Source: Falsiroseomonas oryzae (GTDB lineage Bacteria > Pseudomonadota > Alphaproteobacteria > Acetobacterales > Acetobacteraceae). Taken from it: a DNA stretch of 33,279 nucleotides. The first letter of the stretch is position 1. Each line of letters starts with the position of its first letter. The DNA is taken from positions 1 to 33,279 of the forward strand of contig NZ_JAPSMD010000015.1 of assembly GCF_027856955.1 (NCBI RefSeq), given 5' to 3'. The notes under the pieces are model-generated. The model was not told the origin of the DNA and ran no database searches. It was given only the letters and a program-made list of their open reading frames with translations. Positions 1 to 33,279 of this stretch are shown one piece after another. Both the position numbers and the translations under genes were made by a program.

Positions 1-212
1 AGCAGCGCGGGCGCGCCGGCGGCCTCGTCGCCGGGCACGCCGTCGATCAGCCAGACCTCGCGCAGCGGTGTCCCCGCGCCACGCCCGGCGCCGAGCCCCT
101 GGCGCTCGAAGGGCGCGGGCGGGATCTCCTCCAGCCGCTCCGGGCAGGCGAGCACGGCCAGCGCCGGCGCGGCCGGCAGGCCGAGCAGGATGGCAAGAAG
201 GACAGCGCGCAT
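1..212 (-). CDS. Secreted small protein, cut by left window edge
   Basis: About 70 N-terminal residues are visible on the minus strand; the 3' end lies outside the window. The first 19 residues (MRAVLLAILLGLPAAPALA) form a clear Sec signal peptide with an A-x-A cleavage site, so the product is probably periplasmic. The mature part starts VLACPERLEEIPPAP and continues with a VWLIDG segment. This pattern (Cys-Pro near the N terminus, then a W/V-x-DG segment) reminds me of the STY0301-type small secreted proteins of Acetobacteraceae, but that is recall of a pattern and not a demonstrated match. It is divergent from the serine hydrolase gene at 330, with 117 bp between them. Confidence 0.5.
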   Translation of the reverse strand, partial: MRAVLLAILLGLPAAPALAVLACPERLEEIPPAPFERQGLGAGRGAGTPLREVWLIDGVPGDEAAGAPAL

Positions 213-329
213 CGCGTGGCTCCGTGCGGCTTCGTGGCCAGCCTCGCATGTCGCCCCGGCGACGTCACCGAATGTGACGTGATCGATGGCTGCGCTCCGC
301 GGGCGCCGGCGGCGTGGCATGCTGCGCCG

Positions 330-1379
330 ATGCAACCCGCCCTTGCCCGTCGCGCCCTGGTGGCGCTGGCGCTGCCGCTGCCGGCACTCGGCCAGGCAGC
401 GCCGGCACTCGGCGAGGCAGCCGCGATGGCGGCGGAGCTGCCGCACCTCCGCACGCTGATCGTAGCGCGCAACGGCACGCCCGTGCTGGAGCGCGCCTTC
501 CGGGGCGCCGGACTGGATCGTCCCGCCAACATCAAGTCGGCGTCGAAGACCGTGCTGGCGACGCTGGCCGGCATCGCGGTGTCGCGTGGCGTGCTGGACA
601 GGCTCGATCAGCCGATCGGCCCCATCCTCGGCCGCGCCGTCCCGCCCGAAGCCGATCCGCGCGTCGGCGGGATCACCATCCGCCAGCTGCTCGCGATGCG
701 CGCGGGGCTCGAGCGCACCTCGGGCCAGAACTACGGCCGCTGGGTCTCCTCCCGCGACTGGTTGCGTTTCGCGCTGTCCCGCCCGATGGAGGACGAGCCC
801 GGCGGCCGGATGATCTACTCCACCGGGACGAGCCACATTCTCGGCGCCGTGCTGGCGCGGGCCAGCGGCCGCAGCCTGCACCGTCTGGCGCAGGACTGGC
901 TGGGCGCGCCGCTTGTCATCGCCATCCCCGACTGGCCGCGCGCCCCCGAGGGCGTGCATTTCGGTGGCAACGAGATGCTGATGAGCCCGCGCGCGTTGCT
1001 CGCCTTCGCCGAATGCTGGCGGAACGGGGGCGTTCATCGCGGCAGACAGGTCGTACCGGAGGATTTCGTCCGCCAAGCCTGGCATCCCCAGGCCCGCTCC
1101 GCCTGGAGTGGCCAGCTCTACGGCCTGGGCTGGTGGATCGCGGAGGCGCGCGGCCAATCGGTCTTCTTCGCCTGGGGCTATGGCGGGCAGATGGCGTATG
1201 TGCTGCCGGGCCTTGGCCTCAGCGTCGTCATGACCTCCGACCCGGCGGCGCCGCGGGCCAACGGCCAGGTCCACGAGCTCCACACGCTGCTGGTGGAGGG
1301 CATCATGCCTGCCCTCGGCGCCACTCAGTCGTCCGGCGCCCCTTTCGTCTCCTCCGTCACCCCGGGCGGGTCGGGGTAG
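330..1379 (+). CDS. Serine hydrolase, beta-lactamase/penicillin-binding-protein fold
   Basis: The 349-residue product starts at the ATG at 330, which puts a hydrophobic signal-like N terminus (MQPALARRALVALALPLPAL) first; earlier in-frame starts would add an unlikely arginine/cysteine-rich leader. It carries the S-x-x-K motif of class C beta-lactamase-fold enzymes as S70-A-S-K73. The second motif, normally Y-x-N, appears as YST (MIYSTGTSH), and a GYGGQ segment near the C terminus takes the place of the KTG/HSG box. This motif set is usual for esterase or D-peptidase relatives rather than true beta-lactamases. The substrate cannot be told. The last 55 bp overlap a convergent small gene. Confidence 0.85.
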   Translation: MQPALARRALVALALPLPALGQAAPALGEAAAMAAELPHLRTLIVARNGTPVLERAFRGAGLDRPANIKSASKTVLATLAGIAVSRGVLDRLDQPIGPILGRAVPPEADPRVGGITIRQLLAMRAGLERTSGQNYGRWVSSRDWLRFALSRPMEDEPGGRMIYSTGTSHILGAVLARASGRSLHRLAQDWLGAPLVIAIPDWPRAPEGVHFGGNEMLMSPRALLAFAECWRNGGVHRGRQVVPEDFVRQAWHPQARSAWSGQLYGLGWWIAEARGQSVFFAWGYGGQMAYVLPGLGLSVVMTSDPAAPRANGQVHELHTLLVEGIMPALGATQSSGAPFVSSVTPGGSG

Positions 1380-1522
1380 AGGTCCGACGGTACTTTCGCC
1401 TTGGGGTTGCGCGTCACACCGGCGCGCTGGACCTTCCCGGCCGTGTTCGCGCTCGTCGGGTCAGCGCTGTTCATCCTCTCCTGCGCACCGGTCGGGTCAG
1501 GCGGCGTCTGGCGTTCGGTCAT
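1325..1522 (-). CDS. Small hydrophilic protein of unknown function
   Basis: A 65-residue gene whose ATG at 1522 is preceded by a good Shine-Dalgarno (GCGAGGAGACGCC before the ATG). The product starts MTERQTPPDPTGAQERMNSA and ends KGAPDD. It is rich in P, T, D and K, has no hydrophobic core and looks intrinsically disordered. I do not recognise a family. Its 3' end overlaps the 3' end of the convergent serine hydrolase gene by 55 bp. Support comes from the ribosome binding site and a composition unlike the arginine-rich antisense shadows of this GC-rich genome. Confidence 0.55.
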   Translation of the reverse strand: MTERQTPPDPTGAQERMNSADPTSANTAGKVQRAGVTRNPKAKVPSDLYPDPPGVTEETKGAPDD

Positions 1523-1630
1523 GGCGTCTCCTCGCAGGGCGGGAACGCACCCGGCGCGGGCCGGCTCCCTTCCGCGCGGCGCGGCCGCTTGCCATGATCC
1601 GCGGGACACGAACGGACGGGATTGCGCCCC

Positions 1631-3085
1631 ATGGCCCTGCGCTGCGACCTCATCATCCGCGACGCCACGCTGTTCGACGGCACGGGCGGGCCGCGCCGCG
1701 TGGGCGACATCGGCGTCACCGGCGACCGGATCGCCGCGGTCGGCGACCTCGGCGGCGCGAGCGCGGACCGCGAGGTGATCGCCACCGGCAAGGCGGTCGC
1801 GCCCGGCTTCATCGATGCGCACACGCATGACGACAGGGCCGTGCTGATGGGGCCTGAGGGAACGCTCTGCAAGATCAGCCAGGGCGTCACCACGGTGGTC
1901 TGCGGCTGCTGCGGCGTGTCGCTCGCCCCGGCGCGCTTCAAGCGCACCCCGCCGCCGCCGCTCGACCTGGTGGGGGCTGAGGGCTGGTGGAGATACGGCG
2001 ACTTCGGCGATTACGCCCACGCCATCAACAGCCGTGGGTCGGAGGTCAACACCTACGCCCTGGTCGGCAACCAGACCCTGCGGGTGGAGGCGATGGACGG
2101 CGACGTCTATCGCGCCGCGAAGGACAGCGAGATCCACCACATGCACCAGCGGGTGAAGCAGGCGATGGCGGAAGGTGCCTCGGGCTTCTCCACCGGGCTC
2201 TACTACCCGCCCAACATGCATGCGACGACCGACGAGGTGGTTGCGATCACCGAGGCGCTGAAGCCCTTCGACGGGCTCTACTCGACCCATATGCGCGACG
2301 AGAGCCACCACATCCTGGCCGCCATCGAGGAGACGATGGAGATCGGCAAGCGCGCGGGCGTGCAGGTGCAGATCAGCCACCACAAATGCTCCCTGCCGGA
2401 GAACTACGGCCGGTCCATCCAGACGCTGCCGCTGCTGGAGGCCTATGCGCGGACGCAGCAGGTGGCCTTCGACGTCTATCCCTATCCCGCCGGGTCCACC
2501 GTGCTGATGCCCGACCGGCTGCGGGAGGATGTGAAGGTGATGATCACCTGGTCCATCCCGCACCCTGAGATGGCCGGCCGCTACCTGCACGAGATCGCGC
2601 GGGGCTGGAACACGGACATCAAGGCCGCGGCGGAACAGCTGCTGCCGGCCGGCCAGATCAGCTTCCAGATGGACGAGGACGACGTCCAGCGGATCATGGC
2701 GCATCCGATGTCCATGATCGGCAGCGACGGCATTCCGCATGACGCGCATCCGCATCCGCGGCTCTGGGGCACCTTCCCGCGCGTGCTGGGCCATTACGCG
2801 CGGGGGCTCGGCCTGTTCAGCATGGAGACGGCGATCCACAAGATGACCGGCCGCTGCGCCGAGGCCTACGGCATCGTGGACCGCGGCATCCTGAGGGAAG
2901 GCGCCTATGCCGACCTGGTTCTGTTCGACCCCGCCACGGTGATCGACGCCGCCACCTTCGAGAACCCGAAGCTGCCTTCGATCGGGATCGAGGAGGTCTG
3001 GACCAATGGCGTGCCGACGTTCCGCCACGGCGCCGGCGCCACGGGGGAGCGGCCGGGACGGCTGGTGACACGCCACAAGGCGTGA
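1631..3085 (+). CDS. N-acyl-D-amino-acid deacylase (D-aminoacylase family amidohydrolase)
   Basis: 484 residues of the metal-dependent amidohydrolase superfamily, predicted cytosolic. The N-terminal beta-sandwich segment (CDLIIRDATLFDGTG) is followed by H64-x-H66 in GFIDAHTHDD. Next come a cysteine-rich CGCCGVSLAP box (residues 91-100; D-aminoacylases bind zinc through a Cys here), STHMRDE, QISHHK (metal-binding His) and the GSDG aspartate that activates water. The C terminus returns to the sandwich (GAYADLVLFDPATV). Known family role: hydrolysis of N-acyl-D-amino acids to free D-amino acids and an acid. I chose the ATG at 1631 over an upstream TTG because MALRCDLIIRDA is the normal family start. 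The LysE-type exporter gene follows after 49 bp. Confidence 0.9.
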   Translation: MALRCDLIIRDATLFDGTGGPRRVGDIGVTGDRIAAVGDLGGASADREVIATGKAVAPGFIDAHTHDDRAVLMGPEGTLCKISQGVTTVVCGCCGVSLAPARFKRTPPPPLDLVGAEGWWRYGDFGDYAHAINSRGSEVNTYALVGNQTLRVEAMDGDVYRAAKDSEIHHMHQRVKQAMAEGASGFSTGLYYPPNMHATTDEVVAITEALKPFDGLYSTHMRDESHHILAAIEETMEIGKRAGVQVQISHHKCSLPENYGRSIQTLPLLEAYARTQQVAFDVYPYPAGSTVLMPDRLREDVKVMITWSIPHPEMAGRYLHEIARGWNTDIKAAAEQLLPAGQISFQMDEDDVQRIMAHPMSMIGSDGIPHDAHPHPRLWGTFPRVLGHYARGLGLFSMETAIHKMTGRCAEAYGIVDRGILREGAYADLVLFDPATVIDAATFENPKLPSIGIEEVWTNGVPTFRHGAGATGERPGRLVTRHKA

Positions 3086-3098
3086 TCAGGTGGAGCTG

Positions 3099-3128
3099 TT
3101 GACAAGGTCAGTGACGCTGACCTAACTG
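3099..3128 (+). promoter_or_regulatory. Promoter with a dyad between -35 and -10; leaderless start for the LysE-type gene
   Basis: A perfect -35 hexamer TTGACA lies at 3099-3104. After 17 bp it is followed by CTAACT (3122-3127), a fair -10. The spacer is filled by the inverted repeat AGGTCAG-tgacg-CTGACCT (3105-3123). The LysE-type gene starts with ATG at 3135, seven to eight bases after the -10, where transcription would be expected to begin, and there is no Shine-Dalgarno in between. A leaderless message under a regulator that binds the spacer dyad is an inference from this spacing. Confidence 0.5.
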
Positions 3129-3134
3129 CGGGTC

Positions 3135-3722
3135 ATGCCCGATTGGCTTCCGCTGCTGGGCTTCGCCATCGCCGGCTCGGTCACGCCGGGCCCGAACGTG
3201 CTCATGGTCGCTGCCGGCGCGGCGGGCCATGGGGTGCGCGGCGTCATGCCGCACATGCTCGGCATCACCTTCGGCTTCACGGCGATGATCGCGCTGGTCG
3301 GGCTGGGTCTGGCCGGGCCGATGGCGGCCAGCCCGACGGTCCATGGCCTGCTGCAGGCCGTGGCCGTCGCCTGGCTGCTCTGGCTTGCCTGGAAGATCGC
3401 GACGGCCCCGCCGCCCGGGGAGGGCCCGCCGGCGCCGCCGATGGGCTTCGTCCAGGCGGCGCTGTTCCAGTGGGTGAACCCGAAGGCCTGGATGCTGGCC
3501 GGCGCGGCCCCGGCGGGCTTCACCCGCGCCGGGGAGCCGCTGTTGCCGCAGGTCATCGCCGTCGCGCTGGTGTTCGGCGCTGTCTCCATGCCCTGCCTGC
3601 TGGTCTGGGCCGGGCTGGGCGCCGGCGCGCGGCGCGTGCTGAACAATCCGCGCGCGTTGCGGCGCTTCAACATCGCGATGGGCTTGCTGCTGGCGGCCAG
3701 CGTGCTGCCGCTGTTGCGCTGA
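3135..3722 (+). CDS. LysE/RhtB-family amino-acid exporter
   Basis: A 195-residue inner-membrane protein, the usual length for the LysE/RhtB superfamily. It starts MPDWLPLLGFAIAGSVTPGPN; the TPGPN motif of the first helix is the family signature. FQWVNPKAW (about residue 112) matches the conserved F-x-NPK segment before the fourth helix. About five to six hydrophobic segments can be seen. The family exports amino acids and derivatives. Standing just downstream of a D-aminoacylase, it may export D-amino acids or related products, which is inference. The gene has no visible ribosome binding site, consistent with a leaderless transcript from the promoter at 3099-3128. Confidence 0.88.
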   Translation: MPDWLPLLGFAIAGSVTPGPNVLMVAAGAAGHGVRGVMPHMLGITFGFTAMIALVGLGLAGPMAASPTVHGLLQAVAVAWLLWLAWKIATAPPPGEGPPAPPMGFVQAALFQWVNPKAWMLAGAAPAGFTRAGEPLLPQVIAVALVFGAVSMPCLLVWAGLGAGARRVLNNPRALRRFNIAMGLLLAASVLPLLR

Positions 3723-3764
3723 GGCGCCCCGCGCCCTAATCGCCGCGCACGAGGAGCGCCGCCG

Positions 3765-4937
3765 ATGGACCACCACACGCCCGCCGAAGCCGACCCCCAT
3801 GCGGAGATCCGCGCGGAGGTCCGCAAGCTCTGCGCCCGATTCCCCGGCGAATACTGGCGCGAGTTGGATGCGCGGCGTGGCTACCCGACCGAGTTCGTCC
3901 AGGCGCTGACCGAGGCCGGCTGGCTCGCCGCGCTGATCCCGGAGGAGTTCGGCGGCGCCGGCCTGCCGCTCTCGGGTGCGGCGGCGATCCTCGAGGAGAT
4001 CCAGGCCAGCGGCTGCAACGGAGCAGCCTGCCATGCGCAGATGTACATCATGGGTACCATCCTGCGGCACGGCAGCGCGGGGCAGAAAGCGGCCTACCTG
4101 CCGGCCATCGCGCGCGGCGAGCTGCGCCTGCAGGCTTTCGGCGTGACCGAGCCGACCAGCGGAACCGACACCACCGCGCTGCGCACCACGGCGCGGCGGG
4201 AGGGCGACCGCTACGTCGTCAACGGCCAGAAGATCTGGACCAGCCGCGCCGAGCACTCCGACCTGATGCTGCTGCTGGCCCGCACCACGCCGCGCGACCA
4301 GGTGAAGAAGAAGACCGAGGGGCTCTCCACCTTCATCGTGGACATGCGTCAGGCGCTGGGGAAGGGCCTCACCATCCGTCCGATCCGCACGATGATGAAC
4401 CACAATTCCTGCGAGGTCTTCTTCGACAACATGGAGGTGCCGGCCGAGAACCTGGTCGGCCAGGAGGGCAGGGGCTTCCGCTACATCCTGGACGGCATGA
4501 ACGCCGAGCGCCTGCTGATCGCCGCCGAGTGCATCGGCGACGCCAAGTGGTTCATCGAGAAGGCGCGCAGCTACGCGAAGGAGCGCGTGCTGTTCGGCCG
4601 CCCGATCGGGGCGAACCAGGGCGTGCAGTTCCCGATCGCCCGCGCCTACGCCCAGATGCGCGCGGCGGAGGCGATCGTACAGAAGGGCCTGGCGAAGTTC
4701 GAGCGCGGCGAGGCCTGCGGCGAGGAGGCGAACATGGGCAAGATGCTTGCCGCCGAGGCCAGTTGGGCGGCAGGCGAGGCTTGCGTGAACACCCATGGCG
4801 GCTTCGGCTTCGCCGAGGAGTACGACATCGAGCGCAAGTTCCGGGAGACGCGGCTCTACCAGGTGGCGCCGATCAGCACGAACCTGATCCTGAGCTACAT
4901 CGGCGAGCACGTGCTCGGCATGCCGCGGAGCTACTGA
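3765..4937 (+). CDS. Acyl-CoA dehydrogenase family protein
   Basis: 390 residues, normal for the family, starting at ATG 3765 after GAGGAGCGCCGCCG. Visible features are the N-terminal helical domain with LIPEEFGGAGLPLS, the FAD-contact segment FGVTEPTSGTDT, the beta-domain segment VVNGQKIWTSRAEHSD, and the C-terminal helices with GGFGFAEEYDIERKFRE. Members oxidise acyl-CoA to enoyl-CoA with FAD and pass electrons to ETF. The catalytic glutamate normally in a YEGT-like motif is not present: the sequence is LYQVAPISTN, a variant I associate with a distinct subfamily. The substrate is therefore open. Only 42 bp separate it from the LysE-type gene. Confidence 0.88.
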   Translation: MDHHTPAEADPHAEIRAEVRKLCARFPGEYWRELDARRGYPTEFVQALTEAGWLAALIPEEFGGAGLPLSGAAAILEEIQASGCNGAACHAQMYIMGTILRHGSAGQKAAYLPAIARGELRLQAFGVTEPTSGTDTTALRTTARREGDRYVVNGQKIWTSRAEHSDLMLLLARTTPRDQVKKKTEGLSTFIVDMRQALGKGLTIRPIRTMMNHNSCEVFFDNMEVPAENLVGQEGRGFRYILDGMNAERLLIAAECIGDAKWFIEKARSYAKERVLFGRPIGANQGVQFPIARAYAQMRAAEAIVQKGLAKFERGEACGEEANMGKMLAAEASWAAGEACVNTHGGFGFAEEYDIERKFRETRLYQVAPISTNLILSYIGEHVLGMPRSY

Positions 4938-4950
4938 GGGCCCGGCACGC

Positions 4951-4993
4951 GAAGCGGCCCGGAGAGAGCCGCTTCCACCCCGGACGTGCGGCT
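4951..4993. terminator. Two overlapping, mutually exclusive hairpins after the acyl-CoA dehydrogenase gene
   Basis: GAAGCGGC (4951-4958) pairs with GCCGCTTC (4968-4975) around a 9-nt loop. AGCCGC (4967-4972) could instead pair with GCGGCT (4988-4993). The two stems share bases, so only one can form at a time. There is no T-tract, so an intrinsic terminator is not proven. Confidence 0.3.
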
Positions 4994-5002
4994 GCCTGCT
5001 GT

Positions 5003-5506
5003 CTAGACCGGCGTAGCCCTGACTGTGTTCAGGGCTACGCCGGTCTCGCTTCTCTGGCCCGGCGATTCACGCCCTTCGCCGTGCCCACCTTTGGTGTGCA
5101 CACTCAGGGCGATCGCGGGCTCGGCCTCCAGCGACCGCCGATGGCGGATGAAGTCGGGCCCGCAGGAAAGCTTGCGCGCGAGCGGGGAGTCCGGCGCGAT
5201 CACGCGCCAGAAGGGTGTCGGGTCGCTGTCCAGGCGTTCCAGTGCACGTTCCGCGACGATGCGCAGGAAGATCGCGGTGGAGGTCGGGCAGGTCGCGGTC
5301 GCGCCGTGCTCGCGCGCCAGGTCGGCGCGCAGCGCGACAGGATCCAGCGTGCGGCCGGGCGGAATGGCGCGGATGCGCGCGTCCAGCAGCGCCGGCGCTG
5401 CGATGAACAGCCTTTCGCCAACCCCGACCCCGGCGAAGGCCTTCGCCAGCACCGTCACATGCGGCGGCTTGGCGTCGCGATATTTCTCGTCCCAGCTTTT
5501 CGGCAT
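5003..5506 (-). CDS. MGMT-like family protein with an unusual C-terminal tail
   Basis: 167 residues from the ATG at 5506 (MPKSWDEKYRDAKPPHV). The core shows IRAIPPGRTLDPVALRADLA, then HGATATCPTSTAIFLRIVAE, then TPFWRVIAPDSPLARKL and CGPDFIRHRR. This order matches the small proteins usually annotated as MGMT (methylguanine methyltransferase) family, which keep the HTH-like fold but lack the PCHR alkyl-acceptor motif; none is seen here. Repair activity cannot be assumed. Homologues as I recall them end soon after the RHRR segment, at about 120 residues. Here about 45 extra residues run into the hairpin at 5005-5046, so the original stop may have been lost. It converges on the acyl-CoA dehydrogenase gene. 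Confidence 0.65.
   Translation of the reverse strand: MPKSWDEKYRDAKPPHVTVLAKAFAGVGVGERLFIAAPALLDARIRAIPPGRTLDPVALRADLAREHGATATCPTSTAIFLRIVAERALERLDSDPTPFWRVIAPDSPLARKLSCGPDFIRHRRSLEAEPAIALSVHTKGGHGEGRESPGQRSETGVALNTVRATPV
5005..5046. terminator. Perfect 18-bp hairpin between convergent genes
   Basis: AGACCGGCGTAGCCCTGA (5005-5022) and its exact complement (5029-5046) flank a 6-nt loop ctgtgt. There is no T-run on either side. The position between two convergent genes suits a bidirectional terminator, but the perfect arms and the fact that it encodes the odd C-terminal tail of the MGMT-like gene also fit an inserted palindromic repeat. Confidence 0.55.
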
Positions 5507-5621
5507 TGCGGTTCTCGGGCACGTGTGGCGCGCAGGGATCGCCGGTTCGTTGCCGTCGCGCAAGGGAGGCGCGATTGACCGATGTTGCGCAATCTCGGCG
5601 CCTTCAGGCCGGAGGTTCGCC

Positions 5622-5810
5622 ATGCCGAACCGTTCAACGCCCAAGGCCGACCGCGCGGACATGCTGCCGGGCTGCTGGTCAGCGCTGGGCGCCCGCCGGA
5701 GCGCGGCAGACCGGTCGGCCGCGCCTGGCGCGGCGTGCCGACCGTCCATGGCCGGCAGCGCGGTGGCGATCCGCGGCGAGTTCCTGCCCGGGATGCGTTA
5801 CGTCTGTTAA
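5622..5810 (+). CDS. Possible small protein, unknown
   Basis: A 62-residue frame with an ATG at 5622 preceded by GGAGG at a spacing of about 6 nt (ggaggttcgccATG). The product starts MPNRSTPKADRADMLPG and ends PGMRYVC. It matches no family I know and has no signal peptide or membrane helix. The ribosome binding site is its main support; the arginine/alanine-rich middle is what random GC-rich DNA would also give. It is followed at 5793-5848 by inverted repeats that could end a transcript. Confidence 0.25.
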   Translation: MPNRSTPKADRADMLPGCWSALGARRSAADRSAAPGAACRPSMAGSAVAIRGEFLPGMRYVC

Positions 5811-5848
5811 GCTACTGACCCGATGGCGTGACATGCGCGTAACGCATG
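5793..5848. repeat. Nested inverted repeats upstream of the small RNA
   Basis: ATGCGTTACG (5793-5802) is repeated in inverse as CGTAACGCAT (5838-5847). The right arm also forms a tight local dyad, CATGCG-cgtaa-CGCATG (5832-5848). They could serve as a regulator site for the small RNA promoter 30 bp downstream or as the end of the small upstream frame. Both are inference. Confidence 0.35.
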
Positions 5849-5878
5849 CCCCCATTTCTGCTGCACCGCAAAAAACGC

Positions 5879-5907
5879 CTTGCGCGCCTGGGGTGCGACC
5901 CCTATTT
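5879..5907 (+). promoter_or_regulatory. Sigma-70-type promoter of the small RNA
   Basis: CTTGCG (5879-5884) and CTATTT (5902-5907) are 17 bp apart and fit the alphaproteobacterial housekeeping pattern CTTGAC-17-CTATAT. Transcription would begin near 5914. Confidence 0.5.
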
Positions 5908-5913
5908 TGTGCA

Positions 5914-6003
5914 GCGCAGCACGGTGGTTCATCCACCCGCTGTCTTTCTTGGACGTTTCCTCCCTAAACTCGGCGGTGCCGCAAGGCACCGCCGCTTTTT
6001 TTT
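5914..6003 (+). ncRNA. Trans-acting small RNA, suhB/αr8 (MmgR)-like
   Basis: An RNA of about 85-90 nt is predicted from the promoter at 5879-5907 to the terminator T-run at 5996-6003. It has a 5' hairpin (GGTGG-ttcat-CCACC, 5923-5937), an unpaired middle containing TTGGACGTTTCCTCCCTAAA, and a 3' intrinsic terminator. The layout and the unpaired TTTCCTCCCT block match what I remember of the Rfam suhB family, known as αr8 or MmgR in Sinorhizobium meliloti, where it limits polyhydroxybutyrate accumulation. The CCTCCC core is complementary to Shine-Dalgarno sequences, as expected of a repressor of translation. Family assignment is from memory of the motif and was not run against a covariance model. 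Confidence 0.65.
5971..6003 (+). terminator. Intrinsic terminator of the small RNA
   Basis: A 10-bp perfect stem CGGCGGTGCC / GGCACCGCCG closes a GCAA tetraloop, with arms at 5971-5980 and 5985-5994. It is followed by C and eight T residues (5996-6003). The polarity is plus strand only. It is the clearest intrinsic terminator in the window. Confidence 0.92.
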
Positions 6004-6013
6004 CGGGGGCAGG

Positions 6014-6892
6014 TCAGCGGCCCAGGAACGACCAGTCCGCGCCCGCGAGCACTGCCATGAGTTGCCGGAGGTCGCGCTGCAGCGCGCCCATGCCCGGCGC
6101 GCGCTGCACCCTCGCTTCGTCCATGTAGAGGCGCCGTGCGATCTCGATCTGGAGCACGTGCACGCCCTCCCGCGGGGCGCCGTAGTGCCGCGTGACGTAG
6201 CCGCCGGCATAGGGATCGTTGCGGCGGATCCGGTAGCCCAGCCCGACCAGCGTGTCTTCCACCAGGCGGGTCGCCCGCGGCGCGCAGGAGGTGCCATGCG
6301 CATCGCCCAGGACGAAATCCGCCGGTGGCGATCCGTGGACCGGATGACTCGGCATGGAATGGCAGTCGAGCAGCAGGCAGCGGCCGAATGCACCGCGCGT
6401 CTCGGCGATCAGGGCAGCCAGGGCGGCGTGGTAGGGCTGCCAGTAGTCCCGCACGCGCGCCTCTGCCTCCGAGAACGCCAGCTTGTTGCGGTAGACGGGC
6501 TCGCCTGTAGCGACCACCCGGGCGATGGTGCCGAGCCCGGCGCCGACCCGGGGCGATGCGCTGTTGACCCAGGGCGGCAGCGGCCCGTCGAACATGCCGG
6601 GATCGAGTTCCCAGGGTTCGCGGTTCGCATCGCAGAAGACCCGCGGGAATGTGGCGGTGAGGAGCGGCGCGCCATAGGTGGGGGCTGCGGCGAAGAGCTC
6701 GTCGACGAAGCTGTCCTCGCTACGGCGGAGCGAGACCGGGTCGAGGCGGGCCTCCGCCAGGAAATCGGCGCTGTAGTAAGCCCCACTATGTGGCGAGGCG
6801 AAGATCAGCGGCACGGTCTGGGCGCGCGGCCGCACGACGCGGAAGGGCGGCGGCGCGTCGATCTCGGCAGGGGAGGGCAGCGGCAGGTCCAT
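6014..6892 (-). CDS. N-formylglutamate amidohydrolase family protein
   Basis: 292 residues, normal for the family, starting at ATG 6892. The N-terminal half holds IFASPHSGAYY (PHSG zinc-site motif) and RSEDSFVDELF. FCDANREPWELDP and LLLDCHSMPS follow, then FVLGDAHGTSC and NDPYAGGYVTRHYG. Known reaction for the family: N-formyl-L-glutamate to glutamate plus formate, the last step of one histidine-degradation route; several relatives act on other N-acyl amino acids. No hut genes are next to it, so the physiological substrate is uncertain. Its 3' end lies 10 bp from the small RNA terminator, which points the other way. Confidence 0.88.
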   Translation of the reverse strand: MDLPLPSPAEIDAPPPFRVVRPRAQTVPLIFASPHSGAYYSADFLAEARLDPVSLRRSEDSFVDELFAAAPTYGAPLLTATFPRVFCDANREPWELDPGMFDGPLPPWVNSASPRVGAGLGTIARVVATGEPVYRNKLAFSEAEARVRDYWQPYHAALAALIAETRGAFGRCLLLDCHSMPSHPVHGSPPADFVLGDAHGTSCAPRATRLVEDTLVGLGYRIRRNDPYAGGYVTRHYGAPREGVHVLQIEIARRLYMDEARVQRAPGMGALQRDLRQLMAVLAGADWSFLGR

Positions 6893-7050
6893 GCGCCCCG
6901 TGATGAAGCCATAGCCGGACCGTGCTTGTCATCCCCGCCATGGCGACGCGATGACGATCCGGTGGATCCGCCGCCGGCCTCGATCTGCCGCGACCCGGGG
7001 TTGCGTGCCTTCGGCAGGAAGGGTAGGAACGCGCCGTCGCCGGAGCGCGC

Positions 7051-7122
7051 GGGCGCGTAGCTCAGCGGGAGAGCACCACCTTGACACGGTGGGGGTCACA
7101 GGTTCAATCCCTGTCGCGCCCA
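7051..7122 (+). tRNA. tRNA-Val (anticodon GAC)
   Basis: A full cloverleaf: acceptor GGGCGCG/CGCGCCC, D-arm GCTC-AGCGGGA-GAGC, anticodon stem CCACC/GGTGG around loop TTGACAC (anticodon GAC), T-arm ACAGG-TTCAATC-CCTGT, and discriminator A at 7122. The CCA end is not encoded. Confidence 0.95.
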
Positions 7123-7955
7123 TTCCGCACCGGTCGACCCGACATCCGCTTATCCGGCATCCGCGTAGCGGCAGCGTTGCACGAGGCCGCCTTCTTAAAG
7201 ATCAATGATGCTGTGCGGATGGTAATCCGGGACGAAGGCCTCTGGCAGCACCTCCGGCGGCCCATCGCGCACCTCGGGTGGGTCTGAGCCGTCCAGCGCG
7301 TCACCATGCCAGATCGCACGGACCTCGTCGTGGTCGCCGCGTGAGAATCGGTAGAACCTGCGGTGCCAGCTTTCCTCCAGGAAGGGGCGGCGCTCCCGTA
7401 TCTGCTCCGGCTGCCGATTCAAATGGGCAGCATCTTTTTCATGTCCACGCTGGTCAGCATCCCGACGGACAGCGCGCGGGCATGGGCGTCCGACCCGCCA
7501 TGCGTGAAGAGGTAGCAAAGAATCCGGCGCGCCGCCGGGTTCGGGTCGTCTGATGGGCGCGCAGCTTCGCCAGCAGGCGCCTGCGGCAGCCGCCTTCGCG
7601 TCGCCCCGCGGCGGCCCTCACGCCGTGTTCATCTGTTCGGGCTGGGGCGTGCCGCCCGCCGCCACCGTGGACCGCGCCGTGTCGTCGGATGGCCAGCGCA
7701 GCGCTCATCGAGGTCCGCGCGATGATCCTCCCAAGCCCGCAGCAGCTCCGCCACGTCGAAGGCGCGGCGACTCCCGGCCGCGTCCTGGCGTTGACCGGCC
7801 CGAGGAGCACGCGCGCCGCGGAATTCCGGGGGTTCGCGCCGGCGGTGGCGGCCGCGCTCGGCGGCTGACGCCGCTTGCCCGGCCCGGTGCCGGCGCGCAT
7901 CCTGCTGCATGCGGCGCGTCCGCGTCGTGCCGAACGCCCTGCCAGGACCGACCGG
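7123..7955. other. Stretch of 833 bp after tRNA-Val with no convincing gene; probably decayed
   Basis: I see no recognisable gene. On the minus strand, 7195-7518 encodes 107 residues ending in a segment with non-random character (RRPFLEESWHRRFYRFSRG, then AFVPDYHPHSIIDL), but the N-terminal half is arginine-rich shadow. A second minus frame ending near 7424 gives AARRILCYLFTHGGSDAHAR, so one gene broken by a frameshift is possible. On the plus strand, 7689-7868 could give a 59-residue peptide starting MASAALIEVRAM, without a clear ribosome binding site. The DNA just 3' of a tRNA is a usual integration site, but I found no repeat of the tRNA 3' end. Confidence 0.35.
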
Positions 7956-8930
7956 ATGATCCCCCGCTTCAGCCGCCGCGCGCTCGGCGCCGGCCTGCTT
8001 GCCCTGCCGCTGCCCGCCTTCGCGCAGGCCTGGCCGACGCGTCCGGTGCGGTGGATCGTGCCCTATCCGCCGGGTGGCGGCTCCGATTTTCTGGCCCGCA
8101 CCATCGCGGCGGCGATTTCCGGCCCGCTGGGCCAGCAGGTGCTGGTGGAGAATCGGCCGGGCGGCGCGACGGTCATCGCGACCGAAGCCGTCGCGCGGTC
8201 CGCCCCCGATGGCTACACGGTGCTGTCGGCCGACATGACCGCGCTGGTGATCAACCCTGCAGGGTTCCGGCGGCTGCCCTACCACCCCATCAACGACCTG
8301 AAGCCGGTGGCGACGACGGCCACCTTCAACTTCGTGCTGGCCGTGCACCCAGGACTGCCGGTGCAGAACGTGGCGGAGTTGGTCGCCATGGCACGCGCGC
8401 AGCCCGGGCGCCTGAACTTCGCCTCGCCCGGCATCGGCTCGCCCTCGCATCTCGCGACGGAGCGCTTCGCGCGTAACCTCGGCCTCAACCTGACGCATGT
8501 GCCCTATCGCGGCGGTGCGCCGGCGGTGACCGACCTGGTCGCCGGGATCGCGCAGGCGATGTTCATCGACTACGCCTCGGGCGCGCCGCATTTCGAGGCC
8601 GGCCGCGTCCGCCCGCTGGCCGCCACCGCGCCGACGCGGATGGCGCTGCTGCCTGATCTGCCGACCCTGGCGGAATCCGGCTTTCCCGGGAACGATATCT
8701 ACTCCTGGCAGGGCGTCGTCGCGCCGGCCGGCACGCCGGATGCGGTGGTGGCCCGCCTCGGCGCGGCGATCCGCGCGGCGGTCACCGACCCCGCCGTGGC
8801 GGACCGGCTGCGTGGCATCGGGCTGACGCCGCTGCCCGGCGATGCCGCATCCTTCGCCGCGCTGATCCAGGGCGAGACGGCCATCTGGGGCACGCTGATC
8901 CGCGACCTCGGCCTGGTGCTGGACAGCTGA
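7956..8930 (+). CDS. Bug/TctC-family tripartite tricarboxylate transporter substrate-binding protein
   Basis: 324 residues. The export signal MIPRFSRRALGAGLLALPLP...FAQA has a twin Arg and an A-Q-A cut site, so the product is periplasmic. The mature protein begins WPTRPVRWIVPYPPGGGSDF, the family hallmark. Further family segments are GQQVLVENRPGG, PYHPINDLKPV, VPYRGGAPAVTDLVAG and LPTLAESGFPG. Bug proteins bind carboxylates and feed TctAB permeases, or act alone as orphan receptors; no tctAB is nearby. The ATG at 7956 is chosen because it puts the signal peptide at the N terminus. Confidence 0.92.
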   Translation: MIPRFSRRALGAGLLALPLPAFAQAWPTRPVRWIVPYPPGGGSDFLARTIAAAISGPLGQQVLVENRPGGATVIATEAVARSAPDGYTVLSADMTALVINPAGFRRLPYHPINDLKPVATTATFNFVLAVHPGLPVQNVAELVAMARAQPGRLNFASPGIGSPSHLATERFARNLGLNLTHVPYRGGAPAVTDLVAGIAQAMFIDYASGAPHFEAGRVRPLAATAPTRMALLPDLPTLAESGFPGNDIYSWQGVVAPAGTPDAVVARLGAAIRAAVTDPAVADRLRGIGLTPLPGDAASFAALIQGETAIWGTLIRDLGLVLDS

Positions 8931-8944
8931 ACGGCGATCGCCCG

Positions 8945-8973
8945 GACCGCACCCGCCGAAGCCGGGCGCGGTC
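8945..8973. terminator. Hairpin between convergent Bug and DUF1622 genes
   Basis: GACCGC-a-CCCG (8945-8955) pairs with CGGG-c-GCGGTC (8963-8973) over a 7-nt loop, ten pairs with one internal mismatch. No T-tract follows. The site lies between two convergent stop codons. Confidence 0.4.
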
Positions 8974-8996
8974 GCGTCGTCGTCGCAGGCGGAACG

Positions 8997-9350
8997 TCAG
9001 TGCGGCGGAGCCGGCTGCCGCGCCGCGACTTCGATCTCGCGCTGGAGGAAGAAGTTCAGCAGCGTGCGCAGCGCTGCGATGGCGGCGAGCTTGCCGATGT
9101 CGTCCCAGCTTGGCGCGACAGCCGTGCGCAGGATGTCGGCCGCCAGCGTGAATTCCAGCGCCACCGCCAGCCAGCGCGCGAGGCGGAGGCGCAGCCCTTC
9201 GATGCCGGCCTCCACGCCATCGCCACCGCCGAGCCAGACCTGCACGACCCGCCAGGCGGCGCCGAGCGTCGCGGCGCCGATCACCAGCACCGCCGCCGCT
9301 TCGACCGCCACGGCAACCCATTCCGTCAGCTGCTTGATGAGGTGTTCCAT
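8997..9350 (-). CDS. DUF1622 family membrane protein
   Basis: 117 residues with three hydrophobic stretches: about residues 11-33 (VAVAVEAAAVLVIGAATLGAA), about 60-75, and a weaker one near 95. The arrangement of R-L-x-L-A-R-W-L-x-x-x-L-E-F-x-L-A-A-D followed by LAAIAALRTLLNFFLQREIE matches DUF1622, small inner-membrane proteins of unknown function. It is the last gene of the leftward group, 27 bp after DUF924, so it may be co-transcribed with the flavin/Fe-S dehydrogenase. Confidence 0.8.
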   Translation of the reverse strand: MEHLIKQLTEWVAVAVEAAAVLVIGAATLGAAWRVVQVWLGGGDGVEAGIEGLRLRLARWLAVALEFTLAADILRTAVAPSWDDIGKLAAIAALRTLLNFFLQREIEVAARQPAPPH

Positions 9351-9377
9351 CGGCGCAGGCTTCCCGCCCCGATTGGG

Positions 9378-9953
9378 TCAGAAGCCGCCCCCCGCGTCCA
9401 GCCAGGCACGTTCCGCCGGCGTATTCTCCCGCCCCAGCGCGGCGTTGCGGTGCGGGAAGCGTCCGAAGCGCAGGATGACCGCGCGGTGCCGCCAGGCGTA
9501 GTCGATGGTGCCGTTCGGCGCGGCATGGGCGGGGATGTCCCGCAGCCCCTCGAACAGCGCCACCGAAAGGTCCTGGTCGGCCGGCGCCTCGCCATGCTCG
9601 AAGGGCAGGTAGAGGAAGATCCGCGCAGTCGGCGGCAGCGCCAGGTCGAACCCGTTGCGCAGCACGGCGCGGCGCGCGACGTCGCGGGCATGCGCGTCGC
9701 TGGCGAAGGCCTGGGCGCTGCCGCGGAACAGGTTGCGCGGGAACTGGTCGAGCAGCAGCAGGAGCGCCAGCGCGCCGCGCGGCGTCGTCGCCCAGCCGTC
9801 CAGCGCACCCTCCCGCGCCGGGACGACCAGGTCGCCGAAGCCGTCGCGGCAGGCGGCGTCGAATGCGTCGTCCCGGGTGAACCAGGCCTGCCGGAAGCTG
9901 TGCTCGCCATCCGCGAACCAGAAGGCGATCAGTCTGTCGATGTCGCCGCTCAT
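9378..9953 (-). CDS. DUF924 family protein
   Basis: 191 residues beginning MSGDIDRLIAFWFADGEHSF. ALLLLLDQFPRNLFRGSAQAF, the most conserved stretch of DUF924, is intact, as is the later FLYLPFEHGEAPADQ. The family is all-helical (TPR-like) and soluble, with no established function. Its ATG overlaps the stop of the large dehydrogenase gene by four bases (ATGA, 9950-9953), which implies translational coupling. Confidence 0.88.
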   Translation of the reverse strand: MSGDIDRLIAFWFADGEHSFRQAWFTRDDAFDAACRDGFGDLVVPAREGALDGWATTPRGALALLLLLDQFPRNLFRGSAQAFASDAHARDVARRAVLRNGFDLALPPTARIFLYLPFEHGEAPADQDLSVALFEGLRDIPAHAAPNGTIDYAWRHRAVILRFGRFPHRNAALGRENTPAERAWLDAGGGF

Positions 9954-12898
9954 GCCAGCGCCCGGTCAAGGAGCCGAATGGAGTGGATCGCCTCGCGCCC
10001 CGCCAGGTCGCCGATCTGGTGCCGGCAGGAGGTGCCGTCGGCAATGACGAAGGCCTGCGCGCCAGTCTTGCGGAGATGCGGCAGCAGCGCGAGTTCCGCC
10101 ATGGCCTTGCTGACGGGCAGGTTCGCCGCCTCGTAGCCGAAGGCGCCGGCCATGCCGCAGCAGGAGGAGGTGATCGGAACCACCTTCAGGCCGGGAATGC
10201 GCGTCAGCGCCGCGACCGCGGCAGGGAAGGCGCCGAACGCCTTCTGGTGACAATGGCCGTGGATATGCGCTTCGTCCCCGACCGGCTTCAGCGACAGCGC
10301 GGGCTTCGTCTCCGCCAGCCATTCCGAGACGAGCTTCGCCCGTGCCGCCAGCGCCTCCGCTGCGGGTCCCGGCACCAGCGCCAGGAACTCGTCGCGCAGC
10401 GTCATCAGGCAGGAGGGTTCGAGCCCCAGCACGGGGCTGTCCCAGCGCGACAGCGCGTCCAGCGTGCGCTGCGCCTCGGCGCGCGCCTCGGCCACCATGC
10501 CGGCTGCGAGATACGTCCGGCCGTCGTCCAGGGGCCGCGTGCCACGCGGTGGGCGCGCGATGGCGGGATCGGCGCCGGCGGCGCGCAGGACGCGCAGCGC
10601 GGCGCGCAGGTTCTCCGGCTCGAAGTAGCGGTTGAACAGGTCGGGCAGCAGGATGACCTCGTTGGCGCGGCCATCCGGCTCCCGGCACTCCCAATCGTGG
10701 AAGGCGTCGCGCCGGAAGCGGGGCAGGGGGCGGTCGGCGAAGCCGAGCAGCACCTTCGCCCCGGGGATCATCGCGGGCCAGTTGACGAGGGGCGCCAGCA
10801 TCGCGGCCCAGGGCGCCCAGCGCGGCATGGTCGCGACCAGCCGGTCCTTGAGTGCCACGCCTCGCGCGGCGTTGCGCGCGTTGGCCGCCTCGATCTTCAT
10901 CTTCGCCATGTCCACGCCGGTCGGGCATTCGCGCCGGCAGCCCTTGCAGGCCACGCAGAGCGACAGCGCCTCCGCCACCGCGTCGCCGGCCAGTCCGCCG
11001 GCAATCTGTCCGGTCAGCGCGAGGCGCAGCGTGTTGGCGCGGCCGCGGGTGACATGCGCCTCGTCGCGCGTGGCGCGGTAGGACGGGCACATCGTGCCGG
11101 CATCGAACTTCCGGCAGGTGCCGTTGTTGTTGCACATCTCCACCGCGCCGAGCAGGCCGCGCGTGGTGTCTCCCTGTCCGCCGGCCCAGGCCGACCAGTC
11201 CAGCGCAGGCGTGATTCGCGCATCCGCCGCGTAGTCCGGGCCGTAGCGGAACAGCGTCCGGTCATCCATGCGCGGCGGATGCACGATGCGGTTCGGGTTC
11301 AGCAGCCCATGCGGCAGCGCCGGCGTGCCCGGGTCGAAGGCGTCCTTCACATGCTCGAAGGCGCGGGCGATGCGGGCGCCGAACATCGGCTCGTTGAACT
11401 CGGAGCGGACGATGCCGTCGCCATGCTCGCCGGAATGGCTGCCCTTGTACTCGCGCACCAGGGCGAAGCATTCCTCCGCGATGGCGCGCATCTTCCGCAC
11501 GTCCTCGCCGGACTTCATGTTCAGCACGGGCCGCACATGCAGGCAGCCGACGCTGGCATGCGCATACCAGGTGCCGACGGTGCCGTGCCTCGCGAAGACG
11601 TCGTTCAGCCGCTCCGTGTAGTCGGCCAGGTCCTCCAGCGCGACGGCACAGTCCTCGATGAAGGAGACCGGCTTTCCGTCCCCCTTCATGCTCATCATGA
11701 TGTTGAGTCCGGCCTCCCGCACCTCCGCCACCTGGGCCTGGAAGGCGGCGTCGGTCACGCGCACCACTTGGCCCGGCAGGCCGAGGTCGCCCATCATCTC
11801 CTCCAGCCGGTCGAGCTGCCGCAGCAGCGGCGCGTCCTCCTGCCCGTGGAACTCGACAATCAGGAGCGAGTCCGGCTCGCCGATCAGGATGCGGTCGATG
11901 GTGCTGCGATAGATCGGGATGGAGCGGCCGAGGTCGATCATCGTCCGGTCCACGAGCTCCACCGCTTCCGGATCCAGCGTGACGAGGTGCTTCGAGGCCT
12001 CCATGGCGCGGCGGAAGGACGGGAACTGGCAGATGCCCAGCACCTTGCGCGGCTTGATCGGCCAGAGCTTCAGGTCCAGCGCCGCCGAGAAGGCCAGCGT
12101 GCCCTCGCTGCCCACCAGCAGCCGCGCAAGGCTCGCGCGCGACCCGTCACCCCGCGCGCCTGCCGGCGCGACCGCCCGTGCATCGGGCGTCAGCGCGTCC
12201 AGGTTGTAGCCGCCGACGCGACGGAGCTGTTGCGGGAACTTCGCCGCGATCTCCTCGGCCTCCCGCACGCCGATGGCGCGCAGCTTGGCGACGAGGTCGG
12301 CGACCGGCGGCGGAACGTCCGGGCCGAGATTGTCAGGCAGGTCCCCGAAGGCGAAGCGCGTGCCGTCGGCCAGGATGGCGTCGATGGCGCGGACATTGTC
12401 GGCCATCAGACCGTAGCGGATGGACTTCGACCCGCAGGAATTGTTGCCCGCCATGCCGCCGATGGTGCAGCGCGCCCAGGTTGAGGGATCCACCGGGAAG
12501 AACAGTCCCCTGGGCTTCAGCGCCTCGTTCAGCGCACCCAGGGTGATGCCGGGCTCCACCCGGGCGGTGTCGCCCTCCACGGAGAGGACTCGGCGCAGAT
12601 GCTTGGTGCAGTCCATCACCAGGGCGCGATTGACCGTCTGGCCGCACTGGCTGGTGCCGCCGCCCCGCGGCAGAACGGGCACTCCCTCCTCCCGGCAGAT
12701 CGCCATGGCGGTGGCGACGTCCTCGGCGCTGTGCGGCACCAGCACGCCGACCGGCTCCATCTGGTAGATCGAGGCATCGGTCGCGTAGCGGCCACGGTCG
12801 CCGGCGCCGAACAGCACCTCGCCTTGGGTCTCCCGGCGCAGCCGGTCGGCGAGGCGGGTGTCCTGGGCGGGGCGGTGAAGCAGGGCAGGGGCGTTCAT
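9950..12898 (-). CDS. FAD-binding and Fe-S D-2-hydroxyacid dehydrogenase (YdiJ/Dld-like)
   Basis: 982 residues with two fused halves. The N-terminal half is a GlcD-type FAD oxidase: VLPRGGGTSQCGQTVN in the PCMH FAD domain, GNNSCGSKS, then SVGCLHVRPV and SGEHGDGIVR in the substrate domain. The C-terminal half is ferredoxin-like plus CCG domains: CNNNGTCRKFDAGTMCPSY and CVACKGCRRECP (two 4Fe-4S sites), then SCLMTLRDE, HGHCHQKAFG and SSCCGMAGAFG. The length and fusion match YdiJ of E. coli, which oxidises D-2-hydroxyglutarate, and GlcD-GlcF fusions. Electrons would go to the respiratory chain. Serine-glyoxylate aminotransferase is divergent from it, which hints at glycolate or another glyoxylate-linked 2-hydroxyacid as substrate; that is inference. 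Confidence 0.9.
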   Translation of the reverse strand: MNAPALLHRPAQDTRLADRLRRETQGEVLFGAGDRGRYATDASIYQMEPVGVLVPHSAEDVATAMAICREEGVPVLPRGGGTSQCGQTVNRALVMDCTKHLRRVLSVEGDTARVEPGITLGALNEALKPRGLFFPVDPSTWARCTIGGMAGNNSCGSKSIRYGLMADNVRAIDAILADGTRFAFGDLPDNLGPDVPPPVADLVAKLRAIGVREAEEIAAKFPQQLRRVGGYNLDALTPDARAVAPAGARGDGSRASLARLLVGSEGTLAFSAALDLKLWPIKPRKVLGICQFPSFRRAMEASKHLVTLDPEAVELVDRTMIDLGRSIPIYRSTIDRILIGEPDSLLIVEFHGQEDAPLLRQLDRLEEMMGDLGLPGQVVRVTDAAFQAQVAEVREAGLNIMMSMKGDGKPVSFIEDCAVALEDLADYTERLNDVFARHGTVGTWYAHASVGCLHVRPVLNMKSGEDVRKMRAIAEECFALVREYKGSHSGEHGDGIVRSEFNEPMFGARIARAFEHVKDAFDPGTPALPHGLLNPNRIVHPPRMDDRTLFRYGPDYAADARITPALDWSAWAGGQGDTTRGLLGAVEMCNNNGTCRKFDAGTMCPSYRATRDEAHVTRGRANTLRLALTGQIAGGLAGDAVAEALSLCVACKGCRRECPTGVDMAKMKIEAANARNAARGVALKDRLVATMPRWAPWAAMLAPLVNWPAMIPGAKVLLGFADRPLPRFRRDAFHDWECREPDGRANEVILLPDLFNRYFEPENLRAALRVLRAAGADPAIARPPRGTRPLDDGRTYLAAGMVAEARAEAQRTLDALSRWDSPVLGLEPSCLMTLRDEFLALVPGPAAEALAARAKLVSEWLAETKPALSLKPVGDEAHIHGHCHQKAFGAFPAAVAALTRIPGLKVVPITSSCCGMAGAFGYEAANLPVSKAMAELALLPHLRKTGAQAFVIADGTSCRHQIGDLAGREAIHSIRLLDRALA

Positions 12899-13063
12899 CG
12901 GCGTTCCGGCATCTCCGGGCGGCCGGGTCCGGCCGCGGGGCTTGGGCGGCGTGATGCAGGATGGCGCAGCGCGGCGCTACCCCTCCCCGGCGGGCGGCAT
13001 ATTGCCCGTGGCGCGCCCGGGCGGGCATAAGCCCCGGCGAACCGAGGGAAAACCGTCCACGTC

Positions 13064-14248
13064 ATGGCCTATTTCCAGTCCAAGCCCGTCGCCGGCCGTC
13101 ACTTCCTGCAGATCCCGGGCCCGACCAACGTGCCCGACCGCGTGCTGCGGGCCATGGACAACCCCACGATGGACCATCGCGGCCCGGATTTCGGCCGCAT
13201 GGGCAAGGCGCTGCTGGAGAAGGTGCGGGCGGTCTTCAAGACACAGGGGCATGTGGTGATCTACCCGGCCTCCGGCACCGGGGCCTGGGAGGCGGCGCTG
13301 GTCAACACCCTCTCGCCCGGCGACCGCGTGCTGATGTGCGAGACCGGCTGGTTCGCGCATCTGTGGCACGAGATGGCCACGCGGCTGCAACTGGTGCCCG
13401 ACTACATCCGCACGGATTGGCGCCGTGGCGCCGATGTCGCGGCGATCGAGGAGAAGCTGCGCGAGGACAGGTCCCACAGCATCAAGGCCGTCTGCGTCGT
13501 CCACAACGAAACCAGCACCGGCTGCACCAGCCGCATCGACGAGGTGCGCAAGGCGATGGATGCCGCCGGCCACCCCGCGCTGCTGCTGGTGGACACCATC
13601 TCCTCCCTGGCCAGCATTGACTACCGTCATGACGAGTGGGGCGTGGACGTCACCGTGGCCGGGTCGCAGAAGGGCCTGATGCTGCCGCCGGGCCTGTCCT
13701 TCAACGCGGTCAGCGAGAAGGCGCTGAAGGCCAGCGAGACGGCGAAGCTGCCACGCGCCTTCTGGGACTGGAAGCCGATGCTGGCGGCCAACGCCACCGG
13801 CTACTTCCCCTACACGCCCGCGACCAACATGCTCTACGCGCTCGACACCGCCATCGACATGCTGATGGCGGAAGGGCTGGAGAACGTCTTCGCCCGCCAC
13901 GACCGGCACGCCGAGGCGACGCGGCGCGCGGTGCGACATTGGGGCTTCGAGATCCAGTGCGCGGAGCCCAGGCACTATTCCTCCGCCCTCACCGCGGTGC
14001 GCCTACCGGAGGGGCACAGCGCGAACGCGCTGCGCGCGACCATCCTGGAGAAGTTCAACATGAGCCTGGGCAACGGCCTGGGGCAGCTGAACGACCGGGT
14101 GTTCCGCATCGGTCATCTCGGCGATTTCGGCGATCTGCAGCTGGTCGGCACCCTGGGCGGGGTGGAGATGGGCCTGAAGGCCGCCGGAATCCCCTACAAG
14201 GCGGGTGGCGTGCTGGCGGCGATGGACTACCTGAACGGCAACGCCTGA
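13064..14248 (+). CDS. Serine-glyoxylate aminotransferase (class V aminotransferase)
   Basis: 394 residues, the normal length. It starts MAYFQSKPVAGRHFLQIPGP and keeps PGPTNVPDRVLRAM, NPTMDHRGPDF, PASGTGAWEAAL, VHNETSTGCTS and the PLP-binding K203 in GSQKGLMLPPG. Later, FRIGHLGDFGDLQLVGTLGG is characteristic of SgaA-type enzymes. Reaction: L-serine plus glyoxylate to hydroxypyruvate plus glycine, with PLP, in the cytosol. It is the first step of the serine branch of C1 assimilation or part of glyoxylate detoxification. It shares a 165-bp intergenic region with the divergent flavin/Fe-S dehydrogenase, so the pair may be jointly regulated. Confidence 0.92.
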   Translation: MAYFQSKPVAGRHFLQIPGPTNVPDRVLRAMDNPTMDHRGPDFGRMGKALLEKVRAVFKTQGHVVIYPASGTGAWEAALVNTLSPGDRVLMCETGWFAHLWHEMATRLQLVPDYIRTDWRRGADVAAIEEKLREDRSHSIKAVCVVHNETSTGCTSRIDEVRKAMDAAGHPALLLVDTISSLASIDYRHDEWGVDVTVAGSQKGLMLPPGLSFNAVSEKALKASETAKLPRAFWDWKPMLAANATGYFPYTPATNMLYALDTAIDMLMAEGLENVFARHDRHAEATRRAVRHWGFEIQCAEPRHYSSALTAVRLPEGHSANALRATILEKFNMSLGNGLGQLNDRVFRIGHLGDFGDLQLVGTLGGVEMGLKAAGIPYKAGGVLAAMDYLNGNA

Positions 14249-14320
14249 TCGTTCGCCGTCTGGTCGAGGCGTGAACGGCGCGGGGCTTTCCACCGCGCCG
14301 CGCCACCCCACACTCCGGGG

Positions 14321-15388
14321 ATGGCCGACGTCTTCATCAACCGCATCGCCACCGCCGTGCCCCGTCACGAGGTGCACGGGGCCTTCCGGGCCTTCGCCGC
14401 CGGACAGGCGCAAGGCGACCGCGACCGCGCCGCCTTCGCCCGCATGGCCGCGCGATCCGACATCGATCGCCGCTACTCGGTGCTCGAGGCGTCGGAGCCG
14501 CAGGGATCCGGCACGGCCTGCGGCTTCTATCGCGCCGGCTCAGGCTTTCCCACGACTCGCGCCCGCATGGCCCGCTACGAAGCCGAAGCGCCGCTGCTGG
14601 CCGAGGCCGCCTTCGCCCGGTTGGGGCTGGATCGGGAGGCAGCCGGGATCACGCATCTCGTCGTCGCCACGTGCACGGGCTTCGTCGCGCCGGGCCTGGA
14701 CCGTCACCTGGTGGAGCGGCACGGCCTGCCGCGGGGCGTCGAGCGCACCATGGTCGGCTTCATGGGATGCCAGGCTGCGCTGAACGCCCTGAAGCTGGCC
14801 TGGCACATCGTGCGGAGCGAGCCGGGCGCGCGGGTGCTGGTGGTCTGCATCGAGCTGTGCACCCTGCATCTGCAGGGCACGGCGGCGCTGGAGCAGCTGC
14901 TCTGCTTCCTGCTGTTCGCCGATGGCTGCGCGGCCGCGCTGGTCAGCGCCCAGCCCGAGGGCCTGCGGATCGACGGCTTCCGCAGCGTCGTGCTTCCGGA
15001 GGCCGGCGGGATGATCACCTGGCGCATCGGTGACGACGGCTTCGACATGACGCTGTCGGGCATGGTGCCCGTCACCCTGGCCCACGCCCTTCCGGACTGG
15101 CAGGCGGAGATGCTGGAAGGGGGAGCGGCGGCCGACGTGGATCTCTGGGCCGTGCATCCGGGCGGCCGCACGATCCTGGATGCGGTCGAGCACGGGCTTG
15201 CGTTGCCGCAGGGCGCGCTGGCGGAAAGCCGCGCGGTGCTGCGCGCGCATGGCAACATGTCCTCGGCCACCGTGATGTTCGTTTTGGCGGCGATGATGCG
15301 CGCCGCCGTGCCCGGCCGGCGGGGCTGCGCGCTCGCCTTCGGGCCCGGGCTGTCGGCCGAGGCGATGCGCTTCTCGACGGGCGGCTGA
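14321..15388 (+). CDS. Type III polyketide synthase (chalcone/stilbene synthase family)
   Basis: 355 residues. The Cys-His-Asn triad of type III PKSs is complete: C150 in GFMGCQAALNA, H279 in WAVHPGGRTILD, and N312 in AHGNMSSATVMF. Other family segments are VVATCTGFVAPGLD and GCALAFGPGLSAEAM. The enzyme condenses a starter acyl-CoA with malonyl-CoA without a carrier protein. The following methyltransferase and flavoprotein genes suggest alkylresorcinol or alkylpyrone products, as for SrsA, which is inference from context. KAS III (FabH) is ruled out by the order and spacing of the triad and the GFGPG loop. First gene of a three-gene operon, ending 6 bp before the next. Confidence 0.92.
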   Translation: MADVFINRIATAVPRHEVHGAFRAFAAGQAQGDRDRAAFARMAARSDIDRRYSVLEASEPQGSGTACGFYRAGSGFPTTRARMARYEAEAPLLAEAAFARLGLDREAAGITHLVVATCTGFVAPGLDRHLVERHGLPRGVERTMVGFMGCQAALNALKLAWHIVRSEPGARVLVVCIELCTLHLQGTAALEQLLCFLLFADGCAAALVSAQPEGLRIDGFRSVVLPEAGGMITWRIGDDGFDMTLSGMVPVTLAHALPDWQAEMLEGGAAADVDLWAVHPGGRTILDAVEHGLALPQGALAESRAVLRAHGNMSSATVMFVLAAMMRAAVPGRRGCALAFGPGLSAEAMRFSTGG

Positions 15389-15394
15389 ACTCCC

Positions 15395-16075
15395 ATGCCC
15401 CGCGTCATGGCCGAGGAGATCATGGACGACCCCGGCCAGTCCGAGGGCGACTTCGCGGCCGCGCTGGACGGGCTGGAGCGGCTCAACAAGCTCACCTTCG
15501 CCCATGCCCCGCTGCTGCGCTTCCTCGATCGGCTGGTCTCGGAGCAGGGGCTTCGCAGCCTGTCGCTGCTGGATGTCGGGGCGGGCGGCGGCGATGCGCT
15601 GCGGGCTGTGGCGCGCTGGGGGCAGCGGCGCGGGATCACGCTCGACCTCTGGGGCCTGGACCGCAGTCCCTGGGCGGAGCGGCATGCGATGGCGAGCGGC
15701 ACGCCGGCGCAGTGGATCACCTGCGACCTGTTCGACCTGCCGGCCGATCGACGCTTCGACGTGGTGACCTGCAGCCTGTTCGCGCACCATCTGGAGGATG
15801 CGGCGCTGGTCCGCTTCCTGCGCTGGCTGCCGGTGCATGCAGAGCGCCGCTGGCTTATCCTGGATCTTCACCGCCATTGGCTGCCCTGGGCTGCGGTGTG
15901 GGCCGGCACGCGGCTGCTGCGGATGCACCCCATGGTCACGCATGACGGTCCGGTCTCCGTGATGCGCGGCTTCGACCGGGCCGACTGGGGACGCCTGGTC
16001 GCCGGGGCCGAGGTGTCGGCTACAATCCGATGGATCCTGCCCTTCCGCTGGGCTGTCTCCGGGCCGGGCGCGTGA
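15395..16075 (+). CDS. SAM-dependent class I methyltransferase of the polyketide operon
   Basis: 226 residues. Motif I (LLDVGAGGGDALRA, near residue 60) binds S-adenosylmethionine. The acidic residue ending beta-2 is in LWGLDRSPWAE, and the motif IV region is FDVVTCSLFAHHLED. The C-terminal HRHWLPWAAVWAGTRLLRMH looks amphipathic and may touch membrane lipid. In the Streptomyces srs operon the equivalent SrsB methylates the alkylresorcinol product. It starts 6 bp after the PKS stop (later in-frame ATGs at 15410 and 15422 are possible) and overlaps the next gene's GTG start by four bases. Confidence 0.85.
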   Translation: MPRVMAEEIMDDPGQSEGDFAAALDGLERLNKLTFAHAPLLRFLDRLVSEQGLRSLSLLDVGAGGGDALRAVARWGQRRGITLDLWGLDRSPWAERHAMASGTPAQWITCDLFDLPADRRFDVVTCSLFAHHLEDAALVRFLRWLPVHAERRWLILDLHRHWLPWAAVWAGTRLLRMHPMVTHDGPVSVMRGFDRADWGRLVAGAEVSATIRWILPFRWAVSGPGA

Positions 16076-17196
16076 GCCGCGTCGTCGTGGTCGGCGGCGG
16101 GCCTGCGGGCGCGGCGACGGCCATCGCCCTGGCCCGTGCCGGTCGCCCGCCGCTGCTGCTGGAGCGCGATGCGGCGGTGAGCGAGAAGGTGTGCGGCGAA
16201 TTCCTCGGTGCGGATGCCGCCCGGCTGCTGGCCGGGCTCGGTATCGAGCTCGAGGCGCTGGGTGCGGTGCCGATCCGGCATGCGGTGCTTGCGGCCGGTC
16301 GCTGGCAGGCCGAAGCCGCGCTGCCCTTCGCGGCCTGGGGGCTGCCGCGTGCCACGCTCGACGCCGCGCTGCTGTGCCGGGCGCGCGAGGCCGGCGCCGA
16401 GGTCCGGCTCGGCGCAGCTGTCGCGAGCGCGCAGGAGGCCGGGGCAGGATGGCAGCTGCGCCTGGGCTCGGGCGAGGTGGTGGAGGCGTCGCGGCTGGTG
16501 CTCGCCACCGGGAAGCACGACCTTCGCGGCCTTTCGCGTGGCTCTGCCGGCGGCGCCCTGGGTCTCAAGCTGCCGCTGCATGGCAGCCTGCCGGCGACCG
16601 TGGCGCTGCTGAGTTGCCGCGGCGGGTATGCCGGGTTGCAGCCCCGGCCTGGTGGCGGTGCCAATCTGTGCGCCGCGCTCGATCCCCGTACGCCTGGCGT
16701 GGCCGCCGCCGCGCGGTCGGCGGAGGCGCTCATGGCACATGTGGCGCGGGGTTCGGCCCTGGCGGAGAGCCTGCTTGCCGGCCTTCGCTCCGCGCTTGGG
16801 CGTCCGCTGGCTGTCGCTGGCGTCCCGTACGGCTTTCGCCATCGCGGGGGGGGGCCGTTCCGGGTCGGTGACCAGGCGGCCGTCATTCCCTCCTTTTGTG
16901 GGGACGGGGTGGCGATGGCATTGGCCTCAGGCCTCGCCGCCGCAGCAGCGATCGACGCCGGCGATCCAGCCGCGCGCCATCATGCCTGCTGGTCCGCCGC
17001 GGTCGCCGGCGGGATGCGACTGGCCGGGCTTTGCGCCATGCTCCACCGACGCGCGCCGCGGCTGCTGGTCGGCGCCGTCTCGATCGCGCCGGTGCTGCTG
17101 ACGACGGCAGCGCTGCAGACGCGGCTTGGCGCGATGCCGAGCCGGCATCGATGCCGAGCGCTTGTGGCCGACTCGACGACGTCAGGGCGGTCTTGA
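16072..17196 (+). CDS. FAD-dependent oxidoreductase (geranylgeranyl-reductase/hydroxylase type) of the polyketide operon
   Basis: 374 residues from a GTG start at 16072 that overlaps the methyltransferase stop (GTGA). The Rossmann motif VVVVGGGPAGAATAIALARAG comes right after it, which supports this start over an ATG at 16030. Further flavoprotein segments are VCGEFLGADAARLL, VLATGKHDLRG and GDQAAVIPSFCGDGVAMAL, the last being the FAD-ribityl box. The order matches aromatic hydroxylases and GG-reductase-like enzymes. By analogy with SrsC it may hydroxylate a methylated alkylresorcinol towards an alkylquinone; this is inference. The last 30 residues are rich in Arg and Ser and may extend beyond the family core. 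Confidence 0.87.
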   Translation: MSRVVVVGGGPAGAATAIALARAGRPPLLLERDAAVSEKVCGEFLGADAARLLAGLGIELEALGAVPIRHAVLAAGRWQAEAALPFAAWGLPRATLDAALLCRAREAGAEVRLGAAVASAQEAGAGWQLRLGSGEVVEASRLVLATGKHDLRGLSRGSAGGALGLKLPLHGSLPATVALLSCRGGYAGLQPRPGGGANLCAALDPRTPGVAAAARSAEALMAHVARGSALAESLLAGLRSALGRPLAVAGVPYGFRHRGGGPFRVGDQAAVIPSFCGDGVAMALASGLAAAAAIDAGDPAARHHACWSAAVAGGMRLAGLCAMLHRRAPRLLVGAVSIAPVLLTTAALQTRLGAMPSRHRCRALVADSTTSGRS

Positions 17197-17236
17197 CCCT
17201 TTACGGCGGTGCCGCCATACGCGTCGGGCCCAGGCA

Positions 17237-17313
17237 CGTCCCGTTCGTCTAGAGGCCTAGGACACCAGCCTTTCACGTTGGCAGCACGGGTTCGAATCCC
17301 GTACGGGACGCCA
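17237..17313 (+). tRNA. tRNA-Glu (anticodon TTC)
   Basis: Acceptor GTCCCGT/ACGGGAC, D-arm GTCTAGAGGCCTAGGAC, anticodon stem CCAGC/GTTGG around CTTTCAC (anticodon TTC), T-arm ACGGG-TTCGAAT-CCCGT, discriminator G and an encoded CCA (17311-17313). Confidence 0.96.
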
Positions 17314-17592
17314 CCTCACGCCCTAACGAACTCTCTCCCGGAAGCATGCCGGCGCCGTGAGGCGCAGGTTTTCCGCGGGTTCTGCGCGTGGGCTGGCGGA
17401 TGCGCAGGCGGAACGAGGGCCAAAAACGCCTCTCTCCGGCCCCGGCTTCTCCGAACCTGGCGACTTGGGCGATTTACCCGCCAGGTTGAATGCCGCGGAA
17501 GACCTCGGGTTTTTGCGGCGGAAAGGTGGCAGAGTTGGTGGGGCGTATGGCCCTCCACTCGCGACGAACAGCGAAAGTTGCTGGCCTCATTT

Positions 17593-17797
17593 CGCGGCTT
17601 GCCGGGCGTGATAGCCTGCCCCGTCACTCGTGCTGGGCACCGTCTCGCTGAAGGGCCGGCGGCTGACGCTGCAAGCGAACTCGGCCGCAGGGGCGGCGCG
17701 TGGGAACGCGTTGCCGGAGCCGGTGCTGGTCGGCCTGATTGGGCCACCGCTGACGGAACACGCCGATCTGGGATCAGATGCTCGCCCACCAGCCAAG
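17593..17797 (+). pseudogene. Internally deleted remnant of the conserved hypothetical gene at 20.9-22.3 kb
   Basis: Bases 17627-17797 are a clear diverged copy of about 21884-22063. Both translate as VLGTVSLKG(R/K)RLTL(Q/E)ANSA, then EPVL(V/T)GL(I/V)GPPLTEH. After TEHADL the reading frame is lost, although the DNA still aligns (gatcagatgctcg against gagcagatgctcg). Just upstream, 17593-17611 differs at only one of 19 bases from 20872-20890, immediately before the intact copy. The remnant therefore looks like a former full copy with about 1 kb removed. The remaining DNA at 17314-17592 and 17798-17861 holds nothing I recognise. Confidence 0.75.
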
Positions 17798-17861
17798 GCG
17801 GCACCCTTTCCAGCCGCGCCGCGATGTGCACAACACCAGCGAAATCAACGGAGGAAACCGC

Positions 17862-18818
17862 ATGCTCACCCGCCGTCTCGCCCTCGCGCTTCCCGCCGTG
17901 CTCGCCGCGCCGTCACTGCGCGCGCAGGGCGGAGCGATCCGCATCATCGTGCCCTTCCCGCCAGGCGGGTCGAACGACATTATCGCCCGCCAGCTCGCCG
18001 AGACGCTGCGCGAGCCGCTCGGCCAACCCGTGGTGGTGGAGAACCGTGGCGGCGCCGGCGGGAATGTGGGGGCGGATGCGGTGGCCAAGGCCGCGCCGGA
18101 CGGCACCACGCTGCTGTTGACGGCGCCTGGGCCGCTCGCGATTAACGAGCACCTGTTCCGCACCATGCCCTACAATCCAGCGCGCGATTTCGCGCCGGTC
18201 GCGCTGATCGCTAGCGTGCCGATCGTGCTGATGGTCCACCCGCAGGTCGCCGCCCGCAGCGTGGCCGAGCTGATTGCGCTGGCGCGGCAGCAGCCTGGGC
18301 GGATCGCCTTCGGCTCCTCCGGCAACGGCAGCACCAACCACCTGGCCGGGGAGCTGCTCAAGACTATGGCGGGAATCGACATCATCCATGTCCCTTACCG
18401 GGGCGCGGCGCCGGCGATGACGGACCTCGTCGGCGGGCAGATCCAGATGATGTTCGACAACATGCCCGCCGCCCTGCCGCAGGTGCGAGACGGCCGGGTG
18501 CGCGGCCTGGCGGTGGCCGGCGCGCGTCGCGCCGCGGCCCTGCCCGAACTGCCGACCGTCGCGGAATCTGGCCTGCCCGGCTTCGACGCGGAAGCGTGGT
18601 TCGGCCTAGTCGCGCCGGCCGCGACCCAGCCCGCCGTGCTGGCGCGGCTGGAGCAGGCGATCGCGCGCGTGCTGGCCGACCCGGCGCTGCGCGGGAGCTT
18701 CGCCCAGGCGGGCGCCGAGCCCGGCGATCGCTTCGGCGCAGCCTTCGGTGCCTTCATCATCGCCGAGCGCGCGAAGTGGGGCGGCGTCGTGCAGGCCTCG
18801 GGCGCGCGCGCGGACTGA
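17862..18818 (+). CDS. Bug/TctC-family tripartite tricarboxylate transporter substrate-binding protein
   Basis: 318 residues. The ATG at 17862 follows a strong ribosome binding site (cggaggaaaccgc). The signal peptide MLTRRLALALPAVLAAPSLRAQ directs export to the periplasm. Family segments are IRIIVPFPPGGSNDIIARQL, GQPVVVENRGGAGGN, PYNPARDFAPVALIA, VPYRGAAPAMTDLVGG and LPTVAESGLPG. The P-F-P-P-G-G-S loop and the D/N after it bind the ligand carboxylate in this family. It converges on a hydrolase/SDR pair, and I infer that the three form a small catabolic island for an acid or ester. No TctAB permease is present. Confidence 0.92.
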   Translation: MLTRRLALALPAVLAAPSLRAQGGAIRIIVPFPPGGSNDIIARQLAETLREPLGQPVVVENRGGAGGNVGADAVAKAAPDGTTLLLTAPGPLAINEHLFRTMPYNPARDFAPVALIASVPIVLMVHPQVAARSVAELIALARQQPGRIAFGSSGNGSTNHLAGELLKTMAGIDIIHVPYRGAAPAMTDLVGGQIQMMFDNMPAALPQVRDGRVRGLAVAGARRAAALPELPTVAESGLPGFDAEAWFGLVAPAATQPAVLARLEQAIARVLADPALRGSFAQAGAEPGDRFGAAFGAFIIAERAKWGGVVQASGARAD

Positions 18819-18881
18819 AGCCCTGGCGAGGCATCCCGGCGCATGTGGCTCGGTGAAGCCGCGTGCGACCGGGTCAGCGCG

Positions 18882-19685
18882 CTACCCCGCGAACAGGAAG
18901 TCCCGAACCAGCGCCGCCGTCTTGTCCGGGTCCGAGGCGGCGACGTGGTAGGAATCGCTCTCGATCACCTCGAGCCGCGACAAGGCAATGCGTTCCTGCC
19001 AGGCGCGCACCTCCTCCACCGAGCCGAGGCCGCTGCCCGTCGTCGTCACCACCAGTGTCGGCGCGGAGATGCGGTGCACCTCCTCCGTCACGTCCACGCC
19101 AGGCACCATTTGCAGGAAGCCGTCCAGCGTGGAGGCCGCGGAGCGGGCCATCAGCGCCGCCCACCACGCCAGCTGCGCCGGCGCCATGTGGCTGCCCATG
19201 CGCCCGGCGTTCGACGCATCCACCCAGGGGGCGACGCCTTCGCTAGCGATCTGTTCGCGCCAGGCCGGCGTGCGCGACGCCATGCCGCGCAGCGAGGCCG
19301 GCGCGCCGAGCACGGCCAGCCGCTCCACCCGCTCCGGATGCCGCGCCGCGATCGCCAGCGCGATAGTACCGCCGATCTTGCCGCCCACCACATGCGCCCG
19401 CGCGACGCCGAGATGGTCGAGCAGCGCGACCGCATCAGCCACCAGCCGGTCGAACCGCCACGGGTAGTCGGCGGCCATCGGCGTAGAGTCGCCGTAGCCG
19501 CGGAGATCGAGCCGCACCACCCGCGCCCTTCGCGCGACATAAGGCACGAAGGCGCGGAACGCCTCGCCGCTCTCGGCCAGGCCGTGCAGCATCAGCACGG
19601 TGGGCGCTGGTGCCCAGGGGTCGGTGAAGTCGTCCAACCGGTAGGCGAGCCGCACGCCGGGCTCGACCTCGAAATGCTGCAGCAT
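18882..19685 (-). CDS. Alpha/beta-hydrolase-fold protein with Lys at the nucleophile position
   Basis: 267 residues with the complete fold: TVLMLHGLAESGEAFRAF (oxyanion loop), VVRLDLRGYGDST, the nucleophile elbow and a C-terminal DSYHVAASDPDK with the expected histidine. The elbow reads HVVGGKIGGTIALAIA, where G-x-S-x-G would be G-G-K-I-G: the nucleophile serine is replaced by lysine. I have an impression of similar G-(A/G)-K-(L/I)-G elbows in some proteobacterial relatives, so this may be a real subfamily rather than an error. Classical ester hydrolysis is then doubtful. Its ATG overlaps the SDR stop by one base (TGATG), so the two are coupled. Confidence 0.88.
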   Translation of the reverse strand: MLQHFEVEPGVRLAYRLDDFTDPWAPAPTVLMLHGLAESGEAFRAFVPYVARRARVVRLDLRGYGDSTPMAADYPWRFDRLVADAVALLDHLGVARAHVVGGKIGGTIALAIAARHPERVERLAVLGAPASLRGMASRTPAWREQIASEGVAPWVDASNAGRMGSHMAPAQLAWWAALMARSAASTLDGFLQMVPGVDVTEEVHRISAPTLVVTTTGSGLGSVEEVRAWQERIALSRLEVIESDSYHVAASDPDKTAALVRDFLFAG

Positions 19686-20473
19686 CAGATGCACCTTGTC
19701 CCGCCGCCGTCCACGTCGATCATCGTGCCGGTGATGTAGGCCGCGCGGTCGGAGCAGAGGAAGGCGACCAACCCCGAGACCTCCTCCGGCGTGCCGAGTC
19801 GGCCGAGCGCGGTGGAGGCGATCGCCGCCGCGTTCTCGGCATTGGTGTCGCGTCCGCTGCCGGCCGCGCCTTGCGCCACCAGCGCATCCCAGCGCGGCGT
19901 CGCAATAGGGCCTGGGTTCACGCCTACCACCAGCACGTTGTCCGGCGCGCATTCCTGCGCCAGCGCATGGGTGAAGCTGAGCAGCGAGGCATTGACGCTG
20001 CTGCCCACGATATAGGTCGCGCGCGGCTGGTGGCCGGAGCGGCCGATGATGTTGACCACGCGCCCCCAGCGCCGCGCGCGCATCGGCGGCGTCAGGCGCC
20101 GCGCCAGCCGGACATAGCCCATCAGCTTCAGCGAGAGGGACTTCTGCCACACCGCATCGTCGCTCTCGCCGATGCGGCCCATCGGCGTTGCGCCGGCGTT
20201 GTTCACCAGGATGTCGATGTGTCCGAGCGCCGTCTCAGCCGCCGCCGCGGCGGCGTCGAGCTGCGCCACGTCGGTCAGGTCGGCCGGGACCGGCACGCAG
20301 CGCGCGCAGGTCTCCGCCACGATGGCGTCGGCAGCCTGCGCCAGCCGCGCCGCGTCGCGCGCCACCATCGCGACCGCCACGCCCTCGGCGGCCAGTTCCC
20401 GGGCGATCGCCCGCCCGATCCCGAGCGACGCGCCCGTAACCAGCGCCGTGCGCCCGCGCAAGCCGAGTTCCAT
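19685..20473 (-). CDS. Short-chain dehydrogenase/reductase family protein lacking the Ser and Lys of the catalytic tetrad
   Basis: 262 residues with a normal NAD(P)-binding half: VTGASLGIGRAIARELA (TGxxxGxG), then ILVNNAG. The active-site half is altered. Tyr in RATYIVGSSVNASLLSF is not followed by Lys at +4 (Y-I-V-G-S), and the position 13 residues before it, usually Ser, is Asn (NIIGRSGHQPRATY). The ending GTMIDVDGGGTRCI is typical. I recall SDRs with a Y-x-x-G-x-x-NAAL pattern that share this change. It is the first gene of the coupled pair with the hydrolase; whether it reduces, dehydrates or only binds is open. Confidence 0.88.
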   Translation of the reverse strand: MELGLRGRTALVTGASLGIGRAIARELAAEGVAVAMVARDAARLAQAADAIVAETCARCVPVPADLTDVAQLDAAAAAAETALGHIDILVNNAGATPMGRIGESDDAVWQKSLSLKLMGYVRLARRLTPPMRARRWGRVVNIIGRSGHQPRATYIVGSSVNASLLSFTHALAQECAPDNVLVVGVNPGPIATPRWDALVAQGAAGSGRDTNAENAAAIASTALGRLGTPEEVSGLVAFLCSDRAAYITGTMIDVDGGGTRCI

Positions 20474-20893
20474 GCAGCTGATTCCGCCTTTTCGCGAGGT
20501 TCCTCTGGCGCCGGGGTTGCGGCGCTGTCAACCGAGGGGCCGGGGTGCACCGTGGGGTCGCGCGGGCAGGTTCGCGCGCCGATCACGCCCTGCAGCTGCG
20601 CCTGGAGGATCGGCTGCTGCCCGCCGCCGTTTCCCCTTCGCCGTTGTCCTCCGTGGCGTCGCCTCGCCGCGGTCGGCGGCGTCACCATCGGCACGACCGT
20701 CGTCGCCAGCGCCGCCTTCGTCGTCTCCACCATTGGCGCCGACGCCCACCACCTCGCTGCGCCCGGGCGACAATCCGACCGCGCCCGGTGCGGGCCGCAC
20801 CCAGTCCTTGCGTCATCCGATCACCGAGCACCAGATCGCTGTCGGCCGCCGCAAGGTCGCCGATTCCAGCGCGCGGCTTGCGGGGCGTGATCA
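20474..20893. other. Intergenic stretch of 420 bp, no convincing gene
   Basis: This holds the promoter region of the leftward SDR/hydrolase pair and the 5' flank of the conserved hypothetical gene. Reading frames are open in several phases, but the products are Pro/Arg/Ala-rich and match nothing. One frame gives HPITEHQIAVGRRK, then ARLAGRDQL, near the right end; the DNA for the latter (20872-20890) is the 19-bp segment also found at 17593-17611. I see no RNA gene or terminator. Confidence 0.4.
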
Positions 20894-22333
20894 GCTGACC
20901 GACGATGGCCGCTTACCGCAGAGGGTCCCGCCCTGCCTCCGCAGCACGACATCTCCGGCCTGATCAGCTGGACGCGCCGAGACGAATGGCGCGACGCCCT
21001 GGCCGACCTGATTGACCGCCACGCGGCCAAGGCCTGTGCCGCGGCCGGCATCGAGGTTGCGGAGATCGAGACAGTCCTGGGCGAGTATGGCGTTTCGACG
21101 GTCTGGGGCGCGGCCTTCGAAGACCTGCTCGCCACCGACCTTCCCGGTGGGCGGAACGTCGCTGACGACTACCTCCGCCGCCGCGGCTGGAAGGAAGGCG
21201 TCGTCACTACGGAATACATCGCTGGCCTGCGTCGATCCGTGATCAGCCTCTACGAGGTGAGCGGCCTGGTGCCGGGGGAATCCATGCTGCTCCGTGACCT
21301 CGTGCGTGGCGGCGAGCCTGTGCGGGTGATGGAGAAGCGAGGCTCGCAGGGGCTTCGGCAGTGGGACCGTATCGCCACGCGGGTCATCCCGCTGCGGCAG
21401 CGCAACGTCATCAGCGGCGCGTTGATGCTGTTCGATCATCGGACCAGCGACGCCCTGCTCGCCGCGCTCGGCCGCATTCGGAAGAAGGCGCCTCGCGACG
21501 CCGTGGCCTTGGCGCGGGAACTCGGCGTCGCTGCTGATGAGCGCGCGCTGGCGCCCGAGTTCACGCCGGACCGGCTGCTCGCGCAGGCAGCCTTCATGTT
21601 CACTAGTTCATGGCTCGATGCGACGCTGAAGGCCGCCGAGGGACGTGAGCGGCCGAAGGTGGTGAATGCCGAGGGCGATCCCATCGCCTTCACGCTGCTG
21701 CACTTCCCACTCAGGCCTGGGGTGAAGGCGGAGCAGGTCCGGCAAGCTCTCGGGATGGTGCCTTCGCTCCGGCAGGAAAACGCCGGCTTCTGGAACTGGC
21801 TGGCAGAGCCCGGGGCGAAGCCGAAAGTCGTTCCGCGCCGCCGGGCGTCGCAAAGCTTCGTCACCATGATGGACGACGGCTCGCTCGTGCTCGGCACGGT
21901 CTCGCTGAAGGGCAAGCGTCTGACGCTGGAGGCGAATTCCGCGGCTCGGGCGGCGCGTGGGAAGGCGTTGCTGGAGCCGGTGCTCACAGGTCTCGTCGGA
22001 CCGCCTCTCACTGAGCACACGGACCTCGAGCAGATGCTCGTTGATGAGCGCCAGCCGCCGGCGCCGACAGGCCTGTCACCCGAGCAGGAGCGTGTGCTTC
22101 TGCACCAGACCCTCGACGAGCACTACAGGCGGGTGCTGGACGAGCCGATCCCGGCGCTCGGCGGCAAGTCTCCGCGGGCGGCGGCGCAGACGCCAAAGGG
22201 CCGCGAGAAGGTCGCGGCATGGCTCAAGACGCTGGAGAACCATGCGGCGCATCGGGCACCTGGGGATCCGATGGGCAGCTACGATGTTCGCTGGATGTGG
22301 GCGGAGCTGGGCGTGGAGACGCTACGCGGATAA
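20894..22333 (+). CDS. Conserved hypothetical protein, 5' end probably frameshifted
   Basis: The open frame runs about 479 codons, but there is no ATG, GTG or TTG in frame until GTG 21239, which lies inside well-formed protein (SWTRRDEWRDALADLIDRH and GVSTVWGAAFEDLLATDLP come before it). An ATG at 20905 in another frame reads MAAYRRGSRPA and would join LPPQHDISGLISW after a one-base shift near 20930. The true protein is thus probably about 475 residues with a damaged start. Later segments include SLYEVSGLVPGESMLLRDLV and a C-terminal ALGGKSPRAAAQTPKGREKV. The latter faintly recalls GGxxP boxes of MbcA/ParS or SEC-C proteins. I know similar proteins as unnamed in alphaproteobacteria; the function is unknown. 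Confidence 0.65.
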   Translation, partial: ADRRWPLTAEGPALPPQHDISGLISWTRRDEWRDALADLIDRHAAKACAAAGIEVAEIETVLGEYGVSTVWGAAFEDLLATDLPGGRNVADDYLRRRGWKEGVVTTEYIAGLRRSVISLYEVSGLVPGESMLLRDLVRGGEPVRVMEKRGSQGLRQWDRIATRVIPLRQRNVISGALMLFDHRTSDALLAALGRIRKKAPRDAVALARELGVAADERALAPEFTPDRLLAQAAFMFTSSWLDATLKAAEGRERPKVVNAEGDPIAFTLLHFPLRPGVKAEQVRQALGMVPSLRQENAGFWNWLAEPGAKPKVVPRRRASQSFVTMMDDGSLVLGTVSLKGKRLTLEANSAARAARGKALLEPVLTGLVGPPLTEHTDLEQMLVDERQPPAPTGLSPEQERVLLHQTLDEHYRRVLDEPIPALGGKSPRAAAQTPKGREKVAAWLKTLENHAAHRAPGDPMGSYDVRWMWAELGVETLRG

Positions 22334-22900
22334 CGTGCGGTTGGCCCCATGCCCCCATCCGTCTGGCGACCAGATAAGGCCTCTGCACTGTAGCCAATGA
22401 AACCACAAATATGGAACAAAATTACCATTGCTGCGATGCCGTGGGAACAGGCATGCTCTTTCACGGTTGACCCCGATCCGAGGGTTTGCGCGGAATGGCT
22501 GCGCGTTCTCTTTCGCGTTTAGCGCGACGCCGCTTTGTTTGCGGATCCGTTCTTGGTCCGCACGTAGGGAAGCCACTCGCTTCCAAGCGCTGTGCTTTCC
22601 CAGCAGATGCACATGCCGCTTGGTATACTTCTCAGCCGCATACTCATGATGCAAGCGACGGGGCGAGGTGCATTCAGCACATCTGGCGGGCTCCATCCGC
22701 GGGCTTGCGAAGCGAATTCGATTGCTCGGGAAACAACGGCTCGGCCGCCCTCTATTCTTCGTCGTCCCGGTCGAATGAGCAGAGCTTTGTGTTCGTGACA
22801 ACATCGGTGATCTGGCCTTTCGACGCACATCCCGAGCGTAGAGTGTCCGCGTCCATCCAAAATTTCGCTGTTACGGCAAAACAATAAGGGGAGATCGCGA
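22334..22900. other. Lower-GC stretch of 567 bp with no recognisable gene
   Basis: Composition drops sharply from the core here, marking a junction with foreign DNA. A minus frame (22322-22828, 168 codons) contains segments such as AAEKYTKRHVHLLGKHSAW, and another (22519-22884) can be read, but neither has a clear ribosome binding site or a family I recognise. It may hold remnants of an older mobile gene and the promoter of the orphan gene at 22901. I found no obvious attachment-site repeat. Confidence 0.4.
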
Positions 22901-23386
22901 ATGTTGACGTTTGACTTTGAAAGGGAGGGTTACGCGCATTGTAATTGGCCGGGTTTTTATGATAAACATTTATTCTATGTAGTTGAGGGAAAGAACAAAT
23001 ACAGCGATCTAGTGCATGGCGCTAGCGTAAATAAAGGCGTCCGTAATGGTAGGGCGAAACCTGGCGAACAGAAAGGCATAAATTCCACGCTGGCCATAAC
23101 TAATGCTCAACGCGATGAGTTATTTTCTTGGCTTAATAACGGAACTCTCAATAAGCAATTTGCAAAATTATCTGCTCTGGGAAAAAATCAACGAGCAGAC
23201 ATCTCTGGCATTCCTGTCCTTGGCGTAGTTATATCACAGGTAAAGCAGAAGTGGCAGGTCAGAGCTGGTGGTGCCTTGACTTTGGGGTTCAAGAAGGCCG
23301 GTGTAAAGCACTGGATTGACCATTTCGCGTATCATGATTGGGATGGAAGTTACGTCGTTGGCGAGGGAGCCATATTCGACACGTAG
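22901..23386 (+). CDS. Orphan low-GC gene, unknown function
   Basis: 161 residues from ATG 22901, preceded by aaggggagatcgcga, a good ribosome binding site. Codon use is far from the rest of the window: A/T-ending codons are common (aaa, aat, gat, tta, ttt), so recent transfer is likely. The product starts MLTFDFEREGYAHCNWPGFY and is soluble, without signal peptide or membrane helix. It contains many aromatic residues near both ends and a basic middle (KYSDLVHGASVNKGVRNGRAK), ending HWIDHFAYHDWDGSYV. I recognise no domain. It sits next to the recombinase module, a usual place for defence or toxin genes, but nothing in the sequence itself shows such a role. Confidence 0.7.
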   Translation: MLTFDFEREGYAHCNWPGFYDKHLFYVVEGKNKYSDLVHGASVNKGVRNGRAKPGEQKGINSTLAITNAQRDELFSWLNNGTLNKQFAKLSALGKNQRADISGIPVLGVVISQVKQKWQVRAGGALTLGFKKAGVKHWIDHFAYHDWDGSYVVGEGAIFDT

Positions 23387-23552
23387 TTCTAGAAGCCATT
23401 TTTATGGGTTCGTCTGTCCTCACCAGCGGGTGTTGTGCGGTTGTGAGCGCTGGACCTGGGTGGTTATCAGGCGCAGTGGCGGCACCGAGGAAGGATGCTG
23501 TCCTTCAGCTGGTGTGGTCTGTCGCCCGTGTCTGGAGAGGCCAATGGCGTGC

Positions 23553-24038
23553 CTATTCGACGCGGCTGTCGGATCGCCCAGCCGGCGTGCCCGCAGAAGC
23601 ATGCGACGCAGAGCAGGACATGCGCCATCGCCTGACCCCCTGGAAGCGAAGCGGCTCCAAGCGGGGTGGCCGCGGCCAAGAACAGGTGATTTCAAGGAGG
23701 CCGCAGAGTTTCACCTCTCGTGCCTGGCGGCCCTCAATGATGGACTCAACCAGCTCCGGCGCCAGCAGGGTCAGGTTTAGTACCCGACCAATATAGGCGC
23801 GATCGACGCCTTCCGCGGCGGCGAGTTCGCGGATCGATCCATACCGCCCCTCCTCCAGCATTCGCCGCCACCGGAAAGCTCGCGCCAGCGCCTTCACCAG
23901 CGCCGGGTCGCCGCGCGTCTCCGCTATGCCCTCGCTGTCCCCGCCGGTCTGCACCGGCGCGCCATCCGGCCCGACGATCTGCTTCCGCCCGCCGCGGCGC
24001 CGGATGCTCATCGGCACCACCACCGTCACGCTGGTCAT
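23553..24038 (-). CDS. HTH protein of the serine-recombinase module, C terminus probably altered
   Basis: 161 residues. Residues about 60-105 (YGSIRELAAAEGVDRAYIGRV then LNLTLLAPELVESIIEGRQ) form a ParB/KorB-like helix-turn-helix, as found in the small protein that usually follows the DUF2924-recombinase pair. The N terminus (RRRGGRKQIVGPDG) also fits. Beyond residue 107 the sequence (SWPRPPRLEPLRFQG, then Ser/Ala/Arg-rich) no longer resembles the relatives I remember, so the 3' end may be frameshifted or replaced. Its ATG overlaps the recombinase stop by four bases (ATGA). It probably binds DNA and may control the module. Confidence 0.75.
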   Translation of the reverse strand: MTSVTVVVPMSIRRRGGRKQIVGPDGAPVQTGGDSEGIAETRGDPALVKALARAFRWRRMLEEGRYGSIRELAAAEGVDRAYIGRVLNLTLLAPELVESIIEGRQAREVKLCGLLEITCSWPRPPRLEPLRFQGVRRWRMSCSASHASAGTPAGRSDSRVE

Positions 24039-25356
24039 GCCGCGACCGCCTCCTTCGTCGCCATATCCCGCGCCAGCCCGGCCAGCCCTTCCAGGTTCAG
24101 CCGGATCTGCGCGCCCGCATCGGTCAGGTCCACGCGCTCGACCAGCAGCCGCACGATCCGCTCCTGCTCGCCGGGGAACAGTTCGTCCCAGAGCGGATCC
24201 AGCCGACCGAGCGCGTCGCGGACCTCGGCCTCGGTGAGGTCGGGCGCCTCTGCCCTGGCCGCGCGCCAGGTGCCGACTACCACCTCCGGCTGGCGCAGCA
24301 GGGCGCGGACCTGTGCCATCACCAGTCCCTCTATCTCGCCCGCCGGCAGGCGCCGATGCGGCGCGTCATTGGCGCCGCCCTGCAGCACGGTCTGGCTGAC
24401 GTAGTAGCGGTAGAGCCGTCCCTTCTTCCGAGTGTGGGTGGGCGACATGGCGCGCCCGTCCGGCCCGAACAGCAGCCCGCGTAGCAGCGCCGTGGCGGTG
24501 GTGCGGGACTTCGACGCGCGCTCCCGCGGGCTTTCACCAAGGATCGCGTGCACCCGGTCCCACAGCTCCCGCGGGATGATCGCCGCGTGCTCTCCGGGAT
24601 AGGCCGTCCCCTTGTGCACGGCCTCGCCGATGTAGACCCGGTTCACCAGGAGCTTGTAGAGCGCGCCCTTGTCGAAGGGCCGGCCCGTCTTCGTCACGTG
24701 CCCCTCCGCCGCCAGGATCGGCAGCAGGCGGGATCCGGAGCCGATCTCCGCGAACCCCTCGAACACGCGCCGCACCGTCGCGGCGGCGGCCTCGTCGACC
24801 AGGAGCTTGCGGTTCTCGACGCGGTAGCCGAGTGGCACCGGCCCGCCCATCCACATGCCGCGCGCCCGCGAGGCGGCGATCTTGTCGCGCACGCGCTCGC
24901 CGATCAGTTCACGCTCATACTGAGCGAAGCTGAGCAGCATGTTCAGCGTCAGCCGCCCCATGCTCGTCGTTGTGTTCAGCGACTGCGTAATTGCGACAAA
25001 CGTGACCTCGTGCGCCTCGAAGGTTTCGACCAGCTTCGCAAAGTCCATCAGCGACCGCGAAAGCCGGTCCACCTTATAGACCAGCACGACGTCCACGAGG
25101 CCGGCCTCGATGTCGGCCAGCAGCCGCTTCAGCGCGGGGCGATCGAGCGTGCCGCCACTGACCCCGCCATCGTCGTAGCGGTCGTGCACCAGCACCCATC
25201 CCTCGGACCGCTGCGAGGCGATATAGGCCTCGCAAGCCGCGCGCTGCGCCTCGAGCGAGTTGAACTCCTTGTCTAGACCCTCGTCCGTGGACTTCCGCGT
25301 GTAGACGGCGCAGCGGAGCTTGCGCACCTTCGCCGGCATGGCGGCATCGCGGCGGG

Positions 25357-25360
<4 letters not shown>
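24035..25360 (-). CDS. Large serine recombinase (resolvase/invertase N-terminal domain)
   Basis: 441 residues from ATG 25360. The catalytic serine is S24 in AVYTRKSTDEG. The resolvase domain continues with LEAQRAACEAYI, VYKVDRLSRSLMDFAKL and SMGRLTLNMLLSFAQYERE. Then come the recombinase domain (GPVPLGYRVENRKLLVDE, FDKGALYKLLVNRVYIGE) and a degenerate zinc-ribbon region (LLFGPDGRAMSPTHTRKKGR, YRYYVSQ) in which the usual Cys residues are not evident. Large serine recombinases cut and religate att sites of phages and integrative elements. It is the third gene in a four-gene ATGA-overlapped chain and is the best candidate for the integrase of the neighbouring prophage-like region. Confidence 0.95.
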
Positions 25361-25853
<493 letters not shown>

Positions 25854-25857
<4 letters not shown>

Positions 25858-26069
25858 GCGAATCCCTTTCTTCTGGGGTTCGCATGGGGGCGCTGGCCGG
25901 GGACGGAGTGTAGTCGAACCACCCTCTCGCCGCCGGCCGCGCGCGCGGCTTCCGCGGCAGCGCGGCTCCTGAGCCGCAGGAGCCCCCGGGCGAGCAGGTC
26001 GCAGACCTGGGCGAGGTGGGGTGGGAGGTGGGCGTTGGCGCTCGGTGTCGATCGGTTGGGCATCATCAT
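25854..26069 (-). CDS. Small protein, first gene of the serine-recombinase module
   Basis: 71 residues starting with three consecutive ATG codons (26069, 26066, 26063). The core LPPHLAQVCDLLARGLLRLRSR is a conserved amphipathic helix that I recall from the short gene upstream of DUF2924 in other alphaproteobacterial modules. The end HSVPGQRPHANPRRKG is basic. Its stop overlaps the DUF2924 start by ATGA, completing an unbroken four-gene chain. No strong Shine-Dalgarno is visible, so the choice among the three ATGs is open. Function unknown. Confidence 0.7.
25855..25886. promoter_or_regulatory. Hairpin over the DUF2924 start codon
   Basis: CATGCGAATCCC (25855-25866) pairs with GGGGTTCGCATG (25875-25886) across an 8-nt loop: twelve positions with one T/G mismatch. 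In the leftward mRNA it would bury the start codon of DUF2924, with its purine-rich ribosome binding site in the loop. Ribosomes finishing the upstream small gene would open it. Confidence 0.5.
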
Positions 26070-26251
26070 GCCGCGACCATCTACCGGCTGCGCAGCGCGA
26101 CGAAACAGCGAAGATGCAGCGGGCGAAGGCGAGCGACGAAGAAAGCAGCGGAGCGAACTCCGCCAGTTTCCCGACCCAAATGTGCGGCGAATCGGTATTC
26201 TTCTCGAATCGAACCCGGCGCTGCACGTCGGGGAACGCTGTCGGGGGACGC

Positions 26252-27511
26252 ATGCCTGCTGCGCGGGGGATGGAATTCGTCGCCAGTGGCGTTTTGGCAG
26301 AGGCGATTAGCCGGACGTCTGCAGATCACTACGTGATCTGGACGGGGCATACCTATCCATCGTGGCAGGTGTCGCTGCGCTCCCGAGCCCTTGCTCAGAT
26401 CAGGGAGGTCGGTGTCCCCGTGCCGCTGCGCGAACTACTCAGGCGCGCAGCTCGCATCGAGGGCAGCCTAGGCTTGGATCCTGGCACGGTGCGCAGCGGG
26501 GTCCGACTTCATCAAGGTGCCAAGCCAGCTGTCTATCTGCTGGTCGAGCGCAATCGCATGGGCGACTACACGGCTCTCACTGACATTCCATACGCCGGGC
26601 CTGCCTTCCGTCGAATTGCGAAGGGCGCAGTTGTCTTGGATCGTGCGGGTCGCTTGTTTGTGGAATGCCTGAGGGAGTCGCCCCGGCCAGCGCAGGCAGC
26701 GGCACAGATGGCGCGGCGTGAGGACGAAGTGCTCCCGCATCCGTCGCTGCGTCAGAGAACGCCCCGTGCGACAATCCGCTCGGCACCGATGGGTCCGGCT
26801 GATCTCCCGCCGGAGCTGCGCCCAAGGCCGGCCGCGTCGAAGACCGCTGCGCGTACCCCGGACGAGGTCACCTGCGGCAGCGACGCAGCGCAACTACGGA
26901 ATTGGCGCGAGCAGGCCTTGGCGACGGATCGGCCGCGGACGCTGCGTGACGTCAGTGCGCGGACGCGCCGCCGCGCGATGCTGGCTCTGCCGCATATGCG
27001 ACCGCTTGCCGCCTTTGCAGAGCAACTCCGCGCTGCCAAGCCAAGCACAGAGGTGCCGGATTTCGATCCCCTGGACGGTGGCGTGAATGCGCAAGTCCTC
27101 TTCCTGTTCGAGAAGCCCGGCCCCATGGCTGGCTCGTCGGGCTTCATCAGCCGGAACAACGACGACCGCACTGCTGAAGCTACCTTCCACTTCATGCTTG
27201 CCGCCGGCCTGCCGCGTCATGCGACCTGCCTGTGGAATGCGGTGCCGTGGTGGAACGGCAAGCGCGAGGTATCGTCGACAGAACTGCAGGAGGGCGCTGG
27301 CAGCGCGCTGGGTCTTGCGCAGCTGTTGCCAGAGCTCCGGGTCGCTGTCTTGGTAGGACTTCGAGCGGGCAGGGTTGCGCGGGAGCTTCGGCAGCGCGGG
27401 CTTGTCGTACTCTCATCGTATCACCCATCACCAATCAATCGCGCCGCCTCGCCGGCGAAGTGGAACGCAATCCCTGCTGAGTGGGCGAGGGTGAAGCAGT
27501 ACCTGCGCTAA
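26252..27511 (+). CDS. Two-domain protein with C-terminal uracil-DNA-glycosylase-like domain
   Basis: 419 residues from ATG 26252 (after gggggacgc); earlier in-frame starts are possible. The C-terminal domain (about 250-419) is UDG-superfamily-like: VLFLFEKPGPMAGSSGFISR, then NNDDRTAEATFHFMLAAGLP, CLWNAVPWWNG, VAVLVGLRAGRVA, and SSYHPSPINR, whose HPSP is the usual third UDG motif. The N-terminal part (about 1-145) has HYVIWTGHTYPSW, then VPVPLRELLRRAARI and YAGPAFRRIAKGAVVLDR. I do not recognise it. A Pro/Arg-rich linker joins the two. The family excises uracil or related bases; activity here is inferred from motifs only. The gene is divergent from the recombinase module, and its G+C is below the core's. 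Confidence 0.75.
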   Translation: MPAARGMEFVASGVLAEAISRTSADHYVIWTGHTYPSWQVSLRSRALAQIREVGVPVPLRELLRRAARIEGSLGLDPGTVRSGVRLHQGAKPAVYLLVERNRMGDYTALTDIPYAGPAFRRIAKGAVVLDRAGRLFVECLRESPRPAQAAAQMARREDEVLPHPSLRQRTPRATIRSAPMGPADLPPELRPRPAASKTAARTPDEVTCGSDAAQLRNWREQALATDRPRTLRDVSARTRRRAMLALPHMRPLAAFAEQLRAAKPSTEVPDFDPLDGGVNAQVLFLFEKPGPMAGSSGFISRNNDDRTAEATFHFMLAAGLPRHATCLWNAVPWWNGKREVSSTELQEGAGSALGLAQLLPELRVAVLVGLRAGRVARELRQRGLVVLSSYHPSPINRAASPAKWNAIPAEWARVKQYLR

Positions 27512-27703
27512 GTTTCGCTCCATCACCGGCGCTCTGGCAGTGGATCATCGCTGCCGGATCATAAGTGATTGCGTCAGCCGGCACGCAGTGACAGGCTTTC
27601 CGGGTCCACGCCGAAGAGCGACATCTTCGGTAGGCTTCACCGATCAGCTCTTGAGATCGGTATCTTGCCAAGCGTCCTTCATCCGTCGACAGGGCTGGCA
27701 ACA

Positions 27704-29095
27704 ATGGAAAAGAATGAGAGCGACAAGGCAAAGGCCGACCTATCAGCCTATCGGCTGGAGCGATTGAAGGTCGGGGGTAATGTCCTGACCGTGCTCATCA
27801 CCGTGGGCTTCGGAACCCTTGGACTTGGCTGGCTGAACGCCAGCTACCAAGATCGGCAGAAGGCGGCGGACCGAGAGATCGAGCAAGCGCGTGTGCGAAT
27901 AGAGGAGATCAAACTCGAGACCGAGCGCGTACGGGCGGAGAGCCAACAGCGATTGGAGGAGATGAAGAATCTCGGCTCGTTCATCGAGATCGCTCTCGAT
28001 CAGCGTCTTGAAAGGCGGCTGCGCTTTGCGGAGTATTTCTCTTTCATGACCCTGTCGGACGACTTCCGAAGCCGATGGTCCGAGTATCACTCCTCCCTTT
28101 CATCGGACCTGAATGCGCTGATTGACGCCGAAACGGAGTTGGCGCGCGCTCAGCAACAGGGTGACGCTGGCGCTATGGCAGTTGCCAGCCAGCGGTTCGC
28201 AAGACTGCAGAACTACTCCGCACGCATCGCGATGAACACCCGTAGGCCAGACTCGTCATCGCTGATTGCCGCACACATAGAGACGACGCCTCCTCGGGAT
28301 CCCGGAGCATTGGTCCGACCTGCAGGGCTGCCGACGGTACCGACAAGCCCGACAGGCCCACGCCCTCCGGCAGCGTCTGACAACACGCGCTGCATACCTG
28401 ACCGGCTGCGGTCGGCGCTTCCGGCTCTCACGGTCCCTCACCGCCGCTTCGAGGGGTCGATCTTCTGGTCGCTCACCCCAGGAGGCATCGCCCTCCACGA
28501 CGGACCCGATGATGCAAGTCCCGAGCAGGTCGGCTTCACGCCGGCAGAAAGCGCTCTGGTCGCAGCGGTTCTGCGTGATCACGGCTCCGCAATTGCAACT
28601 GCGGCTCGCGAGTTCGGCGTTCCAGCCGAGTTGCTGATCACCAGCATCATCGTCAACAGCGCGAATCGGCCCAGCGCCGTTCGAACCGAGCCAGGCTTTG
28701 CCAGTGATGAGCGTTCTCCAAGCCGCGTTTCCGTTGGGCTCACGCAGATACTGCTCTCGACCGCCCGCGCTGTCCTCCGTGATCCTAGTCTGACGAGGGA
28801 GCAGTTGTTCGACCCTGCCCTGAACGTGAGGGCAGGCGCGAGCTTCCTGGCATCTCACTTCGAGCGGACCAGCTTTGATCCACCGTTGGTGGCAGCTGCC
28901 GAGAATGCCGGCGGGGTGTTCTTCAACGACGCGCCGGCAAATCGCTGGAAGCTGCGCAGCTTTCCTGTTGGAACGTCGGTACTAATCGATCGCTCTGTCC
29001 GTGCCTTCAACGCGTCGCTTGCGCATTTGGCTGTGCCCGAGAATCGCCTACGCCAGGAGGTGCCTACGTTCGAGGCTTGCCTACGTCGCGACTGA
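27704..29095 (+). CDS. Membrane-anchored coiled-coil protein with transglycosylase-like domain, catalytic Glu apparently replaced by Asn
   Basis: 463 residues from ATG 27704. One transmembrane helix (about 24-45, NVLTVLITVGFGTLGLGWL) is followed by a charged coiled coil (about 48-92), a Pro/Thr-rich linker, and a C-terminal domain (about 300-445). That domain resembles SLT/lysozyme-like domains: SVGLTQILLSTARAVL, LFDPALNVRAGASFL, VAAAENAGGVFF, then NRWKLRSFPVGTS. Relatives I recall read I-C-T-E-S-G-G at the catalytic site. Here the aligned segment is IIVNSANRPSAVRTEPGF with N318 in place of Glu, and the usual A-Y-N-A-G-G is AENAGG. It may bind peptidoglycan without cutting it. It is 192 bp after the UDG-like gene, same strand. 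Confidence 0.7.
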   Translation: MEKNESDKAKADLSAYRLERLKVGGNVLTVLITVGFGTLGLGWLNASYQDRQKAADREIEQARVRIEEIKLETERVRAESQQRLEEMKNLGSFIEIALDQRLERRLRFAEYFSFMTLSDDFRSRWSEYHSSLSSDLNALIDAETELARAQQQGDAGAMAVASQRFARLQNYSARIAMNTRRPDSSSLIAAHIETTPPRDPGALVRPAGLPTVPTSPTGPRPPAASDNTRCIPDRLRSALPALTVPHRRFEGSIFWSLTPGGIALHDGPDDASPEQVGFTPAESALVAAVLRDHGSAIATAAREFGVPAELLITSIIVNSANRPSAVRTEPGFASDERSPSRVSVGLTQILLSTARAVLRDPSLTREQLFDPALNVRAGASFLASHFERTSFDPPLVAAAENAGGVFFNDAPANRWKLRSFPVGTSVLIDRSVRAFNASLAHLAVPENRLRQEVPTFEACLRRD

Positions 29096-29161
29096 CAGCC
29101 GGACCAAATGAGCGCCCGTCACCGATGCCAGGAGCGTCGAGAAGCGGACGAAGTTGTCCGG

Positions 29162-29286
29162 CCCGACACAGGGCAGGGTAGCGTGCGTCGCCCTGTTCCG
29201 GCCCAATTCGTGCAGCACCGCCGCCTCTCCAGCGCGTCGATCCCGCGCAGCCGAGTACGGTCGCCTTCCACGTCGAAGCATCCTTC
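29162..29286 (-). pseudogene. Possible staphylococcal-nuclease-like fragment
   Basis: Directly after, and in frame with, the repressor stop codon, the minus strand reads CFDVEGDRTRLRGIDALERR, then RCCTNWAGTGRRTLPC. The R-x-R-L-R-G-I-D-A-x-E core recalls the central motif of thermonuclease (SNase) domains (RLxGIDAPE). There is no start codon and the expected N- and C-terminal parts are missing, so if real it is a fragment. An overlapping frame (29081-29290) looks like chance. Confidence 0.25.
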
Positions 29287-29997
29287 TCACAACCGCCGCG
29301 CCGCCCAGATCACGCGCCCGATGATGCTGACCTCCTCCGCGACTCGCTCGTAGGTCTGGTAGTCCGGGTTCACCGACTTGATGACGACGGTGGCGGGCTC
29401 GGAGTTCGGGATGTGCTCGACGCGCTTGGCGACCACACCCATGCCGTCCCAGATCACGAAGATCCCCGGCGGCACCGGCACGCGTTGGCTGGTGTCGACC
29501 AGGATGCGATCGCCCGAGTGCAGCAGCGGCTGCATTGAGTCGCCGTCGATGGTGATGACCCGCAGGTCCTCCGGCTTCGCCCGGAACTCGTGGCGGATCA
29601 TCGCCTCCGAGAAGATCCAGCTGGCCTTCGCGTCCTCGAGGCCCTCGTTCAATGCACCGGGCCCGGCAGAGGCACGCACGTCGAGTTCGGCAATCGCCAC
29701 GTAGCCGTCGAGCGCGGCGCTGCGCCGGCGGCGCACGGGCGCGGGCTCACCCTGCTCGGCGATGGGGGGTGGCAGCGCGCCAGGTTCGGACGGCGGGCGG
29801 ATCTCCGCATCGGGCACACCGAGCAGCGCGGCTAGCGCTTCGCGCGCGTCCTCGGGCAGCACCTTCGGCACGCCACGGGTGACGTACTGGTGGAGATAGG
29901 CGGCGTTGCGGCCGATCGCGAGCGAGGCATTCTTCAGGTCGGTGCCCCGCTCCTGGATCAGCTTCATGACCCGGAGACGGGTCGGGTCGAGCTCCAT
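29287..29997 (-). CDS. Prophage-type repressor with S24 (LexA/CI-like) peptidase domain
   Basis: 236 residues from ATG 29997, preceded by acaaggagttagccgcc. The N-terminal HTH is LKNASLAIGRNAAYLHQYV (about 21-39), DNA-binding. After a Pro-rich linker, ASAG (A111-G112) is the likely self-cleavage site. The peptidase domain has the S154 nucleophile in IDGDSMQPLLHSGDRILVD and the K191 base in GMGVVAKRVE. By family knowledge, RecA filaments would trigger autocleavage and induction. It is divergent from the Cro-like gene at 30089, with a palindromic site between. This switch marks the left end of the prophage control region. Confidence 0.92.
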   Translation of the reverse strand: MELDPTRLRVMKLIQERGTDLKNASLAIGRNAAYLHQYVTRGVPKVLPEDAREALAALLGVPDAEIRPPSEPGALPPPIAEQGEPAPVRRRRSAALDGYVAIAELDVRASAGPGALNEGLEDAKASWIFSEAMIRHEFRAKPEDLRVITIDGDSMQPLLHSGDRILVDTSQRVPVPPGIFVIWDGMGVVAKRVEHIPNSEPATVVIKSVNPDYQTYERVAEEVSIIGRVIWAARRL

Positions 29998-30023
29998 GGC
30001 GGCTAACTCCTTGTCCCGGCACG

Positions 30024-30039
30024 ATAGGTAATAGCCTAT
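30024..30039. promoter_or_regulatory. Candidate repressor operator in the divergent switch region
   Basis: ATAGG-taatag-CCTAT (30024-30039) is a 16-bp dyad in the only AT-rich part of the 91-bp gap between the repressor and Cro-like genes. It is followed by a T-rich run (30039-30044). Promoters for both directions must overlap it. Only one copy is seen. Confidence 0.5.
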
Positions 30040-30088
30040 TTTTTGTGTTTGACCAGCATGGATCTGCTGGGCATTCCTGTCGCCAGCC

Positions 30089-30307
30089 ATGCGAACATTG
30101 AGTGAACAATTTCTCGCCGAGGTGGAGGCCTTCCTGCGCGCCTCCCGCATGAAGCCGACCGATTTTGGGCGCGAGGCCGTTGGCGATCCCAGCTTCGTCA
30201 CCCGTCTGCGGCAAGGGCGTTCGCCCAGCCTGGCCACGGCCGACAAGGTCCGGGCCTTCATCAGCCGATTGGATGCCAGGACCACCAGCCGGAGGCCCTC
30301 CCGGTGA
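30089..30307 (+). CDS. Cro-like small HTH regulator
   Basis: 72 residues, starting MRTLSEQFLAEVEAFLRASR. The helix-turn-helix is MKPTDFGREAVGDPSFVTRL, then RQGRSPSLATADKVRAFIS, of the phage regulator/XRE type. Position and orientation, facing the S24 repressor across one operator, suggest a Cro or CII role; that is context. No strong Shine-Dalgarno precedes the ATG. Its stop overlaps the next gene's GTG start (GTGA, 30304-30307). Confidence 0.75.
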   Translation: MRTLSEQFLAEVEAFLRASRMKPTDFGREAVGDPSFVTRLRQGRSPSLATADKVRAFISRLDARTTSRRPSR

Positions 30308-30600
30308 GAGATTGTCCTATTCTGCACCTGAACCAGGTGCAACTGGCCCGACGCTGGAGCCTCAGCCCGCGGACGCTGGAGCGGTGGCGCTGGCGCGAGC
30401 AGGGGCCCGCTTACCTGAAGGTCGGCGGCCGGGTGGTGTACCGCCTGGAAGACGTCGAGGCCTACGAGCGCGCCGCAGCGCGGCAGCCGGACGCGGCGCG
30501 TCGTGAGGCGCGGGGAGGAGACGCGCTGCTCTCCCCCGCCCGATCGATGAGGCGGCCTTTGCCGCCTGGCTGGAACGGGCCGAGGCCGGTGAGCGCCTGA
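30304..30600 (+). CDS. Excisionase/MerR-like HTH protein
   Basis: 98 residues from GTG 30304. The core VQLARRWSLSPRTLERWRWR, then EQGPAYLKVGGRVVYRLEDV followed by EAYE, is the winged-HTH of AlpA/excisionase-type proteins (HTH_17), so DNA binding is likely. Relatives usually end soon after the EAYE segment. Here about 35 residues of low-quality sequence follow, the last 17 of which only shadow the next gene. This suggests a frame problem near the five-C run at 30533-30537. The role could be excision control or early regulation. Confidence 0.75.
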   Translation: MRDCPILHLNQVQLARRWSLSPRTLERWRWREQGPAYLKVGGRVVYRLEDVEAYERAAARQPDAARREARGGDALLSPARSMRRPLPPGWNGPRPVSA

Positions 30601-30821
30601 CCTACTGGCGCGGCCACCTGGCGATCGACGCGTCGCCGCTGGTCTCGCGGCTCCGCGGCGAGGACCGGCTGCAGCTGGATCTCGTCAGCCGGCTCGCCTG
30701 GAACACGGCGCAGCAGGGCTGGCCGGATCTGCTGCAGCAGCGGCACGGCTCGCACGACTTCAGCTACGTCGCCGTGCGGCGACGCCCGGAGCCGGCGATG
30801 CCGGTGCGGCTGGCCGCGTGA
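30507..30821 (+). CDS. Early-operon protein of unknown function without an ordinary start codon
   Basis: The frame is open from 30507 and clearly coding from about 30540: PIDEAAFAAWLERAEAGERL, TYWRGHLAIDASPLVSRLRG, LQLDLVSRLAWNTAQQGWPD. There is no ATG, GTG or TTG in frame before this conserved part. It would join the preceding HTH gene by a -1 shift at the C5 run (30533-30537), giving LLSP-RPIDEAAF. So it is either a fused or frameshifted product, or it starts at a rare codon such as ATC 30543. The domain is unknown; similar small proteins occur in alphaproteobacterial prophages as I recall. A TGATG at 30819-30823 could start a 19-residue peptide ending at 30880. Confidence 0.6.
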   Translation, partial: GAGRRRAALPRPIDEAAFAAWLERAEAGERLTYWRGHLAIDASPLVSRLRGEDRLQLDLVSRLAWNTAQQGWPDLLQQRHGSHDFSYVAVRRRPEPAMPVRLAA

Positions 30822-30943
30822 TGCGCGCGCTGCGCCCCATGCCAGAGGTCCTGGCGATGCCGGCCGCCGACGACGGATAGCGGCCGCTCCGCGCGGCTTC
30901 CTCCCTCACCGATCCCAGACCAGCCCGAACGGAGCATCGCTGC

Positions 30944-31324
30944 ATGCTGTCCGAACGATCGCCGATTCCCGAAACGCAACTTGCCGCCGCGCTGATCCGC
31001 CGGGCGCTGGACGATGCCCTCACGCCGGATGAGCGTCTCGCCAAAGAGCACCTGACGGACACACCGCAGGGGCTTCGCGTCAGCGTCTCCAGTGGCGTCA
31101 CGGCCGCGGAGCGCACGGAGGCGGTGCGCTTTCTGCTCGACACCTCGCGCTCCTGGTCGGAGTCCCGCCGCGCCTGGTGTGATGCGGTCGGCCTCGATCC
31201 CGCGCAGCTGGTGCGGCACGCGCTGCGGCACGTGCCGCTCGCGGTGATCCCGCGCGACATCCGGCTGGCCCGGCGCATGGGCACGTCCGTCCCGGCGACC
31301 ACCGCGCTGCGGGAGGCGGCGTGA
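30944..31324 (+). CDS. Prophage early protein, unknown function
   Basis: 126 residues beginning MLSERSPIPETQLAAALIRR. It is soluble, mostly helical by composition, with FLLDTSRSWSESRRAWCDAV in the middle and HALRHVPLAVIPRDIRLAR near the end. No catalytic motif is visible and I do not recognise it. The stop overlaps the next gene (GTGATG at 31321-31326), so it is part of the early operon with the two nucleases. Confidence 0.7.
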   Translation: MLSERSPIPETQLAAALIRRALDDALTPDERLAKEHLTDTPQGLRVSVSSGVTAAERTEAVRFLLDTSRSWSESRRAWCDAVGLDPAQLVRHALRHVPLAVIPRDIRLARRMGTSVPATTALREAA

Positions 31325-31770
31325 TGGGCAAGGCGTCCCGCGACAAGGGCCTGCGCCGCGAGCGCGCCCTCGTCGAGATCCACACCAAGTGCGGCATCCA
31401 TGCCGAGCGCGTGCCGCTGTCGGGTGCGTCCCACTACCAGGGCAATGGCGGCGACCTCGACATCTATGCCCGCGGTCGCGGCGCGCCGCCCTACACCGCC
31501 GAGGTCAAAGCCCGCGGCAATGGCAGCGGCTTCAAGCTGCTGGCGGGCTGGCTCGCCGGCCATGACGCGCTGTTCCTCTGGCAGGACCGCGCCGCGCCGC
31601 TGGTCGTGCTGCCGCTGCATGTCTGGCTCGAGCTGCTGAGCTTCGCGGCGCCGGCCAATGACCAGGGCAGCATCCAGCCTGACCCCGACGCCGAGACGGA
31701 GCGGCTGCAGCGCCGCACCGCGGCCGAGCAGGGAAGGCCGGTCGACGCCGTGGCGGAGCGCGCAGCATGA
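31324..31770 (+). CDS. PD-(D/E)XK endonuclease, Holliday-junction-resolvase-like
   Basis: 148 residues from ATG 31324 (or GTG 31321). The N terminus SRDKGLRRERALVEIH resembles the leading helix with a conserved Glu/Arg of resolvase-like nucleases. The core GGDLDIYARG, then PPYTAEVKARGNGSG, gives the D-x(n)-E-V-K catalytic signature. GFKLLAGWLAGHDALFLWQD follows the usual alpha/beta pattern. Known relatives cut branched DNA or act as small phage nucleases. The C-terminal 40 residues are hydrophilic. It overlaps the next gene by ATGA (31767-31770). Confidence 0.7.
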   Translation: MGKASRDKGLRRERALVEIHTKCGIHAERVPLSGASHYQGNGGDLDIYARGRGAPPYTAEVKARGNGSGFKLLAGWLAGHDALFLWQDRAAPLVVLPLHVWLELLSFAAPANDQGSIQPDPDAETERLQRRTAAEQGRPVDAVAERAA

Positions 31771-32528
31771 ACGGCTTCGCGCTGCACGGGCTGGACCACC
31801 TCTCCGCCACCAGCCTGAACCTCTGGGCGGCGCAGCCCGCCCTCTGGGTGGTCGAGAAGCTGCTGCGTCGGCGTGCCAGCCCGGGCTGCGCGGCGCACCG
31901 CGGCACCGCGGTCCAGCATGGCGTCAGCCTCGGCTTGTTCGATCCGGAGCTGGGAGTGGTCGACTGCCGGGCCGCGGCGCTGGCCGAGTATGACCGCCTC
32001 ACGGCGCTCTCCGCCGATCCCAACCGGGCCAAGGAGCGCGAGGCCGTGCCCGGCCTGGTCGAGACGGCGCTCGCCGAGCTGCGCCAGTACGGCCCGCCGA
32101 CCCCGCCACCCGAGGGCCAGCGCCAGCACCGCGTCGAGGCCGCGCTGCCCGACGTGCCGGTGCCCGTCGTCGGCTACCAGGACTTCGTCTGGGACGCGCA
32201 CGGCATCGTCCTCGATCTCAAGACGCAGCTCCGCCTCGCCGGTGAGATCAGCCCCGCCCATGCCCGCCAGGGCGCGGTCTATGTCGCCGGCACCAACCGC
32301 CAGATGCGCTTCTGCTACGCCACCCCGAAGAAGGTGGCGGTCTACGCGCTGGAGGACCCGCGCACGCCGCTGCTGACGCTGCGCCACGTCGCGCTGCGGC
32401 TCGAGCGCTTCCTGCACCTGTCGCGCGACCCCCAAGAACTCGTCGGCCTGCTGTGCCCGGACTTCGAGAGCTTCTGGTGGTCGGCGCCCGAGGCGCGCGC
32501 GCTCGGGAGGGACGTCTATGGCTTCTGA
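31767..32528 (+). CDS. PD-(D/E)XK exonuclease, RecB/Cas4-like
   Basis: 253 residues. LSATSLNLWAAQPALWVVEK is the N-terminal motif of RecB/Cas4-type nucleases, and HRGTAVQHGVSLGL carries their conserved His. The catalytic core is VVGYQDFVWDAHGIVLDLKT (G-x-x-D, then D-x-K). HARQGAVYVAG is the motif with Gln/Tyr after the core. In phages such exonucleases process DNA ends for recombination, often with a single-strand annealing protein. It overlaps the upstream nuclease by ATGA and the following membrane peptide by 11 bp. Confidence 0.82.
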   Translation: MNGFALHGLDHLSATSLNLWAAQPALWVVEKLLRRRASPGCAAHRGTAVQHGVSLGLFDPELGVVDCRAAALAEYDRLTALSADPNRAKEREAVPGLVETALAELRQYGPPTPPPEGQRQHRVEAALPDVPVPVVGYQDFVWDAHGIVLDLKTQLRLAGEISPAHARQGAVYVAGTNRQMRFCYATPKKVAVYALEDPRTPLLTLRHVALRLERFLHLSRDPQELVGLLCPDFESFWWSAPEARALGRDVYGF

Positions 32529-32643
32529 CCCGACGCGCCGCCGCATGCGGCTGCCCGCCCTCACGCTCGAGCTGCTCGCCGCCGCCCTGCACTGGACGGG
32601 GGTGTGCGCGCTGCTCGCCCTCGTCCTGTCCCTCATCGCCTGA
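32518..32643 (+). CDS. One-helix membrane peptide
   Basis: 41 residues (MASDPTRRRMRLPALTLELL, then a hydrophobic segment to LVLSLIA). The basic N terminus and the single hydrophobic stretch suit an N-in membrane peptide. The gene begins within the last codons of the exonuclease gene and ends 28 bp before the next one. No family is recognised. Confidence 0.5.
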   Translation: MASDPTRRRMRLPALTLELLAAALHWTGVCALLALVLSLIA

Positions 32644-32671
32644 CGTCTTTCACCAGCCAGAGGAGAGGCCC

Positions 32672-33279
32672 ATGGCCCTCGGCCTGAACACCAGCACCAG
32701 CGGTGCCGACTTCATCCCCCACATTCGCTACGACGCCCGCGCCGGGCGGCTGTTCCGCGCCGATCGCGCCCAGGGCAGCGACGGCCGCTGGCAGACCACC
32801 ATGGTCGACATCAGCAGCCCGCCGCCGCAGTTCCTGATGGACCTGGCGCAGATCGAGATCGGCTGGCTGTCCTATGCCGGCGGCGCGCCCGACCTGCGGA
32901 TGGTGCCCTTTGGCGCGCCGCTGCCGCCGCAGCCGAGCAAGGAGCACAAGCAGGGCTTCCGGGTGCGGGTCTACGCCCCGAAGCTGCTCGGCGGCCTGCG
33001 GGAGTTCGCTGCCTCCGCCAAGACGGTCATCTCGGCCATCGATGCGCTGCACAGCGCCTATGAGGCAGCGCCGGAGCGCAGCCAGGGCCTGGTGCCGGTG
33101 GTGAGCCTGGCCGGGACGATGCCGGTGGTGAGCAAGACGCCGCAGGGCAGCAGCACGAACTACGCCCCGGTGTTCCGCATCGAGAAGTGGGTGCCGCGGC
33201 CGGCCGATCTGCCGCTCGACGGCGTGACGGTCACGGCGCCGACGGGCGCACCGGCGCCGGCTCCAGCCGCGCCGCCGCG
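32672..33279 (+). CDS. Prophage early-region protein, cut by right edge
   Basis: 202 codons are visible; the 3' end is outside. The ATG at 32672 has a strong ribosome binding site (aggagaggccc). It begins MALGLNTSTSGADFIPHIRY, with ARAGRLFRADRAQGSDGRWQ, QIEIGWLSYAGGAPDLRMVP and FRVRVYAPKLLGGLREFAAS. The C-terminal part visible is Pro/Ala-rich. There is no catalytic motif. Its place after a RecB-like exonuclease and its beta-rich look would suit a single-stranded-DNA-binding or annealing protein, but this is a guess from context. Confidence 0.7.
   Translation, partial: MALGLNTSTSGADFIPHIRYDARAGRLFRADRAQGSDGRWQTTMVDISSPPPQFLMDLAQIEIGWLSYAGGAPDLRMVPFGAPLPPQPSKEHKQGFRVRVYAPKLLGGLREFAASAKTVISAIDALHSAYEAAPERSQGLVPVVSLAGTMPVVSKTPQGSSTNYAPVFRIEKWVPRPADLPLDGVTVTAPTGAPAPAPAAPP

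Follow-up and report, generated by a model that had tools for sequence, protein, structure and literature searches.

A uracil-DNA glycosylase-superfamily fusion and a degenerate transglycosylase-like protein as apparently separate cargo of an Acetobacteraceae prophage

Uracil-DNA glycosylases (UDGs) of families 4, 5, and UdgX bind a 4Fe-4S cluster through four cysteines, and in UdgX a histidine of the R-loop cross-links uracil DNA. DNA glycosylases with anti-phage activity are a recent discovery, and few members of this class are known. Two of them, Brig1 and Brig3, belong to the UDG superfamily and are encoded in defense islands, and some Brig genes adjoin genes for an ADP-ribosyl glycohydrolase and SIR2 (PMC11078745, PMC13160076). 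The recognition residue of Brig1 is a glutamate, E147 (PMC11078745), and Brig3 consists of one domain and has BapA as its separate partner (PMC11078745, PMC13160076).

Here we analyze a window of 33,279 nucleotides, one whole contig of a 6.45-Mb assembly of Falsiroseomonas oryzae, in which two intact genes on the same strand, 192 bases apart, encode a UDG-like fusion (P0001) and a membrane protein with a transglycosylase-like SLT domain (P0002) (Table 1). A preliminary description made from the letters alone had drawn attention to this pair as genes of lower G+C content than their surroundings, and both the open reading frames and their composition bear this out: G+C content is 0.656 in P0001 and 0.616 in P0002 versus 0.69 to 0.73 in the surroundings, and GC3 is 0.71 and 0.68 versus 0.88 to 0.94 in the recombinase, DUF2924, and repressor genes and one downstream prophage gene. 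The pair had been described as cargo between a recombinase module and a CI/Cro-type switch, and Pfam and PHROG matches of the flanking genes support this position within an Acetobacteraceae prophage, with a serine recombinase and a DUF2924 protein to the left and an S24/CI-like repressor to the right; the Cro-like partner, by contrast, has only a weak match. Between the chromosomal genes and the serine recombinase there is also a 161-aa open reading frame (22901-23386, plus strand) that has no family match and coincides with a local dip in G+C content to about 0.50 in a 750-base window; it may represent a recent insertion, separate from the element, at the element's edge.

Table 1. Features of the cargo region and its flanks (coordinates are positions in the window)
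Feature	Coordinates	Strand	Basis
Large serine recombinase, integration module of the element	24035..25462	-	Resolvase/Recombinase/Zn-ribbon Pfam; PHROG integrase 1e-107
DUF2924 protein of the recombinase module	25357..25884	-	PF11149 6.8e-51
P0001 (gene 1), UDG-like fusion, 419 aa	26252-27511	+	ORF
Orphan N-terminal domain of P0001, ~140 aa	26252..26671	+	No family match; stand-alone homologues; dN/dS about 0.12
Low-complexity linker of P0001, about residues 141-215	26672..26896	+	Poorly conserved; AF2 pLDDT below 50
UDG-superfamily glycosylase domain of P0001	26897..27508	+	PF03167, AF2, Foldseek, profile alignment to UdgX, dN/dS about 0.13
Replaceable slot	27497..29286	.	blastn homology to AR75 prophage ends at 27496, restarts at 29287
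P0002 (gene 2), TM/coiled-coil/SLT protein, 463 aa	27704-29095 (feature row 27704..29092)	+	ORF
S24/CI-like repressor	29287..29997	-	PF00717 8.5e-13; PHROG repressor 2.5e-30
Cro-like candidate	30089-30304		PHROG E 0.025, weak match

The preliminary description had further proposed that the two genes act jointly, and a two-gene defense system, in which the glycosylase would detect or damage phage DNA and the SLT-like membrane protein would carry out the response at the envelope, would fit adjacent, same-strand genes of low GC3 with a 192-base gap. A shared cargo slot is weak evidence for joint function, however, and a comparison with Roseomonas sp. AR75 (G612; locus L088) separates the two: a syntenic prophage there carries the P0001 fusion in the same slot and lacks the SLT gene. 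Window positions 24060-27496 align by blastn to L088 7595-11031 with 72% DNA identity and positions 29287-31631 to 11566-13881 with 79%, and the 1.8 kb that contain P0002 are replaced in L088 by 0.5 kb that encode a thermonuclease on the opposite strand (SNase, Pfam 4e-14). Profile searches recovered SLT relatives in 0 of 51 UDG loci and a UDG in 0 of 57 SLT loci; these loci span about 1.5 to 10 kb on each side of the match, with some overlapping and some shortened by contig breaks, and an association at distances beyond this span would be compatible with the counts. Six Acetobacteraceae genomes have strong matches to both UDG and SLT, in each case on separate contigs or at a distance of 580 kb, and in no set searched did homologues of the two occur together. 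A promoter-like site at the start of gene 2 is weak and no more than expected by chance, and no convincing relatives of the N-terminal half of P0002 turned up among the sequences searched, both of which also speak against the two-gene system. We therefore reject a joint UDG-SLT system on the basis of the AR75 replacement and the locus counts, and consider it highly improbable. Because they adjoin only here, the two genes are best regarded, from sequence comparison, as separate pieces of cargo that happen to be neighbors in this prophage.

The UDG-like domain that had been noticed from its LFEKPGP and HPSP motifs withstood both profile and structural scrutiny. Residues 279-401 of P0001 match the Pfam UDG family PF03167 (8.1e-7, 29.7 bits, cutoff 24.3), the AF2 model has pLDDT values mostly between 85 and 97 from about residue 209 onward, and Foldseek searches with this model returned UDGs (family 4, UdgX, and SMUG1) as the best matches, with a best E value of 2.4e-6 and TM scores by target length of up to 0.72 against family-4 UDGs. 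The best structural neighbors of the domain are 4zbx, 1vk2, and 6ajr (family 4 UDG/UdgX). Motif A (FEKPGP) and motif B (HPSP) are conserved across the UDG relatives, placing the protein within the UDG superfamily. Alignment to UdgX of a profile built from 15 relatives shows that P0001 retains E287 in motif A, F298, N329, and H391 in motif B; we take E287 to correspond to the motif-A glutamate, F298 to lie near the base-stacking phenylalanine, and N329 to fall on the uracil-reading asparagine. The functional roles of these residues are well established for the family. The whole of P0001 contains only three cysteines (Cys139, Cys208, and Cys326), of which two lie outside the UDG core, and it therefore lacks the 4Fe-4S cluster of families 4, 5, and X. 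The KRRIH-type loop of UdgX is absent from the P0001 family in the profile alignment, and none of the PADLOC models matches P0001.

The N-terminal domain had been called unrecognised, and it remained so in all searches, with no match in Pfam, NCBIfam, PHROGs, PADLOC, or the PDB; while the UDG superfamily itself is known, this domain of P0001 is previously undescribed. Pfam, PDB profile, viral, and genome scans recovered only four intact copies, all in a set of 347 Acetobacteraceae genomes (P0001, the AR75 fusion, and two stand-alone genes), together with one fragment in a further member of the family (G361). The stand-alone genes each encode 143 aa with 59% identity to the P0001 domain; one (L105:1964-2395) adjoins a tyrosine integrase elsewhere in the genome that carries P0001, and the other (L093:7500-7931), from Siccirubricoccus deserti, lies near genes that appear phage-like from the gene map. 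P0001 and the AR75 fusion share 72% amino acid identity over their full length, and the ATG start of P0001 is common to the AR75 orthologue and both stand-alone homologues. Both domains have low dN/dS relative to that orthologue (Table 1), indicating that each is under purifying selection, and the linker between them is poorly conserved in the two-sequence alignment, with AF2 pLDDT below 50 over residues 135-208. Two intact fusions with low dN/dS, together with the existence of stand-alone parts, therefore argue that the fusion is a real, constrained protein assembled from two separately mobile parts. The helix-helix-strand-strand pattern of the N-terminal domain hints at a winged helix, but we make no claim of one, as two AF2 runs on the domain gave unusable models of low confidence (pLDDT 30-60 and 43).

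A single clear hydrophobic segment (residues ~23-45) in P0002 is followed by a charged, coiled-coil-like stretch, and the protein matches the SLT family PF01464 (1.6e-10, 41 bits, cutoff 21.3), in agreement with its first description as a transmembrane coiled-coil protein with a transglycosylase-like domain. The prefix "pseudo" given to that domain is also supported: in an alignment of P0002 with 13 relatives (14 sequences), the catalytic-glutamate column holds Asn318 in P0002 and glutamate in all 13 relatives, and the AYNAG motif reads AENAG. P0002 carries the SLT domain of a lytic transglycosylase and lacks its catalytic glutamate; the best reading is that the domain has no catalytic activity and perhaps binds peptidoglycan. 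The C-terminal 200 aa are about 38 to 46% identical to SLT proteins of other Acetobacteraceae (L109, L113, L114, and others), most of which are found in a conserved chromosomal neighborhood with a small lipoprotein and a mechanosensitive-channel-like gene (named by reading of the gene map). These core proteins keep the catalytic glutamate and have an N-terminal region resembling a peptidoglycan-binding domain, whereas P0002 has the transmembrane/coiled-coil region and Asn318. A diverged SLT relative in another genome (G185; L126:8580-9467) likewise retains the glutamate, and its GLMQ motif is changed to GLGA. A further accessory protein combines an SLT domain with a membrane region at its N terminus (L118:3143-4576, minus strand) and is followed by a separate transmembrane/coiled-coil gene (2113-3111, minus strand), so that this locus has parts like those of P0002 split over two genes; we found no sequence homology between the second gene and the N terminus of P0002 and do not treat them as homologues.

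One reading of P0002 is as a separate superinfection-exclusion or envelope-binding protein whose dead SLT domain would bind peptidoglycan and hinder other phages by blocking either their lytic enzymes or the entry of their DNA. The combination of a transmembrane segment, a coiled coil, and an SLT domain with a Glu-to-Asn change is consistent with this, as is the cargo slot beside the prophage repressor, and the N-terminal regions of relatives, peptidoglycan-binding-like in the A6 consensus and a membrane region in L118, suggest the reuse of a shared cell-wall-binding domain. P0002 is nevertheless a single example with no close homologue and may simply be decaying, and we hold the exclusion reading as tentative and rather doubtful. 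It is compatible with, rather than opposed to, our preferred explanation of P0001 as an independent cargo glycosylase.

Stand-alone relatives of the UDG domain, ~185 to 220 aa in length, are present in many bacteria, on plasmids (83 plasmid records), and on viral contigs, and the collection of sequenced phages gave no match to the family. In a 32-sequence tree, the UDG domains of the window and AR75 group with those of two viral contigs (L130 and L131; support 98/97) that carry the same kind of serine recombinase/DUF2924 module, and the closest relatives belong to the cargo of prophages, plasmids, and islands. The module is not a fixed partner of the UDG gene, as a UDG lies within reach in 0 of 80 further DUF2924 viral loci. 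Several relatives have defense genes as neighbors: BrxA/B/C in L130 (BrxB 2.5e-77); HsdM/HsdR (type I R-M) and SIR2 in L132, which has its own recombinase/DUF2924 genes; a type I R-M operon directly after the relative in L133; and, on a Paracoccus zhejiangensis plasmid (L146:5966-13507), an ADP-ribosylglycohydrolase gene directly upstream of the relative, with SIR2 and DUF87 nearby. These are raw observations, and prophages and islands carry defense genes anyway; neighboring genes with no family match were named by reading of their sequence. Other relatives are located in stress/transport operons (LysR/TDT/DUF305; L151, L153, and L155) or in a purine-catabolism region (L152). In several alphaproteobacteria, a UDG-superfamily protein is also encoded in a conserved biosynthetic cluster (L100:6936-17001, L101:81-9872, L102:3175-11998, and L104:997-9414), where a PIG-L deacetylase gene and in most cases an epimerase gene adjoin it and YcaO, GT4, Gfo/Idh, methyltransferase, and HD-domain genes are present; this is an unexpected place for a glycosylase-like protein.

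The main rival to a defense role is that P0001 is an ordinary accessory repair enzyme on a mobile element, removing uracil that arises from deaminated cytosine in high-GC host or phage DNA. Such plain uracil repair is possible because the pocket keeps the asparagine usual in uracil enzymes and not the glutamate of Brig1; many family members in metabolic and stress operons also favor it, as does the NCBI annotation of relatives as simply uracil-DNA glycosylase. However, the closest UDG clade consists of mobile-element genes, several relatives adjoin BREX, R-M, or SIR2 genes, and the fused N-terminal domain also occurs alone in phage cargo positions, so that we consider repair a genuine possibility, though not the probable one. 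A putative defense role for the glycosylase, already suspected in the preliminary description, is plausible given these neighbors and the precedent of Brig1 and Brig3. Our preferred explanation, which we judge about evenly balanced between right and wrong, is that P0001 is a glycosylase carried as independent cargo. It would create abasic sites where uracil-type bases occur, most likely in competing DNA, and the N-terminal domain would have a targeting or regulatory role. On this view, the variable region of this Acetobacteraceae prophage holds two independent cargo genes, of which the second is exchangeable. The base that P0001 would flip out and excise from DNA is most likely uracil or a modified pyrimidine resembling it, with an abasic site left behind. 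By attacking the DNA of competing phages or plasmids in this way, as Brig1/Brig3 do, P0001 would benefit the lysogen or the element; the N-terminal domain would direct or regulate the glycosylase, and P0002 would be unrelated to it, a protein anchored in the membrane whose SLT domain is catalytically dead. A narrower version, in which P0001 is an anti-phage glycosylase whose mobile ~140-aa N-terminal domain targets or switches the Fe-S-free UDG enzyme against a modified phage base or a replication structure, seems to us unlikely. A mobile, Fe-S-free family of the UDG superfamily that recurs by serine-recombinase modules, and sometimes close to BREX or R-M genes, is a testable candidate for widening the class of anti-phage glycosylases, and the orphan N-terminal domain, alone or fused, provides a handle on how such a glycosylase might be aimed.

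Compared with the described systems, P0001 is closest in structure to family 4 UDGs and UdgX, with the E-x-P-G motif A and the Asn and His motifs in alignment, but it is without the four cysteines for a 4Fe-4S cluster and, unlike UdgX, without the KRRIH loop. When compared with Brig1 and Brig3 by fold, setting, and published description, P0001 shares the UDG superfamily fold and the character of a small mobile accessory gene, and its relatives include members of islands with BREX, SIR2, and ADP-ribosylglycohydrolase genes; the surroundings of the Paracoccus plasmid relative closely resemble those published for relatives of Brig1. Location is mixed in this family, with some relatives near BREX, R-M, and SIR2 genes and others in metabolic operons. 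P0001 differs from Brig1 in having Asn329, as in uracil enzymes, in place of the glutamate, and from the single-domain Brig3 with its partner BapA in being fused to an orphan N-terminal domain.
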